Positions 1 to 64,000 of a stretch of DNA of 64,000 bases are shown here, one piece after another. A model generated the notes under the pieces. The model made no database searches. It worked only from the letters and a program-made list of their open reading frames with translations, and was not told the origin of the DNA. The first letter of the stretch is position 1; each line of letters opens with the position of its first letter. The position numbers were made by a program, and so were the translations under genes. Source of the stretch: an uncultured Flavobacteriaceae bacterium (GTDB taxonomy: Bacteria > Bacteroidota > Bacteroidia > Flavobacteriales > Flavobacteriaceae); assembly GCA_947494695.1 (NCBI GenBank), contig CANLWB010000003.1, positions 186,001 to 250,000 on the forward strand. Reading direction: 5' to 3'.

Positions 1-357
1 GGAAATACCTTTGTATTAAGGATGGCAATGAAATTAAGCGGATTTGATGACATATTTGAAGACTTAAAACATAGGGATGATTTTCTTTATGGAGGATATA
101 GTGCAGGTATTTGTGTGTTATCCAACTCCTTAGAATCTATAGAAATTGTAGACGACCCTAATAATTTTCCATACAAAGAAATCAATGCCCCCATTTATAA
201 AGGATTGGGAATATTTAATTACGCTTTTATGCCACACTATGATTCTGACCATTTTGAGTCTGAAGCGATAGGTAAAGAGATTCAAAGATGTATTGATAAC
301 AAATGGCTTTTTAAAGCTTTAAGGGATGGAGATGTCATAATTGAGGAACAAATATAA
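1..357 (+). CDS. Peptidase E-like protein (family S51), 3' part only
   Basis: The reading frame is open from the first base of the window, so the start codon lies upstream; the ATG at 22 is internal. The visible protein begins GNTFVLR, matching the end of the GGN-F stretch of S51 peptidases (class I glutamine amidotransferase fold). It continues into GGYSAG, whose Ser (codon near 100) is the expected nucleophile, followed by a Pro-His stretch near 230 (MPHYDSDH) where the catalytic His is expected. Known members cleave Asp-X dipeptides in the cytoplasm or process cyanophycin; which substrate applies here cannot be read. No signal peptide can be judged because the N-terminus is missing. The gene stands alone, facing a minus-strand group that ends at 550. 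Confidence 0.75.
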   Translation, partial: GNTFVLRMAMKLSGFDDIFEDLKHRDDFLYGGYSAGICVLSNSLESIEIVDDPNNFPYKEINAPIYKGLGIFNYAFMPHYDSDHFESEAIGKEIQRCIDNKWLFKALRDGDVIIEEQI

Positions 358-549
358 CAGGCAAAATACGACTAGTCAAATCGAGCTACCCTGTCATTTG
401 CAGAGTAGCTTTAAAACAAGGCATAATACCCATTATATTCATAAACAAATAGGGTGGCAAATCATGACACCATCTTGTCCGCTTAATCATTTTTTTGGTC
501 TCGGTCTTGAATTGACAAAACGTATCCAAATATACAACCACTTAATCCC

Positions 550-1107
550 CTATTCCCTCAGTTTACCAGTAAATACACTCGCCTTCGAGTTAAAAGGATT
601 TCCTGAAGCACGTCGTAACATCACGACCTGTCCGCAGTGCCATAAAGCATCGGCTATCGGTCCGTTAATAATATTCCAAAACGGAAATTTATCATTATCA
701 AATTGAGATACGTCATCCATGGTTCGTAAAAGATCCGAGATCTTTTTAAGATTTAACAAGGTTTGTTTTCTTTTTTCTTCAAAAGAACGCTTCTCGTCTT
801 CTTTCTTACTTGCCTGTTGGGATACCGAATTAAGAATAAAATTGGAAAGCCCAAGAATATGGTCTATGGTTTCGGCACTGGTACGTCCAGATTCGCTCGG
901 TTTGTATTTGAGATCTTCGCTACGTAGACCTTCTGTTGCCCAATAATAACGAAAACCAAGCCCATCGACCATTCTGGCCGCAACGGTTCCAGCTGTATAA
1001 CGTTCTGGATGCGTAGGTATTTCGTAAAAAGGTAGTTTTTCATTTTCTGATTGTGCCATAGCAAATGCTGATAATGATAAGACAAAAATTAAAGTAAGTT
1101 GTTTCAT
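550..1107 (-). CDS. Exported DinB-superfamily protein
   Basis: 185 aa. The first 18 residues form a signal peptide ending AMAQ, so the product is exported to the periplasm or cell surface. The mature part has the layout of the DinB/YfiT four-helix bundle: an early His in TIDHIL, then a C-terminal WHCGQVVMLRRASGNP block, where DinB-like proteins keep metal-binding His and Gln. Function is unknown; some family members are thiol transferases, most are uncharacterised. The start codon follows directly on the stop of the TfoX-like gene at 1108, so it should be the last gene of an operon that starts with the M28 peptidase. The ATG choice is supported by the signal peptide. Confidence 0.75.
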   Translation of the reverse strand: MKQLTLIFVLSLSAFAMAQSENEKLPFYEIPTHPERYTAGTVAARMVDGLGFRYYWATEGLRSEDLKYKPSESGRTSAETIDHILGLSNFILNSVSQQASKKEDEKRSFEEKRKQTLLNLKKISDLLRTMDDVSQFDNDKFPFWNIINGPIADALWHCGQVVMLRRASGNPFNSKASVFTGKLRE

Positions 1108-1431
1108 TTATTTTGGTTCTAAAGACATTACATAATCATAACTTTCATTTAAATAACGCGCCACGTTATCTAAATCTTCTAATATATTTTCGGGGATAAG
1201 CACATAACCTTTCATAACGGCTCCATAGGATTTGTATATGGACGAATTAAATGCTTTGATATACTTTTCCTGTACTTCCTTCGAGAATCTAATTCCTATC
1301 TCACAATCCTTATTAAATAGAGAAAACATATATCCATTGGCCGAAGTGTAGGGCATTGTTTTCCCTTTTCGATCAAATCTAGGACATTTATCTATTAGTA
1401 GGTCATAGATTTTTAGTTTCTCGTCCCACAT
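1108..1431 (-). CDS. TfoX N-terminal-domain-like small protein
   Basis: 107 aa, no signal peptide, cytoplasmic. The order of motifs (a KTMPY segment, a GYMFSLF strand, then YGAVMKGYVLIPENILED near residues 68-85) resembles the TfoX/Sxy N-terminal domain, in which a short beta sheet is followed by an x-V/I-P-x-x-L-L-E-D helix cap. In Bacteroidota such stand-alone domains are uncharacterised and should not be read as a competence regulator. It sits 5 bp after the M28 peptidase stop and its own stop touches the start of the DinB-like gene, so the three are probably co-transcribed. The family call rests on motif spacing and is moderate. Confidence 0.55.
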   Translation of the reverse strand: MWDEKLKIYDLLIDKCPRFDRKGKTMPYTSANGYMFSLFNKDCEIGIRFSKEVQEKYIKAFNSSIYKSYGAVMKGYVLIPENILEDLDNVARYLNESYDYVMSLEPK

Positions 1432-1436
1432 AAGTT

Positions 1437-2849
1437 TTACTTTTTTAGTTTTTCCTGGCTAGCTATCGGATTAACACCGTATTTATCAAACAAATAAACT
1501 AACGATGTCATGGTTGCGGCTCCCAACTCCAATTCACGTTTATTAACAGCATCGAAGGTATCGCTACTGGCGTGATGGTGATCGAAATAGCGCTGTGAAT
1601 CAGGCCTTAACCCTGCTAAGACATTCGTTTTTGTTTTTAAAGGCCCCACATCTGCTCCACTTCCTCCTTTTTCAAAATAATGAATTAAATAGGGCTTAAA
1701 TAAAGGCTTCCAGCTTAGTACCTGGTCAAAGCTTGCGTCTGTACAATCAAAAGAAAATCCACGTGGCGTAAAACCTCCGGCATCACTTTCTAAAGCAAAA
1801 ACGTGATTTTCTCCTTTTTTCTTGGCTACTTCTGCATATTTCTTTCCGCCTCTTAAGCCATTTTCTTCATTCATGAACAATACCACTCTTATACTTCTTT
1901 TGGGTTTTATTCCCGATGCTTTTAACAAGCGTAGTACGTCCATAGACTGTACAACTCCTGCTCCATCATCGTGAGAACCGTCACCGAGATCCCAGGAGTC
2001 TAAATGCCCTCCAACAATCATAAATTCTCTAGGAAATTCACTTCCTGTAATTTCTCCAATGACATTATAAGACTGCACATCCTTAAGTTGCTTACAGTTT
2101 TGTTTAAAATAAAATTTAATGGATTTATTAAGTGTAAGCATCGTACTTAGTAATTCTGCACCGTTTGTACTTATGGCGGCCGAGGGAATCCGTTTTTCCA
2201 CAGGTAAATCGGCATAGGTCATACTTCCGGTATGTGGGAAATCATCCAGTCTTAAATTCATGGACCTAACAATGACTCCTACTGCGCCATATTTGGCTGC
2301 TTCTACCGCGCCGTTATACCTTTGATTAACACAACCTCCATAGGCTTCAAACGTATTAATTAAATCAGGTTGCATGGGGCGATTGTAGAATATTATTTTG
2401 CCTTCCACATGTTCCTTTCCCAAGCTATCTAACTCTTTAAAGTTTTTAACCTCTACAACATCTGCTTTTATTCCCAGAGCTGGTGTCGCAATCGAACCTC
2501 CCAGGGCACAAATATTAACGGTTATTGTTTTTCCTTTTTCAGATTCGATAAAGGCATACTCCTTAAATCCGCGAACCCACTTCGGAACCATTACAGGTTG
2601 TAACCAAACCTTATCTAATCCTAATTTATCAAGCTCTTCCTTGGTGTATTTAACTGCTTTTTCTGCATTTAAGGATCCCGATAAACGCCCGCCAATTTGA
2701 TTCGATAAATAATCCAACCACTCATAACTTTTACCATTGGTTAAGGCATTGTAATAAATTTTCTTGAGGACTTCTGCATCATTTTGTGCATAGATGTTTA
2801 AGGAGAAACATATACCTAAAAGCCCCACCATTAATCGTAATCTGTTCAT
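1437..2849 (-). CDS. Exported M28-family zinc metallopeptidase
   Basis: 470 aa from the ATG at 2849. That start is preferred over an upstream GTG at 2879 because it begins a clean signal peptide (MNRLRLMVGLL...IYAQ) and lies 18 nt after a TATATTTG -7 box. The metal ligands of M28 peptidases are visible in order: HLDSWD, SHDDGAG, NEENG, ESDAGG and a late DHHHASSDTFD. A protease-associated-type insert precedes the catalytic part. Such enzymes remove N-terminal amino acids or dipeptides in the periplasm using two zinc ions. Length is normal for flavobacterial members. It heads the operon with the TfoX-like and DinB-like genes. Confidence 0.9.
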   Translation of the reverse strand: MNRLRLMVGLLGICFSLNIYAQNDAEVLKKIYYNALTNGKSYEWLDYLSNQIGGRLSGSLNAEKAVKYTKEELDKLGLDKVWLQPVMVPKWVRGFKEYAFIESEKGKTITVNICALGGSIATPALGIKADVVEVKNFKELDSLGKEHVEGKIIFYNRPMQPDLINTFEAYGGCVNQRYNGAVEAAKYGAVGVIVRSMNLRLDDFPHTGSMTYADLPVEKRIPSAAISTNGAELLSTMLTLNKSIKFYFKQNCKQLKDVQSYNVIGEITGSEFPREFMIVGGHLDSWDLGDGSHDDGAGVVQSMDVLRLLKASGIKPKRSIRVVLFMNEENGLRGGKKYAEVAKKKGENHVFALESDAGGFTPRGFSFDCTDASFDQVLSWKPLFKPYLIHYFEKGGSGADVGPLKTKTNVLAGLRPDSQRYFDHHHASSDTFDAVNKRELELGAATMTSLVYLFDKYGVNPIASQEKLKK

Positions 2850-2867
2850 GCCATCATATTTTATTAT

Positions 2868-2875
2868 CAAATATA
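2868..2875 (-). promoter_or_regulatory. -7 box TATATTTG for the M28 operon
   Basis: Read on the minus strand this is TATATTTG, an exact match to the Bacteroidota -7 consensus TAnnTTTG, 18 nt before the ATG at 2849. I see no clear TTG at the expected -33 position. It lies downstream of the alternative GTG at 2879, which argues against that start. Confidence 0.5.
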
Positions 2876-2946
2876 GCACTTATTAAAAGTTAAAAATCTA
2901 AAAGAAATCTTAAAACCTTTAAACTGCCTCTTTCTTACACATAAGA

Positions 2947-3798
2947 TTATTCGTTATTTAATTCCTTCTTATAGGTTTCTAGATTTTCTTTAATGTCATC
3001 TTCAAGTTCTGGTTCCTGAATATCTGAATACATCTTCAAGGTATCGTACATTGTTTTTGCGACTATATATCGGGCTGTTGGTTTATCATCTGCTGGAATG
3101 ATATACCATGGCGCATGTGACTTAGAGGTTCTGTTTATAGCATCCTGATAACATTCTTGGTAGGTATCCCAAAGCTTCCGCTCTTTTAAATCTCCTGGTG
3201 AAAACTTCCAATTCTTTTCCTGTTTTTCTAATCGGCGCAGCAGTCTATTCTTTTGCTCGTTTTTTGAGAGGTTCAGGAAGAATTTAAATATAATCGTTCC
3301 GTTTTGGGCAATATGCTTTTCAAAGTTATTTATTTGCTCGAAACGACTATCCCAAAAGGTGTCGTTAATATCTTCAACAGCATTAATATTTGGAATATTC
3401 TCTCCCATTATATATTCTGGATGTACTCTGGTTACCAGAACATTTTCGTAATGTGTTCTATTAAAAACCCCAAATTTGCCTCGAGCCGGTAACGCTATAT
3501 AGTGCCTCCAAATATAATCATGCTTTAACTCTAACTCCGTTGGAACTTTAAAACTATGAACTTCTACACCCCGTACATTAAAATCTTTAAACACCTCACG
3601 AATCAAACTATCCTTTCCTGCGGTATCCATGCCTTGCAAACAAACTAAAACAGCATATTTGCCATGTGCATAAATAGTATCTTGAAGCTTTCCTAACTTC
3701 TTTCTAACAGTTTTTAATTCTTTTTCGGCACCCTCTTTAACGGCTTTAGTATCGAAATCTTCTAAAGATATGGGAGTGGTTACTTTGTATTTGTCCAT
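2947..3798 (-). CDS. ppk2: Polyphosphate kinase 2 family phosphotransferase
   Basis: 283 aa, cytoplasmic. Walker A is GMDTAGKDS near residue 57 and the lid/Walker B region carries FNRTHYENVLVTRVHPE, both diagnostic of PPK2. These enzymes move phosphate between inorganic polyphosphate and nucleotides. The single-domain length and the Arg-Thr-His-Tyr-Glu wording suggest the class that acts on NMPs and NDPs, but class assignment from motifs alone is an inference. No partner gene is adjacent: the M28 operon starts 70 bp downstream on the same strand and a broken flavin reductase lies upstream on the other strand. Confidence 0.9.
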   Translation of the reverse strand: MDKYKVTTPISLEDFDTKAVKEGAEKELKTVRKKLGKLQDTIYAHGKYAVLVCLQGMDTAGKDSLIREVFKDFNVRGVEVHSFKVPTELELKHDYIWRHYIALPARGKFGVFNRTHYENVLVTRVHPEYIMGENIPNINAVEDINDTFWDSRFEQINNFEKHIAQNGTIIFKFFLNLSKNEQKNRLLRRLEKQEKNWKFSPGDLKERKLWDTYQECYQDAINRTSKSHAPWYIIPADDKPTARYIVAKTMYDTLKMYSDIQEPELEDDIKENLETYKKELNNE

Positions 3799-3934
3799 TG
3801 TAAAAAATTTATCTCACTAAATATATAAAAATGCTATTGATTATTTAAAGTACCTCATTAAATGTTTCTATTGCAAATCGACTTATGCTCCTGTTTTTAG
3901 TCATTACTTTAAGTCTAAATTTAAATCTACTAAA

Positions 3935-4415
3935 ATGAAACGAACCGTAATTATTCAGGGAAGCTCAAGAAGCCAGGGCGACACGAACAAAATGGTTCAT
4001 TATATTACCAAAAATCATGACATTGACGTTATTGATTTGTACACTAAGAATATTGGGCACTACGATTATGAATATATAACTAAATCAGGATGATGATTTT
4101 CTGGATCTCATGACTCGTGTTATAGAAACTTACGATACTATTATTTTTGCCACACCCGTTTATTGGTATAGCATGAGTGGTATTTTAAAAGTATTCTTTG
4201 ATAGAATTTCAGATTTACTAAGAATTCATAAAGACACGGGTAGAGCACTTAGAGGGAAAAATATGGCCATGGTGAGCTGTTCTAATCATGATGATTTAGT
4301 TGATGGATTTTCCACGCCCTTTAAAGAGTCTTCTAATTATTTAGAAATGAATTACTTAGGAGATATTCATACGTTTATTGAAAACGATAACATTAACCAT
4401 AGTATTAAAATTTAG
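3935..4415 (+). pseudogene. Frameshifted NADPH-dependent FMN reductase / flavodoxin-fold protein
   Basis: Frame 1 starts at the ATG at 3935 and encodes MKRTVIIQGSSRSQGDTNKM, the phosphate-binding GSSR loop of flavodoxin-like reductases, then stops at a TGA near 4091. The remainder, with TPVYWYSMSGILKVFFDRISD (the flavin-contacting TPvYw loop), is in another frame and runs to the TAG at 4415. Removing one A from the AAA run at 4082-4084 joins the two parts as ..YITNQDDDFLDLM.., so a single-base insertion explains it. The joined protein would be about 160 aa, normal for the family. Either the gene is recently broken or the base is a sequencing error. Confidence 0.7.
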
Positions 4416-4439
4416 GATAGATCTCTTTATGAAAAACAT

Positions 4440-4487
4440 AAAAAACGACGTATGACACCTTTAATGTGCGATTTTTTGTCGTTTTTT
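4440..4487 (+). terminator. Possible terminator hairpin after the flavin reductase
   Basis: AAAAAACGAC at 4440-4449 is the exact reverse complement of GTCGTTTTTT at 4478-4487. The 28-nt loop contains a further CAC/GTG pairing. The 3' arm itself supplies the T run. The long loop keeps this tentative. Confidence 0.4.
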
Positions 4488-4583
4488 AAGGGCAATATCA
4501 TAAATTTCCACTAAAAACATGGTATTTTATTAGGTTTTTAATACATTGCTAGCCCTATTTATGTTAAAAAAACCAAAAGAGTT

Positions 4584-5327
4584 ATGAAAAACTATTATTT
4601 ATTAATTTTTCTAATCATTCCCCTGACTATCAGCGCACAAGGTGATTGCGACTATGCAAATTCGTACCTTGTAAGTGCTTATTCGCATGTTAAGGATTCT
4701 TACGAATCTAACAATATTAATCATTTACAATACTATGCGAATAGATCTTTAGAATCTTTTAGGCTTGCCAAAAAAGAATTATCAGATTGTAATTGTGAAG
4801 CCGCATTGGAATTTACAGACAAGTGTATTGATTTATTAGCAAAAGTCGATACCGCTGAAAAGTATGAAGATGGCCGTTTTTATGTGAAACGCGCTAGAGA
4901 TTATAGTAAAAACAGCGTTATTGAGATCGATAAGTGTTCTGCTGCAGCCCCCGCAGATGATTCTGCAGATTTAGCCGAAGACGATAGTTCCATGTCGGAA
5001 TTAGAAATATTAAAGCAACAACAAAAGGCTTTAATAAAGAAAGAAGCCGAGATTAAAAAGAAACTTGAGGATCAAAAGAAAAAAGCGCAAGCCATTGAAA
5101 AGAAGCAATTAGTTCTTTCTTATAAAAATGCCATCAGGTCGAATGTAAACACTTATAATGAAACTTTAAATGCTTGTAAGTGTAAAAACTATACCCCTTT
5201 TAGAGATAACACTTCTGAAGAAGACGTATCGGCAAAAACCATTTCGGAAATTAAGGCCCATTACAACGTACGTATCAAGTCTTTAGCTACGGAATATTTA
5301 TCGCTACTAAATAGTTGTGATGAATAA
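4584..5327 (+). CDS. Exported Cys-containing coiled-coil protein, unknown function
   Basis: 247 aa. A signal peptide (MKNYYLLIFLIIPLTISAQ) targets it outside the cytoplasm. The mature protein has scattered Cys pairs (GDCDY, DCNCEA, DKC, ACKCK and a C-terminal SCDE), an acidic Ala/Asp/Ser linker around residues 115-138 and a Lys/Glu/Gln-rich coiled coil around 143-180. The even spread of Cys suggests disulfides or metal binding in the periplasm. I do not recognise a characterised family. It is a single gene with its own strong terminator 30 bp downstream, and nothing in the neighbourhood suggests a role. Confidence 0.7.
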   Translation: MKNYYLLIFLIIPLTISAQGDCDYANSYLVSAYSHVKDSYESNNINHLQYYANRSLESFRLAKKELSDCNCEAALEFTDKCIDLLAKVDTAEKYEDGRFYVKRARDYSKNSVIEIDKCSAAAPADDSADLAEDDSSMSELEILKQQQKALIKKEAEIKKKLEDQKKKAQAIEKKQLVLSYKNAIRSNVNTYNETLNACKCKNYTPFRDNTSEEDVSAKTISEIKAHYNVRIKSLATEYLSLLNSCDE

Positions 5328-5355
5328 TAACGGACTATAAAATAAATTACAAAGC

Positions 5356-5388
5356 AGGCTGTCTTAAATAAGGCAGCCTATTTTTTTG
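5356..5388 (+). terminator. Rho-independent terminator
   Basis: An AGGCTGTCTT / AAGGCAGCCT stem with one mismatch, a 4-nt AAAT loop and a run of seven T on the plus strand, just after the coiled-coil gene. Confidence 0.85.
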
Positions 5389-5829
5389 CATTTATGGTTC
5401 AAACCATGTTAATACCTGTATTGGTTTGTGCTATGGTTATATTAAATCACACTTCTCTTTCTCCTTAATAAGTCATTAGATGCTAGCACTATTCTAAGAC
5501 ACATTTCTTTATATTTTCTTAATAGCCAAAACCTAATTGAGTTCTTTTTCTTACATTTTCATATATTTAAATCATAAATTCGACAAAAGGATGTCATCCT
5601 TTTTTACGTTAATTATGCAGATTTTTAACACCAATTAAACCGCTTTATTTAGAACCTAATAGTATAAATTCTAAATAATTAGAAAAAAAAATGTTTAATT
5701 ATTTTTTAAAATCTGGTATTAAAAAAAGTCTGAATTAGAAGAAAACACCCCTTATTGAACATCTCGATTAACATTTTATTAACAATTAATCCGCGTAAAT
5801 TTATAGTCCCAAATCTAAATAAAATTATA
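5389..5829. other. AT-rich intergenic region upstream of the beta-helix gene
   Basis: About 440 bp without a credible gene. It is very AT-rich, with several A and T runs near 5620-5730. A TAAATTTA near 5795 is one base off a -7 box and could drive the beta-helix gene at 5830. No repeat or structured RNA is evident. Confidence 0.4.
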
Positions 5830-7842
5830 ATGAAAAATTTACATTTATTTTTTTTAAACATCTCAAGTAACAAAAAAAAATTATTGATACCAATAGTTCT
5901 TTTTGCATTATTAACAGGTCACGCGCAGCTGGTCGAAAACCCATATGATTCAGATGGCTGGAGTATTTTAGATCCTGCAAATACGTCAAAAATCTTATAC
6001 GTAAGTTCCTCAGGGGATGATTCTACCGCGGAAGTATATTCAAATACAGCTGGTGAAGTTGGAAGTAACCCTATTTTACCTTCAGGAACCATTAGGGCCT
6101 TTAGAACCATTGGAGCTGCTATGCAAAATGTATCTAATGGAGATGCTGCATGGATTCTTCTGAAAAGAGGAGATGTATTCTATCAAAGAATAGGTAATTA
6201 CAAAAAAAATGGTGAGTCTTTAACACGCCCCATAGTTTTCGCTTCTTATGGTCCCGGCAATCAGCCTCCTCTACTTAAAACTGGTAGTAATGCAGGTATT
6301 AGTGCATGTTGTCGTGACACCAGACATATTTGGTTTATTGGACTTTCTTTTTACGCACATACAAGAAATCCAAATGATCCAGAATATGTTGGCCATCAAG
6401 GTGGAGATGGTTTTAATTTTTACGCCGCTAAAAACCATACCATTGAAAACCTTTTAATAGAAGGGTGTACCTTTAACTTTTACAGAAGTAATGTTCTTCA
6501 AACATTAAGAGGAGGCTTTATTGAAAATGTGAGAATTAGGAGGAATACTTTTCGAAACAATTATGGTACAACTAATGATAATGGTGAAGTTATTCACTCT
6601 CAAGGATTATTTACCAGTAATATTAAAGGAGGGTTTCTTCTTGAAGAAAATATTTTTGATCACAATGGATGGTATTCAAGAGCTGTTAATGGTGCTCCAG
6701 CCGTTAGTCGAGCTACTATTTTTAACCACAACACCTATTTTTATCATACCGAAAATGCTATTTTTAGAGGAAATGCTTTTCATAGACCATCAAGTATTGG
6801 AACGAAATGGGCAAATACAGATTCAGGAGACGCAGCTAACATAACTATAGACAATAACCTTTATAACGACTGTGAGGTTGCCATAAGTATGGGTGGAAAT
6901 GATGACACACAACCTCACCGTTTTAAAGACATAACTATTAAGGAAAATGTTGTTACTTCAATCGGTTTGTCGCAACAAACGAATAGAACTTTAGGATGGA
7001 ATATTGGTATTAATGACTGGGATGGTGGAGACGTTATGAGAAATCTTATCATCCATCAAACCAACCCTTCGGTCAATAATGTAAGGGGAATTTCTGTGAC
7101 AGGAGAAAATAGAAACCTTAGCATTAGTAAAAATATTATTTACAATTTAGGAACTGGTGATATGTTTAGAATAAGTGCTTTAGTTAACAACACCAATGTA
7201 TCGATAACCGATAATGAGATTACACAGTCCGCATCTAGAACTGGTGGTTTTATGGTTAACATGGTCGATGATGACTATAGGTCTATAATGAGCAATAATA
7301 CTTTTGAACTACAAGATGACACCTCTAATGCATTTAATGTTGATGGTTCACGTTATTCTTTAAATAGCTGGATGACACAAACAGGGGCTACCAATACTAT
7401 TACGCCTGCATATCCAGATCCTAGTCGTTCTTTCGATAGATATATTACTGAAGTTCTTGGTTTATCTGGTAGAGATGAATATTATCAAAATTTAGAGGGC
7501 ATGAATTATTTAAACTGGGATACCGCTTATACAGCTGCTCCTATTAATGCCTGGATAAAAGAAGGGTTTGGCAACAGTTTCTTATCTACAACAACTAATG
7601 AACCTGCAAGAGCTTCAAGTATCAACGTATTTCCTAATCCAGGAAGCGGAGTATTAAAAGTTAAATCGCTAATTGATGGTCATTATGAGGTATATAACCA
7701 GTTGGGACAAATCGTATTATCAGGAATATTCAATCAGGATAATGACATCAATTTAACCAAACAACCAAGTGGTCTTTATTTGATTAATTTATATGATTCA
7801 TCAAACAAAAGAGTTAAGACTACGAAGTATTTAAAAAAGTAA
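5830..7842 (+). CDS. Exported parallel beta-helix protein with type IX secretion tail
   Basis: 670 aa from the ATG at 5830; an upstream TTG at 5755 is rejected because the ATG gives the signal peptide (LLIPIVLFALLTGHAQ). Residues roughly 40-500 read as a right-handed beta-helix: repeated short strands with N-x-I/F turns such as IENLLIEGCTF, IENVRIRRNTF, NITIDNNLYN and ISKNIIYNLG. This fold is shared by pectate and alginate lyases and many surface proteins. I cannot name catalytic residues, so enzyme activity is not claimed. The last 75 residues (NVFPNPGSGVLKV, then YNQLGQIV, ending KYLKK) are a type A C-terminal sorting domain, so it should be secreted by the type IX system. It is not in a visible polysaccharide-utilisation locus. 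Confidence 0.85.
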   Translation: MKNLHLFFLNISSNKKKLLIPIVLFALLTGHAQLVENPYDSDGWSILDPANTSKILYVSSSGDDSTAEVYSNTAGEVGSNPILPSGTIRAFRTIGAAMQNVSNGDAAWILLKRGDVFYQRIGNYKKNGESLTRPIVFASYGPGNQPPLLKTGSNAGISACCRDTRHIWFIGLSFYAHTRNPNDPEYVGHQGGDGFNFYAAKNHTIENLLIEGCTFNFYRSNVLQTLRGGFIENVRIRRNTFRNNYGTTNDNGEVIHSQGLFTSNIKGGFLLEENIFDHNGWYSRAVNGAPAVSRATIFNHNTYFYHTENAIFRGNAFHRPSSIGTKWANTDSGDAANITIDNNLYNDCEVAISMGGNDDTQPHRFKDITIKENVVTSIGLSQQTNRTLGWNIGINDWDGGDVMRNLIIHQTNPSVNNVRGISVTGENRNLSISKNIIYNLGTGDMFRISALVNNTNVSITDNEITQSASRTGGFMVNMVDDDYRSIMSNNTFELQDDTSNAFNVDGSRYSLNSWMTQTGATNTITPAYPDPSRSFDRYITEVLGLSGRDEYYQNLEGMNYLNWDTAYTAAPINAWIKEGFGNSFLSTTTNEPARASSINVFPNPGSGVLKVKSLIDGHYEVYNQLGQIVLSGIFNQDNDINLTKQPSGLYLINLYDSSNKRVKTTKYLKK

Positions 7843-7919
7843 GCTATTCTATTAAAAAAATAATGGCGTTTGACATCCCATCTTACTCCATTATTATAAT
7901 GTAAGCTATTCTTTTTACA

Positions 7920-7964
7920 AGGCTGAATTCTATGCTAAAAAGCAAAGAATTCAGCCTCTTTTTA
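7920..7964. terminator. Bidirectional terminator
   Basis: AGGCTGAATTCT (7920-7931) and AGAATTCAGCCT (7946-7957) form a perfect 12-bp stem with T-rich sequence on both sides. It separates the beta-helix gene from the minus-strand regulator that ends at 7982 and can serve both. Confidence 0.85.
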
Positions 7965-7981
7965 TGTATTAAATTTGCTTT

Positions 7982-9145
7982 TTATTTTGAAGCAAACAAC
8001 TTAACATCTTCTTCGCTCACTTCGGTACCTCCAAGAATAATTAAGCGTTCAACTACGTTTCGTAACTCTCTAATATTTCCTGTCCAATCGTAATCCTGTA
8101 ATAACTTAATTGCTTTAGTAGAAAATGATTTTTTAGCAACGCCCTGTTCTCCTGCAATCTTTTCGGCAAAGTGATTTACTAACAATGGAATATCATCCCG
8201 TCTATCGTTTAGTGCCGGTACTTTTACTAGTATAACAGCCAATCGGTGGTACAAATCTTCACGGAACCTTCCTTCGTCGATCTCCTTCTTTAAGTCTTTA
8301 TTTGTTGCTGCAACCACACGAACATCAACTTTAATATCTCTGTCACTACCTACACGTTGAATACGATTTTCTTGCAATGCCCTAAGGACTTTGGCCTGCG
8401 CCGATAAACTCATATCTCCTATTTCATCGAGAAAAATGGTTCCTTTATTAGCGGCTTCAAATTTACCGGCTCGATCTTTTACAGCGCTGGTGAAAGCACC
8501 TTTTACATGACCAAATAACTCACTTTCGATAAGTTCACTGGGGATGGCCGCACAGTTTACCTCGATCATTGGCGCCTTAGATCGATCACTTTTTTGGTGT
8601 AACCAATGTGCCACAAGTTCTTTCCCTGTTCCATTAGGCCCTGTAATAAGCACACGTGCGTCTGTTGGTGCTACTTTTTCAATAATCTCTTTTATATGAG
8701 AAATCTCGTTGCTTTCTCCAATCATCTCAAAATTCTTGCTTACCTTTTTCTTAAGCAATTTATTTTCAACAACCAGTTCTTTTTTATCCAAAGCATTACG
8801 TACCGTGTTCAACAACCTATTTAGATCCGGCGGCTTGGATATATAATCGAATGCTCCTAAACGCATGGTATTAACGGCTGTGTCTAAATCTCCGTGCCCA
8901 GAAATCATAACAATAGGGATTTCTGGTTTAATCTTTTTAACCGCTTCTAAAACTTCAACACCATCCATTTTTGGCATTTTGATATCGCAAAGAATCAGGT
9001 CGTAGTCTTCTGTTTTTATTTTATCAATTCCTACCAAACCGTCATCGGCTTCTTCAACTTCATAGGTATCATTTTCTTCAGAAAGTATTTTAACCAATAC
9101 ACGTCTAATAGCAGCTTCGTCTTCTATTACTAATATTTTTGGCAT
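7982..9145 (-). CDS. NtrC-family response regulator lacking a DNA-binding domain
   Basis: 387 aa. Residues 1-120 are a receiver domain with the acidic pair ED at 8-9, phospho-acceptor Asp54 in LCDIKMP and the switch Lys in SKPP. Residues about 140-370 are a sigma-54 AAA+ domain: Walker A GPNGTGKE, Walker B IFLDEIGD, R-finger region REDLYHRL. Two deviations are seen. The GAFTGA loop that touches sigma-54 reads GAFTSA, and the protein ends at about 387 with no Fis-type helix-turn-helix. It may act from solution on sigma-54 holoenzyme or regulate something else. It is the last gene of a minus-strand run with mscS and the ABC exporter; no histidine kinase is adjacent. Confidence 0.9.
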   Translation of the reverse strand: MPKILVIEDEAAIRRVLVKILSEENDTYEVEEADDGLVGIDKIKTEDYDLILCDIKMPKMDGVEVLEAVKKIKPEIPIVMISGHGDLDTAVNTMRLGAFDYISKPPDLNRLLNTVRNALDKKELVVENKLLKKKVSKNFEMIGESNEISHIKEIIEKVAPTDARVLITGPNGTGKELVAHWLHQKSDRSKAPMIEVNCAAIPSELIESELFGHVKGAFTSAVKDRAGKFEAANKGTIFLDEIGDMSLSAQAKVLRALQENRIQRVGSDRDIKVDVRVVAATNKDLKKEIDEGRFREDLYHRLAVILVKVPALNDRRDDIPLLVNHFAEKIAGEQGVAKKSFSTKAIKLLQDYDWTGNIRELRNVVERLIILGGTEVSEEDVKLFASK

Positions 9146-9215
9146 CTTAATTTTAGATTAAAGAATACAGTTGACCTGTATCCAAATTATATGTTTTAAT
9201 TTCTCTTCTTATTTA

Positions 9216-10106
9216 CTATTCTGTACCCTGAGAAACAACGTGTACATCTCTCTGTGGAAATGGAATACTAATGTTGTTTTCTCTAAATATTTTATCGATT
9301 GCGAATCTTAAATTACTTTTTGGAATGATAGCCTGGAAACTATCATCTATGGTAACGATCAACTTAAAGTTGAGCGAACTGTCGGCAAAATCAGTAAAAA
9401 GTACCAATGGTTCTGGATACCTTAAAACATCTTCACATTCTGATGCGACTTGTAGAAGCAACTTCTTTACGAGTTCAACATCACTTCCGTACGCCACTCC
9501 AACGTAAACACTTTCTCTGGTTTTGGTTCCATTTTGTGTCCAGTTGTACAAGCTATTGGTTAGATATAAATGATTTGGAATTACCAGTACTTTATTGTCA
9601 ATTGTGACTGCTCTTGTTGTACGTAGTTTTATTTCCTCTACTCTACCAACTTTGCCTTCTAGCTCAATAATATCACCAACATGTACCGATTGATCGACCA
9701 GAATAAAAATACCGGAAATGATATCCTGAAATAAGGTTTGAAGGGCTAAACCAACACCAATTAATAAACCCGCAGAGGCCGCTAAAATCGCATTTACATT
9801 TATGCCCGCTGTACTAAAAGCTATAAGTAATACGACCAGATAAATAAACCACCGGGAAAATGTAAATACCGTATTAAACTTAGCTTTGTCCTCTTTTGGT
9901 AATTTGCGTGTCATGAGTTTTTTAGAAAACCTAAGCAGTACATTGGTAAGTACAAAAAAGATGCAAACTATAATTAAAAAACCTACCGTTATTTTAATGG
10001 TACCCGCTTCATTTTCGTAAAGATGAAGTCTTGTAAAATCGATAATATTTTCCCAAATCGAGCTCTTGGTAATAGTCTCTTCTATATCTTCTAAGTTCTG
10101 ATTCAT
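9216..10106 (-). CDS. MscS-family small-conductance mechanosensitive channel
   Basis: 296 aa inner-membrane protein. Three hydrophobic segments are seen: about 40-62, 84-103 and a pore-lining helix near 108-140 (AILAASAGLLIGVGLALQTL, then FQDIISGIFI). The beta domain follows with VHVGDIIELEGKVGRVEEIKLRTT and VIPNHLYLTNSLYNW, the MscS-fold hallmarks. Such channels open on membrane tension to release osmolytes during hypo-osmotic shock. Its ATG is 1 bp from the stop of the ABC permease gene, indicating co-transcription, which would tie osmotic protection to the exporter and the NtrC-type regulator downstream. Confidence 0.92.
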   Translation of the reverse strand: MNQNLEDIEETITKSSIWENIIDFTRLHLYENEAGTIKITVGFLIIVCIFFVLTNVLLRFSKKLMTRKLPKEDKAKFNTVFTFSRWFIYLVVLLIAFSTAGINVNAILAASAGLLIGVGLALQTLFQDIISGIFILVDQSVHVGDIIELEGKVGRVEEIKLRTTRAVTIDNKVLVIPNHLYLTNSLYNWTQNGTKTRESVYVGVAYGSDVELVKKLLLQVASECEDVLRYPEPLVLFTDFADSSLNFKLIVTIDDSFQAIIPKSNLRFAIDKIFRENNISIPFPQRDVHVVSQGTE

Positions 10107-10107
10107 T

Positions 10108-11421
10108 TTAATATTTAATCCACTTTATTATTTCTTTATAACTTGGCTTTTTACCGTACATTAATATCCCTACCCGATAAATTTTAGCAGCAAACCAAAC
10201 GGTGCCTATAAATGTACTTATTAATAACAATAATGATACCAATTGTTGCCATAATGGTACTCCAAAAGGGATGCGCATAAGCATAACCACCGGAGATGTT
10301 AGCGGTATAAACGAAAATACCGTAGATACTGTACCATGTGGATCTTCTATTACCGTAAATATACCAATATATACGGCTAAAATTAAGGGGACGATGATTG
10401 GTAATAAAAATTGCTGCGTATCAGTCTCATTATCAACCGCTGCCCCAATAGCCGCGTACAACGAACTATACAACAGATACCCTCCTATAAAGAACAGGAT
10501 AAATGCTATGATAAGATTCATTAAGGGCATATTCTCCATAGACATTTTAAATGACTCGAAATAAAATTTAAAGTCTGCTCCCTGTGATGCCATTTCAACG
10601 ATTTCTTGCTGTGGTGTTTGAACTTCGAGCATATTTACACCCAAAACCAATGACACAATAGTCATTAATAATCCTCCAAACACCATCCAGATTATAAATT
10701 GAGTGATGCCTGCCAGCGAGGTGCCTATAATCTTACCCAACATTAATTGCACAGGTTTTACAGATGAGATAATCACCTCAATGATTCTACTGGTTTTTTC
10801 TTCTATAACACTTCTCATAATCATGTTTCCATAAATGATTATGAACATAAAAAGTAAATAGCCGGAGGCAAGTCCGAATACTAATTTTATAATGCTGTCT
10901 ATCTTAGATGTTTTTTCCCCCTCAAAACTTTCCTGGGCAATATTGACACTTATTTTTGATTCCTTGATCTTATCAATATCCACGCCATTATTTTGAAGTT
11001 CCAAATTGGTAAGTTTTTTATTCAATTTATTTTCAAAATCTGATATTAACGATAAGGAAGCCGATTCTTTCGAATAAAACTTGATATGATTTGAAGCTTC
11101 TTTTACATCTGTAAATTTATCAATATATAGTAGCCCATAAGAACCAGATTCTTTAGACAATACTTTGGCCTCTTCTAGCGACATTCCTTTTAAGACATTG
11201 TAAGTCGTCTTATCGGTACTTTTAAAAATATCCCTTACGACTCCGGACTCATCAAAAATGTTAATGGTACGTACCTTTTCATTATTCAATTGAGACAAAT
11301 AGGCAACAACTGCAGCAAGCGCTATCATTATAATAGGGCTTAAAATGGTCATGACAATAAACGATTTGTTCTTAACCTTGGTTAAATATTCGCGTTTTAT
11401 AATGAGAGATAGGTGGTTCAT
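10108..11421 (-). CDS. ABC-2 type transporter permease
   Basis: 437 aa. An N-terminal membrane helix (residues about 20-42) is followed by a periplasmic domain of roughly 140 residues and then five or six helices from about 180 to the end, the arrangement of NatB-like ABC-2 permeases. The motif VIEEKTSRIIEVIISSVKPVQLM before the second helix is the typical coupling region. It should form an exporter with the ATPase gene 5 bp upstream; the substrate is not determinable, though NatAB relatives move sodium or peptides. Its stop nearly touches the mscS start. Confidence 0.9.
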   Translation of the reverse strand: MNHLSLIIKREYLTKVKNKSFIVMTILSPIIMIALAAVVAYLSQLNNEKVRTINIFDESGVVRDIFKSTDKTTYNVLKGMSLEEAKVLSKESGSYGLLYIDKFTDVKEASNHIKFYSKESASLSLISDFENKLNKKLTNLELQNNGVDIDKIKESKISVNIAQESFEGEKTSKIDSIIKLVFGLASGYLLFMFIIIYGNMIMRSVIEEKTSRIIEVIISSVKPVQLMLGKIIGTSLAGITQFIIWMVFGGLLMTIVSLVLGVNMLEVQTPQQEIVEMASQGADFKFYFESFKMSMENMPLMNLIIAFILFFIGGYLLYSSLYAAIGAAVDNETDTQQFLLPIIVPLILAVYIGIFTVIEDPHGTVSTVFSFIPLTSPVVMLMRIPFGVPLWQQLVSLLLLISTFIGTVWFAAKIYRVGILMYGKKPSYKEIIKWIKY

Positions 11422-11426
11422 AAAAA

Positions 11427-12353
11427 TTAGTTATTCTTTACCGTTTGAATAAAAATGTCGTTCACACTAGGTATGAGTTCTACAAAATGAGACACCTCTC
11501 CTTGCGAGGTCAAATAGTTTAGTAAGTCGTTAGGTTTATCGGTTTCAGCAAGTTTTATATTCAGTTTTAATTCATCTTCTAACGTTTTAAAATTAGCAAC
11601 AGAAACTTCAAATTTATTCGACAATTCTTGCTCTAATAAAGCTTTATTATGCGTTCGAATACCAACTTCGTAGGTACTTATTTTATACTGTCGTTTAACA
11701 TCAATTAACCTTCCGTCAAGAATTTTATTCGATTTGTGTATCAAAGCAATATCATCACAGAGTTCTTCTACCGATTCCATTCTGTGGGTGGAGAAAATAA
11801 CTGTGGCTCCGTCTTCTCTTAATCGTAAAATTTCGTCTTTAATTAAATTTGCATTTATGGGATCGAAACCAGAAAAAGGTTCATCAAAAATTAAAAGTTT
11901 AGGACGATGTAAAACGGTAACCACAAACTGTATTTTTTGAGCCATCCCTTTGGATAGTTCCTGAATCTTTTTATTCCACCAATCGCCAATTTCCAGGCGC
12001 TCAAACCAATAGTTAAGGCGTTTTTTTGCTTCTGCCTTATTTAAACCCTTTAACTGTGCTAAATACAAAGCTTGCTCCCCTACCTTCATTGTCTTATAAA
12101 GTCCTCGCTCTTCTGGTAAATAACCAATATCTTTTATATGCTCAGGTTTAAGAGATGCTCCATCCAAATGTACCGTGCCAGAGTCTGGCATTGTGATTTG
12201 ATTAATAACTCTTATAAGCGTTGTTTTTCCTGCTCCATTAGGTCCTAATAAACCAAAGATACTCCCCTGAGGAACCGAAATAGATACCTTATTAAGTGCT
12301 CTAAAGTCTCCAAAGTTTTTACAAACTTCATGAACTTCCAGTAAGTTGCTCAT
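11427..12353 (-). CDS. ABC transporter ATP-binding subunit
   Basis: 308 aa cytoplasmic ATPase. Walker A is GPNGAGKTT near residue 38, the signature reads LSKGMAQKIQ, and Walker B is LLIFDEPFSGFDP followed by the H-loop in STHR. The C-terminal 80 residues form the accessory domain often seen with ABC-2 (NatA-type) exporters. It partners with the permease gene directly downstream. It is the first gene of the run ABC ATPase, permease, MscS, NtrC-type regulator; the region upstream is 487 bp of non-coding DNA. Confidence 0.92.
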   Translation of the reverse strand: MSNLLEVHEVCKNFGDFRALNKVSISVPQGSIFGLLGPNGAGKTTLIRVINQITMPDSGTVHLDGASLKPEHIKDIGYLPEERGLYKTMKVGEQALYLAQLKGLNKAEAKKRLNYWFERLEIGDWWNKKIQELSKGMAQKIQFVVTVLHRPKLLIFDEPFSGFDPINANLIKDEILRLREDGATVIFSTHRMESVEELCDDIALIHKSNKILDGRLIDVKRQYKISTYEVGIRTHNKALLEQELSNKFEVSVANFKTLEDELKLNIKLAETDKPNDLLNYLTSQGEVSHFVELIPSVNDIFIQTVKNN

Positions 12354-12630
12354 TCCTATTTTTAATTGACTTGTTGTGGTAAATATATTAAATGTTATAA
12401 TTAACTTATTGAATTCAGCCCGACTTTTTCAATTTCCTGAAAATGTTTGGAATTCCCTCACACCAGCCTGCCGACTGGCAGGTTTCGTTACTTTTAGTTG
12501 TAGTTTTTCTAACTTTCAAAACTTCCTCTATTGTTGTTAAGCCGTAATTCATTCTTGGTTAAAAAGAAAAGTCAGAAAGAGTTTTACAGAAGTTATTTCA
12601 TAAAGGTAATCAGTACACTTGAAATCAGTT

Positions 12631-12670
12631 GAAAAAAACAAAACCCACCCCTAATCATATTAAGGATGGG
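12631..12670 (-). terminator. Imperfect terminator downstream of dnaJ
   Basis: CCCACCCCTAAT pairs with ATTAAGGATGGG with two mismatches across a 3-nt loop. On the minus strand it is followed by TTTTGTTTTTTT. Confidence 0.55.
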
Positions 12671-12694
12671 AAAAAAATTGCTATGAAAAAGAAA

Positions 12695-12727
12695 AATTAT
12701 CACTATGATATATATCTAGTGATAATT
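12695..12727 (-). terminator. Terminator hairpin downstream of dnaJ
   Basis: AATTATCACTA (12695-12705) pairs perfectly with TAGTGATAATT (12717-12727). On the minus strand the stem is followed by TTTTCTTTTT. It precedes the GC-rich imperfect hairpin, so dnaJ transcripts meet two in tandem. Confidence 0.55.
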
Positions 12728-12840
12728 CAAATATAGTTATTTTTTAAATACTATTTGCAAAACTTTATAATAACTTCTTTTTTTAGTCGTTAAAATTTAT
12801 TATAAAGTATTTTGCTATTATTACATATTAGACTCTGTTT

Positions 12841-13956
12841 TTATGAAAACATATCCTTAACTTTCTCGAAGAAAGATTTATCTGAACTTTCTGGTTTTGG
12901 TGCGAAATGTTCATCGTTCTTCATAGTTTCAAAAAACTCACGTTGCTGCTTGCTTAAAGTCTTTGGTGTCCAAACATTTACATGCACTAATAAATCACCT
13001 TTCCCATAACCATTTATGCTAGGTATTCCTTTACCTCGTAATCGCAGAATTTTACCAGATTGTACACCTGCTTCAACTTTAATACGAACTTTTCCAGTAA
13101 CGGTATTAATTTCTTTTGATGTTCCTAAAACAGCCTCGGGGTAACTTATATATAAATCGTAATGTAAATTATCGCCTTCTCTTTGTAAGTCTTTGTGTTG
13201 CTCTTCCTCTATAACAACAATAAGGTCTCCAGATATCCCATGACCAGGTGCTTCATTTCCTTTACCAGAAACTTTAAGTTGCATACCATCTACTACTCCA
13301 GCTGGTATTTTTATGGCTACCGTTTCTTCAGCAACCTTTAATCCTTGTGAATCTGCATCGCCAGGCTTTTTATCAATGATTTGCCCTGTCCCTCCACATG
13401 CAGTACATGGTGAGGATGTTTGCATTCTACCTAAAATGGTATTGGCTATGCGGGTTACCTGCCCGCTACCATTACATGTTGTACATGTTTTATAAGTGGT
13501 TCCGGGAGCCTGCACTCTACGTTTTACTTTGACCTTCTTTTCTACACCATTAGCGATTTCTTCCAGGGTTAGTCTAACACGAATACGTAAGTTACTTCCT
13601 TTAGTACGACGTTGGCCGCCGCCACCTCCAAAACCAGAGAATCCACCACCAAAGCCACCGCCAAAAATATCACCGAACTGACTAAAGATGTCATCCATAT
13701 TCATGCCACCTCCGCCAAAGCCACCACCATTCTCAAAGGCTTGATGACCAAATTGATCATAGCGTGCTTTTTTATCGGCATCACTCAATATTTCATAGGC
13801 CTCGGCTGCTTCTTTAAAATTGGCTTCAGCTTCTTTATTATCAGGGTTTTTATCTGGATGAAATTCAATAGCTTTCTTTCTATAAGCCTTTTTAATTTCT
13901 GAAGCAGAAGCTCCTTTACTAACTCCTAATACTTCGTAATAATCTCTCTTCGCCAT
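12841..13956 (-). CDS. dnaJ: Chaperone DnaJ (Hsp40) with half-size zinc region
   Basis: 371 aa co-chaperone that stimulates DnaK ATPase. The J domain has HPD at residues 33-35, followed by a Gly/Phe-rich stretch (about 75-115). The zinc region contains only two CxxCxGxG motifs (CTTCNGSG and CTACGGTG) instead of the usual four, so it can bind one zinc rather than two. The C-terminal beta domains are complete. The reduced zinc region seems to be a lineage trait of flavobacteria rather than damage, since the flanks are intact; that is from memory. It is 10 bp downstream of grpE, a normal stress-response pair. Confidence 0.95.
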
Positions 13957-13966
13957 GGTTTATATT

Positions 13967-14542
13967 TTATTGCCCTATTACGACTTTTGGAAAACGAATG
14001 ACTTTTTCTCCTAGTTTGTATCCTTTTTCAATAACATCGATAATTTTTCCTTTTAGATCATCACTAGGAGCCGGAATTTGTGTTACCGCTTCATGATCAT
14101 CTGCATTAAATGCTTCTCCTTTTTCAACCTTAATGGCTGCTAATCCTTTTTGTTCTAAAGTGGTTACCAATTTTTGATAAATTAGCAAAACACCCTTGCG
14201 TAACTCTTCTGCCTCTTTGTCGTCTTCTATATGAGTTAGTGCTCGCTCAAAATCATCAAGAATTGGCAATAACGTTTTCATAACATCTTCACTCGCTGTT
14301 GAAAATAACTCAATACGCTCCTTTGAAGTACGTCTTTTGTAGTTTTCAAATTCAGCAAATAAGCGCAAAAACTTATCTTTTTCTTGTTTTAATTGATTCT
14401 GAAGTTTTTCTTCAGTACCTAATTCTTCCTGCTCTTCAGTTACCTGTTCCTCTGCAACTTGTTCTTCAACTTCAACGGTTTCACTTTGTACTCCGTCTAT
14501 TTGATCGTTTTCTATATCGTTTGTTTTATCTTTCTTGCTCAT
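13967..14542 (-). CDS. grpE: Nucleotide exchange factor GrpE
   Basis: 191 aa. The N-terminal 55 residues are acidic and low complexity (VEEQVAEEQVTEEQEE), then a long coiled coil with EFENYKRRTSKERIEL, and the C-terminal beta domain containing GEAFNADDHEAVTQIPAP and GKIIDVIEKGYKLGEKVIRFPKVVIGQ. All are GrpE hallmarks. It releases ADP from DnaK and is the first gene of grpE-dnaJ. A TACTTTTG -7 box 40 nt upstream is the likely promoter. Confidence 0.95.
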   Translation of the reverse strand: MSKKDKTNDIENDQIDGVQSETVEVEEQVAEEQVTEEQEELGTEEKLQNQLKQEKDKFLRLFAEFENYKRRTSKERIELFSTASEDVMKTLLPILDDFERALTHIEDDKEAEELRKGVLLIYQKLVTTLEQKGLAAIKVEKGEAFNADDHEAVTQIPAPSDDLKGKIIDVIEKGYKLGEKVIRFPKVVIGQ

Positions 14543-14581
14543 TACTGCATTTAAATTTTATACAATACTATAATTGGTTGG

Positions 14582-14589
14582 CAAAAGTA
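14582..14589 (-). promoter_or_regulatory. -7 box TACTTTTG for grpE-dnaJ
   Basis: Exact TAnnTTTG match on the minus strand, about 40 nt before the grpE ATG. A -33 TTG at the right distance is not visible. Confidence 0.4.
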
Positions 14590-14667
14590 CTGCCAATATT
14601 GTAAAAATGTCATAATGTCATTAATTATTTTTTTGCTTTCGGAAAGAATTTTGGTTTGAGGGGATCT

Positions 14668-15747
14668 CTATTCGTTAATTACAGCGGGAAGCAGGTATTT
14701 TTCCAACAATTCATAATAATCAGATTCATTATTATAGTTCCCTGCAATGATTACAACGACCATATTTAAATCTGGATATATGGCTACGGTTTGTCCGCCA
14801 TGCCCAAGCGCGTTGTAATACTGTATTTTTTTATTATTTATCGTTATTGCTGGCTCGAGATACCACATATAGCCATAATCCACAAAATCGAATAGTTTGC
14901 CATAGGGTGTAAGGCTTTCCTCTATCCATGCTTTCGAAATAATCTGCTCTCCATTCCATTTCCCTTTATTTAAATACAACTGTCCAAATCTCGCCATATC
15001 CCTGGCGGTCATATCTGCCCCCATTCCCATTGCCGGATGTCCTTTTGGCGTTTTTTCCCATGTAAAGCTTTTTATTCCAATGGGATCAAACAAAAATTTT
15101 GATGCAAAATCCTCAACAGCTTGTTGTGTGCTATGCCTCAAAACGGGTTCTAACAATTGGGTACTTCCTGTGCAATAAGCATTTACTTTATCTGGTTCGT
15201 TAACCATATTTACATCAAGCATATAATTTATATAATCATCTGAACGTAAAAAAGTATCGAAATCTCCCGAAGTTTTATGATTAAAATCGTCACAATCTAA
15301 ACCGTGACGCATGGTTAGTAAATCTTTTATTCTAATTTCTTTTTTTAAACTATCCCATTTACTTTCATAAATAGTTCCTTTATAAAATCTAGCTACTTTA
15401 GATTCTGTATTTTCTATATGTCCCTGGTCAATAGCAATTCCAATTAATGCAGAAGAAATACTTTTTGTAACAGAAGCCACATCATGAACTTTACTTCTAT
15501 TGTACCCCTTATAATAACTTTCATAAACTAATTTCTCGTCCTTAATAATTAGTAAACCATGTATGTTTTTATATGCTCTCCCATGGATTTGATTACTAAA
15601 TACATTTAGCTTTTCCGGATTGATTTTTACATTTTTAACATGATCGACCTCCCAATCTCCTTCAATTCTTTCGGGAATGCTATAGTCATGCTGCGAATGA
15701 CAAGAAGATATTAATAGACAACAAAGTCCGACGTAAGCAAGTTTCAT
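14668..15747 (-). CDS. Serine hydrolase lipoprotein (class C beta-lactamase fold)
   Basis: 359 aa. The N-terminus is a lipoprotein signal with the lipobox LISSC near residue 16, so it is membrane-anchored. The catalytic SxxK is SVTK near residue 93, a Tyr-containing second motif is AYCTGS near 196, and the third motif HxG is GHGGQT near 318. These define the beta-lactamase/penicillin-binding esterase superfamily. Real beta-lactamase activity is unlikely; esterase or peptidoglycan peptidase is more common in this subfamily. A TTAGACA-N6-TGTCTAA palindrome sits 13 bp upstream of the start and may be an operator. Confidence 0.88.
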   Translation of the reverse strand: MKLAYVGLCCLLISSCHSQHDYSIPERIEGDWEVDHVKNVKINPEKLNVFSNQIHGRAYKNIHGLLIIKDEKLVYESYYKGYNRSKVHDVASVTKSISSALIGIAIDQGHIENTESKVARFYKGTIYESKWDSLKKEIRIKDLLTMRHGLDCDDFNHKTSGDFDTFLRSDDYINYMLDVNMVNEPDKVNAYCTGSTQLLEPVLRHSTQQAVEDFASKFLFDPIGIKSFTWEKTPKGHPAMGMGADMTARDMARFGQLYLNKGKWNGEQIISKAWIEESLTPYGKLFDFVDYGYMWYLEPAITINNKKIQYYNALGHGGQTVAIYPDLNMVVVIIAGNYNNESDYYELLEKYLLPAVINE

Positions 15748-15759
15748 GATATAAATATT

Positions 15760-15779
15760 TTAGACAACAGTATGTCTAA
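15760..15779. promoter_or_regulatory. Inverted repeat upstream of the serine hydrolase
   Basis: TTAGACA (15760-15766) and TGTCTAA (15773-15779) form a perfect 7-bp inverted repeat with a 6-bp spacer, 13 bp before the ATG at 15747. Position and symmetry fit a repressor operator; no regulator gene is adjacent. Confidence 0.35.
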
Positions 15780-15821
15780 GGATAGTATACATTGTTACAC
15801 TTTTAAATTTGTGTAGATGGT

Positions 15822-16727
15822 CTATTTTAAAATATTTTCCAATGCCGGACGCAGGTAATGGAATTCAAACTGAAACCCTTTATTTTCTATTTTCTTCGAA
15901 CTTACCCGCTGGCTTTCAAACAATAGTATATGCATCTCCCCTAGAACCAATTTTAAGAAAAACTGAGGTATATTAGGTAAAAACAAGGGTTTTCGCATCA
16001 CCTTTGCAATGGATTTAGTTAATTCTTTATTTGTAACAGGGTTTGGGGCTACACCATTAAATACACCACCTAAATGATGTTCTAAAACGTATAAAAAGAG
16101 ACGTGCTAAATCTTGAATATGAATCCAGGATTGCCATTGTTTGCCATTTCCCAAGGCGGTTCCTGCTCCAAATTTAAAGGGTTTAATCATTTCTGACAAT
16201 GCGCCTCCATTTTTGGCCAAAACCAAACCTATTCTAATTTTGGAAACCTCGATATTTAGTTCACTAAACCCATTCATTTCCGTCTCCCATTCTTGTACTA
16301 CTTTACCAAGAAAGGATCTACTAAATTCTTTAGATGATTCTTCGTAATAATTTATTCCAGAACTCGAATATATGCCAATAGCGCTTGCCCCAACAACGTG
16401 CTTTATGGTATGAGATTCTCCTTTTAAAGCATTAATTAATAGCTTGGTGGACGTTGTTCTACTAGACAAAATTTCCTTTTTATAAGCAGGTGTCCATCGT
16501 TTAGATATTGTTGCCCCCGCCAAATGAATAATACTATCTATACCCTTAAAACAATCTAAATCGATTTCCTGGGCTTTCGGATTCCAATAAAACCCCTTAT
16601 AAGTTTCTGAATGAGATATTTTAGATTTGCTGGTGGTTAAGTAGTTAATGGCAATTTCTTTTTCCCGACAGAGTTTTACGACCTGCTGTCCTACTAAACC
16701 TGTAGCCCCCGTAATTAAAACTCGCAT
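15822..16727 (-). CDS. TIGR01777-family SDR epimerase
   Basis: 301 aa. The Rossmann dinucleotide loop is GATGLVGQQ at residues 7-15. The family signatures follow: a WxP-type GFYWNPKAQEID stretch, IIHLAGA near residue 68, SASAIGIY near 114, and WQSWIHIQDLARLFLYVLE. C-terminal SSKKIENKGFQFEF completes the domain. These cytoplasmic proteins resemble nucleoside-diphosphate-sugar epimerases but lack an assigned substrate. It is in a same-strand run with mnmD upstream and the serine hydrolase downstream, with spacers of 74-110 bp, so co-transcription is possible but not required. Confidence 0.9.
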   Translation of the reverse strand: MRVLITGATGLVGQQVVKLCREKEIAINYLTTSKSKISHSETYKGFYWNPKAQEIDLDCFKGIDSIIHLAGATISKRWTPAYKKEILSSRTTSTKLLINALKGESHTIKHVVGASAIGIYSSSGINYYEESSKEFSRSFLGKVVQEWETEMNGFSELNIEVSKIRIGLVLAKNGGALSEMIKPFKFGAGTALGNGKQWQSWIHIQDLARLFLYVLEHHLGGVFNGVAPNPVTNKELTKSIAKVMRKPLFLPNIPQFFLKLVLGEMHILLFESQRVSSKKIENKGFQFEFHYLRPALENILK

Positions 16728-16835
16728 ATTCTTTTTATTTAAAGTTACAAAAAGACTGTTCTGTTTACTAGATATTTATGTTAGGTTTAACAATCATAAC
16801 TGCTTTTAATTACTTTTTGGGAAATACATTAAAAC

Positions 16836-17516
16836 TTAAATCTTTTTAGTCGCTCGAAGCATTTCACGTTTACCAGGAGGTCCTGGCAAGCGTTCAACCT
16901 CAAAACCAACGGTTTCCATAGCCCTACGGACACTTCCTTTTGCAGAATAGGTCACTAAAACACCTTCTGTCTGTAAAGCTTCATACATTCTTAAAAATAT
17001 AGATTCCGTCCATAATTCTGGTTGTACTCTAGCTCCAAAGGCATCAAAATAGATGATGTTATATCGGTTTTTTTCTTCAATTTCTGAAAAAAAACGATTT
17101 TGTTTTTCAATTAAAAAATATTCGGAAATGGTATGCTTCTCTTCCCAGGTAACTTGATGAAGTGCTTTAAAGAGTCCCTTCTTACTTTCGACCTTCAACG
17201 CTTCAGGGTAATTTAGTTGTTCTATTTCGGACATTAAAATGGGGTACCCCTCAATCCCAAAATAATTAATCTTGGCCCTTAATTTTTCAGCTTCCAACAT
17301 CGTAATAAAGGCATTCAATCCTGTTCCAAAACCAATTTCTAAAATATTGATGTTGTTATTTATAACTTCAGAATTATAAAAATGATGTAAACCATGTTTT
17401 ATAAAAACGTGATAGGCTTCTTGTATAGCACCATGTTTGGAATGATATTGTTCGTCCCAGTCTGGCAAATGAATGGTAGACGAACCATCGGCAGTAATTA
17501 CAATTTCTCGTTTCAT
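16836..17516 (-). CDS. mnmD: tRNA (mnm5s2U34) methyltransferase MnmD
   Basis: 226 aa from the ATG at 17516; an upstream GTG at 17552 would add 12 residues unlike the family start (MKREIVITADGS). The SAM-binding motif is ILEIGFGTGLNAF, and the family block YFDAFGARVQPELWTE carries the acidic substrate contacts. The end, GFEVERLPGPPGKREMLRA, is typical. The enzyme methylates the aminomethyl group of the wobble uridine in Lys, Glu and Gln tRNAs. In gammaproteobacteria it is fused to an oxidase (MnmC); here it is the stand-alone methyltransferase, as usual in Bacteroidota. Confidence 0.9.
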   Translation of the reverse strand: MKREIVITADGSSTIHLPDWDEQYHSKHGAIQEAYHVFIKHGLHHFYNSEVINNNINILEIGFGTGLNAFITMLEAEKLRAKINYFGIEGYPILMSEIEQLNYPEALKVESKKGLFKALHQVTWEEKHTISEYFLIEKQNRFFSEIEEKNRYNIIYFDAFGARVQPELWTESIFLRMYEALQTEGVLVTYSAKGSVRRAMETVGFEVERLPGPPGKREMLRATKKI

Positions 17517-17600
17517 GTGGTTATGTATTTGCGATTTTGACACAAGGACCACCTATAGTGATCATAACTGCCTTAAAAAAGAGTACGGAAGATATTGCAA

Positions 17601-18182
17601 TTATTGTCTTAATAAAACGCCATCGGCTTCAAACGAATACGTTCTTTCGGGTTCTGTAATGGCCGCTATGTCCTTGGCAGATTTTCCAGCATCTTCTGCA
17701 TAATGCTTTAGCTCATCCACAGGCACCTCTTTTACATAGGCTTTCCCATTTACGATAACCTCTTTACCAGCAATATCTTTTGGCACAAAAAAACCATAAT
17801 CCTTAAACTTTACCATGACTTCATTGCCATCTTCCAGATTAAGCGTCATCCAACATCCTTTTGCCTGACAAACATTATTCACCTTTGCCTTTATTTTAGA
17901 ATGTATGGAGTCTCCTGTATTCATCGTTTTATAATGCTTGGCCATCGATGTTGCTGCAATGGCATCATCTGGAATAATTTTTATTCCAAAAGGTATATAT
18001 TCGACCTTATTAGTGTTCCCATGAGCCGAAGTTGTAGTAGTATCAGCTAAAATGCCTTCCTCCGAACCAGATACGTTCTCAATAGCACTGGTTTCAAGGT
18101 TTTTTTCTGTATGTTCCTCACTTTTCTTTTTGCAAGAATTTAACGTTAGAACACAGATAATTAACAAAGTAAGAGACTTCAT
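17601..18182 (-). CDS. DUF4920 lipoprotein
   Basis: 193 aa. The signal has the lipobox LNSC near residue 17, followed by a Lys/Glu/Ser-rich linker of about 45 residues. The globular part contains the DUF4920 marks: FGIKIIPDDAI, KIKAKVNNVCQAKGCWMTL with a CxxxxC pair, and KDYGFFVPKD. The Cys pair and oligonucleotide-binding-like strands suggest a periplasmic metal or heme-related role, but none is established. It diverges from ilvE across a short region of about 80 bp. Confidence 0.85.
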   Translation of the reverse strand: MKSLTLLIICVLTLNSCKKKSEEHTEKNLETSAIENVSGSEEGILADTTTTSAHGNTNKVEYIPFGIKIIPDDAIAATSMAKHYKTMNTGDSIHSKIKAKVNNVCQAKGCWMTLNLEDGNEVMVKFKDYGFFVPKDIAGKEVIVNGKAYVKEVPVDELKHYAEDAGKSAKDIAAITEPERTYSFEADGVLLRQ

Positions 18183-18247
18183 GTTAAAAATATTTCAATT
18201 TTAAACGATTTATGTAAATATACCGCTTTTTTACAAACGTTTTTATT

Positions 18248-18255
18248 TAAATTTG
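18248..18255 (+). promoter_or_regulatory. -7 box TAAATTTG for ilvE
   Basis: Exact TAnnTTTG match. It ends 9 nt before the first ATG (18265) and 21 nt before the second (18277). The spacing favours the second ATG or a nearly leaderless message. No TTG at -33. Confidence 0.4.
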
Positions 18256-18264
18256 TATTATTAA

Positions 18265-19344
18265 ATGACTAGACTTATGAATGCTATAATCAACAATTTA
18301 GAGATTATAAGGACAAAATCTTCCAAAATAAAAGATGTAGATTTTGATAATTTGAAATTTGGTCAGATATTTTCTGATCATATGCTTTTATGCCATTATA
18401 AAGATGGACAATGGGATGCTCCAAAGGTCGTCCCTTATCAGTCTATTAATTTAGATCCATCTGCCAAGATTTTTCACTACGGTCAAGCCGTATTTGAAGG
18501 CATGAAAGCTTATAAGGATGCAAATGAAGATGTCTGGTTATTTCGTCCGATGGACAACTACAAGCGTTTAAATATTTCCGCAAATCGTTTGGCGATGCCG
18601 GAATTACCGGAAGATTACTTTATGGAAGGCCTTAAAGCCCTCTTAAAAGTGGATAACGAATGGATTCCGAAGCAAGATGGAAGTTCTTTATACATTAGAC
18701 CTTTTATTTTTGCTTCAGGAGGTGGTTTTCATGCCTCTCCAGCAGATGAATATACATTCATTATTGCCACAGCACCCTCGGGAGCTTATTTTTCTGGAAA
18801 AGTAAAGGTATTGATTGAAGAAAAATATTCACGTTCTGCTAATGGCGGCGTTGGTTACGCTAAAGCTGGAGGGAACTATGCCGGACAATTCTATCCAACG
18901 CAACTCGCCGTAGAAAAAGGATACCAGCAAGTTATCTGGACCGATGATAATACGCATGAGTATATTGAAGAGGCCGGTGCGATGAATATTTTTGTTCGTA
19001 TAAAAGACACACTTATCACCGGGCCTACCAGTGACAGAATTCTAGATGGTATTACGCGAAAGAGTATCATAGAATTGGCCGAGTCTGAAGGAATCGCTGT
19101 AGAGGTTAGAAAATTATCGGTTCATGAGGTGGTAGAAGCCGCACAAAATGGAGACCTTAAGGAAATGTTCGGTGCAGGAACCGCAGCTGTAATTTCTCCT
19201 ATTGCAGGTTTTGGTTATAAAGGTACTGACTATGATTTACCTGAATTGGAAAACTCATATGCAAGTTCATTAAAGCAACGTATTACAGATATTCAAACCA
19301 ATAAAGCTGAAGATCCTTTTGGATGGAGGTTTAAGGTTGAATAA
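18265..19344 (+). CDS. ilvE: Branched-chain amino acid aminotransferase
   Basis: 359 aa, PLP-dependent class IV aminotransferase that makes leucine, isoleucine and valine from their keto acids in the cytoplasm. The family blocks FHYGQAVFEGMKAYK, RPFIFASGGGFHASPADEYTF, GVGYAKAGGNYAGQFYPTQ (holding the PLP lysine) and EEAGAMNIFV, followed by ITGPTSDRILDGITRKS, are all present. The start could also be the ATG at 18277; a TAAATTTG box just upstream makes that slightly more likely. It is a single-gene transcript with a strong terminator downstream. Confidence 0.95.
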   Translation: MTRLMNAIINNLEIIRTKSSKIKDVDFDNLKFGQIFSDHMLLCHYKDGQWDAPKVVPYQSINLDPSAKIFHYGQAVFEGMKAYKDANEDVWLFRPMDNYKRLNISANRLAMPELPEDYFMEGLKALLKVDNEWIPKQDGSSLYIRPFIFASGGGFHASPADEYTFIIATAPSGAYFSGKVKVLIEEKYSRSANGGVGYAKAGGNYAGQFYPTQLAVEKGYQQVIWTDDNTHEYIEEAGAMNIFVRIKDTLITGPTSDRILDGITRKSIIELAESEGIAVEVRKLSVHEVVEAAQNGDLKEMFGAGTAAVISPIAGFGYKGTDYDLPELENSYASSLKQRITDIQTNKAEDPFGWRFKVE

Positions 19345-19369
19345 ACGAGACAACCGTTATAAATAAAAA

Positions 19370-19398
19370 AGAGAAGCTAAACCGCTTCTCTTTTTTTA
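19370..19398. terminator. Bidirectional terminator between ilvE and mazG-like gene
   Basis: AGAGAAGC (19370-19377), 6-nt loop, GCTTCTCT (19384-19391), then seven T on the plus strand and a T-rich run on the minus strand. Confidence 0.85.
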
Positions 19399-19400
19399 TT

Positions 19401-19790
19401 TTATTTGTCCATTATAATGGATTCAATATTGGGTTTAAAATAATTAGGCCCCTTTAATACTTTACCATCTTCTCTATAGATAGGCTCTCCATCCTCACCT
19501 AACTTACTCATATTACTACGTTGTATTTCTTCAAAGACTTCTTCTATTTTATGCTGCATACCATGTTCTATAATGGTACCACACAAAATATACAACATAT
19601 CCCCAAGGGCATCTGCAACTTCTACCAAGTCATTATTATTAGCTGCTTCCAGATATTCTTCGTTCTCTTCTTTCATTAAATTGAAACGAAGTGTATTTTT
19701 TTCAATACCCAAATCTGCTTTTGGTGTTTCTAGATGTCCTATTTTAAATGCCGTGTGAAAAGCTTTTACCGCCTCTATTTTATTTTTCAT
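19401..19790 (-). CDS. MazG-like nucleoside triphosphate pyrophosphohydrolase
   Basis: 129 aa, cytoplasmic. The all-alpha NTP-PPase pattern is clear: MKEENEEYLEA (EExxE) followed by EVADALGDMLYI (ExxD), the magnesium ligands of MazG and phosphoribosyl-ATP pyrophosphohydrolase relatives. The protein hydrolyses non-canonical or excess NTPs to NMP and PPi; exact substrate unknown. The C-terminal GEDGEPIYREDGKVLKGPNY stretch is shared by flavobacterial and phage members. Single gene, convergent with ilvE. Confidence 0.85.
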   Translation of the reverse strand: MKNKIEAVKAFHTAFKIGHLETPKADLGIEKNTLRFNLMKEENEEYLEAANNNDLVEVADALGDMLYILCGTIIEHGMQHKIEEVFEEIQRSNMSKLGEDGEPIYREDGKVLKGPNYFKPNIESIIMDK

Positions 19791-19841
19791 TGTATACCCC
19801 TATTTTTTTATCCCTACCAAGGTAAGAATTTCGGTTTTCAT

Positions 19842-19849
19842 TAAATTTG
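19842..19849 (+). promoter_or_regulatory. -7 box TAAATTTG
   Basis: Exact TAnnTTTG match 15 nt before the ATG at 19865. It overlaps the alternative upstream ATG at 19847, which favours the later start. Confidence 0.45.
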
Positions 19850-19864
19850 CATAAAAATAATTAT

Positions 19865-20050
19865 ATGTTCAGTAAGGGTCAAATCATTTTCGGAGTTTTA
19901 TTTTTTATTGTCTTCGCTATTATCATTGGATACACCTACCGGAAAGACTTAAAACTTCATAAACGCTTTTACAATGGTAGTATCTGGATATTGTTTGCCT
20001 TTATTGCTTTTATTTTATCTATAGTGGCTATTAAATTCTTTTTGAAATAG
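19865..20050 (+). CDS. Small two-helix membrane protein
   Basis: 61 aa from the ATG at 19865, chosen because a TAAATTTG promoter box overlaps the earlier ATG at 19847. Two hydrophobic segments (about residues 6-23 and 41-59) flank a basic loop YRKDLKLHKRFYNGS, so both ends probably face the periplasm with the basic loop inside. I do not know a function. The codon pattern and promoter suggest a real gene. Confidence 0.65.
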   Translation: MFSKGQIIFGVLFFIVFAIIIGYTYRKDLKLHKRFYNGSIWILFAFIAFILSIVAIKFFLK

Positions 20051-20273
20051 TACTTGACCGTTTTTTTCTTTTCATTGATTATTTAATTTTTTACAGCAGC
20101 TCTACAAGGTATTTTCCTCAAAATACACGTGCAAACTCTTATAATACGAGCGATTTTTCGTCTATAAAAGATATTTTCATATCTTAATCCACTGATATAC
20201 CTGTAATTGGGTATAGTATTAACATTCTTTTTTTTTGAGATTTGCATTATTAACCAAAAAACCCTCAACAATT

Positions 20274-20927
20274 ATGAAAACAAAATTTATAACTCTTTGC
20301 ATTGCAATCCTAATTGTCCTTTCTTGCAAGCAAAACTCAGAAAAAAAATCGTTAGAAAATGTCACATGTGAAGACGAATTAAAACTATTAAAAGATAAGC
20401 TCCATGACCTAATGGAAACTCATGATGCCGTTTTTCCAACTCCCTGCTGTCTTAATAATCAAGATGTAATTCCTGTTGATGATTATCAAGGGAGGTACGT
20501 CATTAAAGACAGGTATGAAACTTCTGGTGAGATTAATTCTGATACAGATGAAATTGATATTATTATTCCAATCACTGATAATCAACTAAGAATAGTTAAT
20601 GCAGTAAATATTTCTGGAAATGAAATTAACGCTTTATTAATAATCTTAAAAGGAAATGGAGGGATAAAAACCCCTACCGGGGCCGCCACTCATCTAATTA
20701 AAAACAAGTTTAAAATAAGTAAATTAGGTTTAAAACCTAACTTATCAAAGTTGATGGTAATCGTGATGCATGATGCAAACTTCAATGGTGCTCATGTTGT
20801 AAGCTACCAGAGAATAATTAATAACCCCTGTACCACCTATGAGGACATAAAAGCTTATATAAATAGTCAAGAGTGGAAAATAGACAAATCTAGACCTGGT
20901 GAAGACGGAGGGGATATTATTCCATGA
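20274..20927 (+). CDS. Lipoprotein of unknown function, first gene of a signalling operon
   Basis: 217 aa from the ATG at 20274, which begins a lipoprotein signal with lipobox VLSC near residue 17. The mature part has CCLN, a central NGGIKTPTGAATHLIKNKF stretch and a late HDANFNGAHVVSYQRI. No family is recognised. Its stop overlaps the histidine kinase start (ATGA), so translation is likely coupled. A membrane-anchored protein translated with the kinase could be a ligand-sensing or accessory subunit; that is inference. Confidence 0.75.
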   Translation: MKTKFITLCIAILIVLSCKQNSEKKSLENVTCEDELKLLKDKLHDLMETHDAVFPTPCCLNNQDVIPVDDYQGRYVIKDRYETSGEINSDTDEIDIIIPITDNQLRIVNAVNISGNEINALLIILKGNGGIKTPTGAATHLIKNKFKISKLGLKPNLSKLMVIVMHDANFNGAHVVSYQRIINNPCTTYEDIKAYINSQEWKIDKSRPGEDGGDIIP

Positions 20928-22690
20928 TAAAAAGAATATTCATAATATACCTTATCCTCTTGTGCAATATTATAATTGCACAAGAGGAAACTTCTTTCTT
21001 CAAGAAAGTAGATTCCTTGTATCTAGAAAAAAAATATTTGGAGATAATAAAATCTCAAAAAAAAATTACTACCACAAACATATCTCTTTTGGCCAAATAT
21101 AATTTCACCTTGGCCAAAGCTTTTGAAAACTTAAATAAAGAGGATTCCGCTTTTATACACTATAATGAATCCCTAAAACTTTATAAAGACATAAATTATA
21201 AAGAAAATATTGCCGAGATAAATAACGAAATATATTTACTTCTTGATAGTAAAAAAAAACTGAATGCCAATAAAGATTTCTATTTAAGAGAACTTTACAA
21301 GTATGCCAATGAAACCAAATCAAATAAATGGCTTACCAGATACTTCATAAATCTTAGTGTTGCTTCTTTAAAAAATAAAGCTCCCGATTCAGTAAAACAC
21401 TATATAAATAAGGCTAAAAGAACTTCTGAGTCTCTTAAAACCTCTGAATCTAAAATCGATATATATAATCTATTGGGAACACTTCATAGTAGAGACTATA
21501 AGAGCTATAAAAACTATGACTCTGCTCTTCATTACTATAACAAAGCCTTGGTTTTATACTTTTCCGATACTCTGAGAAATAAAAATTTAAATACTAAATT
21601 CAAACTGTTAAATAATATAGGCAACACCTATAGAAGAAAAAAAGACTACATTAAAGCATTAAATTATTATGATCAAGCTGAAAAAATAGATTTACTAAAA
21701 CTGAACCTAAAAAGTAAAGAAATCCTTTATAGAAATATAGATTCGACTTACTACTATTTACAAAATTGGAAGAAAGCATATGAATATTCATCTAAGTACA
21801 ACAGTGTACAAAAAATTATTGATGAAAAAAAACAAAACATTACTATTTCCAAATACGACAACGAAAAACTCCGTGCCGACAACCTAGAAATAGAATCCAA
21901 ACGAAAACAAAGCCAAAACTTTTTAATTGGGGCTTTAGCCTTTATTCTTTTTGGAGGGATAACGGCTCTTCTCCTCTACAAAAACACCAGAAGAAAACAA
22001 AAACTAGCCGAACAGGAAAAAATCCTGGAAACCCAAAAATTAGCAACCGTTCTAAAAGAACAGGAACTCATGAGTATCGATGCCATGATTGAAGGTCAGG
22101 AAAAGGAACGTCAGCGTATTGCAAACGACTTACATGATGATTTGGGTGGACTTATGGCTACCGTAAAACTGCATTTCAATGCGCTTAAGGATAAACAAAC
22201 CCCTGAACTATTTGATAAAACAACGCACTTGCTAGATGAAGCCTATCAAAAAATACGATCGATTGCTCATGCCAAAAACTCTGGAGTTATTGCCAAACAG
22301 GGATTATTAAAGGCCATTAATAATATGGCGGATAAAATATCCAGTTCCAACAAAATATCCATACATGTCATGGATTACGGATTGGAAAACCGCCTTGAAA
22401 ACAGTTTGGAATTAACTATATTCAGAATTATTCAGGAATTAGTAACCAATATTTTAAAACATGCCGATGCCACAGAGGCCACCATTCATTTAACCAATCA
22501 TAAAGAATCCCTAAACATTATGGTTGAGGATAATGGTACAGGTTTTAATCCGAGTCAAATCACTACTAAAAATAAAGGTATGGGCATAAGTAGCATCGAC
22601 AAACGTGTGGCGTATTTAGAAGGCACCATGGCCATAGAATCTGATGAAGTCAATAAAGGAACCACCATAATAATAGATATACCCATATGA
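20924..22690 (+). CDS. TPR-containing sensor histidine kinase (HisKA_3 type)
   Basis: 588 aa. A signal peptide (MIKRIFIIYLILLCNIIIAQ) is followed by about 270 residues of helical TPR-like repeats (for example LLGTLHSRDYKSYKNYDSAL and YRRKKDYIKALNYYDQAEK), one membrane helix near residues 330-350 and a cytoplasmic coiled coil. The kinase core has QEKERQRIANDLHDDLGGLM, where the His is phosphorylated, and an ATPase domain with N-box TNILKHADA and G-box DNGTGFNP then GMGISSIDKR. This is the NarX-like class. It overlaps the regulator gene by 4 bp and surely forms a pair with it. Confidence 0.92.
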   Translation: MIKRIFIIYLILLCNIIIAQEETSFFKKVDSLYLEKKYLEIIKSQKKITTTNISLLAKYNFTLAKAFENLNKEDSAFIHYNESLKLYKDINYKENIAEINNEIYLLLDSKKKLNANKDFYLRELYKYANETKSNKWLTRYFINLSVASLKNKAPDSVKHYINKAKRTSESLKTSESKIDIYNLLGTLHSRDYKSYKNYDSALHYYNKALVLYFSDTLRNKNLNTKFKLLNNIGNTYRRKKDYIKALNYYDQAEKIDLLKLNLKSKEILYRNIDSTYYYLQNWKKAYEYSSKYNSVQKIIDEKKQNITISKYDNEKLRADNLEIESKRKQSQNFLIGALAFILFGGITALLLYKNTRRKQKLAEQEKILETQKLATVLKEQELMSIDAMIEGQEKERQRIANDLHDDLGGLMATVKLHFNALKDKQTPELFDKTTHLLDEAYQKIRSIAHAKNSGVIAKQGLLKAINNMADKISSSNKISIHVMDYGLENRLENSLELTIFRIIQELVTNILKHADATEATIHLTNHKESLNIMVEDNGTGFNPSQITTKNKGMGISSIDKRVAYLEGTMAIESDEVNKGTTIIIDIPI

Positions 22691-23313
22691 TACGACTAGC
22701 TATAGCCGAAGACCATCAATCTCTAATCGATGGGATAAAACTACTCTTAAACTACGAAGAAGGTATTAGTATTGTTGGAACTGCTAATAACGGTGAAGAA
22801 CTCATGAAAATTGTTCGTCTAAAACGTCCTAATCTGGTGGTTACCGATATACGGATGCCCAAAATGGATGGGATTACTGCGACTAAATTGATAAAAAAGG
22901 AGTTTCCGGAAATAAAAGTGTTAGCCTTTACCATGTTCGATCAATTAGAGGCCATCGAACAGATGTTGGATGCCGGAGCGTCTGGATATATTCTAAAAAA
23001 TTCATCTTTAAATGAGGTCCATGATGCTATTATTAAAGTATCTAAAGGTGAAACCTATTTCGATCCCAATATTAACGCAAACGCCTTAGAATCAAAATCT
23101 TCATCTAAAACCAAGGGCCCATTAACCAGGCGTCAAATTGAAATTCTGGAACTCATCGGACAAGGGAAAACCTCACGTGAAATTGCCGACTTACTTTTTA
23201 TTGGTGTCCATACCGTAGACACCCATAGAAAAAATATGGTACGTATCTTAGGACTTAAAGGCAAAGGAGAACTTATGCGTTATGCTCTAGAAAAAAAGTA
23301 TAAGTTTACCTAG
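22687..23313 (+). CDS. NarL/LuxR-type response regulator
   Basis: 208 aa. The receiver domain has AEDHQS near residues 7-12, the phospho-acceptor Asp in VVTDIRMPKMDG near residue 54 and the switch Lys in ILKNSS. The C-terminal LuxR helix-turn-helix reads TRRQIEILELIGQGKTSREIADLLFIGVHTVDTHRKNM. It begins inside the last codons of the kinase gene (ATGA overlap), so it is the cognate partner. Its targets may include the envelope protein gene directly downstream. Confidence 0.93.
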   Translation: MIRLAIAEDHQSLIDGIKLLLNYEEGISIVGTANNGEELMKIVRLKRPNLVVTDIRMPKMDGITATKLIKKEFPEIKVLAFTMFDQLEAIEQMLDAGASGYILKNSSLNEVHDAIIKVSKGETYFDPNINANALESKSSSKTKGPLTRRQIEILELIGQGKTSREIADLLFIGVHTVDTHRKNMVRILGLKGKGELMRYALEKKYKFT

Positions 23314-23339
23314 TATTGGGTATGTTTTCATATGGGCCT

Positions 23340-23367
23340 GATTTATAGTTTTAACAAACTATAAATC
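23340..23367 (+). promoter_or_regulatory. Perfect 12-bp hairpin between regulator and envelope gene
   Basis: GATTTATAGTTT (23340-23351), loop TAAC, AAACTATAAATC (23356-23367). It ends 8 nt before the ATG at 23376 and lacks a T run, so it is not a standard terminator. It could regulate translation, protect an mRNA end or be an operator. Confidence 0.45.
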
Positions 23368-23375
23368 AAAATTTT

Positions 23376-24701
23376 ATGAAAAAACTTCAACCCTTTTTAT
23401 TCTGTATACTATCTATATGTAGTATATATTTTATGGAAGCCCAAACAACAAATTTAGACACCGAAAAGAACACCCAAAAAATAACTTTAGGCTTCGAAAA
23501 AGCATCTGAAATCGTCCTGTTTAAAGAAAGTGATACCCTTACCATTCCCTTTTCAATAACAATTGATGGATCTTATATTCCCAGTGAATCTGATAATATT
23601 AAAGTCAAAATTAGTTCAAGTAGTAACGCATTGAATGCCTTTCTATCAAATAATGAATTTAACATTCATGCTTCTAAGACAAAAGGAGAACTTAAATTTA
23701 CAAATGAGTCTAACAAACACATTAACAATTTTAAGGACATTGTAGAATCGATACAGCATAAAGAAGCTATATTTTCGCTTTCCTTTACCTTATTGAAAAA
23801 GAAATTTAATGTTCCCCGTACAGAAGTCTCTATTGAGACTAAAATCTCCAGGAAGTATATTGAATTAAGGCCAGAAAAAGACGAGTCAAACCGAAAATAT
23901 AATTTCTTCCTGGGGGCCAATTTCGATCTGGAAAATAAGATTAAAGCCAACAGTTTTTATTCTGAAATCGACGCTTATTTGCCTGGTTTATTTTTTAAAA
24001 ACAAAAAAGGGGATCTTTGGGGAGGGCTTAGAGCTGGAATATATAAAAATCGATCTTTAAGTACCAATAAAGATCGCTCGATTGAAACCTCTCGTATCGA
24101 AATCCTGGAAAATCTCCCAGAAAACGACTCTGCAATTGTTGAAAATAAACGTATCATTAGAACCCCAAAAGTGTCTTATGATAACCTGGGGTTTTATACC
24201 GAACTGTTATTAAGAGTTCATAACTCGAAAAATTTTAAAATGTATTTAGCCCCAAGGGCTGAGGTTATACAACGGGTTGAAACCACAAGTTACGATTTTG
24301 AAGATTTAATAACTTTAGGTACCGAAAAAATTCCTAAGGACAGCCTTAATAGCCGGACCATAAGATCAATTTTATCATTAGACAGAGAACGTACTGCAAA
24401 ATATTATAATTCTTATTTTGGACTTGGAACTCCAATGTTTTATAATAATAAAGAGATTGAAATCTTCCTCAACCCTGTTCTGGGTATGGGGTACTCTGAT
24501 CTCGCCCGAAGTAGAACGCCTGGCAGGGAAAAGTCCACAACGTTTTTTGGTGTTTTTCAGTTTCATATCATTGAAAAAAAACATGGCCTCAAGCTAAATG
24601 GTGAAATACGTAAATTCTTTGGTGTAGGTCAAGATCCTTTTATTGTAATTAACTTATCAAAACGTATAGATTTGAAATCACTAATTGATTCAAATAAATA
24701 A
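23376..24701 (+). CDS. Exported envelope protein of unknown function
   Basis: 441 aa. A signal peptide (MKKLQPFLFCILSICSIYFMEAQ) starts it. Residues about 45-160 resemble an extracellular beta-sandwich with Ser/Asn-rich strands. From about 175 to the end, alternating strands with aromatic turns (FFLGANFDLENK, GLRAGIYKNR, YLAPRAEVIQRVE, YNSYFGLGTPMFYNN, NGEIRKFFGVG) resemble an outer-membrane beta-barrel. No family is recognised. It follows the regulator by 62 bp, with a strong hairpin in between, and is probably either an output or the sensed component of this two-component system. Confidence 0.75.
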   Translation: MKKLQPFLFCILSICSIYFMEAQTTNLDTEKNTQKITLGFEKASEIVLFKESDTLTIPFSITIDGSYIPSESDNIKVKISSSSNALNAFLSNNEFNIHASKTKGELKFTNESNKHINNFKDIVESIQHKEAIFSLSFTLLKKKFNVPRTEVSIETKISRKYIELRPEKDESNRKYNFFLGANFDLENKIKANSFYSEIDAYLPGLFFKNKKGDLWGGLRAGIYKNRSLSTNKDRSIETSRIEILENLPENDSAIVENKRIIRTPKVSYDNLGFYTELLLRVHNSKNFKMYLAPRAEVIQRVETTSYDFEDLITLGTEKIPKDSLNSRTIRSILSLDRERTAKYYNSYFGLGTPMFYNNKEIEIFLNPVLGMGYSDLARSRTPGREKSTTFFGVFQFHIIEKKHGLKLNGEIRKFFGVGQDPFIVINLSKRIDLKSLIDSNK

Positions 24702-25022
24702 CCTAATGAAATTATGAACTTAATCTATTAACATAAACCTCTCAAAGTTATATATTACAAAGACTTAACGATAAAACGGACTAAACGATCCATGCAAAAA
24801 AGCATTCCACTTGCCTAACCAGAAGGAAATAAACTACAAAATATTCTTTTTTTAACATTTTACCACCCAATATGGCATATTTATTGTAATTCCTATATAT
24901 GATAGTAGGAAAAATAATGTTTAAACTGTTATATAAATAGTTGCAATATTTCACGCAACCTTTTTGAAACTTTTGCATCTAGTATGTATAAATACAATCA
25001 ACGAACAAAACAAACTAAACAG
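24702..25022. other. AT-rich intergenic region
   Basis: About 320 bp with no gene I can support. It is A/T-rich with a small GTTGC/GCAAC hairpin at about 24940-24960. It presumably carries the promoter of the 28-aa peptide at 25023, but no exact -7 box is seen. Confidence 0.4.
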
Positions 25023-25109
25023 ATGAAAATACTAATAATAATTAGCGTACTAATTATCGTTAATTTAATTCTTTTGACTTTTAGTGTTAACAAAAAAACA
25101 GAACCTTGA
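25023..25109 (+). CDS. 28-aa single-helix membrane peptide
   Basis: The ATG at 25023 opens a 28-residue product, MKILIIISVLIIVNLILLTF then SVNKKTEP, which is one hydrophobic helix with a short polar tail. Its TGA lies in the loop of a strong terminator whose 5' arm encodes the last residues. A start, one membrane helix and an overlapping terminator form a complete minimal transcription unit, which argues for a genuine micropeptide. It is too short to classify, and a chance reading frame in AT-rich DNA cannot be excluded. Confidence 0.45.
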   Translation: MKILIIISVLIIVNLILLTFSVNKKTEP

Positions 25110-25128
25110 AAAAGGTTCTGTTTTTTTG
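25096..25128. terminator. Strong bidirectional terminator
   Basis: ACAGAACCTT (25098-25107), loop GAAA, AAGGTTCTGT (25112-25121), followed by six further T and preceded by a run of A. Effective on either strand. Confidence 0.85.
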
Positions 25129-25144
25129 TTCATCATTTTAACGC

Positions 25145-25380
25145 TTAAATCAGTTGTAAAAAAAATGATTCCAGTTGCATTACTTTAACTGCCGTAGTTT
25201 CTTCTTCCTTATTTTTCTCTTCAACAAAAACAGGGTTTACAAAGCGATTGTAAGTTGCCGACACTAATTTTTCATTACGCCTTAGCACTTCGGCTTGTAG
25301 TGCTTTATCCTCCTTTTCGCCATAACTTTCCACTTAGACTTCTACGACTTTATAATCGCCTTCAGATTTTAAAAGACTCC
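25145..25380 (-). pseudogene. Possible remnant of an exported or envelope protein gene
   Basis: On the minus strand an open stretch of 62 codons begins at a GTG (25333) directly after an in-frame TAA (25336-25334). Upstream of that stop the same frame continues LKSEGDYKVVEV, and downstream VESYGEKEDKALQAEVLRRN. The charged, helical wording across the stop looks like coding sequence interrupted by one nonsense codon. The family is not recognised. An alternative is a small real protein starting at the GTG, or chance. Confidence 0.3.
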
Positions 25381-25445
25381 TTTTACAAAAAATTAATTTT
25401 TAAAGCAACAAAAACAATAATTTATTAAACGATTCATAAAATGAT

Positions 25446-25453
25446 TATATTTG
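25446..25453 (+). promoter_or_regulatory. -7 box TATATTTG for the SRPBCC gene
   Basis: Exact TAnnTTTG match 26 nt before the ATG at 25480. No TTG at -33. Confidence 0.45.
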
Positions 25454-25479
25454 GTAGTTGATTCTTCAAAACACAAAAA

Positions 25480-26499
25480 ATGAAAGCTATTAAATACATT
25501 TTATTCTTGTTGCTTATTGCAATTATAGGGACTGCTATTTATGTTGCTGTTCAACCTAACTCTTTCGAAGTTACAAGAACCAGAACCATAAAAGCCCCTG
25601 TGACTGTTATTTATAACAATGTTATTGATTATAAAAACTGGGAAGCCTGGTCGTCATGGGCAGAGTCTGATCCGGATATGATAATTACACTATCTGATCA
25701 AACTAAAGGTATTGGTGGTTCGTATTCCTGGGAAGATAAAGATGGCATAGGAACCATGAAAACTCTCGAAGCTGTTCCTAACAAATCCATTAAACAAACT
25801 TTACAATTTGCGGAATTTCCGTCTTCTGATATTGACTGGACCTTTACGCCTAATGAAGATGGCTCTACAGATGCCACCTGGACGATCTCTGGTAAAGACC
25901 TTCCTTTCGATTTTAAAGCATTTGCCGCTTTTTCAGGAGGTATGGAAAAACAAATTGGACCACATTACGAACGTAGTTTGGAAAAACTGGACAGCATTAT
26001 TGCTGTCGATATGAAAACATACAGCATTGAAATTAATGGAATGACAGAACATAGTGGTGGTTACTACTTATATAATACGACGTCATGTAAAATAACAGAG
26101 TTAAAAACTAAAATGGTGGAATCTCTTTCTAAGGTAGGTCATTATGCCATGACCAATAAGGTTCCTATGGCCGGAGCGCCTTATACGTTTTACCATAAAT
26201 GGGATGAAAAGAATAATGCGGTCATGTATTCTGCTTGTGTGCCTACAACAGAAAAGGTGATAAGTACGGATGGTGATATTTTAACAGGGCAACTAGAATC
26301 CTTTAAAGCAATTAAAACAACCCTTAAAGGTGATTACGAAAACTTAAAAGAAACCTGGGACTCGGTTATGAAATACATCCCTGAGCATGGTCATGAGTTT
26401 GCCGAAAACGGCCCTATGCTTGAAGTTTACTTAACAGACCCGCAAAGCACCCCTAATCCGGCAGATTGGGTTACCGAAATATACATTGCCGTTAAATAA
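25480..26499 (+). CDS. Membrane-anchored SRPBCC plus GyrI-like domain protein
   Basis: 339 aa. One N-terminal membrane helix (residues about 5-25). Residues 30-175 form a START/SRPBCC domain (RTIKAPVTVIYNNVIDYKNWEAWSSW, IKQTLQFAEFPSSDIDWTF), a hydrophobic-ligand pocket. Residues about 180-339 resemble the GyrI-like/AraC effector-binding fold (HSGGYYLYN, AGAPYTFYHKWDEKNN, and a conserved LEVYLTDP). Together they suggest binding of a small hydrophobic compound at the membrane; no ligand is known. crcB starts 3 bp downstream, so the two are co-transcribed. Confidence 0.85.
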   Translation: MKAIKYILFLLLIAIIGTAIYVAVQPNSFEVTRTRTIKAPVTVIYNNVIDYKNWEAWSSWAESDPDMIITLSDQTKGIGGSYSWEDKDGIGTMKTLEAVPNKSIKQTLQFAEFPSSDIDWTFTPNEDGSTDATWTISGKDLPFDFKAFAAFSGGMEKQIGPHYERSLEKLDSIIAVDMKTYSIEINGMTEHSGGYYLYNTTSCKITELKTKMVESLSKVGHYAMTNKVPMAGAPYTFYHKWDEKNNAVMYSACVPTTEKVISTDGDILTGQLESFKAIKTTLKGDYENLKETWDSVMKYIPEHGHEFAENGPMLEVYLTDPQSTPNPADWVTEIYIAVK

Positions 26500-26502
26500 T
26501 AT

Positions 26503-26868
26503 ATGAAGCATCTTTTACTGGTCTTTTTAGGTGGTGGTACTGGAAGCGTTTTGCGTTTTCTTATCGGCAAATACTTAAACAGCACTGAAACCGGCATCCC
26601 CTATGGTACATTTGCTGCTAATATTTTAGGAAGTTTACTTATTGGTATCATTCTTGGCTTAGCGGCAAAAAATGATTCACTATCTCAAAACCAAACCCTA
26701 TTATTAGCTACTGGTTTTTGCGGTGGTTTTACTACCTTCTCAACGTTTGCTTATGAAAACCATGTGTTTTTGAAATCGGGGGACTTTATGAGTTTTGCCA
26801 TGTATACCATAGCAAGTTTTGTAATTGGTTTTTTAGCTGTGTTTTTCGGGATGTATTTGGTGAAGTGA
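26503..26868 (+). CDS. crcB: Fluoride efflux channel CrcB/Fluc
   Basis: 121 aa, four membrane helices. Hallmarks are GGGTGSVLRF near the start, GTFAANILGSLLIG, and GFCGGFTTFSTFAYE, which contains the fluoride-track Phe residues and the central sodium site. Antiparallel dimers export fluoride. I see no fluoride riboswitch in front; the gene is expressed behind the SRPBCC gene with a 3-bp spacer. Length is standard for single-gene CrcB. Confidence 0.95.
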   Translation: MKHLLLVFLGGGTGSVLRFLIGKYLNSTETGIPYGTFAANILGSLLIGIILGLAAKNDSLSQNQTLLLATGFCGGFTTFSTFAYENHVFLKSGDFMSFAMYTIASFVIGFLAVFFGMYLVK

Positions 26869-27024
26869 ACACTTTTCTATTTAAGTAAGTGATTGAGATT
26901 TACCGGAAGGGTAAGGTTTCTCCTCTTTAGCTACACTGAGAGATTCAACCAAAACATGGTTTGGTTTAAGCGGCGTTAAAGTCATGCAAAAACATCTTTA
27001 TCTTTATACTTAAAAATACTATTA

Positions 27025-27654
27025 TCAATGCTTCCCAAAAGCCTTTACCCCTGCCTCCACTCTAATCTTTAAATAATTTTCTCGGGGTACAATGGGGCAA
27101 GAGTACTTTTCATTATAGGCGCAATACGGGTTATAAGCCGTATTAAAATCTATAACAAAGGTATCCCCTTCAGGAATTCTGGCATCTATATAACGGCCGC
27201 CCCCGTAACTTTCAAAGCTGTTGGTTTCATCTAAAAAAGGTAAAAACAAGTAATCTTCGTAACCTGCCTCCCGCATCAATTCTTGATTTTGATAGATGTT
27301 CAACCTAAACTCTTTTCCTTTTAAAGTAAAGTGCAATTCCCCATACTTTAAGTATACTGGTAATCGCTCTGTTGTCGTTTTCATTTTGAAAGGTTGCGCT
27401 TCCGGGGTTCTTTTAAATTGAGCTGTTACGACGTATGTAGAGTCGAACTTAAAGAAATCTAAACCTGTAAATTCTTTTCGGTCTTTATCTTTAAGTGGTG
27501 ATTTTGTAGCGTCCTTATAATCGGCATTTAGTTGTCGTTGAAATTCCGTTTCACCATGTAGCGGTCTCTTTTTTTGGGTACAACCAACTAACATGAATAA
27601 AGATAATACCATTAAACTACGCCTCCCTGATATCTTTTTAAACCACTTCATCAT
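27025..27654 (-). CDS. DUF1684 lipoprotein
   Basis: 209 aa. The signal has a lipobox LVGC near residue 25. The DUF1684 signature block is at the C-terminus: GGGRYIDARIP, VIDFNTAYNPYCAYNEKYSCPIVPRENYLKI. An N-terminal LKDKDRKEFTGLDFFKFD segment is also typical. Function unknown. The gene overlaps the P450 stop by 4 bp (ATGA), so the two are translationally coupled, although this pairing is not an established pathway. Confidence 0.88.
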   Translation of the reverse strand: MMKWFKKISGRRSLMVLSLFMLVGCTQKKRPLHGETEFQRQLNADYKDATKSPLKDKDRKEFTGLDFFKFDSTYVVTAQFKRTPEAQPFKMKTTTERLPVYLKYGELHFTLKGKEFRLNIYQNQELMREAGYEDYLFLPFLDETNSFESYGGGRYIDARIPEGDTFVIDFNTAYNPYCAYNEKYSCPIVPRENYLKIRVEAGVKAFGKH

Positions 27655-29078
27655 GCAATAACTTCTTTATTTAAGGTAATGGGTTCCAAGGTTATTTTTA
27701 AATTTTCGGGATACATAGTAAACTCAAAGCGTTCTCTAATGTCCTCTGGTTTAACTTCTAACTTAAAATCGAAATACTTACACAGTACAGAAACCAGAAC
27801 GATCATTTCTGTTTTGGCTAAATGCATTCCTGGACAGTACCTAGCTCCTCCTCCAAAAGCCCTCATAACATTGGGGGCATGATTTTTATCCATTGGACAT
27901 TTACCTTCTAGCCACCTTTCTGGCATGAATGTATCTCCATTGGAAAAATAACTCTCATCTGTTTGTGCGACTTTATTTTGTAAAATGATATTGGTTCCTT
28001 TTGGTATTACGACATGATCAACAACCACATCATCATTAGCCTCCAAATATAACTGCGGGGTTGTTGGTTTTAATCGCATAGCTTCCAAAGACACAGCATG
28101 GGCATATTTTAAGGCCTCCACATGTTCATAAACATCTGGTAAACCTTCTGGATATACCGTATTGGCTTCTTCTCTAACCTGGGTTACAATACCTGGGTTT
28201 TGAGCTAAATAAAAAACAATCCATGACAACGAATTCGAAGTTGTATCTTCTCCTGCCAGCAACATGGTAAAAACATTTCCGTAGATTTCCTCATCGGTGA
28301 AATTTGCATCTTTATTTTCTACCAATAAAGCTTCTAAAAAATTTGAAGGCTGGTCTTTTAATTCGGGGTTTTGTAACATTCTATTTTTGGCATCATCAAT
28401 AAACCCATGGATCACCTGTTGAATAGACTTTAAAGAATTATCCAACGTTTTATCCTTTTTCCTTTTAAAATATCTCCATATCGGAATTGGTGCGGTAACA
28501 CGTTCGTTGATCATTGGAAAAATGACCTCTAAATGTTTCTGAAAATCATTCGATTTATTATTTATGGTGTCCAACTTATGACCAAAGGCTATTTCGGTGG
28601 TAACATCTATTGTAAACGCCATAAATTCTTTTTGCACATCGACAACTGTTTTACGTTCTGCATAGTCTTTAAATTTCTCCAGAATAATTTTCGTCTTGTC
28701 CAAAATAATAGGATAAAACGCTTTTACATTTTTTACACTTAGAGCTTCAGCTATAGGTTTCCTGTGTCTTTTCCAAGAAGTGCCTTCTGCATTAAATACA
28801 CCATCTACACCCATCTCTTTTAAAATTTCATCTATTTTAGAAAACCGTTTAAAACTTTCAGGTCTTAATCTCAACATTTTATTATTGAGATCTGGATTTG
28901 CCGATACTACGAATTCTTTTCCAACAAAGTGTATTTTAAATAAATCTCCGCACGCTTCCACCCACCGTTCCAAAACCTGATGTTTATTGTACGTGTTGAA
29001 TTCTGGTAAATGACCAACTAAGAACTTTCCTTTTGGCGATTTTAAAAATTTAACTTCAATCAATTCATTATCGGACAT
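27651..29078 (-). CDS. Cytochrome P450
   Basis: 475 aa, no signal peptide. The I-helix oxygen motif is AGEDTTSN near residue 270, the ExxR is EAMR near 335, and the heme loop is FGGGARYCPGMH near 410, with the Cys thiolate ligand. The enzyme is a heme monooxygenase requiring an electron donor; no ferredoxin or reductase gene is adjacent, and the substrate cannot be predicted. Size and wording resemble the CYP102/CYP4-like bacterial group rather than steroid enzymes. It is followed by the DUF1684 lipoprotein and diverges from the MFS gene. Confidence 0.93.
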   Translation of the reverse strand: MSDNELIEVKFLKSPKGKFLVGHLPEFNTYNKHQVLERWVEACGDLFKIHFVGKEFVVSANPDLNNKMLRLRPESFKRFSKIDEILKEMGVDGVFNAEGTSWKRHRKPIAEALSVKNVKAFYPIILDKTKIILEKFKDYAERKTVVDVQKEFMAFTIDVTTEIAFGHKLDTINNKSNDFQKHLEVIFPMINERVTAPIPIWRYFKRKKDKTLDNSLKSIQQVIHGFIDDAKNRMLQNPELKDQPSNFLEALLVENKDANFTDEEIYGNVFTMLLAGEDTTSNSLSWIVFYLAQNPGIVTQVREEANTVYPEGLPDVYEHVEALKYAHAVSLEAMRLKPTTPQLYLEANDDVVVDHVVIPKGTNIILQNKVAQTDESYFSNGDTFMPERWLEGKCPMDKNHAPNVMRAFGGGARYCPGMHLAKTEMIVLVSVLCKYFDFKLEVKPEDIRERFEFTMYPENLKITLEPITLNKEVIA

Positions 29079-29119
29079 ATAAATATTATTATATCATTAA
29101 TAAATAAAAATTATCATTT

Positions 29120-29127
29120 CAAAAATA
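29120..29127 (-). promoter_or_regulatory. -7 box TATTTTTG for the P450 gene
   Basis: Exact TAnnTTTG match on the minus strand, 41 nt before the ATG at 29078. No -33 TTG at the right distance. Confidence 0.35.
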
Positions 29128-29147
29128 CAACTTACAAATATTTTACC

Positions 29148-29155
29148 TAGTTTTG
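29148..29155 (+). promoter_or_regulatory. -7 box TAGTTTTG toward the MFS gene
   Basis: Exact TAnnTTTG on the plus strand. A transcript from here would run through the triple repeat and hairpin at 29213-29316 before reaching the MFS gene at 29382. Confidence 0.35.
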
Positions 29156-29212
29156 AACTCTCAAAAACAGAATAAAATGCGTTATATCGTCACAATTTGT
29201 AAAAAGCATTCG

Positions 29213-29316
29213 ACCTCTTTAAAAGGAAAGAGTCGGACTTGGCATATGTTGTGTTGATATAAATATAAGATATTACAATATATAAAAGTCCGACTTCACA
29301 GTCGGACTTTTTATTT
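29213..29316 (+). promoter_or_regulatory. Attenuator-like element with terminator hairpin
   Basis: AGTCGGACTT occurs at 29231-29240 and again at 29300-29309, and its exact complement AAGTCCGACT lies at 29286-29295. Segments two and three form an 11-bp hairpin followed by TTTTTATTTTT, a good terminator. Segment one can pair with segment two instead, which would prevent it. A small CTCTTT/AAAGAG hairpin overlaps the first copy. No gene ends here, so the terminator must act on a leader or a small RNA. The switch model is inference. Confidence 0.5.
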
Positions 29317-29381
29317 TTAGTCATGTCAGGACTACTAACCCACAAATTATGTAAAAACAGAAACTCTAACACTTAGAAACA

Positions 29382-30626
29382 ATGAAAACTTTATTCAACA
29401 ATTACTTAAACACCTTTAAAGGCTTATCCAGAGAGGTATGGTGGCTTTCCTTAATAACTCTTATTAATAGAGCAGGAACCATGGTGATTCCATTTTTATC
29501 ACTTTACCTAACCAAGAGTCTTAATTTTACCCTTAGTGATGTGGCTTGGGTTATGAGTGCTTTTGGTTTAGGTTCTGTTGTTGGGTCATGGCTAGGCGGT
29601 AAACTAACCGATAAAATTGGCTATTATAAAGTCATGGTTTTTAGTTTACTCGCAACGGGTTTTCTGTTTGTTGCATTGCAATATCTAGATACTTTTATGT
29701 GGTTTTGCATGGGTATCTTTCTAGTTATGGTAGTGGCAGATATGTTTAGACCTGCAATGTTTGTGGCCCTTAGTGCTTATAGTAAGCCTAAAAACAGAAC
29801 GCGATCTGTTACGCTTATTCGTTTGGCTATTAACCTGGGGTTTTCTGCTGGTCCTGCTGTTGGAGGTATCATTATTACAACATTGGGGTATGGTGGACTT
29901 TTTTGGGTCGATGGTGTTACTTGTGTTCTAGCAACTTTGGTATTAGTATTGGTTTTAAATCCCAGAAAAGCAAAAACCCAGGAAGACATTAAAAATCAGA
30001 ATCCCGAGTCGGCATACGGCGATAAGGCCTTTCTAATATTTCTTGTAGCCATGATGCTTTTTGGCGTTGTATTTTTACAATACTTCTCTACAATGCCTTT
30101 GTACTACAAAGACATTCATCATTTAACCGAGTTTGAAATTGGCATCCTTTTGGGACTTAATGGTTTCTTAATCTTTTTACTTGAAATGCCTTTAATTAAA
30201 TGGTTGGAAGATTCCCGATTTACCAAAATAGGGCTCATGCTTTTTGGAGCTGTATTAACAGGCCTAAGTTTTATCATCTTAAACTTTACCAGTTGGGTTG
30301 GCATTTTAATCATAGGAATGTTATTAATGTCTATTGGAGAAATGATTACATTTCCTTTTTCCAATGCATTTGCAATGGACCGGGCAAAAAAAGGAAACCA
30401 GGGCGAGTACATGGCGCTCTATAGTATTTCCTTTTCCATAGCTCATATTTTTGGTCATAATTCAGGATTACAAATGGTAGACGCTATTGGTTTTGATAAT
30501 ACCTGGTATATTGTTACTTTACTAGCAGCATTATGCATGGTATTACTATTCATATTGAAACAATATTTGAACGCTAATAAGAAACATAAAAGAAAAGAAG
30601 AAGAAAACGAAATTTTATGGATTTAA
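29382..30626 (+). CDS. Major facilitator superfamily transporter
   Basis: 414 aa with 12 predicted membrane helices. The loop 2-3 motif is GSWLGGKLTDKIGYYK, the family signature G-x-L-x-D-x-x-G-x-x-x; RPAMFVALSAYSKPKNRTRSVTLIRLAINLGFSAGPAVGG spans helices 4-5. It belongs to the drug:proton antiporter-like group, inner membrane; substrate unknown. It ends inside the start of the VOC gene (10-bp overlap) and so shares a transcript with VOC, DJ-1 and a four-helix protein. A leader with an attenuator-like element precedes it. Confidence 0.9.
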   Translation: MKTLFNNYLNTFKGLSREVWWLSLITLINRAGTMVIPFLSLYLTKSLNFTLSDVAWVMSAFGLGSVVGSWLGGKLTDKIGYYKVMVFSLLATGFLFVALQYLDTFMWFCMGIFLVMVVADMFRPAMFVALSAYSKPKNRTRSVTLIRLAINLGFSAGPAVGGIIITTLGYGGLFWVDGVTCVLATLVLVLVLNPRKAKTQEDIKNQNPESAYGDKAFLIFLVAMMLFGVVFLQYFSTMPLYYKDIHHLTEFEIGILLGLNGFLIFLLEMPLIKWLEDSRFTKIGLMLFGAVLTGLSFIILNFTSWVGILIIGMLLMSIGEMITFPFSNAFAMDRAKKGNQGEYMALYSISFSIAHIFGHNSGLQMVDAIGFDNTWYIVTLLAALCMVLLFILKQYLNANKKHKRKEEENEILWI

Positions 30627-30994
30627 ATCAAATTACCATTCCTTCTTTGGATGTAAAAAAAGCGACAGAGTTTTATAAAATCTTGGGGCTGCAGCTTATT
30701 GTAGATGCAGCTCCTAGATATGTGCGTTTTGAGTGTCCAAACGGAACCAGTACATTTTCCATTCACCAAGTAGACGCCTTACCTAAAGGTGAAGGTATTA
30801 TGATTTACTTTGAAGATGATAATCTAGATAATCTAGTTACTACCCTTCAAGAAAGAGGAATCGTTTTTACACATCTACCAGAAGACAAATCGTATTTATG
30901 GCGCGAAGCGCGACTGCTAGACCCCGACGGTAATAGGGTTATTTTATATCATGCCGGAAAAAACAGAAAAAATCCACCCTGGCGTGTTAATTAA
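30617..30994 (+). CDS. VOC-superfamily (glyoxalase-like) protein
   Basis: 125 aa, two beta-alpha-beta-beta-beta modules. It opens ITIPSLDVKKATEFYKILGLQLI, the usual VOC first strand and helix, and closes REARLLDPDGNRVILYHAGKNRKNPP, where the metal-ligand Glu/His positions lie. Members include glyoxalases, dioxygenases and antibiotic-binding proteins. Co-translation with an MFS exporter suggests a detoxification pair, which is inference. Start overlaps the MFS end by 10 bp. Confidence 0.88.
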   Translation: MDLNQITIPSLDVKKATEFYKILGLQLIVDAAPRYVRFECPNGTSTFSIHQVDALPKGEGIMIYFEDDNLDNLVTTLQERGIVFTHLPEDKSYLWREARLLDPDGNRVILYHAGKNRKNPPWRVN

Positions 30995-31034
30995 TTAGTA
31001 AAATTGTTATTTAAAAAACCTGAAAGGCCAACAT

Positions 31035-31814
31035 ATGAAATATTTATTATTTACCTTAAATCTGTTATTTGTTATCGGTTGTAACTTTCCGGAGAAGAAT
31101 TCGGCATCACAGGATAGTGAAGCGCGAAAACCTATATCAAGAATTAGTAGCGAAACGCTTAGTGCAAAGACGTTTCCTAAGCTGGATCCCAATCGGTACA
31201 ACGTTGCATTTCTAATCATGAATGGAACCTATAACACAGAGTTAACAGCGCCTTTTGATATTTTTCAACATACTATCTTTAGAGACCAAATTAAAGGCAT
31301 GAACGTCTTTACAGTGGCCAATACCGATGATCCCATAACAACGTTTGAAGGCATGCGCATACTACCGGACTTCAATTATTTAAAGGATGATTTACCCAAA
31401 ATTGATATTTTAGTGGTACCCAGTGCAGAACATCATTTAGACACCGATTTAGAAGACGCGGCCATGATTAACTTTGTAAGGCAGGTAGATCAAACAGCCC
31501 AATTTGTCACATCACACTGCGATGGTGCTTTTGTCTTGGCAAAAGCTGGCATCCTTAATCATGCCGTTTCTACAACATTCCCCAGTGACATTGACAGGAT
31601 GAAAACGATGTTTCCAAACCTTGATATTCGTAAAAAGGTTCTGTTTGTGCATGATGGCAAGTATATAACCTCTGCCGGAGGAGCCAAAAGTTTTGAAGCC
31701 GCCTTATATCTATGTGAATTTTTATATGGTAAAAAGGTAGCACAATCTTTAGCCGGTGGCCTGGTAATTGACTGGAATTTAGATGATGTCCCACATTTAA
31801 TTATTGACAAATAA
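31035..31814 (+). CDS. DJ-1/PfpI-family lipoprotein
   Basis: 259 aa. The N-terminus is a lipoprotein signal with lipobox VIGC near residue 15, unusual for this normally cytosolic fold. The nucleophile elbow is TSHCDGAFVLAKAG, with Cys near residue 162, and ITSAGGAKSFEAALYLCEFLYG is the conserved C-terminal helix of the AraC-type PfpI subgroup. Likely a membrane-anchored periplasmic hydrolase or glyoxalase-like protein. It lies between the VOC gene (40 bp) and the four-helix gene (3 bp), in one transcript. Confidence 0.88.
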   Translation: MKYLLFTLNLLFVIGCNFPEKNSASQDSEARKPISRISSETLSAKTFPKLDPNRYNVAFLIMNGTYNTELTAPFDIFQHTIFRDQIKGMNVFTVANTDDPITTFEGMRILPDFNYLKDDLPKIDILVVPSAEHHLDTDLEDAAMINFVRQVDQTAQFVTSHCDGAFVLAKAGILNHAVSTTFPSDIDRMKTMFPNLDIRKKVLFVHDGKYITSAGGAKSFEAALYLCEFLYGKKVAQSLAGGLVIDWNLDDVPHLIIDK

Positions 31815-31817
31815 ATC

Positions 31818-32315
31818 ATGGAAAAGTGGCATAACTTACCTGTATTTCAAAAAGCTATGGAAATACAAAAACTGGTAGACCATATTGTTAAATCTGTTGA
31901 AAATACGGATATCGATTTCGAGTATGAAATTCAGTCCGAAATGATACAAAGCAATATTACCTATATGCGTGAAAACTCATTAATTATTCCTGCTAAGATT
32001 GCTGGTGCTTCTGGAGAACAAGCACTTTATGATCTCAAAATGGAAAATGCAGCCATTATACGTAAAGCGGCACGAGAACTTATTACCGACGCTCATGGTA
32101 TAGAAATGCATGGTTATAAAGACACAGAATATTTGGATTTACTTAGAACAGAAGTAGAAGTCTTTCGAATCTTGTTTGCTGAATGGGTGAAAGCGTTTGA
32201 TATGTGGAATTACGCTATTGATCGCTGGGGAGTTTTTAACCCGCCAGGAATTAATTATGACGACAATGATCCAGATGACGATATCCCTTTCGATCCAGAT
32301 AACTATTTTGAATAG
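31818..32315 (+). CDS. Diverged S23-like four-helix-bundle protein (copy A)
   Basis: 165 aa, cytoplasmic. It opens LPVFQKAMEIQKLVDHI and has SLIIPAKIAGASGEQ near residues 54-68, which parallels the I-P-x-N-I-A-E-G core of S23/four-helix-bundle proteins. Later come long helices (AAIIRKAARELITDAHG, LDLLRTEVEVFRILFAEWVKAFD) and an acidic tail rich in Asp. The related gene at 33116 shares the opening motif and helix order. S23-like proteins are often RNA- or DNA-binding oligomers. It is the last gene of the MFS-VOC-DJ-1 transcript. Family assignment is from pattern and is moderate. Confidence 0.55.
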   Translation: MEKWHNLPVFQKAMEIQKLVDHIVKSVENTDIDFEYEIQSEMIQSNITYMRENSLIIPAKIAGASGEQALYDLKMENAAIIRKAARELITDAHGIEMHGYKDTEYLDLLRTEVEVFRILFAEWVKAFDMWNYAIDRWGVFNPPGINYDDNDPDDDIPFDPDNYFE

Positions 32316-32548
32316 TTTCTGAATGATACCATATGAATTGGGTTAAAATCTTAATAACATATTATCGCACATATTATTAGTAGTTAACGCTGTTGCTATC
32401 CTAAGTTTTCCAAAGGTATTTATTAATGATTATTTAGATGGACATTAATAAAATAAGCCAGATCATGCCATGTATTTACAGCTCATATATTTACAAAAAC
32501 TACAATAAAATGGTAAGACTTAACCTTTTGCTTTATCGTAAACTTAGC

Positions 32549-32992
32549 CTATTTTAATGATTTGATCTCCTTTTGCTTAACGACATCGGAAAGGACAATC
32601 TGAGTTTTACTTTCTCCGTATACAATAAGTTGATCAATGAATGATTCGAGGTGCTTTTGATTTTTAAAAACGACTTCCATAACGATGTTTTCGTCGCCCG
32701 TAATTCGATAACAATTAATCACCTCGTCAAACGTTCTTACCTTGGCCAAAAAAGGTTTTAGTTTCCCCATAAAGGCCCGTAAGGTTATAATCGCTTTAAG
32801 CTGATAACCAACCTCTAATGGAGACACAATAGTTTTATAACCTTCTATAATCCCGAGGTCCTCCATCTTCTTTATACGTTCTGAAACAGCGGGCGAACTT
32901 ACCCCCACCCGACGTCCAATTTCGGCATTTGAAAGACGTGCGTTCTCTTGTAAACACTTTAAAATCTTCCAATTAAGCCCATCGATATCCAT
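32549..32992 (-). CDS. Lrp/AsnC-family transcriptional regulator
   Basis: 147 aa. The N-terminal helix-turn-helix reads DGLNWKILKCLQENARLSNAEIGRRVGVSSPAVSERIKKMEDLGII, classic for Lrp. The RAM effector domain (about 65-145) has the GYQLKAIITLRAF and CYRITGDENIVMEVVFKNQKHLESFIDQL strands that bind amino acids. It faces away from the four-helix gene B across a region that holds a near-perfect 24-bp palindrome (33026-33049), a probable autoregulatory operator. Confidence 0.93.
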   Translation of the reverse strand: MDIDGLNWKILKCLQENARLSNAEIGRRVGVSSPAVSERIKKMEDLGIIEGYKTIVSPLEVGYQLKAIITLRAFMGKLKPFLAKVRTFDEVINCYRITGDENIVMEVVFKNQKHLESFIDQLIVYGESKTQIVLSDVVKQKEIKSLK

Positions 32993-33025
32993 TTAATGAA
33001 ATTTAACTATAAAAACTTAAAATCT

Positions 33026-33049
33026 AAAGTAAATATACTAATTTACTTT
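33026..33049. promoter_or_regulatory. Palindromic operator candidate in the lrp/33116 divergent region
   Basis: AAAGTAAAT (33026-33034) and ATTTACTTT (33041-33049) form a perfect 9-bp inverted repeat with a 6-bp spacer, flanked by ACTTAAAATCTAAAGT- and ACTTTAAAACCTAAAGT-like direct repeats. Phased AT-rich inverted repeats like this are typical of Lrp binding. It lies 34 bp from the lrp start and just upstream of the plus-strand promoter. Confidence 0.55.
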
Positions 33050-33060
33050 AAAACCTAAAG

Positions 33061-33089
33061 TTGAATCTCATTTCTTGTCAGTAATTTTG
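33061..33089 (+). promoter_or_regulatory. Complete Bacteroidota promoter TTG-N18-TAATTTTG
   Basis: TTG at 33061-33063, an 18-bp spacer and TAATTTTG at 33082-33089 match the -33/-7 consensus fully. The ATG of the four-helix gene B follows 26 nt later. This is one of the two promoters in the window that also show a -33 element. Confidence 0.65.
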
Positions 33090-33115
33090 ATAAAAACGCT
33101 AAAAAGAGAAAGAAT

Positions 33116-33511
33116 ATGTCAACTAATACCCCATTAAATCTATCGGAATTACCGATTTATAAAAAAGCAGTTGAAATTTTCACGCTTTCTCAGAGTATTT
33201 CCGCAAATTTAAATCACGATTTGTCTGTTCTTAAAAATGATGGTACAGAGGATTCCAATATCTATTTTTCTGGAGATATTGTACAACAATCTGTATCTCT
33301 GGCTCCCGAGATTTTAAATGCAGAATTAGAGCGTTATTCTGAAAGAAGACATAAGCATATTGCTTCACTAAAACGTCTTACCAATTTGCTTTATAAGAAC
33401 TCTTACCGATTGGAACGTTCTAATAGTCGTGGAAAGGATTTCTTGCCTATTTTGAGAAGTGAATTGAAAAAATTCAAAAAGCTTCAACGCTCTTGGCTTT
33501 TAACACTTTAA
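33116..33511 (+). CDS. Diverged S23-like four-helix-bundle protein (copy B)
   Basis: 131 aa, cytoplasmic, basic C-terminus. It opens LSELPIYKKAVEIFTLSQSI, matching LPVFQKAMEI of the 31818 gene, has a SGDIVQQSVSLAPEILNAE segment where S23 proteins have the A-V-S-I-P-x-N-I-A-E-G core, and ends with LPILRSELKKFKKLQRSWLL. The conserved core is degenerate, so the fold call is from layout and kinship with copy A. It has its own good promoter and sits across a palindrome from the Lrp gene, suggesting Lrp control. A weak terminator follows. Confidence 0.55.
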   Translation: MSTNTPLNLSELPIYKKAVEIFTLSQSISANLNHDLSVLKNDGTEDSNIYFSGDIVQQSVSLAPEILNAELERYSERRHKHIASLKRLTNLLYKNSYRLERSNSRGKDFLPILRSELKKFKKLQRSWLLTL

Positions 33512-33512
33512 C

Positions 33513-33533
33513 TGGTTAGTTTAACCAATTTTT
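33513..33533 (+). terminator. Short terminator-like hairpin
   Basis: TGGTTA (33513-33518), loop GTT, TAACCA (33522-33527), then ATTTTT. It begins 2 nt after the stop of the four-helix gene B. Short stem, so moderate. Confidence 0.5.
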
Positions 33534-33805
33534 GTCCGCAAGACTCCGTAAAAAAGGATACTAAAACGAAGTTAGATCCATCCCATTTATAAAACACCTT
33601 TGTATACCAAAAGTACGGTTGTTAGGAATGGTATCTCTAAAAAGTCATAAAAAGACAGTAAGAGAAAGCACGTAAAATATGTCATGGTATGGCCACCTCA
33701 GTTCAATTTGCAAATTGATTTTAATGTCACAACGTAACCACTAGACGTGTTTAATGGTTGCGCAAAACACCTTCACTTTCTTAACGTAAAAAAATAGAAT
33801 AGTAC
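33534..33805. other. Intergenic region with a 16-bp perfect palindrome
   Basis: No gene is supported here. TCAATTTGCAAATTGA at 33703-33718 is a perfect palindrome and could be an operator for the DUF4328 gene or a hairpin. The rest is unremarkable. Confidence 0.4.
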
Positions 33806-33834
33806 TTGATTCTTCAATCAAAGTTCTATATTTA
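33806..33834 (+). promoter_or_regulatory. Promoter candidate TTG-N18-TATATTTA for the DUF4328 gene
   Basis: TTG at 33806-33808, 18-bp spacer, TATATTTA at 33827-33834 (last base differs from consensus). The ATG at 33848 follows 13 nt later. Confidence 0.5.
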
Positions 33835-33847
33835 ACAAAACTTACTT

Positions 33848-34543
33848 ATGAAAGTAATAAAAGACAACACGTTAAGAAGTAAACATGTTATCTTGGCATT
33901 TACCTTGACTGCATTGATCGACATGGTTTCAGTGTCCTTGAATCTATATCAAAATTCTGTTCTTAAAGGTTATGAAATTGGAACGTATGATTCCGACAGG
34001 ATTAACCTTCTTGATAATATGACCATTGCACTGGGAACTATACAGTTTATCCTTTTTGTTACAACCATTGTTTTATTTATTAAGTGGTTTAGAAGAGCTT
34101 ATGGTAACTTAATTAGATTAAATGTGTCCATGGCGTATAGCGAAAACTCAGCCGTTTGGGGATATTTTATTCCTATTATAAATTGGGTTAGACCGATAAA
34201 AACCATGAAAGAAATATTTTTAAAAACGCAACAAACAATCAAAGCATATAGCTCCAATATTCAGATGGATCAAAATACTGGTTTTATTACGCTATGGTGG
34301 ATCTTATACTTGGTAAATGGCGGCATTGCAAATGTTGCCTCGAAACAAATGAACAGAGCCGATACTATCGATGCTTTTATAGAAGCAAATAATATCTATG
34401 TCATCTCAGATTTGCTAGACCTACTAGCTATCGGACTAGCAATTTATGTCGTACAGCGCATTGCCAAACTCGAGCTTATCTTGATAAAAACCGATACTTC
34501 ATTGTCTCTTATAGATCAGATTGGATCCAATCCGGAAATTTGA
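33848..34543 (+). CDS. DUF4328 membrane protein
   Basis: 231 aa with four membrane helices (about 14-35, 60-85, 150-170 and 190-212). The family signature is clear: IKWFRRAYGNLIRLN, then WGYFIPIINWVRPIKTMKEIF, which is the W-F-I-P-I-x-N-x-x-x-P-x-x-x-M-x-E-I motif of DUF4328. Inner membrane, function unknown. It is a single gene with a good promoter, and it is followed directly by the tandem repeat array. Confidence 0.85.
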   Translation: MKVIKDNTLRSKHVILAFTLTALIDMVSVSLNLYQNSVLKGYEIGTYDSDRINLLDNMTIALGTIQFILFVTTIVLFIKWFRRAYGNLIRLNVSMAYSENSAVWGYFIPIINWVRPIKTMKEIFLKTQQTIKAYSSNIQMDQNTGFITLWWILYLVNGGIANVASKQMNRADTIDAFIEANNIYVISDLLDLLAIGLAIYVVQRIAKLELILIKTDTSLSLIDQIGSNPEI

Positions 34544-34581
34544 ATAACGACTTACGCATGTCCTATTTTTGCTAAAACATT

Positions 34582-35668
34582 ACTATGCAATGCCTCAACC
34601 CTTCTAAACTAGAGCGCCAATTCAACTCAGTGCTATTTTGACCCTTCGACTACGCTCAGGGTAAGCGACTCACACACTTTTGCCTAGGCAAAAGTGGTTG
34701 AACTAGTATATTATAGTGTCAGTTATAGAAATGGAGCGTATAGTTCATATTAACAATCATAGTTCTCATGTCTCTTCGAGTTAATTTGCCAAGGCAACGA
34801 AGCAAACTTGTATCGAGAAGCAAGATTAACCTTCCTCGCTACTGCCACCTTTCGGCTGGGTACGGATACAGTAGACATCACATAATTGTGATAAAAATTA
34901 CTACGCAATGCCTCAACCCTTCTAAACTAGAGCTCCAATTCAACTCAGTGCTATTTTGACCCTTCGACTACGCTCAGGGTAAGCGACTCACACACTTTTG
35001 CTTAGGCAAAAGTGGTTCGCTATAACTAGCATACCATAGGGTCAGTTCAAGAAAACAGCCCCTATAGTTCAGAGTAACAATCATAGTTCTAGTGTCTCTT
35101 CGAGTGAATTTGCGAAGGCAACGAAGCAAATTTGTATCGAGAAGCAAGATTAACCTTCCTCGCTACTGCCTCCTTTCGGCTGGGTACGGATACAGTAGAC
35201 ATCACATAATAGTGATAAAAATTACTATGCAATGCCTCAACCCTTCTAAACTAGAGTTCCAATTCAACTCAGTGCTATTTTGACCCTTCGACTACGCTCA
35301 GGGTAAGCGACTCACACACTTTTGCTTAGGCAAAAGTGGTTGGCCATAACTAGTATATTATAGTGTCAGTTATAGAAATGGAGCGTATAGTTCATATTAA
35401 CAATCATAGTTCTCATGTCTCTTCAAGTTAATTTGTGAAGGCAACGAAGCAAATTTGTATCGAGAAGCAAGATTAACCTTCCTCGCTACTGCCACCTTTC
35501 GGCTGGGTACGGATACAGTAGACATCACATAATAGTGATAAAAAATACTATGCAATGTCTCAATCCTTCTAAACTAGAGCTCCAATTCAACTCAGTGCTA
35601 TTTTGACCCTTCGACTACGCTCAGGGTAAGCGACTCACACACTTTTGCTTAGGCAAAAGTGGTTCGCT
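34582..35668. repeat. Tandem array of ~320-bp structured repeats (about 3.3 copies)
   Basis: Units begin at 34582, 34900, 35224 and 35547 (periods 318, 324 and 323 bp); the fourth stops after about 120 bp, 3 bp before the stop codon of the mutase gene. Each full unit contains CCCTTCGACTACGCTCAGGG, CACTTTTGCYTAGGCAAAAGTG (a near-perfect 22-bp palindrome), a long inverted repeat CTTCGAG...GCAAAYTTGTATCGAGAAG, CTACTG...CAGTAG and ATCACATAATNGTGAT. Units 1 and 3 agree with each other in a variable middle section where unit 2 differs, giving an A-B-A pattern, and the truncated unit 4 ends like unit 2. Frames of 63 codons inside it are by-products. Confidence 0.9.
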
Positions 35669-35670
35669 GC

Positions 35671-38600
35671 TTACATGTTTCGGCGATACTGTCCGCCTAC
35701 TTCAAATAAAGCACTTGTTATTTCTCCCAAAGAACACACTTTACAAACTTCCATCAATGACTCAAAAATATTTTCATTGTTAACAGCTTTCGTTTGTAAA
35801 TCCTCGAGTAATTCTTTTGTATCATTGGCCTCATGAAGATTTTCCAAAGTTCTTATTTGATATTGCTTTTCTTCCTCCGTAGCTCGAATCACCTCTTTTG
35901 GTAGTACGGTTGGTGATCCTTTTGAACTTAAAAATGTATTCACTCCAATAATTGGAAATTTACCATTATGCTTTAAGGTTTCGTAGTATAGGCTTTCTTC
36001 TTGAATTTTACTTCTTTGATACATGGTTTCCATAGCACCTAAAACACCTCCTCGTTCGGTAATTCTATCGAACTCAGTTAACACAGCCTCTTCAACCAAA
36101 TCGGTTAACTCCTCTATGATAAACGACCCTTGAATTGGGTTTTCATTTTTGGCAAGTCCTAATTCTTTATTTATAATAAGTTGAATCGCCATGGCACGTC
36201 TTACCGATTCTTCAGTAGGCGTTGTAATAGCCTCATCATAGGCGTTTGTATGCAATGAGTTACAATTATCGTAAATCGCATATAAAGCCTGCAATGTGGT
36301 ACGAATATCATTAAAATCTATTTCCTGTGCATGTAAACTACGCCCCGAAGTTTGGATATGATATTTAAGCATTTGAGCTCTGCTATTGGCTCCATACTTA
36401 TATTTCATAGCTTTCGACCAAATTTTTCTTGCCACACGACCAATTACAGCATACTCCGGGTCGATACCATTCGAGAAAAAGAAAGATAAGTTTGGGCCAA
36501 ACTTATTAATATCCATCCCCCTGCTTAAATAATACTCAACATACGTAAACCCATTAGAAAGCGTTAAGGCCAACTGCGTAATGGGATTTGCTCCGGCTTC
36601 TGCGATATGATACCCCGAAATAGATACCGAATAAAAATTACGAACATTATTTTCTATAAAATACTCCTGAACATCTCCCATCAACCTTAAAGCAAACTCC
36701 GTAGAGAATATACAGGTGTTTTGCGCCTGGTCTTCTTTTAAAATATCGGCCTGTACCGTTCCTCTAACCTGTGTAATGGTTTTTATCTTAATATCATTAT
36801 AAACATCTAAGGGTAATACCTGATTACCAGTAACACCAAGTAGCATGAGTCCTAAACCATCATTCCCTTCTGGCAATTCCCCATTATATTTTGGTCGTTC
36901 TTTGTCTTTATAAATATCTGCTATTTTGGCTTCAATCTCCTTTTCCAGGCCATTTTCTTTAATATAAATTTCACATTGCTGATCTATGGCCGCATTCATA
37001 AAAAAGCCTAGCAACATTGGGGCTGGTCCATTAATTGTCATACTAACAGAAGTCATAACATCTGCCAAATTGAATCCAGAATACAGTTTTTTAGCATCAT
37101 CTAAGCAACAAACGGAAACACCTGCATTTCCAATTTTTCCGTAAATGTCTGGACGATGATCTGGGTCATTACCATAAAGCGTCACACTATCGAACGCGGT
37201 TGATAAGCGTTTAGCAGGCATTCCCATACTCACATAATGAAAACGACGATTGGTACGCTCCGGCCCTCCTTCACCCGCAAACATTCTTGCTGGGTCTTCC
37301 CCTGTTCGTTTAAACGGATACAAACCGGATGTATATGGAAACTCTCCAGGAACATTTTCCTGTAAACACCATCTTAAAATATCACCCCAGGCCTCATATT
37401 TAGGTAAGGCCACTTTTGGGATTTGTAAATGAGATAAAGACGCCGTATGAGTTTCGATCTTAATCTCTTTATCTCTTACTTTAAAGGAATATATTGGAGA
37501 TTTATATGTATCTACTTTCTCTCCCCAGGCTATAATGGTTTCCCAATTATAAGGATCTAAATCCAGTTTAACTTTATCAAATTCCTTTAATAACAACTCT
37601 AAAAACGTCTTATCGCCATCATTATGAGCAAGGTGCAAAACTGCTTCGCCATTTAAACCCGATTTTGAAATTAAAGTTTCTCCATTTGAGTCTGCTTCAA
37701 GCGTAGTAAACGCACTTTTAATATTGGCAACTGAACAAATGGTCTTATATATCCCATACAGTTTTTGAGCGGCTTCCACCTGATGCTTTGCTTTTTGATC
37801 GTATGCCCGGTTCGATTCGGCTATTTCGGATAAATAACGGGTTCTTGATGGCGGAATAACAAAAACCTTCTCACTCATTTCATCAGAAATACTAAAAGAT
37901 GATTTAAGATTTGCATCTGTCTTTTCAACCAGCATATCAATCACAGCTTTATAAAGCGTATTCATCCCTGGGTCGTTAAACTGCGAGGCAATGGTTCCAA
38001 AAACCGGCAATTCTTCTTGTGGAATATCCCAAAGGTTATTGTTACGCATATACTGTTTTTTCACATCTCGTAATGCATCTAAAGCCCCCCTTTTGTCAAA
38101 CTTATTAATAGCTACCAAATCGGCAAAATCCAGCATATCGATTTTTTCCAACTGTGTTGCCGCTCCAAACTCTGGAGTCATAACATATAAAGACATATCT
38201 GAATGCTCTATAATTTCGGTATCCGATTGTCCGATACCAGACGTTTCCAAAATAATCAGATCGTACTCTGCAGCTTTTAAAATTTCAACAGCTTCATTGA
38301 CATATTTGGACAATGCCAAATTGGACTGACGTGTCGCCAAACTACGCATATAAACACGTGGAGAATTAATAGCATTCATACGAATTCGATCACCCAGTAA
38401 GGCTCCACCAGTCTTTCGTTTTGAAGGATCGACCGAAACAATTCCAATAGTTTTTTCTGGAAAATCAACTAAAAAACGACGTACCAATTCATCAACCAAA
38501 CTCGATTTACCAGCCCCTCCAGTACCTGTTATTCCTAAAACCGGAGTTTTAGAATTCTTATTTTTAGAATGAATTTTGACTAGAGTATCCTTAGCGACGT

Positions 38601-39132
38601 CAGGAAAATTTTCTGCCGAAGAAATAATACGGGCAATAGACCTGGAGTCTTTCTTCTCTAAATTATTTTGCTCCCCATTTAAAACATCTCCAATAGCGAA
38701 ATCCGATTTTTCAACCAAATCATTAATCATGCCTTGTAAGCCCATTTCACGCCCATCATCAGGAGAGTATATTCGTGTAATTCCATGTTCCATTAATGCT
38801 TCGATTTCTGAAGGCAGAATCACACCGCCTCCACCACCAAAAATCTTGATATGCCCGGCACCTTTTTCCTTCAACAAATCGTGCATATATTTAAAATACT
38901 CGTTGTGACCTCCTTGGTAAGACGTTAAACAAATGGCATTGACATCTTCTTGTATCGCAGTATTAACAACCTCTTCGACACTTCTATCATGCCCCAGGTG
39001 AATCACCTCCACCCCTGTGGCTTGAATAATTCGACGCATGATATTAATAGACGCATCATGGCCATCAAATAATGATGCAGCAGTTACAATTCTAACTTTA
39101 TTTTTGGGTTTATATGGAACCTGTTGTTTCAT
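35671..39132 (-). CDS. icmF: Fused isobutyryl-/methylmalonyl-CoA mutase with built-in G-protein chaperone
   Basis: 1153 aa, cytoplasmic. Residues about 12-140 are a cobalamin-binding domain ([15 protein letters not shown] supplies the DxHxxG-like loop; [11 protein letters not shown] follows). Residues about 195-420 are a MeaB-type GTPase with Walker [10 protein letters not shown] and NKFD. From about 560 to the end is the mutase barrel with [52 protein letters not shown] and [12 protein letters not shown]. This three-part order defines IcmF. The PFKR rather than PWTIRQYAG substrate loop favours isobutyryl/n-butyryl-CoA over methylmalonyl-CoA, an inference. It uses adenosylcobalamin. The repeat array abuts its 3' end. 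Confidence 0.93.
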
Positions 39133-39247
39133 TCTTAAAGAATCTTCATTTTAAGTGTCGCAACTTACGAAATATTCAAAGAATTACATCATTTTCATAT
39201 AATTATCTAAAATTTAAATCTCTACTGTTTCTGTATGATTTTTAGAT

Positions 39248-39255
39248 TAATTTTG
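39248..39255 (+). promoter_or_regulatory. -7 box TAATTTTG for purU
   Basis: Exact TAnnTTTG match, 22 nt before the ATG at 39278. A CTG at 39225-39227 could be a degenerate -33. Confidence 0.5.
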
Positions 39256-39277
39256 GAGTTCTTTGATTGAGAAACAC

Positions 39278-40132
39278 ATGAATAAAATTACGATTTTAAT
39301 ACATTGTAAAGACCGCCCAAATATTATAGCTTCTGTAACAAACTTTGTTGCTAAAGAGGGCGGAAATATTGTTTATATAGATCAGCATGTGGATAGAGAA
39401 CAAAATATCTTCTTTATGCGCTTGGAAAGCGAATTTACTAACGATTCTTTTTCTACAGATCATTTCAAAGCATCTTTTAAAGATAACCTGGTAAATGGGT
39501 TTGCCATGAAATGGCGAATCTATTCATCTGAAGTGAAACCAAAAATGGCACTGTTTATTTCTAAATACGACCATTGTTTATATGACCTTTTAGGACGCTA
39601 TAATTCTGGTGAACTCAATCTGGAAATCCCTTTTATTATAAGTAATCATGAGGATTTAAAACCTATTGCCGATTCCTTTAAGATTCCTTTTTATCACATT
39701 CCGGTTACTAAAGACACGAAAGATGAAGCCGAAAATAAACAACTGGAATTATTGGAAAAACACCATATTGATTTTATCGTTTTGGCAAGGTATATGCAAA
39801 TTGTTTCTGGAAAATTAATTGACCGATACCCTAATAAAATAATTAATATTCATCATTCATTTCTTCCCGCTTTTGTTGGTGCTAAACCTTACCATTCTGC
39901 ATATAAACGTGGCGTAAAAATTATTGGTGCTACCAGTCATTATGTAACAGAGGAACTTGATGCCGGCCCTATTATAGAACAAGATGTGGCTCATGTTTCT
40001 CACACCTATTCCATTCAGGATTTAATTTCCAGAGGGCGTGATCTGGAAAAAATTGTACTGGCAAATGCCGTTAAACGCCATGCCGATAGAAAAGTGATGG
40101 TCTATAATAACAAAACAGTTATCTTCTCTTAA
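39278..40132 (+). CDS. purU: Formyltetrahydrofolate deformylase
   Basis: 284 aa from the ATG at 39278; an upstream in-frame TTG at 39263 is unlikely. An N-terminal ACT domain (ITILIHCKDRPNIIASVTNFVAKEGGNI) is followed by a formyltransferase-fold hydrolase: VLARYMQIVSGKLIDRYPNKIINIHHSFLPAFVGAKPYH contains the catalytic Asn-His-His region, and ATSHYVTEELDAGPIIEQDV the Asp. It releases formate from 10-formyl-THF for purine synthesis and one-carbon balance. Convergent with the ATP-grasp gene (2 bp apart). Confidence 0.95.
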   Translation: MNKITILIHCKDRPNIIASVTNFVAKEGGNIVYIDQHVDREQNIFFMRLESEFTNDSFSTDHFKASFKDNLVNGFAMKWRIYSSEVKPKMALFISKYDHCLYDLLGRYNSGELNLEIPFIISNHEDLKPIADSFKIPFYHIPVTKDTKDEAENKQLELLEKHHIDFIVLARYMQIVSGKLIDRYPNKIINIHHSFLPAFVGAKPYHSAYKRGVKIIGATSHYVTEELDAGPIIEQDVAHVSHTYSIQDLISRGRDLEKIVLANAVKRHADRKVMVYNNKTVIFS

Positions 40133-40134
40133 AA

Positions 40135-41232
40135 TTATTTTTTATTCTGTCCGAGTTCCAGAAGTTCATCTGTGAATTTTCCAAGCAAGGGACCATTAGC
40201 TAATTGAAGACTGCTTATCCCCATACGATAGGTATTGTATTCGATTAAAACAGGTTCTTTATTGCGATCAATAGCGACGTCCCATGCAATGAGTTTAAAA
40301 TAAGGTACATTAATATGTGCTGCTTTTATTAGTTCCTTAGCCTTATCAAAAGCAGGAATGACAACCTGGTTTAAATGAGTTCCCGAATCTGTAATAAATC
40401 TTTGATTTCCGGCCTGGTTAAATCCGTAGCCTTTTAAACTGCCATCTTCATTAATCCCGCAGGACATACCCCCTGAAGAACTGTTATCTGTAAAAGCACC
40501 TGCTCTCCCTATTCTTACTATAGATGATAAAACGTGTACGCCGTCTTCACGTAAATAACTTAGTATTCTTATACTATTTAAGGAGGACTCGTTTAATGTT
40601 TTCATGTCCTCATGCTGTTCCAGTATTTCCTGTACGATGAAATCCTTTTCAAACTCGCGAAGTAAATGTTTTAAAGACATATCTTTATAGTCCGTAATCT
40701 TATCTTTAATTCGAAATCCAATAACATCCTTTCCCCCTCCCGACTCTATGGAAGGTTTAATAACCAACCGATCATGTGTATTGCAAATATCAATAGCCTC
40801 TTTTTCACTTATTCTGGTGCTCCCGTTATAGTAAAATCCGTTTATATTTTTCACCACACTTTTGAGTTGTTTTGTATTTGGAAACAGGACTTCCAATAAG
40901 TTTTTATCCAATAAAGCAGGCCACTGTTTCATTTCATTTACTGTAGCCGCTATATACGGGTGAAAAATGTCTTCAGGTAAATACTCTACAGAAAAAATAT
41001 TATTAAATCCGCCAAAGTAACGGTGCCAATACGTTTTTACATTTTTATACCCTCTTTTGTCATAATAGGCTTTTATTTCTTGTTTTTGATTAGAACTTAA
41101 TGTCTTTGGATTATGCTTCCTTATTTTCACTTTAATCTTTCTTCGATACCATAGAATCAGGTTCAATCGAACAAGGTCTTTTCTTTTTCTAATTAGAAAA
41201 GACATAAACAGTCTTTTTAAGACGTGATACAT
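40135..41232 (-). CDS. Sugar-transfer-associated ATP-grasp protein
   Basis: About 365 aa from the ATG at 41232; an upstream GTG at 41286 would extend it by 18 residues. The N-terminus is basic and partly hydrophobic. The ATP-grasp fold shows DRLVIKPSIESGGGKDVIGF (ATP lid), FIVQEILEQHEDM, LNSIRILSYLREDGVHVLSSIVRIG and the metal-binding end LIAWDVAIDRNKEPVLIEYNTYRMGIS. This matches the ATPgrasp_ST group found beside glycosyl or polysaccharide transfer genes. Here no such genes are adjacent, so its peptide or sugar ligation partner is unknown. Confidence 0.8.
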   Translation of the reverse strand: MYHVLKRLFMSFLIRKRKDLVRLNLILWYRRKIKVKIRKHNPKTLSSNQKQEIKAYYDKRGYKNVKTYWHRYFGGFNNIFSVEYLPEDIFHPYIAATVNEMKQWPALLDKNLLEVLFPNTKQLKSVVKNINGFYYNGSTRISEKEAIDICNTHDRLVIKPSIESGGGKDVIGFRIKDKITDYKDMSLKHLLREFEKDFIVQEILEQHEDMKTLNESSLNSIRILSYLREDGVHVLSSIVRIGRAGAFTDNSSSGGMSCGINEDGSLKGYGFNQAGNQRFITDSGTHLNQVVIPAFDKAKELIKAAHINVPYFKLIAWDVAIDRNKEPVLIEYNTYRMGISSLQLANGPLLGKFTDELLELGQNKK

Positions 41233-41568
41233 AAAAATATGTGCTTGGTTAGTAACTTTCAAGAAAGTACTTACAAATCCATTCACAGATAAAATTTAAT
41301 CGACAAAACATGCCATCTATTAGATTAACCACTGATAATCAAACGTGAAAATCAAGTTGCGTCCTATAAAAATAACTTTAAATGGTTGTGACTTTTACTT
41401 TTTCTCTGTGTCTCATAATTAGGTTAAGGACAAATCTCTGGTCATAATAAGGCTTAAAATACAATATGGGATTATTTAGTTTGCTCAAAAGACACCTTTC
41501 TCTCAAGGTGTCTTTCTTAATAGATACAAATCTTAACTTTTTTCTAAATACGTTTCAGATCTAAAACA
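41233..41568. other. Divergent intergenic region with a terminator-like hairpin
   Basis: Between the ATP-grasp gene and the DUF4197 gene. No coding sequence is supported beyond the optional N-terminal extension of the ATP-grasp protein. It contains a strong 11-bp hairpin at 41488-41515, described separately. Confidence 0.5.
41488..41515. terminator. Strong hairpin in a divergent intergenic region
   Basis: AAAGACACCTT (41488-41498), loop TCTCTC, AAGGTGTCTTT (41505-41515): a perfect 11-bp stem with T at one end and A at the other. Neither flanking gene ends here, so it may end a small untranslated transcript. Confidence 0.45.
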
Positions 41569-41576
41569 TATATTTG
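41569..41576 (+). promoter_or_regulatory. -7 box TATATTTG for the DUF4197 gene
   Basis: Exact TAnnTTTG match 23 nt before the ATG at 41600. No clear -33. Confidence 0.45.
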
Positions 41577-41599
41577 TTATACACATAAAACTCAAAACA

Positions 41600-42310
41600 A
41601 TGATTCGAAAAATTTTAGCATTCATACTTATTTTTAATCTTACTGCATGCGCAGAATTACAACAAGTAGTTAATCAATTACCGCAGAGTGGAGGTGTTAT
41701 TGGCAATGCCGAAATTGCCTCTGGTTTAAGGCAAGCTTTAAATTTTGGTATAGATAAACAGGTGAGTAAACTAACACAAACTGACGGATTCCTTAAAAAT
41801 GAATTGGTTAAGATTTTGCTCCCTCAGGAACTACAGAAGGTTGATAAAACACTTAGAGATATAGGATTAAATAAATTAGCAGATGAAGGCTTAAAAGTGC
41901 TTAACAGGGCGGCAGAGGATGCTGTAAAAGAAGCCACTCCAATTTTTATTGATGCTGTAAAGGGCATTACGTTTGCCGATGCTAAAAATATTTTACTCGG
42001 TAATAATGATGCTGCCACACAGTATTTAAGTGGAAAAACACGAACTTCTTTATATAACAAATTTAATCCGGTTATCAAGAAGTCATTTAGTAAGGTTGGG
42101 GCCGATGAAATTTGGAGTAATCTTATCACAAAATACAACAACATTCCTTTTACCAACAATGTAAACCCAGACCTGACAGATTACGTTACAGAAGAAGCTT
42201 TAAAAGGTGTATTTACAATGATTGCTGTAGAAGAAGGTGACATTAGAACAAAATTATCTTCCAGAACAACAGACTTGCTAAAGAAGGTGTTTGCTTTACA
42301 GGACAGGTGA
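41600..42310 (+). CDS. DUF4197 lipoprotein
   Basis: 236 aa. The lipobox is LTAC near residue 17, so it is membrane-anchored. The DUF4197 body is helical, with ASGLRQALNFGIDKQVSKL near residues 40-60 and FADAKNILLGNNDAATQYLSGKTRTSLYNKFNPVIKKS near 128-165, ending ALKGVFTMIAVEEGDIRTKLSSRTTDLLKKVFA. All are family hallmarks. Function is unknown; the family is widespread in Bacteroidota and Proteobacteria. Single gene. Confidence 0.88.
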   Translation: MIRKILAFILIFNLTACAELQQVVNQLPQSGGVIGNAEIASGLRQALNFGIDKQVSKLTQTDGFLKNELVKILLPQELQKVDKTLRDIGLNKLADEGLKVLNRAAEDAVKEATPIFIDAVKGITFADAKNILLGNNDAATQYLSGKTRTSLYNKFNPVIKKSFSKVGADEIWSNLITKYNNIPFTNNVNPDLTDYVTEEALKGVFTMIAVEEGDIRTKLSSRTTDLLKKVFALQDR

Positions 42311-42584
42311 TTTTTGACTTACAATTAAAGAATTTCGGATGTTGAAACAGCCCGTTCAGTGTTCAGTGGCAGTATACAGTTTGGAGTGCACGTGTTGATA
42401 ATTTGGGATTTCAGAGTAGCGCATAATAATGTTGTACTTATAAGAGATATTTGTTGAAAGATAAATTTGGAATTTAGGTCGCTTCCCGCTACATATTAAA
42501 CTCTAATGGGCACAAATTGCACAAATTTTCACGAATAACTATGGAAATTCATCTGATGCTGTATCTTGAGACTGAACACCAAAG

Positions 42585-43088
42585 CTATTCCCTTTTGTAC
42601 ACCCCTTCAAAAGCCACTGTAATATCTTTATCATTTGTAATGGTTTCCCAGTATTGACGAACCGAGTTATCATCATTTAATGTCCAGGTAACACGATGAT
42701 AAAAAGGTTTTCCTTCTTGATTCCTTGATACATCTGTCTTTAAAATCATTTGGTTGCCTGTTTTATGTCCTTTTAGATGTAAACTTCCTCCTTTATTATC
42801 AATCCAAAGCTGTTCCCATTGTTTTGTATAGGCATTATAAAAATTATTACTGGTACCCGTGTAATTTCCACTGGCACTGGTCCAGTTTTCTCTTATAACG
42901 CAGTTATCCTGAATCTTATCAATAACATTTCTTCCAGCGACTTTACCCTCAGGTGTATAAACAACCCAGGTTCCTATCCAAAAATCGAACTCAGCATGCT
43001 TTTCACTACAACAACTACAAGTTTTATCCTGTGCATAACAGGAAACCGAAAGAAACAGGAAGAAAAAGGTGTTTAGTAGTATCTTCAT
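42585..43088 (-). CDS. Exported lipocalin-like (DUF1579-type) protein
   Basis: 167 aa. A signal peptide ends at SCYAQ and is followed by a Cys cluster (CSCCSEK). The fold begins HAEFDFWIGTWVV, the W-x-G-x-W opening of DUF1579/lipocalin-like proteins, and alternating strands follow (SNNFYNAYTKQWEQLWIDNKGGSLHLKGH, VTWTLNDDNSVRQYWE). Likely a periplasmic barrel binding a small ligand. No partner genes are adjacent. About 270 bp upstream on the right strand side and the 42311-42584 stretch downstream hold nothing I can identify. Confidence 0.7.
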   Translation of the reverse strand: MKILLNTFFFLFLSVSCYAQDKTCSCCSEKHAEFDFWIGTWVVYTPEGKVAGRNVIDKIQDNCVIRENWTSASGNYTGTSNNFYNAYTKQWEQLWIDNKGGSLHLKGHKTGNQMILKTDVSRNQEGKPFYHRVTWTLNDDNSVRQYWETITNDKDITVAFEGVYKRE

Positions 43089-43255
43089 AAAGATTAGCTT
43101 TAATTGGTTTTTAAAATTATAAATTATTCTAAAACTCCTCCAATAATTAACAAATGTTTACAATCAATTAAAAAACAGGCATGATTTATCAAAATAATTA
43201 AAAAATCCCTTTCAAACCTCATTAAAAAAGTGTATATTTAATAACGAGGTATACG

Positions 43256-43459
43256 ATGGAAATCATGAAACATCGAAATAACATAAAAGCTTATCAGAAT
43301 AGGCTTAATAAGCGCTACAAGGAGCTTATTGAGCAAGCTTATAATTTTAAGCAAACAGATAGTGCGTTAAGTGATATCTCAGAGTACAGAGCTATTAAAC
43401 TACTTAATGAAATTAATAGAATAAAGTACTTAACCAGAGAGCCTTCTCAAGTTATTTAG
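43256..43459 (+). CDS. Small helical protein, unknown function
   Basis: 67 aa, basic and Asn/Lys/Tyr-rich, predicted as a helical hairpin: HRNNIKAYQNRLNKRYKELIEQAYNF and YRAIKLLNEINRIKYL. The start is the ATG at 43256, with a second ATG at 43265. TATATTTA at 43233-43240 is one base from a -7 box. No family is known to me; small basic helical proteins of this kind recur in Flavobacteriaceae. Real gene status rests on codon pattern and promoter. Confidence 0.6.
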   Translation: MEIMKHRNNIKAYQNRLNKRYKELIEQAYNFKQTDSALSDISEYRAIKLLNEINRIKYLTREPSQVI

Positions 43460-43537
43460 ATCTAAATTTAGTAATTCCTTAACTTTTTTGTGACGTCTAA
43501 ATCATGTTATGGCACGTACTTTGTATAAAAAGAAATT

Positions 43538-43684
43538 ATGAATACACAACATTGTAGAGTTGGAAAAATAAAACCCAACTTAAATAAGCTAATAAGTTTA
43601 AAAGAATTGGAAAATATGATCGCTAACTTTGTAGAAGATGCGACTAAAGTTGACCGTTCTCAAGATTTAAATGCAAGTTTTTAA
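43538..43684 (+). CDS. 48-aa small protein, unknown function
   Basis: The ATG at 43538 opens MNTQHCRVGKIKPNLNKLIS and ends DRSQDLNASF. The middle, LKELENMIANFVEDATK, is amphipathic. Its last 41 bp overlap the 3' end of the convergent BtuF-like gene, which is unusual and lowers confidence. No promoter match is exact. Confidence 0.35.
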   Translation: MNTQHCRVGKIKPNLNKLISLKELENMIANFVEDATKVDRSQDLNASF

Positions 43685-44450
43685 AATACTTAAAAGCTTT
43701 AGTTAACCTGGAACCATACCAGGAAAACATTTCCCCATCTGCTAAAACAATCTTTGCATTGGGATAAAAATCTTGCACCGTATCTTTATGCTTTTCTTTA
43801 AAAGGATAAGGCTCACTAGATAGAAGCACTATATTGACATCTTTATACACACGTCCCTTCTCCAGTTTAATTTCTGGATAACGTGTTTCTTTCCCAAAAA
43901 TATTTTCGAACTTATTGAGTGCGAGCAAATAATTTATGAATGTTTGGTTTCCTGCAACCATCCACGGGTCCTTCCATATAAAGTACGCCACTTTTAATGT
44001 GTGCCTATCTTTAATGAAATCACTAAAACTTTCAACATCTTTTTTAATGGTATTGACCATAGTTGAAGCGGTTTCTAATACGTTAAAAACTTCACCGTAT
44101 TGATGAATTAATTCCAAACTGTCATCAATAGAAAAAATATCAGACACATGTACATTACAAATCATTTCACACGCTTCTACAATCTCCTTAGTGTTCTCTT
44201 CTTTGTTACAAAGAATAATATCTGGTTGTAAGTCTTTAATTCTACCTAAATGAATTTGTTTTGTACCGCCAACTACAGTGACTTCTTTTCTAATATGATA
44301 GGGATGCACACAGAATTTGGTAATTCCCACAAGATCGTTCTCTAACCCTAAATCGCATAATAATTCTGTTTGACTTGGCACTAACGAAACGATTCGTTTA
44401 GGAACTTCGCTAAAAAAAATTGCCCTGTTAATTTGGTCTTTGATTGTCAC
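43644..44450 (-). CDS. Cobalamin/metal-chelate binding protein (BtuF-like, helical backbone)
   Basis: About 268 aa from a GTG at 44450. A longer start (ATG at 44516) is doubted because a TATATTTG promoter box lies inside it and because a decayed gene reads through that stretch. The fold is the two-lobed helical-backbone metal receptor: RIVSLVPSQTELLCDLGL, DLVGITKFCVHP, VGGTKQIHLGRIKDLQPDIILCNKEEN, VAYFIWKDPWMVAG, FPNAKIVLADGEMFSWYG-like end. Family members bind vitamin B12 or heme/siderophores. No signal peptide is seen, unlike true BtuF, so a cytoplasmic or leaderless role is possible. No ABC partner is adjacent. Confidence 0.8.
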   Translation of the reverse strand: MTIKDQINRAIFFSEVPKRIVSLVPSQTELLCDLGLENDLVGITKFCVHPYHIRKEVTVVGGTKQIHLGRIKDLQPDIILCNKEENTKEIVEACEMICNVHVSDIFSIDDSLELIHQYGEVFNVLETASTMVNTIKKDVESFSDFIKDRHTLKVAYFIWKDPWMVAGNQTFINYLLALNKFENIFGKETRYPEIKLEKGRVYKDVNIVLLSSEPYPFKEKHKDTVQDFYPNAKIVLADGEMFSWYGSRLTKAFKYFKNLHLNLENGQL

Positions 44451-44481
44451 TACCCTATACTTGTTTGCTTCAATATCAAGC

Positions 44482-44489
44482 CAAATATA
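44482..44489 (-). promoter_or_regulatory. -7 box TATATTTG for the BtuF-like gene
   Basis: Exact TAnnTTTG match on the minus strand, 31 nt before the GTG at 44450 and downstream of the ATG at 44516. Supports the shorter start. Confidence 0.4.
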
Positions 44490-44500
44490 AAGTTTTAGAT

Positions 44501-44790
44501 TTATCTTTGTTGACATCTCATTTTATATTTGTCACTAGCAAATCCTATGTTTTTCGCAAAGTAATTCAGATAGCCAAGGCCTATTCCAGTTTCATAATTA
44601 ACATGATTTTCTATGTTAATTAAAATACGCTCTAATATTCCTTTTAATTCCCCAGGTTAGGATCACAGATAAATTGATTAGAAACTAAAACCACACTACG
44701 CACTTCATACGCAATGGAAAATCTTGCTCAATACCATTTAAAATTAAGGTTTTTATAGTTTCTCTAATAACATACAAATTTATAATGATC
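44501..44790 (-). pseudogene. Decayed gene of unknown family with two frameshifts
   Basis: Three minus-strand frames join into one plausible protein: LYVIRETIKTLILNGIEQDF-PLR, then (after about 44708) YEVRSVVLVSNQFICDPNLG, then (after about 44650) ELKGILERILINIENHVNYE followed by TGIGLGYLNYFAKNIGFA, ending at a TAA at 44501-44503. Each join needs one missing base (a T and a G). No start codon is evident, so the 5' end is also lost. It sits directly downstream of a frameshifted SRPBCC gene and upstream of the BtuF-like gene. I do not recognise the family. Confidence 0.4.
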
Positions 44791-44799
44791 TTTTGTATA

Positions 44800-45268
44800 T
44801 TATTTTCGCTCTAAGATTTCCTTTAAGTTTTTCATAGCTATTATCGCACGTTCCCGGATTACGGCTTTAAACCCAGGTAACATACTTGTTATAAAATCGT
44901 TATCGCTATTTCGACTCTCCATTTCCCAAATGAGGTGGGTCGAAGCTTCTCCTCTTTCTGTGAGTATTATAGTCATTCGCGGAAATAGTGGGTCGTATTC
45001 ACTTTCGGTCACATAAAGTCTAGGTGATTCTACTTGTTTCACTTCAATTTTTAACTCCTGTTTGCCATTTTGAGGAAGGTTTACCGACTCCAAATAGGTT
45101 TTACCTACGGTACTCTAGGCTATTCTCTGAAACCATATCTGAAACTTCAGGAAACCAATCCTTGAAATTCTCCATGTTAGAAATATAAGCAAACGTGTTT
45201 TGAATAGAAACGTTAATATTGACCTCCTGTCGCGTTAGCAAGGTTCTTATTGATTTTATTGTTGCCAT
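44800..45268 (-). pseudogene. Frameshifted SRPBCC-family gene
   Basis: The gene starts at the ATG at 45268 (MATIKSIRTLLTRQEVNINV) and reads VSIQNTFAYISNMENFKDWFPEV, the normal SRPBCC beginning, until a TAA at 45101-45103. The rest is in another frame (VGKTYLESVNLPQNGKQELK... THLIWEMES... AMKNLKEILERK) and ends at 44800. Dropping one base near 45109 restores LEY-VGKTYLESVN. The reconstructed protein of about 155 aa is normal in length. Either a recent pseudogene or a sequencing error. Confidence 0.6.
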
Positions 45269-45346
45269 TGTATTATTTTTATAATTGTTTATGGCAAAAA
45301 TAAAGGCAGGTTACCCTTAGACAAGCAGACATTTGTCTATTAATTC

Positions 45347-45922
45347 TTAATTTTTAGAAGCCCTTATCCTGCTAAGATGCCTTGGAGTCACCCCTAAATA
45401 AGAGGCCAACAGCTTGAGCGGGATATTTTGAATAAATTCGGGATGATTTTTTAGAAGTTCCTTATATCTATTTTTAGCACCATCTTTTTGAAATTGAAAA
45501 AATCGGTTTTCAAGTTTCAATAAATAACTTTCAATAATCGTACTAAAAAAACGTTGGATATTATGGTTTGAGTTAACCAATTCGTTAAGTTGTTGTTTTG
45601 GAAGAACCTCAATTTCAGTATCGGTTAAAGCCTGAATACTAATTCGTGATTTTTGATTTGAAATGTAAGATGATAGGGCTGTAACGACTTCATTGGGAAA
45701 CACAATACAATATGTTATCTCATCCAATGATTTTGATGAATAGTACGCATGTAAAAATCCCGAATGCACAAACGCCAGGTCTTCACAACGTTCGCCTTCC
45801 CTAATAAAAAAATCACCTTTATTTAAATGTCTGGTTTCGGCTATTGACACTAATGCCTCCACATCCTTAATTTCTAACATGTTATAAGATTCCAGGTGGA
45901 GCATCAAAGCACTATTTTTCAT
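45347..45922 (-). CDS. Crp/Fnr-family transcriptional regulator
   Basis: 191 aa. The N-terminal cyclic-nucleotide-like barrel has the pattern LNKGDFFIREGERCEDLAFVHSGFLHAYY and ITYCIVFPNEVVTALSSY. The C-terminal winged helix is short: IPLKLLASYLGVTPRHLSRIRAS, the usual Bacteroidota Crp-like form. Ligand residues typical of true cAMP binders are not evident, so the ligand is unknown. The adjacent frameshifted SRPBCC gene on the same strand could have been its target or partner. Confidence 0.88.
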   Translation of the reverse strand: MKNSALMLHLESYNMLEIKDVEALVSIAETRHLNKGDFFIREGERCEDLAFVHSGFLHAYYSSKSLDEITYCIVFPNEVVTALSSYISNQKSRISIQALTDTEIEVLPKQQLNELVNSNHNIQRFFSTIIESYLLKLENRFFQFQKDGAKNRYKELLKNHPEFIQNIPLKLLASYLGVTPRHLSRIRASKN

Positions 45923-46033
45923 GTCATCGAGGTATTAATCATAAAAATACTTTTAATAATTATAGTAATCCATTCATAATTTTTGAGACATTAGACTTTA
46001 AGCTCAGAAACATTCTTCCTGTTTCTTTTTCGA

Positions 46034-46366
46034 TTACAATTCTTTTGGTTTAATTAGGTCGTACAACCTACTTACAGCACCTGCCAATGTATCCTGATCG
46101 TCGTGGTATGATTCAATCTTTCCATGTTCTTTATATTCAGAAATGGTAAATCCTTCTTCAATATCGTTATACCAAATCACTTCTCTACCAAATACTGCTA
46201 CTACCCAAAAGCCACTTTCTGAATTTCCAGATTCCGATTCGCTCCATTTTTCAGGAATTACTCTAATTAGCTCCCAAAAACTCCATAGTTCTCCCGATAA
46301 ATCCGTTTCTGATTTTTGAATAATATCTAACAGTTCACTTCTCGATACGGGTTCCCATTTTTTCAT
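46034..46366 (-). CDS. Small acidic protein, paralogue of the 47605 gene
   Basis: 110 aa, acidic, Trp-rich. It shares a layout with the protein at 47605-47961: ETDLSGELWSFWELIRVIPEKW, FWVVAVFGREVIWYND, EEGFTISEYKEHGKI and a closing SRLYDLIKPKE. No signal peptide. Its ATG overlaps the stop of the alpha/beta hydrolase by 1 bp, so it is translationally coupled to it. I do not recognise the family; a small immunity-type or regulatory protein is conceivable but not supported. Confidence 0.65.
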   Translation of the reverse strand: MKKWEPVSRSELLDIIQKSETDLSGELWSFWELIRVIPEKWSESESGNSESGFWVVAVFGREVIWYNDIEEGFTISEYKEHGKIESYHDDQDTLAGAVSRLYDLIKPKEL

Positions 46367-47292
46367 TATTCAATAAAATTAACAATGACACCAATTAAGC
46401 CTTCCTTTAAAGGTAAATCGGGTTTTCTGTAGGTCTCCATATTCTTTTGCCAATCAGCTTCAGTGTCTTTTAAAACGTGATTCATCCCTTCTATTATTTG
46501 TTTTTCAGCAGATTTATTTGATTTAACTAACTTTTCTGCTTGCGAAGTATCTACTTGAATATCTCTGTTTCCTTGAATAACCAATATAGGTTTATTCAAT
46601 TTTGCCAGTTCTTTTTGGGGCTCGTATTTAAACCAGGATATCATATACGGTTGAACACTTGGTCGAAAAATAGGGTAAAGTTCTTTTGATACCCGTTCTT
46701 CAAGTTCTCCTTTTTCCAAGGATTCAATAATTGATTTCGCTTCGTTAAAAATAATTGAAGGTTGCCTTGCCAATTGCCATTGCAATAACGTTCCGGCCAT
46801 AACACTAATGCCTGCAATAGAAATAAATTTCTTAACCGCTTTTTCTCTAGCCGTTATCATGCCTATCAATGACCCCTGGCTATGTCCAAGAACAATAATC
46901 TCTGAAAACCTTTTATCTGTTTTCAAAGTATCGATCCAACTCCTGGCATCTTCAATGTAATGCTCAAACCTTAAATCACTTTCTTTTAATACAGCCCCAG
47001 CACTTTCACCGATACCCCGTTTATCATATCTAACAGAGGCTATTCCTTTTTCAACTAATCCTTCTGCTAACATTTTTAATGAATTATTTAGCATCAAAGG
47101 GCCATTTCCATTTCTATCTGTTGGCCCAGAACCAGCTATTATTAAGACAAGGGGCACCTTCTTTGAAATGTCGGGATACAGTAAAGTTCCTTCAATTTTT
47201 CCAGTTTCTGTTCTAAGGGTAATGGAGTTTTCAGATATTTGAGCTCGTAAATTCCCAGTACATAGTAGTAAAACTAGGATTGTAATTTTCAT
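46366..47292 (-). CDS. Exported alpha/beta hydrolase
   Basis: 308 aa from the ATG at 47292, the start that gives a clean signal peptide (MKITILVLLLCTGNLRAQ). The alpha/beta fold is clear: VPLVLIIAGSGPTDRNGNG (oxyanion region), IASVRYDKRGIGES, nucleophile elbow GHSQGS near residue 140, the acid in IQGNRDIQV and the His in GMNHVLKD. Likely a periplasmic esterase or peptidase of the YqkD-like group. It is flanked on both sides by copies of the same small Trp-rich gene, the downstream one overlapping its stop by 1 bp. Confidence 0.88.
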   Translation of the reverse strand: MKITILVLLLCTGNLRAQISENSITLRTETGKIEGTLLYPDISKKVPLVLIIAGSGPTDRNGNGPLMLNNSLKMLAEGLVEKGIASVRYDKRGIGESAGAVLKESDLRFEHYIEDARSWIDTLKTDKRFSEIIVLGHSQGSLIGMITAREKAVKKFISIAGISVMAGTLLQWQLARQPSIIFNEAKSIIESLEKGELEERVSKELYPIFRPSVQPYMISWFKYEPQKELAKLNKPILVIQGNRDIQVDTSQAEKLVKSNKSAEKQIIEGMNHVLKDTEADWQKNMETYRKPDLPLKEGLIGVIVNFIE

Positions 47293-47604
47293 TTTTCTCA
47301 ATCGTTCATTGCGTTTTTTTAAACTCAAAACTTATCAATTGAAATATGGGTAACATTAGGTTGTGTTAATTTCATATCAAATGTAATTCTTTTCAATCAA
47401 AATTTGTGTTAAAATCTATCAACCTTATATACGCATTTTATACTCAAAGCATCATAATTTAAAATCTCACTTATACCTCGTTACTATATAAACCAGTAGT
47501 GATAGCATGAGGACATGTCAATCATAATCAAGCGCAACGCAGTGAAACGTTTGCGCTACTTCCATGTTCTCTATTTGGTTCTCTAGGATAAAAAGTGCAG
47601 GAAA
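47293..47604. other. Intergenic region with one strong hairpin
   Basis: 312 bp without a gene. AGCGCAA (47531-47537) and TTGCGCT (47551-47557) form a stem that extends inward by two GC pairs past one bulge. The rest is plain AT-rich sequence. Confidence 0.4.
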
Positions 47605-47961
47605 TCAACACCTATAATACCCTAGTAAATTAGAATCTTCCTTCGGCCTTATAAGGTCGTATAAAAGGCTAACCGCATGAGCCAATTTATCCTGACAGGA
47701 AAGTTGTTCATCTATTTTTCCGTGTTCCTTATAATTAGAGATATAGTATTCTTTTTCCACATCGTTATACCAGATTATTTCTCTAGCGAATATAGCAACT
47801 ACCCAAACTTTTCCCTCCTGCCTAAATTCTTGAATGTTCCATCGTTCTGGAGAAATTTTAATTAACTGCCAAAACACCCATAAATCTCCCTTTAATTCGT
47901 CCTCAGACATTCGAATTTTACTGATTAATTCATTTTCTGATAATGCTTCTCTTTTTTCCAT
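47605..47961 (-). CDS. Small Trp-rich protein, paralogue of the 46034 gene
   Basis: 118 aa. It reads EDELKGDLWVFWQLIKISPERW, VWVVAIFAREIIWYND, EYYISNYKEHGKI and LLYDLIRPKED, closely parallel to the 46034 protein, then a short extra tail. No signal peptide. The two copies flank the alpha/beta hydrolase, consistent with a local duplication. Function unknown. Confidence 0.65.
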   Translation of the reverse strand: MEKREALSENELISKIRMSEDELKGDLWVFWQLIKISPERWNIQEFRQEGKVWVVAIFAREIIWYNDVEKEYYISNYKEHGKIDEQLSCQDKLAHAVSLLYDLIRPKEDSNLLGYYRC

Positions 47962-48253
47962 TTCTGCAAGAATTTACAGATAAAAAACACCATTATTATT
48001 GCTTAATCCCCATATTAAACAGTAGGTTTTTCATCATTGATTTAAGTTTAATTTGTTATTTAAGTTGTACATCTTATAGTGCAAAACACTAATAAAGAAT
48101 GCAATAGTAAATTTATAAATCATCAATGCTAAACAGCAACACTTATGTTTTAATTTAGGCTAACATATGGTTTTCTTAATTTCAGTTATAAGAATAACCA
48201 TACAAGCAAAAAAAACAGATCTCACAATCAAATACTAATAGTTTGCAGATATG
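47962..48253. other. Intergenic region, nothing identified
   Basis: About 290 bp of AT-rich sequence with no gene, exact promoter box or strong hairpin that I can support. Confidence 0.4.
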
Positions 48254-48871
48254 CTAAATGTGTGAATTAATCATGGCTCTAAAGGTTAGGTTTACCCTTG
48301 GAGTGAGGATGCGTTTTGTTGGAGGTAGTCTGTGTAACCAATATTTTTGGGTAACGCCTTTCATAACTAATAGGCCACCATGTTCTAAAGTCAATTCCAC
48401 TTTTTCTCCTGTTTTTTTGTGTTTAAATGCAAACTTTCTTTCTGCCCCAAAAGTTAATGAACCAATTGCAGCCTTTTCTTTTAAATCGGTTTCATCATCA
48501 CTATGCCAGGCCATACCTTCTTCTCCAGTATGATATAGATTTAGCAAACAAGAATTAAAGGCTTCTCCAGTTTCCTTTTCAACTTTTTTCTTCAAATTCA
48601 ATAATTCGGGTGTCCAAGGCAACGCTTGTTTTGTTGTATTCGAATATGAATATTGATAAGGTCTATCTCCATACCAAGCTACTTTTCGCTTCGTTATAAT
48701 CTTCTTTCCAAATATAAAAGCTTCATCATTTTTCCATTCAATGGTTTGAAGCAATATGTTTAAATAATCATCAGCCAGTCGGGAAGAAAAAACAAGTCCA
48801 TGATAATTCACTATTCCATCTTTAGGTAGCCAATTTTTAGTTTTATCTGTTGGTATATTAAATAGCTTCAT
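48254..48871 (-). CDS. alkB: Alpha-ketoglutarate-dependent DNA repair dioxygenase AlkB
   Basis: 205 aa, cytoplasmic. It removes methyl groups from 1-methyladenine and 3-methylcytosine using Fe(II) and 2-oxoglutarate. The iron ligands are in MAWHSDDE (HxD) and the distal His in KYWLHRLPPT; RVNLTFR is the 2-oxoglutarate-binding R-x-N-x-T-x-R. It overlaps the small Ada-type zinc gene by 14 bp and completes an alkylation-repair operon with the Ada-type methyltransferase upstream. Confidence 0.94.
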   Translation of the reverse strand: MKLFNIPTDKTKNWLPKDGIVNYHGLVFSSRLADDYLNILLQTIEWKNDEAFIFGKKIITKRKVAWYGDRPYQYSYSNTTKQALPWTPELLNLKKKVEKETGEAFNSCLLNLYHTGEEGMAWHSDDETDLKEKAAIGSLTFGAERKFAFKHKKTGEKVELTLEHGGLLVMKGVTQKYWLHRLPPTKRILTPRVNLTFRAMINSHI

Positions 48872-49103
48872 TTTTCCACATTTTATATTGTGCTTTCATG
48901 CAGTGTCCGCAAGGACGATAATTATTGCGTATAGCCTCTTCTTCTGAACTAAAAAAAACTCTATTTTCTTTTTTCATTCTTTTTCCCGAAGAACATGACA
49001 GTTTTCCATAAATTTTTAATCTTCGATTGCCTCCAAATTGAATGTTTTGACTTTTCAATTTTTTAAACAAATCGACATCTAATATATCTCGATGCTTAAC
49101 CAT
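48858..49103 (-). CDS. Stand-alone Ada zinc-domain-like protein
   Basis: 81 aa. The segment IYGKLSCSSGKRMKKENRVFF followed by SSEEEAIRNNYRPCGHC aligns with the Ada N-terminal zinc domain (the G-I-F-C-R-P-S-C...V-x-F-F...F-R-P-C-x-x-C module). The final CxxC is kept, but the first Cys of the module, the methylphosphotriester acceptor of Ada, corresponds to a Lys, and only one Cys remains nearby. So zinc binding may persist while methyl transfer is doubtful. It lies 6 bp after the Ada-type methyltransferase gene and overlaps alkB. Confidence 0.7.
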   Translation of the reverse strand: MVKHRDILDVDLFKKLKSQNIQFGGNRRLKIYGKLSCSSGKRMKKENRVFFSSEEEAIRNNYRPCGHCMKAQYKMWKNEAI

Positions 49104-49109
49104 ACATAA

Positions 49110-49955
49110 TTAAAGTGTGTTGCTTTTAGCGCCTTCCCAACCAATAATAGCCATTTTCCTGGTTTCTCCCCACATGTAACCTCCCAAATTTCCAGTGGAT
49201 TGTATGACTCTATGGCACGGAATAAGAAACGCTATTGGGTTACTACCAATAGCGGTCCCAACTGCTCGGGCAGCGTTTACATTACCAATTTGTGATGCGA
49301 CTTGACCATAGGTAGTCAATTTCCCAATTGGAATTTTAAGTAAGGCTTCCCACACTTTCAACTGAAAATCCGTGCCTTTTAAATGTAATTTAATGTCGTT
49401 TAACCTACTCCAATCATTTTGAAAAATAAGCAACGCGTTTTGTTGCATAGGGTCGATTTTTTTTTGAAAGTTTGCATTTGGAAATTTTATTTTCAAATCG
49501 CTAAAAGCCTTTTTTTCATTGGTTTTAAAGGCCATATAACAGATTCCTTTTTTTGTTGAAGCTACAATTAAATTTCCAAAAGGACTTTCTACAAAACTAT
49601 AATTGATCGATAAATTTTTCCCTCCATTTTTATATTCAGCAGGTGTCATACCCTCTACTTTAGTGAATAGATCGTGAAGCCTCCCCGTTCCGGAAAATCC
49701 GGTATTGTAAGCGGTATCAAATACAGATGATTGCTCTTCTCTTAAGAGTTTTTTCGCATGTTCTAAACTGATATACTGCAAGAACTTCTTGGGAGTTGTC
49801 CCCGCCCACTCCTTAAATAAACGTTGAAAATGAAATGTGCTTAAATGTACTTTTGAAGCGACATCTTCAAGATTGGGTTGTTCTTTAAAGTTATTCTTAA
49901 TGTATGCAATTGCCTCTGCAATACGGTTATAATTTAAAGCTTGCTGATCGTTCAT
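49110..49955 (-). CDS. AraC-type regulator fused to O6-methylguanine methyltransferase (Ada C-terminal part)
   Basis: 281 aa. Residues 1-105 are an AraC helix-turn-helix (IKNNFKEQPNLEDVASKVHLSTFHFQRLFKEWAGTTPKKFLQYI). Residues about 115-281 are the methyltransferase, with the acceptor Cys in IPCHRVI and the family motif AARAVGTAIGSNPIAFL; GKLTTYGQVA is also present. This is Ada without its zinc domain, which here is the separate 48858 gene. It repairs O6-alkylguanine and likely activates its own operon after alkylation. Confidence 0.93.
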   Translation of the reverse strand: MNDQQALNYNRIAEAIAYIKNNFKEQPNLEDVASKVHLSTFHFQRLFKEWAGTTPKKFLQYISLEHAKKLLREEQSSVFDTAYNTGFSGTGRLHDLFTKVEGMTPAEYKNGGKNLSINYSFVESPFGNLIVASTKKGICYMAFKTNEKKAFSDLKIKFPNANFQKKIDPMQQNALLIFQNDWSRLNDIKLHLKGTDFQLKVWEALLKIPIGKLTTYGQVASQIGNVNAARAVGTAIGSNPIAFLIPCHRVIQSTGNLGGYMWGETRKMAIIGWEGAKSNTL

Positions 49956-50061
49956 CGTTCCCGAATTTTATATCACAAATATCTAAACTATATCGCTGCC
50001 ATAAAACCCGAAACTTGCTAAAGATAGTTTTCTTAAGGCATTTGCATGCCATCTACTCTGG

Positions 50062-50595
50062 TTAATTTTTTCTCTTTTCAAGTTCTTCTATTAACAACCG
50101 CTCCAGAGCTTTGTGCTTTATTTCTAAAGCCTCAGATATTAGCGATAATGGAGACCCATATGATTTACAATTTCTTTTCATTGTTCCTAGAGCCATCTTA
50201 TTTTTCGCTTTTTTAATATATTTCTGCGGATTCTTAATGTCTATTACTAATGTTTTAGTGGAAGCGATTTGCATGGTTTCTATTCCTATGATATCACTCC
50301 ACTCGATAAGCCCTACACTAGTAGTACTGGAATGGTCTGTAATTCCATGATCATCTATAGTCAACCCTACACTATTGCTAAATAGTTTTATGATTATAAT
50401 AATGGAGCTCAGTCCAAAAACGATAATTGTGACGACTCCCGAAACATATACAATTTCCGGATTTTTAAGAAGTCCTTTGGCAAACTCATCAGGATTTATA
50501 ATAAACAATATACCTATACCAATAAACATAATTGCTCCTAACAATAGCAATAGAAGCTTTACCTTACTTAACTTAATTTCAATTTTGTTATTCAT
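50062..50595 (-). CDS. STM3941-like membrane protein
   Basis: 177 aa from the ATG at 50595, preferred because it starts cleanly before two membrane helices (about 13-34 and 48-72). A PH-like domain follows: GLTIDDHGITDHSSTTSVGLIEWSDIIGIETMQI and TLVIDIKNPQKYI, ending with a charged helix. This is the STM3941 family pattern. Function unknown, inner membrane. It is separated from the Ada operon by about 100 bp on the same strand. Confidence 0.75.
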   Translation of the reverse strand: MNNKIEIKLSKVKLLLLLLGAIMFIGIGILFIINPDEFAKGLLKNPEIVYVSGVVTIIVFGLSSIIIIIKLFSNSVGLTIDDHGITDHSSTTSVGLIEWSDIIGIETMQIASTKTLVIDIKNPQKYIKKAKNKMALGTMKRNCKSYGSPLSLISEALEIKHKALERLLIEELEKRKN

Positions 50596-50720
50596 AGATT
50601 CGGGATTTGTTAAATAAATGAAAGTCACGTTCTTCTTGAAGATATTAAACAATTAAATCTCCATCTTCAACAGAAATACTTCCATCAAGCCCTGCCATAC
50701 CTTAACGATAGTAGCCGTTT

Positions 50721-50951
50721 TTATATTTTGTTTTCCGTTTCTATTTGTAGATTAGATACTCCTTTAGAATAATTTTCAATATTAAACGTGCCCCGGTCAA
50801 CATTGAAAAATTTCTGGATATGTACGCTTTTGCCTTCCCCAAGGTTTTTGCAAATTACACATTGTGCATTCCACAAGACATTCTTCATAATCCCCACTAC
50901 GAGCATTAATGGAATTGCTCCAGACAATTTGAAAGTTAATTTCTTTTTCAT
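50721..50951 (-). CDS. Small protein or 5' part of a frameshifted gene
   Basis: 76 aa from the ATG at 50951, with a hydrophobic N-terminus (LSGAIPLMLVVGIM) and NAQCVICKNLGEGKSVHIQKFF then FNVDRGTFNIENYSKGVSN. After its stop, two other minus-strand frames keep coding-like wording (KTATIVKVWQGL, then GLDGSISVEDGDLIV ending near 50652). The gene may therefore be frameshifted. No family recognised. Confidence 0.35.
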   Translation of the reverse strand: MKKKLTFKLSGAIPLMLVVGIMKNVLWNAQCVICKNLGEGKSVHIQKFFNVDRGTFNIENYSKGVSNLQIETENKI

Positions 50952-51099
50952 CAAGCTTTTTTTGAGTTATTAACGTTTCAAACTCAAAAAACCCGCCTAA
51001 AAAAAACGCTTATTAATCTCATTCACAGAACTTACGATGAAACCCTATAAAAACCGCCAAACAGGCTCAACGGTAAGAATACAACTACTTGAAGCTGCT

Positions 51100-51921
51100 T
51101 TAAAAATGACCATTTAATTCAACCTTCATAGCCCTTTGAAGTTCCTGTGCTTTAATGGCTGCTGCCTCGGCAAAATCGTCTTTATTTGAGGCATAAATAA
51201 TGCCACGAGAAGAATTGATTAGTAACCCCACATTATTATTCATACCATATTTACAGACATCCTGTAAATTTCCTCCCTGTGCTCCTACTCCTGGAACCAA
51301 CAAGAAGCTATCTGGAATTATTTGTCTAATATCTGCTAAATATTCGGCTTTTGTTGCTCCTACAACATACATTAGATTTTCAGAATGCTGCCACGTCTTG
51401 GAAGTCTCTAAAACCTGTTTGTATAATTCTTTAGAATCAACTGTTTTTGTTTGGAAATCGAATGCACCCTGATTTGAAGTTAAGGCTAATAAAATGGTGT
51501 GTTTATCTTCAAATACCAAAAATGGCTCTACAGAATCTTTCCCCATATAGGGTGCTACGGTTACAGAATCGAAAGCCAAGTCTTCAAAAAATGCCCTGGC
51601 ATACATCGTACTGGTATTTCCAATATCACCACGTTTCGCATCTGCTATGGTAAAGATTTCGGGATAGTTTTTATTTAAATAATTAATCGTTTTCTCCAGA
51701 GCCTTCCAGCCTTTTAAACCATACGCTTCATAAAAAGCTGTATTAGGTTTATAGGCAACGCACAAGTGGTGTGTCTTATCAATAATCGCTTTATTAAATG
51801 CAAATATTGGATCTTCTTCTTTTAAAAGGTGTTCTGGTATTTTATTTAAATCAACATCCAACCCTATGCAAAGGAAGGATTGCTTCTTTTTGATTTCTGA
51901 AACGAGTTGGTTTGTTGTCAC
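51100..51921 (-). CDS. pyrF: Orotidine-5'-phosphate decarboxylase (subfamily 2)
   Basis: 273 aa from a GTG at 51921 ([13 protein letters not shown]), which matches family length; an upstream ATG at 52005 would add 28 residues encoded by an intergenic hairpin and is rejected. Catalytic motifs: [14 protein letters not shown] and [15 protein letters not shown] (the DxKRGD site), then [14 protein letters not shown] and [11 protein letters not shown]. It makes UMP, the last step of pyrimidine synthesis. It follows prfA by 141 bp. Confidence 0.95.
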
Positions 51922-51936
51922 TACGTATATTTTGTT

Positions 51937-51956
51937 ATTCCTGTGAAGACAGGAAT
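51937..51956. repeat. Intergenic hairpin ATTCCTGT-GAAG-ACAGGAAT
   Basis: Perfect 8-bp stem with a 4-nt loop, just before the pyrF GTG. This compact palindrome resembles dispersed intergenic repeats of the cctgccttcgcaggaat kind. It overlaps the rejected N-terminal extension of PyrF. Confidence 0.5.
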
Positions 51957-52062
51957 CTCCTTTTTTAGTAATTAAGTTTACAAATTCCTGCTTCCATTTC
52001 GGCATTAGCTTATCTTAATCGAAGTTCGAAAGGTCCAATAACTTCACCGAAATGACAGGCAT

Positions 52063-53139
52063 TTATATCACATCATCATTGGCTTTCAACTTTTCGGTGT
52101 TTTCGGCCAGCATGAGTTCGTCTATTATTTTTTGAATATCACCATTTACAATATTTTGTAAATCGTATAATGTTAATCCGATTCTATGATCGGTAACACG
52201 TCCCTGTGGATAATTATAGGTTCTAATTTTAGCACTTCGATCTCCAGACGACACCATACTTCCACGTTTGGCAGCATCTTCCTCCATCTTTTTAGCCAGT
52301 TCCAGATCGTATAAACGTGAGCGCAATACTTTAAAGGCTTTTTCTTTGTTTTTGTGTTGGGACTTCTGGTCTTGACACTGAGCCACTAACCCGGTTGGTA
52401 TATGGGTTAAGCGCACTGCTGAATATGTGGTATTTACCGACTGCCCTCCAGGTCCTGAAGAACAGAAATAGTCAATTCGTACCTCTTTTGGATCGATCTC
52501 GACATCAAACTCTTCTGCTTCAGGAAAAACCATAACCGTGGCGGCACTGGTATGCACACGTCCCTGTGTTTCGGTTTGAGGAACCCGCTGTACACGGTGT
52601 ACACCGGCTTCAAATTTTAACGTTCCATAGACATCTTCTCCATTAACTTCAAACTGGATTTCTTTAAAGCCACCGTTTGTACCTTCACTAAAGTCTACTG
52701 TACTAACAGACCACCCTTTACCTTCACAGTATTTCGTATACATTCTAAACAAATCTCCAGCAAAAATACTGGCTTCATCTCCTCCGGTTCCAGCACGCAA
52801 TTCTACAACAGCATTTTTGGCATCTTCAGGGTCTTTTGGAATTAGTAACACTCTAATCTCTTCCTCAAGTCTGGGAATCCCTTCTTTAGCTTCATCGAGC
52901 TGCATTTTAGCCATTTCGACCATTTCTTCATCACTCCCGTCGGCTATAATAGATTCGGCCTCTTTTAAATTATCCGTAAGTTCTATATACTTTTCCCGCT
53001 TTTCCATAAGGATTCGCAGGTCTTTGTATTCTCTATTAAGTTCTACATAACGCTTCTGATCTGAAATAATATCTGGTTGAATGATTAAATCACTAACCTC
53101 ATCAAAACGTTGTTTTACTATTTGTAATTTCTCTAACAT
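52063..53139 (-). CDS. prfA: Peptide chain release factor 1
   Basis: 358 aa. The GGQ catalytic motif is in [24 protein letters not shown], and the [18 protein letters not shown] and [22 protein letters not shown] signatures are present. It releases proteins at UAA and UAG stops and is essential. A TATTTTTG -7 box lies just upstream. It probably shares a transcript with pyrF downstream. Confidence 0.97.
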
Positions 53140-53160
53140 CGACCTCTTTTAATTGGTCAC

Positions 53161-53168
53161 CAAAAATA
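53161..53168 (-). promoter_or_regulatory. -7 box TATTTTTG for prfA
   Basis: Exact TAnnTTTG match on the minus strand, 21 nt before the ATG at 53139. No -33 TTG. Confidence 0.45.
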
Positions 53169-53259
53169 CGATAATTTATGAATTTTCAGTATGAATATAA
53201 ACACCTATTAATGTTTAAGTTAGAATAATCTGAAACTTTTTGCGTTTCTAATTATAATT

Positions 53260-53547
53260 ATGAATCAATTGTTTTCCATATTTCTTTTCTACAAGCCTTA
53301 CATTTTTTGGTCTTTTGGTTTAAATATCATTTTTTCATTTTTAAAATATGATATCCTCACTATACTTATCGCAAAAGTATTCCTAGTGGTTTTCCTATGG
53401 TTTTATTTAAATGAAACAGATGGCAAACAAAAGCTAGCCACGTATAAAAACCTTGGAATTTCAACATTTAAATTGTTTGGTTGGTTATATATCATTGACC
53501 TTATTCTTAGTATTCCTTTTCTTTTAATTTTAAGAGGTTTTATATAA
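53260..53547 (+). CDS. Small hydrophobic membrane protein
   Basis: 95 aa with three hydrophobic segments (about 3-30, 34-50, 68-92) and a short polar loop ETDGKQKLATYKNLG. Inner membrane. No family recognised. It lies alone between the divergent prfA promoter and the convergent ribonucleotide reductase gene. Confidence 0.6.
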   Translation: MNQLFSIFLFYKPYIFWSFGLNIIFSFLKYDILTILIAKVFLVVFLWFYLNETDGKQKLATYKNLGISTFKLFGWLYIIDLILSIPFLLILRGFI

Positions 53548-53607
53548 CAAACAATCACCAAAAAGACGCGTTTGTAATGGCCATGTCCACGCCTGGAGAC
53601 CTAGGCA

Positions 53608-56163
53608 TTATCCACATTTGGAGCCCCCGCAGTCTTTACAGGTTAAACAGCCTTCTTGATATATGAGATTTTCCGATTTACACAAACTACAGGTGTGCCC
53701 TTTGGCTTCTGTTCCATCGGCTACATAACGTTTCAACGCTCGCCCTACACCATTTTTCCAGGTATTAATAGAGGCACTGTCTAATTGCAGGCTATTTATT
53801 AAATCGACCACCTTATCGATTGGCATACCATGACGAAGCGTACCGGAAATAAGTTTGGCGTAGTTCCAATATTCCGGATTAAACTTATGTGACAAACCTT
53901 CTATAGTCGTTTTATAGCCCCTTTTATTTTTATATTGAAAATCGTAACGGGAAGCCCCGTCATCTGTCCTGTTTTTAATAATTAATCCGTTATTAACCCA
54001 ACGAGGTATTAAAATACCATCTTCGTCATCTGTTAACCCTGTGAATATCTCATATGGTTTATCGTCTATAATACCAATAAAAGCAATCCATTTTTCCTTA
54101 TTGTTTTGAAAACGAACCACATCTGCCTCTAAGATCTGCGGACGTTTTACGGGAAATGGAATTAATTGGTCTTTAGATTGATCTTCTTTTTTATCATCGT
54201 TTGAAATCAACACACCCGAACGCGAACCGTCTCGATAAACAGTTACGCCCTTACATCCTTCTTCCCAGGCTTTCAGGTACAATTCTCCTACTAAATCTTC
54301 TGAGACCTCATTAGGAAGGTTAATCGTTACACTTATAGAATGATCCACCCACTTTTGAATTTCCCCCTGCATGCGCACCTTGCTTAACCAATCTACATCA
54401 TTGGAGGTGGCCTTATAATATGGAGATTGCTTAACCAGATCGTCTAACTCTTCTTGAGAATAATTTTTAGTGGTATCGATACCGTTTACATTCATCCACT
54501 GTTTAAATCTGTGATGAAAAACAACATATTCTTCCCAGGAGTCACCTATATCATCTACAAAATCGATGCGCACATCATGGTCACCAGGATTCACCTTTCG
54601 TCTGCGTATATAAACAGGTAAGAACACAGGTTCTATCCCAGAGGTCGTTTGCGTCATTAGACTCGTTGTCCCGGTTGGAGCTATAGTGAGTAGGGCTATA
54701 TTTCTTCTACCATATTCCAACATGTCATAATACAACTTACTATCGGCCTCCTTTAATCGTTGAATAAATGGGTTATCCTTTTCTCGGTCTGCATCAAAAA
54801 TGGAAAACGCGCCACGTTCTTTTGCCAGGTGTACCGATGCCCGATACGCCTCTATGGCTATGGTTTTATGCACTTCTAAGGCGCATGCATTTCCTTCGTC
54901 ACTTCCATATTGAATACCTAAAGCCGCCAACATATCTCCCTCTGCAGTGATACCAATACCTGTTCTTCGGCCTTGTTCGGCCTTTTGCTTTATTTGTATC
55001 CATAAATTGCGCTCGGTGGCTTTAACTTCATCAGATTCGGGGTCTTCATAAATTTTCTGTAGAATGATATCGATTTTTTCAAGTTCCAAATCAATAATAT
55101 CATCCATAATACGTTGAGCTGCTGCAATATGCTCTTTAAATAGTTTAAAGTTAAAACTGGCATGTTTTGTAAACGGTTTTTCGACATAGGAAAACAAATT
55201 AATAGCCAATAACCTACAGGAGTCGTAAGGGCATAAAGGAATTTCTCCACATGGATTGGTGGACACTGTTTTATACCCCAGATCGGTATAACAATCTGGA
55301 ACAGACTCTCTAATAATGGTATCCCAAAATAAAACTCCAGGTTCGGCCGATTTCCATGCGTTGTGTACAATTTTTTTCCAAAGATTTCTCGCCTTTATCG
55401 TTTTAGAAACTTTCGGGTTATTACTAAATACCGGATACTTTTGAACATAGTCAGTATTATTTTTTACAGCACTCATAAAATCATCATCAATTCTAACCGA
55501 AACATTCGCTCCGGTTACTTTATCCTGTTCTAATTTGGCATCTATAAAATCTTCGGAATCGGGATGATTAATTGAAACAGACAACATTAAAGCCCCTCTT
55601 CGTCCATCCTGTGCTACTTCTCGGGTGGAATTTGAATAGCGCTCCATAAATGGAACGATACCTGTAGAGGTTAATGCAGAATTTTTGACTTCAGACCCTT
55701 TAGGGCGCACATGAGACAAATCGTGCCCCACACCTCCCCGACGTTTCATAAGTTGCACCTGTTCCTGGTCAATCTTCATAATACCTCCGTAGGAATCTGA
55801 TTCTCCTGAGTTTCCAATGACAAAACAATTGGATAATGAAGCGATTTGATATGGATTCCCTATGCCGGCCATAGGACTGCCCTGTGGTACAATATATTTA
55901 AACCCTTTTATTAGATTATAAATCTCGTCAACAGATAAAGGATTTGTATATTTTTTCTCGATTCGTGCCAGTTCCTTAGCAATTCTAAGGTGCATATCGT
56001 CTGGGGTTAATTCGTAAATATGTCCTTTGGCATCTTTAAGAGCATATTTATTTAACCATACACGCGCTGCTAAATCGTCGTTGTTAAAATACTTTAGTGA
56101 GGCCTTAAAGGCTTGGTCTTGAGAGTACGTTTTTGGAGTGGTTTTTGTCACGTTTGGATGCAT
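53608..56163 (-). CDS. nrdJ: Adenosylcobalamin-dependent ribonucleotide reductase (class II)
   Basis: 851 aa, cytoplasmic. It reduces ribonucleotides to deoxyribonucleotides with a B12-derived radical, independent of oxygen. The active site has NPCGEIPLCPYDSCRL (Cys and Glu) and SNCFVIGNSGESDSYGGIM; GGVGHDLSHVRP and TAEGDMLAALGI are further family blocks. The C-terminus carries a Cys cluster (CSLCKSENLIYQEGCLTCKDCGGSKCG) that re-reduces the active-site disulfide. Length is typical. It stands alone. Confidence 0.95.
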   Translation of the reverse strand: MHPNVTKTTPKTYSQDQAFKASLKYFNNDDLAARVWLNKYALKDAKGHIYELTPDDMHLRIAKELARIEKKYTNPLSVDEIYNLIKGFKYIVPQGSPMAGIGNPYQIASLSNCFVIGNSGESDSYGGIMKIDQEQVQLMKRRGGVGHDLSHVRPKGSEVKNSALTSTGIVPFMERYSNSTREVAQDGRRGALMLSVSINHPDSEDFIDAKLEQDKVTGANVSVRIDDDFMSAVKNNTDYVQKYPVFSNNPKVSKTIKARNLWKKIVHNAWKSAEPGVLFWDTIIRESVPDCYTDLGYKTVSTNPCGEIPLCPYDSCRLLAINLFSYVEKPFTKHASFNFKLFKEHIAAAQRIMDDIIDLELEKIDIILQKIYEDPESDEVKATERNLWIQIKQKAEQGRRTGIGITAEGDMLAALGIQYGSDEGNACALEVHKTIAIEAYRASVHLAKERGAFSIFDADREKDNPFIQRLKEADSKLYYDMLEYGRRNIALLTIAPTGTTSLMTQTTSGIEPVFLPVYIRRRKVNPGDHDVRIDFVDDIGDSWEEYVVFHHRFKQWMNVNGIDTTKNYSQEELDDLVKQSPYYKATSNDVDWLSKVRMQGEIQKWVDHSISVTINLPNEVSEDLVGELYLKAWEEGCKGVTVYRDGSRSGVLISNDDKKEDQSKDQLIPFPVKRPQILEADVVRFQNNKEKWIAFIGIIDDKPYEIFTGLTDDEDGILIPRWVNNGLIIKNRTDDGASRYDFQYKNKRGYKTTIEGLSHKFNPEYWNYAKLISGTLRHGMPIDKVVDLINSLQLDSASINTWKNGVGRALKRYVADGTEAKGHTCSLCKSENLIYQEGCLTCKDCGGSKCG

Positions 56164-56347
56164 TGAAAAGTTGTTGTATTTGGATTATTTAATTGTGATA
56201 TAAATAAACCAAAAGTGTGCAACTTAAAATATGATAAAAATCATAATGCCTTCAAGAAACTAAAATCAAATCACTGGATACAAGACACTTAAATACTTGT
56301 AAACAATAAAAAGTTAACAAATTTTTGAAACAAAAAGTGAGTCGTTT

Positions 56348-57307
56348 TTAAAAATCTACAGCGAATCCAATACCAAGGATCTGCTTCCATTGCACCTTGG
56401 CTCCTGACTCATCAAGCTCGCCCTCTATTTCTGAAGGCTCAACTGTTTTTACGTCATCATCATATCTTAAATGAGATCCCAGGGTTGCTTTTATAAAACT
56501 ATTTACTTTGAAATTAAAATCGACTCTCCAATCTAAATCCACGTTTCCAAAATTATTTATGTAATCGGAATACAAACTCACCTTATGTTTAAGATTAACA
56601 TTAGTGGCTACTTCCATTTCATAACTGTTGGTCATTAAAATCCCCACCTCTTTTCGTACGCGTTCTCCCGAAGCAATCACATTACCCTCATCGTCTAAAA
56701 CAGCTGGAGTCACACCAAATGAACCCGCATTGGCTAAATCTTCGTCCAGTACGAACGTTGCTTTTAAAGTTAAGGGTGAAAAATAAAATGATAACTCCTC
56801 AATATCTTTTCCATACTCCATTCCCCCTCCAAAGAACAAATATCCAGGGGCCATTAATCTCGATATCGGTATCTCTTTATTTGGATATTTATATCCATTG
56901 GTAATCTGGGTTTTAAAATTAAGCTTCGCTGAGTAGAACCAATCGGAGTTTTCATTCGGTTTATAACCTATATCGGAGTTAATTTCAAACAAATCATCTG
57001 TTTTTCGTAGTTCTCTAGATTCTTGTTTGTTTATTCCATAACGAACAGACACGTCATTTCTCCATGAAAAATACTTATCTCTATAATTTGCAGAGGATTC
57101 AAACCCTAAAAGTCCTGAAATAGAATTACTACCACCAGCATTCCAGTTCGAGAACGACACCTGACTTAAATCTACCGAGGCCTTATTTTTTTGAACCCAT
57201 TGAGGTCTAGGCATTTTTTTAGGCTTTTCCTTTAAAAACAAAGAATCGGGTTGGGCAAAAATTAACTGACAAAACAGTAACAGAGGGATTAACAAAGTAC
57301 TTTTCAT
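56348..57307 (-). CDS. DUF3078 outer-membrane-type protein
   Basis: 319 aa. A signal peptide (ends IFAQ) is followed by the family start KNKASVDLSQVSFSNWNAGG and a series of amphipathic strands (SWRNDVSVRYG, LFEINSDIGYKPN, WFYSAKLNFKTQITNGYKYP, LGSHLRYDDDV) ending in LGIGFAVDF, a terminal Phe typical of outer-membrane barrels. Function unknown. Confidence 0.88.
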   Translation of the reverse strand: MKSTLLIPLLLFCQLIFAQPDSLFLKEKPKKMPRPQWVQKNKASVDLSQVSFSNWNAGGSNSISGLLGFESSANYRDKYFSWRNDVSVRYGINKQESRELRKTDDLFEINSDIGYKPNENSDWFYSAKLNFKTQITNGYKYPNKEIPISRLMAPGYLFFGGGMEYGKDIEELSFYFSPLTLKATFVLDEDLANAGSFGVTPAVLDDEGNVIASGERVRKEVGILMTNSYEMEVATNVNLKHKVSLYSDYINNFGNVDLDWRVDFNFKVNSFIKATLGSHLRYDDDVKTVEPSEIEGELDESGAKVQWKQILGIGFAVDF

Positions 57308-57502
57308 GACTTAAAACGATGGTTGATAATTATCTATATCTCTTCATCAATAATCATTCCATTTTAAAAAAAGAGCTTTGTTTTTTTAATGAATTGTTTT
57401 AAACTTTTTACAAATAGCTGTAAAATTTTATTTTTTACGCGCTTATTGTCTTTTTTATCACCGCATAGTTGTACTATGCAATCAAAAAAAATTTAAACCG
57501 AT

Positions 57503-58681
57503 TCAATAATTAAATTCTCCGAACTCAGACTGTATGGTTAGTTTTTTTGTCTCGGAGGCTTCTACTCTTCCTATAATTTTGGCATCTACCTGAAAGGATT
57601 TTGAAATAGCGATAATATTTTCAGCAATTTCGGGAGATACATATAATTCCATTCTATGACCACAATTAAACACCTGATACATCTCTTTCCAGTCTGTTTT
57701 AGACTGCTGCTGAATTAGCTTAAATAACGGTGGAATTGGAAACATATTATCCTTCACTATATGAAGGTTATCTACAAAATGAAGAATCTTCGTTTGGGCA
57801 CCACCACTACAATGCACCATACCATGAACGGTTTCACTATTATATTCTGATAATATTTTTTTAATAATTGGCGCATAGGTTCTTGTTGGTGATAACACCA
57901 ATTTACCTGCATCGATTGGAGCGTTTTCAACATCGTCTGTTAATTTCATAGCTCCCGAATACACTAACGCTTCTGGCACAGACGCATCAAAACTTTCAGG
58001 GTATTTCTTAGCCAAATATTTATTAAACACATCGTGCCTAGCCGATGTCAAGCCATTACTTCCCATACCTCCGTTATAAGAGGTCTCGTATGATGCCTGT
58101 CCAAAAGACGCTAATCCTACGATAACATCTCCAGCTTTAATATTTTCATTATCAATAACATCTTTTCTCTTCATTCGAGCAGTTACTGTAGAGTCGACGA
58201 TAATTGTTCTTACCAAGTCACCAACATCTGCAGTTTCTCCACCCGTAGAATGAATGGTTACTCCAAAAGATTTCAAATCTTCCAGTAATTCTTCTGTACC
58301 ATTAATGATTTCAGAAATAACCGCTCCCGGAATTAGGTTTTTGTTTCTTCCTATGGTAGAGGACAACATGATATTATCGGTTGCTCCAACGCACAATAAA
58401 TCGTCAATATTCATGATTAAAGCATCCTGAGCAATGCCTTTCCAAACAGAAACATCTCCAGTCTCTTTCCAATACATATAGGCCAATGAAGATTTAGTAC
58501 CAGCGCCATCTGCATGCATAATTAAACAATACTCATCATCATGAGTTAGATAATCTGGTACTATTTTACAAAAGGCCTTAGGGAATAATCCTTTATCTAT
58601 ATTCTTAATAGCATTGTGAACATCCTCTTTAGACGCTGAAACTCCACGTTGTGCGTATCGTTTAGAAACTTCTTGACTCAT
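57503..58681 (-). CDS. purM: Phosphoribosylformylglycinamidine cyclo-ligase
   Basis: 392 aa, cytoplasmic. It closes the imidazole ring in purine synthesis, making AIR from FGAM and ATP. Family marks: MHADGAGTKSSLAYMYW, DDLLCVGA, HSTGGETADVGDLVRTII and VGLASFGQASYETSYNGGMGSNGLTSAR, then VHCSGGAQTKILHF. The enzyme is longer than the E. coli one, normal in Bacteroidota. A TACTTTTG -7 box lies 17 nt before the ATG. Confidence 0.9.
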   Translation of the reverse strand: MSQEVSKRYAQRGVSASKEDVHNAIKNIDKGLFPKAFCKIVPDYLTHDDEYCLIMHADGAGTKSSLAYMYWKETGDVSVWKGIAQDALIMNIDDLLCVGATDNIMLSSTIGRNKNLIPGAVISEIINGTEELLEDLKSFGVTIHSTGGETADVGDLVRTIIVDSTVTARMKRKDVIDNENIKAGDVIVGLASFGQASYETSYNGGMGSNGLTSARHDVFNKYLAKKYPESFDASVPEALVYSGAMKLTDDVENAPIDAGKLVLSPTRTYAPIIKKILSEYNSETVHGMVHCSGGAQTKILHFVDNLHIVKDNMFPIPPLFKLIQQQSKTDWKEMYQVFNCGHRMELYVSPEIAENIIAISKSFQVDAKIIGRVEASETKKLTIQSEFGEFNY

Positions 58682-58698
58682 AATATTTTATTGTGGTG

Positions 58699-58706
58699 CA
58701 AAAGTA
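58699..58706 (-). promoter_or_regulatory. -7 box TACTTTTG for purM
   Basis: Exact TAnnTTTG match on the minus strand, 17 nt before the ATG at 58681. Confidence 0.5.
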
Positions 58707-58814
58707 AAGGTTTATTTTAAAATTTACCATCCCTAAGATAAGTATATCATGCATTTATTTTTTAACAAACATGGAATTAGAACGCCCTCAGAACATCATT
58801 ACACTTTTGGAATC

Positions 58815-61001
58815 CTATCTTGTAAAGAGCAATTCTCGATATTTGGTTAATGGCCAAATCTCATCATCCACCAACAGTTCTAATTTGTCACAATGATAAC
58901 GAATATCATCAAATATAGGCTTTACCTTATCACAATATGCCATGGCTCGCTTCTCTAAGTCTTCTAAAGCATTTGCTTTCTTGCGCTCATTAATCATTTT
59001 GGTAACATTGGCATTGATACTTTCTATATGACTCGAAATCTCTTCAATTAAACTAAGTTGTTCTTTGGATACCGAGTTAAATTTTTTATCGAAGATCTCT
59101 TTTAGTCCTCTCACATTTTCAATTAAAATGTTTTGATATTTTACCGCTGTTGGAACAATATGATTACGCGCAATATCACCTAATACACGACTTTCTATTT
59201 GAATATGCATGATGTAGGCTTCCATCTCAATTTCGTAACGTGCTTCGGTTTCTACTCTACTCATTACGTTCATTTCCTCAAACAAGGCTATGGTTTCTTT
59301 CGATATTTTAGCCTTTAAAGCTTCTGGAGTCGTTTTATTATTGCTTAAACCTCTTTTCTTGGCTTCTTCCTCCCAAGCTTTACCATATCCATTCCCTTCA
59401 AACAAAATATGTCTTGTAGACTTAATGTATTCTCTTAGTACATTGAATATGGCTTCATCTTTCTTGAGACCTTTTTTGTCAATTAGTTTATCAACTTCAA
59501 CTTTAAAATCGCTTAACTGCTTGGCCACGATCGTATTTAAAATGGTCATTGGGTTTCCACAGTTCGCAGTAGAGCCCACGGCTCTAAACTCAAATTTATT
59601 ACCGGTAAAAGCAAAAGGAGATGTTCTGTTTCTGTCGGTATTATCCAGTAAAACATCGGGGATTTTCCCAACTACATTTAGCTTGAGTTCTGTTTTTTCC
59701 TGAGGAGATAATTTTCCTTTTGTAACCCCTTCCAATTCTTCTAAGACTTTGGTTAATTGTTCTCCTATAAAAACAGAAATAATAGCCGGTGGCGCCTCGT
59801 TTGCTCCCAACCTGTGATCGTTACCGGCAGATGCTACTGTTGCTCGTAACAAGGCTTCATGCTCATGGACCGCTTTTATCGTATTAATAAAGAAGGTTAA
59901 AAACTGTAGGTTACTCATTGGTGTTTTTCCGGGCCCTAGCAAATTCACCCCAGTATCTGTAGATAAGGACCAGTTATTGTGCTTACCAGAACCATTAATC
60001 CCTTTAAATGGTTTTTCATGCAACAATACTTTAAAGTTATGACGTGCCGCGACACGTCCCATCATATCCATTAAAAGCGAATTATGATCTACTGCCAGAT
60101 TAGCCTCTTCATAAATAGGTGCGAGCTCAAATTGATTTGGAGCCACTTCGTTATGTCTCGTTTTTACAGGAATTCCTAAAAGCATGCATTCGGTTTCCAA
60201 TTCACGCATAAAGCTTAGTGCTCTGTTAGGAATTGATCCAAAATAATGATCGTCCAGTTGTTGTCCTTTCGCTGGTGAATGCCCTAATAACGTTCTTCCC
60301 GTTAAGGAAATATCTGGGCGGCTAGCTGCCAACATTTTATCCACAAGAAAATATTCTTGTTCCCAGCCTAAAGACGAGGATACTTTTTTTACATTTTTAT
60401 CAAAATATTTACAAATTGCTGTCGCCGCATTATCTACGGCATGTAAAGCTCTTAACAATGGTGTTTTATAATCTAAAGCCTCCCCTGTATAGGCCACAAA
60501 AATCGTGGGAATACATAAGGTTGTTCCATAAATAAAGGCTGGAGACGTTGGATCCCATGCTGTATATCCACGAGCTTCAAACGTATTTCTAATACCTCCA
60601 CTAGGAAAGCTGGAAGCATCTGGTTCTTGCTGTACCAATTGACTGCCACCAAACTTTTCAATAGCCATGCCATCCTGCATGGTTTCAAAAAAAGCATCGT
60701 GCTTTTCTGCTGTGGCCCCAGTTAACGGTTGAAACCAGTGCGTATAATGGGTTACCCCCTTAGATAACGCCCAATCTTTCATAGAGGATGCCACCTGGTC
60801 TGCAATGCTTCTATCTATTTTCTTACCATACTGTATAGCATCTCTAACACCATTAAATGCATCTTTTGTTAAATATTGACGCATAGTCCGTTCATTAAAT
60901 ACATGCTTACCAAACAAATCCGACCTTCGTTCTTTTTCCTCAACATTTACAGGTTTATAGGTTAATGATTCTTTGATTGCATGAAATCTTAATGTTGACA
61001 T
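58815..61001 (-). CDS. glnN: Glutamine synthetase type III
   Basis: 728 aa from the ATG at 61001; a TTG two codons earlier (61007) is less likely. It condenses glutamate and ammonia. The GSIII marks are VSSSLGWEQEYFLVDKML, KTRHNEVAPNQFELAPIYEEANLAVDHN, GINGSGKHNNWSL, NLLGPGKTP and NRTSPFAFTGNKFEFRAVGS. The length is typical of the large type III. It diverges from a second, GSII-type, synthetase. A TATTTTTG -7 box is 44 nt upstream. Confidence 0.95.
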   Translation of the reverse strand: MSTLRFHAIKESLTYKPVNVEEKERRSDLFGKHVFNERTMRQYLTKDAFNGVRDAIQYGKKIDRSIADQVASSMKDWALSKGVTHYTHWFQPLTGATAEKHDAFFETMQDGMAIEKFGGSQLVQQEPDASSFPSGGIRNTFEARGYTAWDPTSPAFIYGTTLCIPTIFVAYTGEALDYKTPLLRALHAVDNAATAICKYFDKNVKKVSSSLGWEQEYFLVDKMLAASRPDISLTGRTLLGHSPAKGQQLDDHYFGSIPNRALSFMRELETECMLLGIPVKTRHNEVAPNQFELAPIYEEANLAVDHNSLLMDMMGRVAARHNFKVLLHEKPFKGINGSGKHNNWSLSTDTGVNLLGPGKTPMSNLQFLTFFINTIKAVHEHEALLRATVASAGNDHRLGANEAPPAIISVFIGEQLTKVLEELEGVTKGKLSPQEKTELKLNVVGKIPDVLLDNTDRNRTSPFAFTGNKFEFRAVGSTANCGNPMTILNTIVAKQLSDFKVEVDKLIDKKGLKKDEAIFNVLREYIKSTRHILFEGNGYGKAWEEEAKKRGLSNNKTTPEALKAKISKETIALFEEMNVMSRVETEARYEIEMEAYIMHIQIESRVLGDIARNHIVPTAVKYQNILIENVRGLKEIFDKKFNSVSKEQLSLIEEISSHIESINANVTKMINERKKANALEDLEKRAMAYCDKVKPIFDDIRYHCDKLELLVDDEIWPLTKYRELLFTR

Positions 61002-61045
61002 TTTCAAGTGGTTAGTTAAAATTAAAACGTTTATATTTTTGACTA

Positions 61046-61053
61046 CAAAAATA
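61046..61053 (-). promoter_or_regulatory. -7 box TATTTTTG for glnN
   Basis: Exact TAnnTTTG match on the minus strand, 44 nt before the glnN ATG. Confidence 0.45.
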
Positions 61054-61233
61054 AGGAGCTAAAACAATAAATGTATGAAAATCTTAAGTTTTTATTGTTA
61101 ACACTTTAGCAATTTATATATAAAAAAATATTCTTTTTTTAAAATATACTCCAAAATAATGGGGTATAATCAAAAATAACTCATGTTTTAACTAAAACAC
61201 CCCCTTAAAATTTAAAGTGATTGAAGAAAAAAT

Positions 61234-61241
61234 TATATTTG
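61234..61241 (+). promoter_or_regulatory. -7 box TATATTTG for the GSII-type gene
   Basis: Exact TAnnTTTG match, 37 nt before the ATG at 61279. A TTG at 61221 is too close to serve as -33. Confidence 0.5.
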
Positions 61242-61278
61242 TGATTATTATTAAAATTTCATTCATAAAATATTCATT

Positions 61279-62295
61279 ATGGCAAAGATTAAATTAGAAT
61301 ACCTTTGGTTAGATGGTTATAAGCCAACTCAAAATTTGAGAAGTAAAACTAAGGTAGAAGAGCACGAAAACTTTAAAGGAACGTTAGAAGAGTTGAGTAT
61401 GTGGTCGTTTGACGGTTCATCAACACAACAAGCTGAAGGTGGGTCTTCAGATTGTTTATTAAAACCTGTTGCAATATACCCAGATCCTGCTCGTATTAAT
61501 GGATATCTAGTAATGACTGAAGTTTTAAATGCAGATGGAACGGCTCATGAGTCTAATGCAAGAGCTACTATTGATGATAATGATAATGATTTCTGGTTTG
61601 GATTCGAACAAGAATATTTTATCATGGATACGCATACACAATTGCCTTTAGGATTCCCGATTGGTGGATACCCTGGACCTCAAGGTATGTACTATTGTTC
61701 TGTTGGTGGAAAAAACACTCATGGTAGAGACTTTGTTGAAGAGCACGCAAACCTATGTATTGATGCCGGATTAAACTTTGAAGGTATTAACCAGGAGGTT
61801 GCTAGTGGACAATGGGAATTCCAATTATTTGCTAAAGGTGCTAAAAAAGCTGGTGATGAAATTTGGGTTGCCAGATATTTATTAGACAGATTAACTGAAA
61901 AATACGGATACTACATTGACTACCACCCAAAACCAGTAAAAGGTGACTGGAATGGTTCTGGTATGCACGCGAACTTCTCTAATACAACTTTAAGAACTTG
62001 TGGTTCTCAAGAAGTTTATGAGAAAATATGCGAATCGTTTAGACCTGTTACAAAAGAGCACATCGAAGTTTACGGTGAGTTTAACGACCAACGTCTAACT
62101 GGTTTACATGAAACAGCTTCTATTAATGATTTCTCTTATGGTGTTTCAGATAGAGGTGCTTCAATTCGTATTCCTATTATCACCGTTGAAAAAGGATGGA
62201 AAGGATGGTTAGAAGACAGAAGACCTGCTTCAAACGGAGATCCATACAAAATTGCAGCTAGAATTGTTAAAACAGTTAACTCTGCAGAAGTTTAA
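61279..62295 (+). CDS. Glutamine synthetase, GSII (eukaryotic) type
   Basis: 338 aa. Beta-grasp domain first (LEYLWLDGYKPTQNLRSKTK, LSMWSFDGSSTQQAEGGSSDCLL), then the catalytic barrel: FWFGFEQEYFIMD, YYCSVGGKNTHGRDFVEEH, INQEVASGQWEFQLF, WNGSGMHANFSN and DRGASIRIP. The length and motifs match the eukaryotic-like type II rather than the long bacterial type I. It faces glnN across 270 bp and both have -7 boxes, so the pair may be regulated in opposition by nitrogen. Confidence 0.93.
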   Translation: MAKIKLEYLWLDGYKPTQNLRSKTKVEEHENFKGTLEELSMWSFDGSSTQQAEGGSSDCLLKPVAIYPDPARINGYLVMTEVLNADGTAHESNARATIDDNDNDFWFGFEQEYFIMDTHTQLPLGFPIGGYPGPQGMYYCSVGGKNTHGRDFVEEHANLCIDAGLNFEGINQEVASGQWEFQLFAKGAKKAGDEIWVARYLLDRLTEKYGYYIDYHPKPVKGDWNGSGMHANFSNTTLRTCGSQEVYEKICESFRPVTKEHIEVYGEFNDQRLTGLHETASINDFSYGVSDRGASIRIPIITVEKGWKGWLEDRRPASNGDPYKIAARIVKTVNSAEV

Positions 62296-62316
62296 TAATC
62301 ACGTTTTGTTCATAAT

Positions 62317-62355
62317 AAAAAAGGGCTTACAATGTTTTGTAAACCCTTTTTTATA
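62317..62355. terminator. Bidirectional terminator
   Basis: AAAAAAGGG-C-TTACAA and TTGTAA-A-CCCTTTTTT form a long stem with one mismatch and a short loop, T-rich on both sides. It lies between the GSII-type gene and the convergent antiporter. Confidence 0.8.
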
Positions 62356-62383
62356 TTTTAGGACCTTAGTAACTTAATCATTA

Positions 62384-63325
62384 CTAACGTCTTGAGAAGA
62401 TCAAGATCATAAAAATACCGTAAGCTAAAACGAGAAAAAAACCTTTCATTCGACTTATTTGAAGTCTTTTTGGCAAAATTATTAGAGGTATTAAAATAAA
62501 GCTAAAGCCCAACATCCAGAAAATATCATTAGAAAGTATTAAAGGTTCTGTTATGGTAATAGGTTTTATTATGGATGTTATACCTAAAACCGATGCTATA
62601 TTAAAAATATTAGACCCTATTAAGTTACCAAGGGAAATTGCTTTTTCCTGTTTTGCGGCGGCAATAACCGATGCTGCCAGTTCTGGTACGCTTGTACCAA
62701 CTGCTATAAGTGACACACCTATTACAGCTTCACTCACTCCAACAGATCTTGCAATATCCTTAGAGCCTTCCACCAACCATTCACTTCCAAAATATAAGGC
62801 TGCTGCACCAATGAGTAACCATAAAACAATCTTAAAGTTAGAAACCTTTTCCAGGGTATCATCTACATCTTCAACATTGCCTTTTTTTCCTTTTTTAATC
62901 AAAATGAACAAAAACACTATAAGCGCTAAAAACAACATACCTCCTTCTAGCCCCGAAAGCACACCATCGTTCTTAAGAAAATAATATAGTACCATTGAAA
63001 AAATCATCATAACCGGCCAATTAAGCCTGTAAAAGGACTTATCTACCGCTATGTTTCCTACCAGCGCCGTAACACCAAGTACCAGACCTATATTAGCAAT
63101 GTTAGAGCCTATCACATTATTAATGGCTATGGCAGATGAACCCGAGAGTGCTGCTTGAATACTTACTAATAATTCTGGCGCCGATGTTGCAAAAGACACC
63201 ACCGTCATACCAATAACCATTTTCGAAATTTTAAACTTGAAAGATAGCGCTACAGACGAACGCACAAGAAACTCACCTCCTACTACCAATAATACAAAGC
63301 CAAGAATGACCCAAAGTATGCTCAT
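62384..63325 (-). CDS. Calcium/sodium antiporter (CaCA family)
   Basis: 313 aa with about ten membrane helices. The two inverted alpha repeats are explicit: VVSFATSAPELLVSIQAALSGSSAIAINNVIGSNIANIG and IAVGTSVPELAASVIAAAKQEKAISLGNLIGSNIFNIASVLG. Each holds the ion-coordinating Glu and Asn. It exchanges Ca2+ for Na+ or K+ across the inner membrane (YrbG-like). Single gene. Confidence 0.93.
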   Translation of the reverse strand: MSILWVILGFVLLVVGGEFLVRSSVALSFKFKISKMVIGMTVVSFATSAPELLVSIQAALSGSSAIAINNVIGSNIANIGLVLGVTALVGNIAVDKSFYRLNWPVMMIFSMVLYYFLKNDGVLSGLEGGMLFLALIVFLFILIKKGKKGNVEDVDDTLEKVSNFKIVLWLLIGAAALYFGSEWLVEGSKDIARSVGVSEAVIGVSLIAVGTSVPELAASVIAAAKQEKAISLGNLIGSNIFNIASVLGITSIIKPITITEPLILSNDIFWMLGFSFILIPLIILPKRLQISRMKGFFLVLAYGIFMILIFSRR

Positions 63326-63650
63326 AAAATAATTTTTAGCGAAGATAATATAAGAATTATGATATATGATTTTTGATTTACGATTTTTAAATCCCTAATT
63401 AAAGTGAATTCGATGTAAGGATACAAATAATCAAAAGCCGTCAATTCGAGTGATTGCTCTATCAGTTCTGATGACGTTATAAAACCAATTAAGATTTGTT
63501 TTAATGATACCGGGAAAGTTCTTTATATTAAGAGTGCCGATACAAATTATAAGGCTGAAAAATGTGCGGCGACCTGTGTCGCTAAATAGGTTTCGAAAAA
63601 AGACAAACATACTTCTGGATCTAGAACTTAAACTAGACAAATAAAAAACA
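63326..63650. other. Region with a possible decayed small gene
   Basis: No intact gene is supported. On the plus strand a frame reading NQKPSIRVIALSVLMTL (up to about 63478) is followed in another frame by DVIKPIKICFNDTGKVLYIK and SADTNYKAEKCAATCVAK, ending near 63583. A signal-peptide-like start then a Cys-containing tail would be a small exported protein after one frameshift. A minus-strand 113-codon frame over the same bases looks random. Evidence is thin. Confidence 0.2.
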
Positions 63651-63658
63651 TCTGTTTC

Positions 63659-63688
63659 AAGGCACTTAATCTTTAAGTGTCTTTTTTT
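63659..63688 (+). terminator. Terminator-like hairpin
   Basis: CACTTAA (63663-63669 region), a 3-nt loop and TTAAGTG, extended by wobble and AT pairs, then seven T. It follows the possible decayed small gene on the plus strand. Confidence 0.6.
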
Positions 63689-64000
63689 ATTTAGGCACTT
63701 TGAAAAAGATGAAATCATTAAAAAACATGCTTTTTTAATAAATTTGGCCTTGGTTTTAAAAATCTTAAGCAAAACACCCCTACAATTGTTATAATTTAAA
63801 ACATAAAAAGCACATAAAAATTACATAATAAAACTTTCCTGAAGGAGGTCACTAAAAAAAAGAAATCAATTTCATCTTTTTACTTACAAATTAGCATTCA
63901 ATTTCATTGATTTCAGTCAAAATGTTTGACAAACATATCGGTTAATATATATCTTCAAAAAACATTGATATAGTAAACTTATTTATTAACCTTAAAACCT
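63689..64000. other. AT-rich end of window, no gene identified
   Basis: About 310 bp. ATGTTT-GAC-AAACAT near 63930 is a small palindrome. It presumably lies upstream of a gene outside the window. Confidence 0.4.

Follow-up and report, generated by a model that had tools for sequence, protein, structure and literature searches.

The repeat array beside icmF

The window analysed here, a stretch of 64,000 nucleotides from the genome of an uncultured Flavobacteriaceae bacterium, contains a tandem array of long, palindromic repeats that lies between two convergent genes. The first of these, on the plus strand (33848..34543), is an open reading frame encoding a DUF4328 protein of 231 aa, as recognized by Pfam; the second, on the minus strand (35671..39132), is a reading frame of 1153 aa that corresponds to icmF, the gene name being that given in the original prediction. 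The array itself (34573..35668) was described by Tandem Repeats Finder as 3.4 copies with a period of 324, 92% matches and a score of 1922, and a repeat search of the window resolved units of 318-324 bp, with four copies of a 126-nt part (starting at 34575, 34893, 35217 and 35540, at spacings of 318, 324 and 323) and three copies of a 300-nt part. The units that had been placed at 34582, 34900, 35224 and 35547 are in the same phase as these starts, shifted by 7 bases. Two further features noted at the outset were also recovered: the repeat stops 3 bases short of the icmF stop codon (its limit being 35668, and the stop codon occupying 35671-35673 on the minus strand), and units 1 and 3 are alike where unit 2 differs, with the segment 34701-35000 being 97% alike to 35348-35647 and 87% alike to 35025-35324. 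Two reading frames of at least 60 aa lie wholly inside the array, one each in units 1 and 2, and both are 63 aa in length.

The claim that every unit carries the same set of palindromes held for most of that set. The 22-mer palindrome CACTTTTGC(C/T)TAGGCAAAAGTG occurs four times, without a mismatch in unit 1 and with one in each other copy; CCTTCGACTACGCTCAGG is likewise found four times (none being expected from 100 shuffles), and CTACTG...CAGTAG (palindrome D; 35163..35198 in unit 2, corresponding to unit bases 271-306) is present in all three full units. The exception is CTTCGAG...TATCGAGAAG (palindrome C; 35098..35145 in unit 2), which occurs in units 1 and 2 but reads CTTCAAG in unit 3, and is therefore not retained in every unit. 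The two palindromes of the array that were tested both occur far above chance, and the palindromes of the array are members of different repeat families. For palindrome D no relative was seen, the matches of relatives extending at most to unit base 274.

When the 324-bp unit was compared with its own genome, just two pieces of it, of 45 and 31 bases, matched elsewhere; the proposal of a mobile repeat family with a 320-bp unit is contradicted by that result. The whole unit was found only here; the proposed local growth of the array is supported. The unit displayed no match in plasmids or phages (E 1e-5), and an identity as a plasmid or phage repeat was rejected. A copy search in related genomes nonetheless found pieces of the unit in 18 of 60 genomes (own genome included), falling into two zones at approximately bases 57-129 and 171-274; an examination of icmF 3' ends throughout the genus (12 genomes) indicated that unit bases 66-129 are the counterpart of a block with its start at the icmF stop codon. 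As judged from these comparisons, it is the partial copy next to icmF that has relatives, and the 320-bp array is a local amplification of an icmF element with neighbouring dispersed palindromes, the amplified segment taking in the unrelated palindromes C and D.

A compact element at the icmF stop codon

The selected unit is accordingly not the 320-bp repeat that had been envisaged, but a core of approximately 75 nt that contains the icmF stop codon and is common to other genes and genera. This element opens with the last codon of icmF and its stop (AUG UAA), lies on the minus strand in the window, and consists, in order, of a helix termed P1 (UAAGC/GCUUA, with the stop codon inside it), a non-Watson-Crick loop (AGNGA/GANUC), a hairpin (HP1) and a second hairpin (HP2). 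On the sense strand of the preceding gene its consensus reads A(U/A)G-UAAGC-AGNGA-RCC-HP1-G-H-GYGA-NUC-GCUUA-YCC-HP2, and it contains the conserved linker GUGNGNGARUCGCUUA.

The first complete copy of the element, including last codon, stop, P1, internal loop, HP1 and HP2, occupies 35602..35676 on the minus strand (contig C3 221602-221676). It scores 92.4 bits with model R1 (built from 14 first copies) and, over 35627-35676, 69.3 bits with model R2 (built from 88 first copies and limited to P1-loop-HP1), although neither is an independent score, this copy belonging to the alignments of both models. Against those 69.3 bits on the minus strand, R2 gives 16.4-17.3 bits on the plus strand of the array, and the structure of the array, as modelled, is strand-specific. 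Sequence and covariation place the 5' strand of P1, with the UAA of icmF, at 35669..35673 and its 3' strand at 35627..35631; HP1 (35640..35661), located by palindrome search and covariation, is the 22-mer palindrome of the original prediction, and HP2 (35606..35627) is in this case a dispersed REP-like palindrome, ACCCTGAGCGTAGTCGAAGGGT, as assessed by sequence and copy counts. Downstream copies were identified by models R1 and R2 at 35279..35351 (consisting of HP1, linker and HP2, with the UAAGC strand of P1 lost), at 34955..35032 and, most distant from icmF, at 34637..34711, all on the minus strand.

Within the genus, the icmF 3'-end block has the form TAAGCAGNGAACC-hairpin-GTGTGARTCGCTTAYCC-hairpin, and is recognizable in 11 of 12 genomes and degenerate in the twelfth (G002). 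The 16-mer ATGTAAGCAGNGARCC occurs at 24 sites in all 12 of those genomes (one to three in each, and two in ten of them), and its reversed control at none. The second hairpin has acquired an insert in two of the 11 recognizable icmF blocks: at the icmF ends of G009 and G001 (L116 and L117), the inverted repeat CAATG(T/C)CATTAAGTTAAGG...CCTTAACTTAATG(A/G)CATTG, which is MITE-like, lies inside the HP2 loop. In a further genome (G005), the HP1 loops of the elements behind an RDD-family gene (L175) and icmF (L185) are mutual reverse complements (GCTTTGGC and GCCAAAGC), as if a palindrome had been flipped.

Host genes and distribution

Every genome of the genus (12, own genome included) gave a match to model R1, as did 47 of 199 sampled genomes of the family, the latter figure indicating that the element is either dispensable or often undetected. 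Matches to R2, obtained with strict filters and from overlapping samples, were found in 11 of 246 order-wide and 9 of 296 phylum-wide genomes, all of them labelled as belonging to the same family; given those filters and samples, and with 19-24 candidates scored per genome out of thousands in the family, order and phylum scans, the absence of the element outside the family is weak evidence. The core pattern displayed no exact match in viral contigs.

In the genus of the window, the block is also found after a gene of the RDD family, whose product ends in YTQDM, and one of the CMD family, whose product ends in NKLEM; in these the last codon is again ATG and the stop codon TAA forms the first triplet of the block. 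Behind icmF it is present in other genera too: among the matches listed, 15 of 80 named icmF loci carry the element (R1, E <1e-3), its start coinciding in each with the last icmF codon, with one of these carriers (L048) having been part of the R1 alignment and another (L079) coming from a metagenome bin whose label, Chitinophaga, is doubtful.

A broader collection was assembled from 100 loci in 56 genomes, with one locus taken per cluster of R1 matches and later tandem copies excluded. Five clusters stand outside that collection (own C14, which continues at the C3 end, those behind icmF in G001 and G009, that behind the RDD gene in G010, and one in G017), and all but the G010 cluster were inspected separately. 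The triplet at the stop position is TAA in 92 of the 100 loci, TGA in six and not a stop in two, and it closes an open reading frame of at least 60 aa in 90. The suggestion that the position at the gene end matters is supported. The ten loci that lack such a frame comprise five dnaK cases (discussed below), two with no stop triplet (L230 and L271) and three with a very short frame (L204, L212 and L273), of which L273 (UGA, with a reading frame of 12 aa) is probably no real element and was excluded from the named-class set. The linker is recognizable in 96 of the 100 loci; of these, 90 belong to a named gene class, and the 88 distinct ones constitute the alignment (A4) used below.

The host genes at those 96 loci are icmF (27), the RDD-family membrane protein (25), dnaK (20), the CMD-family gene (7), a cyclophilin-FKBP isomerase fusion (6), the SDF dicarboxylate symporter (5) and others (6). 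Their last codon (n=98) is ATG in 59 cases, AAG in 24, AAA in eight and another in seven. Nine first-copy matches, including near-identical pairs from related species, were found in genomes outside the R2 training set; eight of these close reading frames of more than 500 aa, and the host is icmF in six, htpG (Pfam HSP90), a gene without a representative in that training set, in two, and a frame that is interrupted 13 codons before an icmF-like end in the remaining one. Weaker, divergent forms of the element are found at rpoC and aldehyde dehydrogenase ends (L272, L275 and L274). Recognition of the element should aid the annotation of the 3' ends of dnaK, htpG and icmF.

Covariation and conservation of the core

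Covariation among collected copies was assessed on A4, an alignment by MAFFT of 88 distinct first copies that had been found by structure model R1 and cut at the linker anchor, a mode of sampling that favours paired copies. Across 17 pairs, 95.2% of cells are paired versus 80.4% in shuffles; 14 of the 17 display two-sided changes, in 208 cells versus 54.2 in shuffles; and the covariation score is 0.409 versus 0.135, with none of 500 shuffles (which are uncorrected for relatedness) equalling any of five measures. Pairing falls to 31-48% when the partner columns are slid by 1-3, and RNAalifold recovers P1 and HP1 from A4 unaided. The expectation that the palindromes are kept as structure is supported by these compensating substitutions in the stems of the core, RNA being the probable form.

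The stop codon takes part in this pattern. Among the 90 elements of named gene classes, and with relatedness ignored, the column that partners the stop codon is C in three of four UGA elements versus two of 86 UAA elements (Fisher p 3.3e-4), and the adjacent pair of P1 alternates between C-G and U-A (Fisher p 6e-10). The UGA elements with an intact P1 (L218 and L223, behind RDD genes, and L242, behind a CMD gene) come from three different genera and represent two gene families; at least some of the compensations were therefore independent. The U-A form of one P1 pair is concentrated in dnaK copies (9 of 20, versus 4 of 76 others), a distribution that fits descent with the gene.

The loop between P1 and HP1 is also conserved. 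The pattern AG.GA/GA.UC is retained in 72 of 96 elements, and the five opposed positions of the 5x5 internal loop are A.C in 81, G.U in 80, A.A in 63, G.A in 74 and A.G in 80 of 89, with the middle position pairing as C-G in seven cases and as U-A in five. Such a conserved non-Watson-Crick loop may reflect a protein or tertiary contact. Folding z-scores for four typed copies range from -3.6 to -5.6. Across 96 elements G-U cells (42) barely exceed A-C cells (33), and covariation alone is therefore no proof of RNA on the sense strand as opposed to single-stranded DNA.

Tandem amplification of the core

Arrays of the core were found with units of 56-324 bp and 2-12 copies. The unit length differs between genomes (324 in the window, and 87, 90, 89, 85, 69, 88, 86, 76 and, in L079, 56), and at several icmF ends of the genus the extra tandem copies are spaced 70-92 bp apart rather than 324; this variation indicates that the arrays arose repeatedly. 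Linker-like extra copies within 200 nt are found after icmF at 13 of 27 loci, RDD at 12 of 25, dnaK at 2 of 20, the FKBP fusion at 2 of 6, the symporter at 1 of 5, other genes at 0 of 6 and CMD at 0 of 7, the last count missing a Gelidibacter array because its units keep the 3' half only. A recurrent kind of tandem array would in this manner be explained as the amplification of a conserved seed. In the window's own genome, a second array lies behind an RDD gene (L168) and is cut by contig ends, including the end of C3.

Later copies within arrays keep HP1, the linker and HP2, and have mostly lost the UAAGC strand. Restoration of P1 in downstream copies was not apparent as a general excess of upstream pairing to the linker, in a comparison whose copy labels are partly confounded by spurious matches to coding sequence. 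In the Gelidibacter CMD array (L242), the units keep the 3' strand of P1 and HP2, and at least one of them has a clear new 7-bp helix (GAGCGAT/ATCGCTC); it is the only array in which such a helix was found. Variable columns are only slightly less frequent in the linker (11 of 144) than in the spacer (57 of 393; p 0.04) across nine arrays of at least four copies (eleven having been inspected), which weakly suggests constraint on the copies within arrays.

A proposed role in mRNA fate, and its alternatives

On the basis of sequence comparison, the element is read as a new 3'-end mRNA structure that would most likely act on stability or termination. More specifically, we would give a probability of roughly one half to the proposal that a helix closing on the stop codon forms an mRNA 3' structure that tunes the yield of a few genes, and that the window array is a local amplification of it. 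An mRNA element is favoured by the combination of descent with genes, restriction to one strand, a stop codon within the helix, and separate terminators downstream. During termination, the ribosome footprint places the 5' strand of P1 and the adjoining loop strand in the mRNA channel, with HP1 beginning near its entry; this geometry suggests a 3' structure that closes once termination traffic stops, and so sets stability or protein binding. A terminating ribosome would cover the 5' strand of P1 and the loop strand and hold the lower part open; once ribosomes were gone, the helix would shut on the stop codon to form a compact 3' structure, and the closed form would either shield the coding region from 3'-to-5' decay or bind a protein. 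For a small set of proteins that are abundant or related to stress (DnaK, HtpG, the prolyl isomerase, IcmF and others), the yield would be tuned in this way. At the window locus, the icmF element would have been multiplied in place along with palindromes acquired beside it, its downstream copies representing additional hairpins, mostly without P1, in the same 3' UTR.

A more ambitious and still tentative extension is that of a post-transcriptional regulon in Flavobacteriaceae, in which the stop-codon helix reads ongoing termination and sets mRNA life for chaperones (DnaK, HtpG and cyclophilin-FKBP), the B12-dependent IcmF and a few membrane proteins, and in which arrays are dose variants that grew independently. 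There are few reports of control by structured RNA in the 3' UTRs of bacteria, and post-transcriptional control in this family has been little studied; because UAA and UGA covary with the 3' UTR, a connection between termination and mRNA fate becomes directly testable.

The leading alternative, although an unlikely one, is that of a mobile DNA palindrome family, akin to REP/BIME sequences, that happens to settle at gene ends and whose stems are conserved as single-stranded hairpins on which a transposase or nuclease depends. REP/BIME sequences of E. coli and other bacteria are 3'-UTR palindromes found in tandem arrays, for which a role in mRNA stabilization has been proposed, and the element resembles them in forming such arrays and in its HP2, which in many cases is a REP-like palindrome dispersed through the genome (within the genus, each genome has 6-73 exact copies, and the control none). 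The weak asymmetry between G-U and A-C cells would also be accommodated, and three Y1_Tnp matches are present in the window's own genome. In addition, HP1 sequences behind different genes within one genome are more alike (0.293) than those of different genomes (0.202; 0 of 500 permutations), which hints, as far as sequence likeness can, at copying between loci. Furthermore, in five dnaK loci (L197, L199, L229 and L232, from four congeners, and L251, from another genus), the REP palindrome CCTGTCCTGAGCGAAGTCGAAGG or a close form of it lies at the stop codon, and the gene end is duplicated around the REP as an exact repeat of 11-23 bp; the true stop in these cases, a TAG, lies 47 nt upstream, and it is after the second copy of the gene end that the element is found, with its loop kept in four of the five. 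These cases reflect either targeted insertion or a shared ancestral event, and the retention of the element in four of them indicates that the stop codon is not indispensable or that the events were recent.

Against the mobile palindrome reading, P1-loop-HP1 is found, in the collection of 100 loci from 56 genomes, at just 1-4 loci per genome, on one strand and with a stop codon in 90 of 100, whereas REP sequences are of high copy number and lie at variable distances from genes; by that measure HP2 alone behaves as a REP sequence and the core does not, nor is the core extragenic and free of reading frame. The same gene families host the element across genera, an observation on which the idea of a mobile element with a preference for stop codons in general was likewise set aside; in addition, the U-A form of P1 tracks dnaK, as would be expected with descent, and the non-Watson-Crick loop is conserved.

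Rather doubtful is the possibility that the element represents a small RNA derived from the 3' UTR, released by a cut close to the stop codon and active in trans, with arrays serving to raise its dose. It begins at the stop codon, has a conserved linker, exists in multicopy arrays, and is followed within 200 nt by a canonical terminator in 19 of 96 cases (0.05 being expected from mononucleotide shuffles); in the model, however, most of the linker is paired or belongs to the loop, and it offers no free seed. That the element is a passive local satellite, a tandem duplication without function, is improbable: the 324-bp unit is found in its own genome only and unit length differs among genomes, and for the whole 320-bp unit that description is likely, but it is refuted for the core, which is conserved and covarying across many genera. 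The test originally set for passive duplication, namely units found only here with palindromes mutated in relatives, correspondingly divides, with the whole unit conforming to it and the core, whose stems are compensated, failing to do so. Finally, that the element is a transcription terminator or an ordinary end-of-operon hairpin is very improbable, and that identity was rejected, because, although it sits at gene ends (in the window, between convergent genes), canonical terminators lie separately and further downstream in 19 of 96 loci, the window copies have no U-tract after HP2, no site with a GC-rich hairpin and U-tract was called inside the window array, and an ordinary terminator needs neither a stop codon nor a conserved loop.

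Relation to described RNA elements

To our knowledge, no motif described in bacteria takes the stop codon itself into a helix and recurs behind unrelated genes, and searches of open-licence PMC papers listed no description of the present one. Bacterial SECIS elements and readthrough hairpins are placed just after a stop codon, at the point where mRNA enters the ribosome, and the hairpins of the element are similarly positioned; in contrast to those systems, its stop codon is itself paired, and its HP1 loops vary in length and are not multiples of three, so that no downstream reading frame is kept. As in structured 3'-UTR RNAs, pairing is compensatory (A4) and the sense-strand position is constant (90 of 100 loci, all 15 of the icmF carriers listed, and eight of the nine held-out matches).

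None of the families of Rfam 15 reached its gathering threshold in the window, in the array or in 20 carrier loci, and an identity with a known RNA family was rejected. Below threshold, the array gave SNORA51 (20.1 bits versus 50) and the carrier loci gave five matches, the nearest being C0465 (35.8 versus 40), whose match starts at the very end of the L267 element and extends for the most part past it. The nearest described kind is the L17 downstream element (RF01708), which is characterized as a candidate structured RNA that lies in the 3' UTR of one gene in Lactobacillales and Listeria, with structured-RNA control in 3' UTRs being termed highly unusual in bacteria (PMC2864571). The stop-codon element is similarly a structured RNA candidate in a gene's 3' UTR, and differs in being associated with several genes, in belonging to Flavobacteriaceae, and in having the stop codon within a helix. 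The Flavo-1 RNA motif (RF01705) is likewise a candidate motif of Flavobacteriaceae, and widespread there, but had no match in the window, the array or the 20 carrier loci. An account of Flavobacterium psychrophilum describes, in the portion available, structured 5' elements along with Flavo-1 in either orientation (PMC9723704), and that portion of its main text makes no mention of a stop-codon element; other repeat families are described in PMC3733652 and PMC4679880.

Palindromes and nuclease genes

Single-domain GIY-YIG nuclease genes (encoding approximately 98-120 aa) were observed to be bracketed by repeats, several of which are palindromic and which belong to differing families. These genes are L013/L028 (one gene), L017, L025 and L029 and, in the window's own genome, L302, L303, L304, L306, L307 and L308, with L305 and L311 (internal stop) and L313 (not framed) excluded from the count. 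An exact repeat of at least 14 bases joins the two flanks in all ten of these distinct open genes (which are non-independent, palindrome C having led to the four relatives and one tandem triple accounting for three of the own copies), and a repeat of at least 12 bases was present in 0.9% of approximately 2000 random window draws; such a flank repeat is absent from three genes for long GIY-YIG proteins (L309, L310 and L312). A palindrome-plus-nuclease unit, by analogy with REP-RAYT systems, is possible. Palindromes of the HP2 type flank L302, and some relatives of palindrome C, located elsewhere, flank the GIY-YIG relatives.
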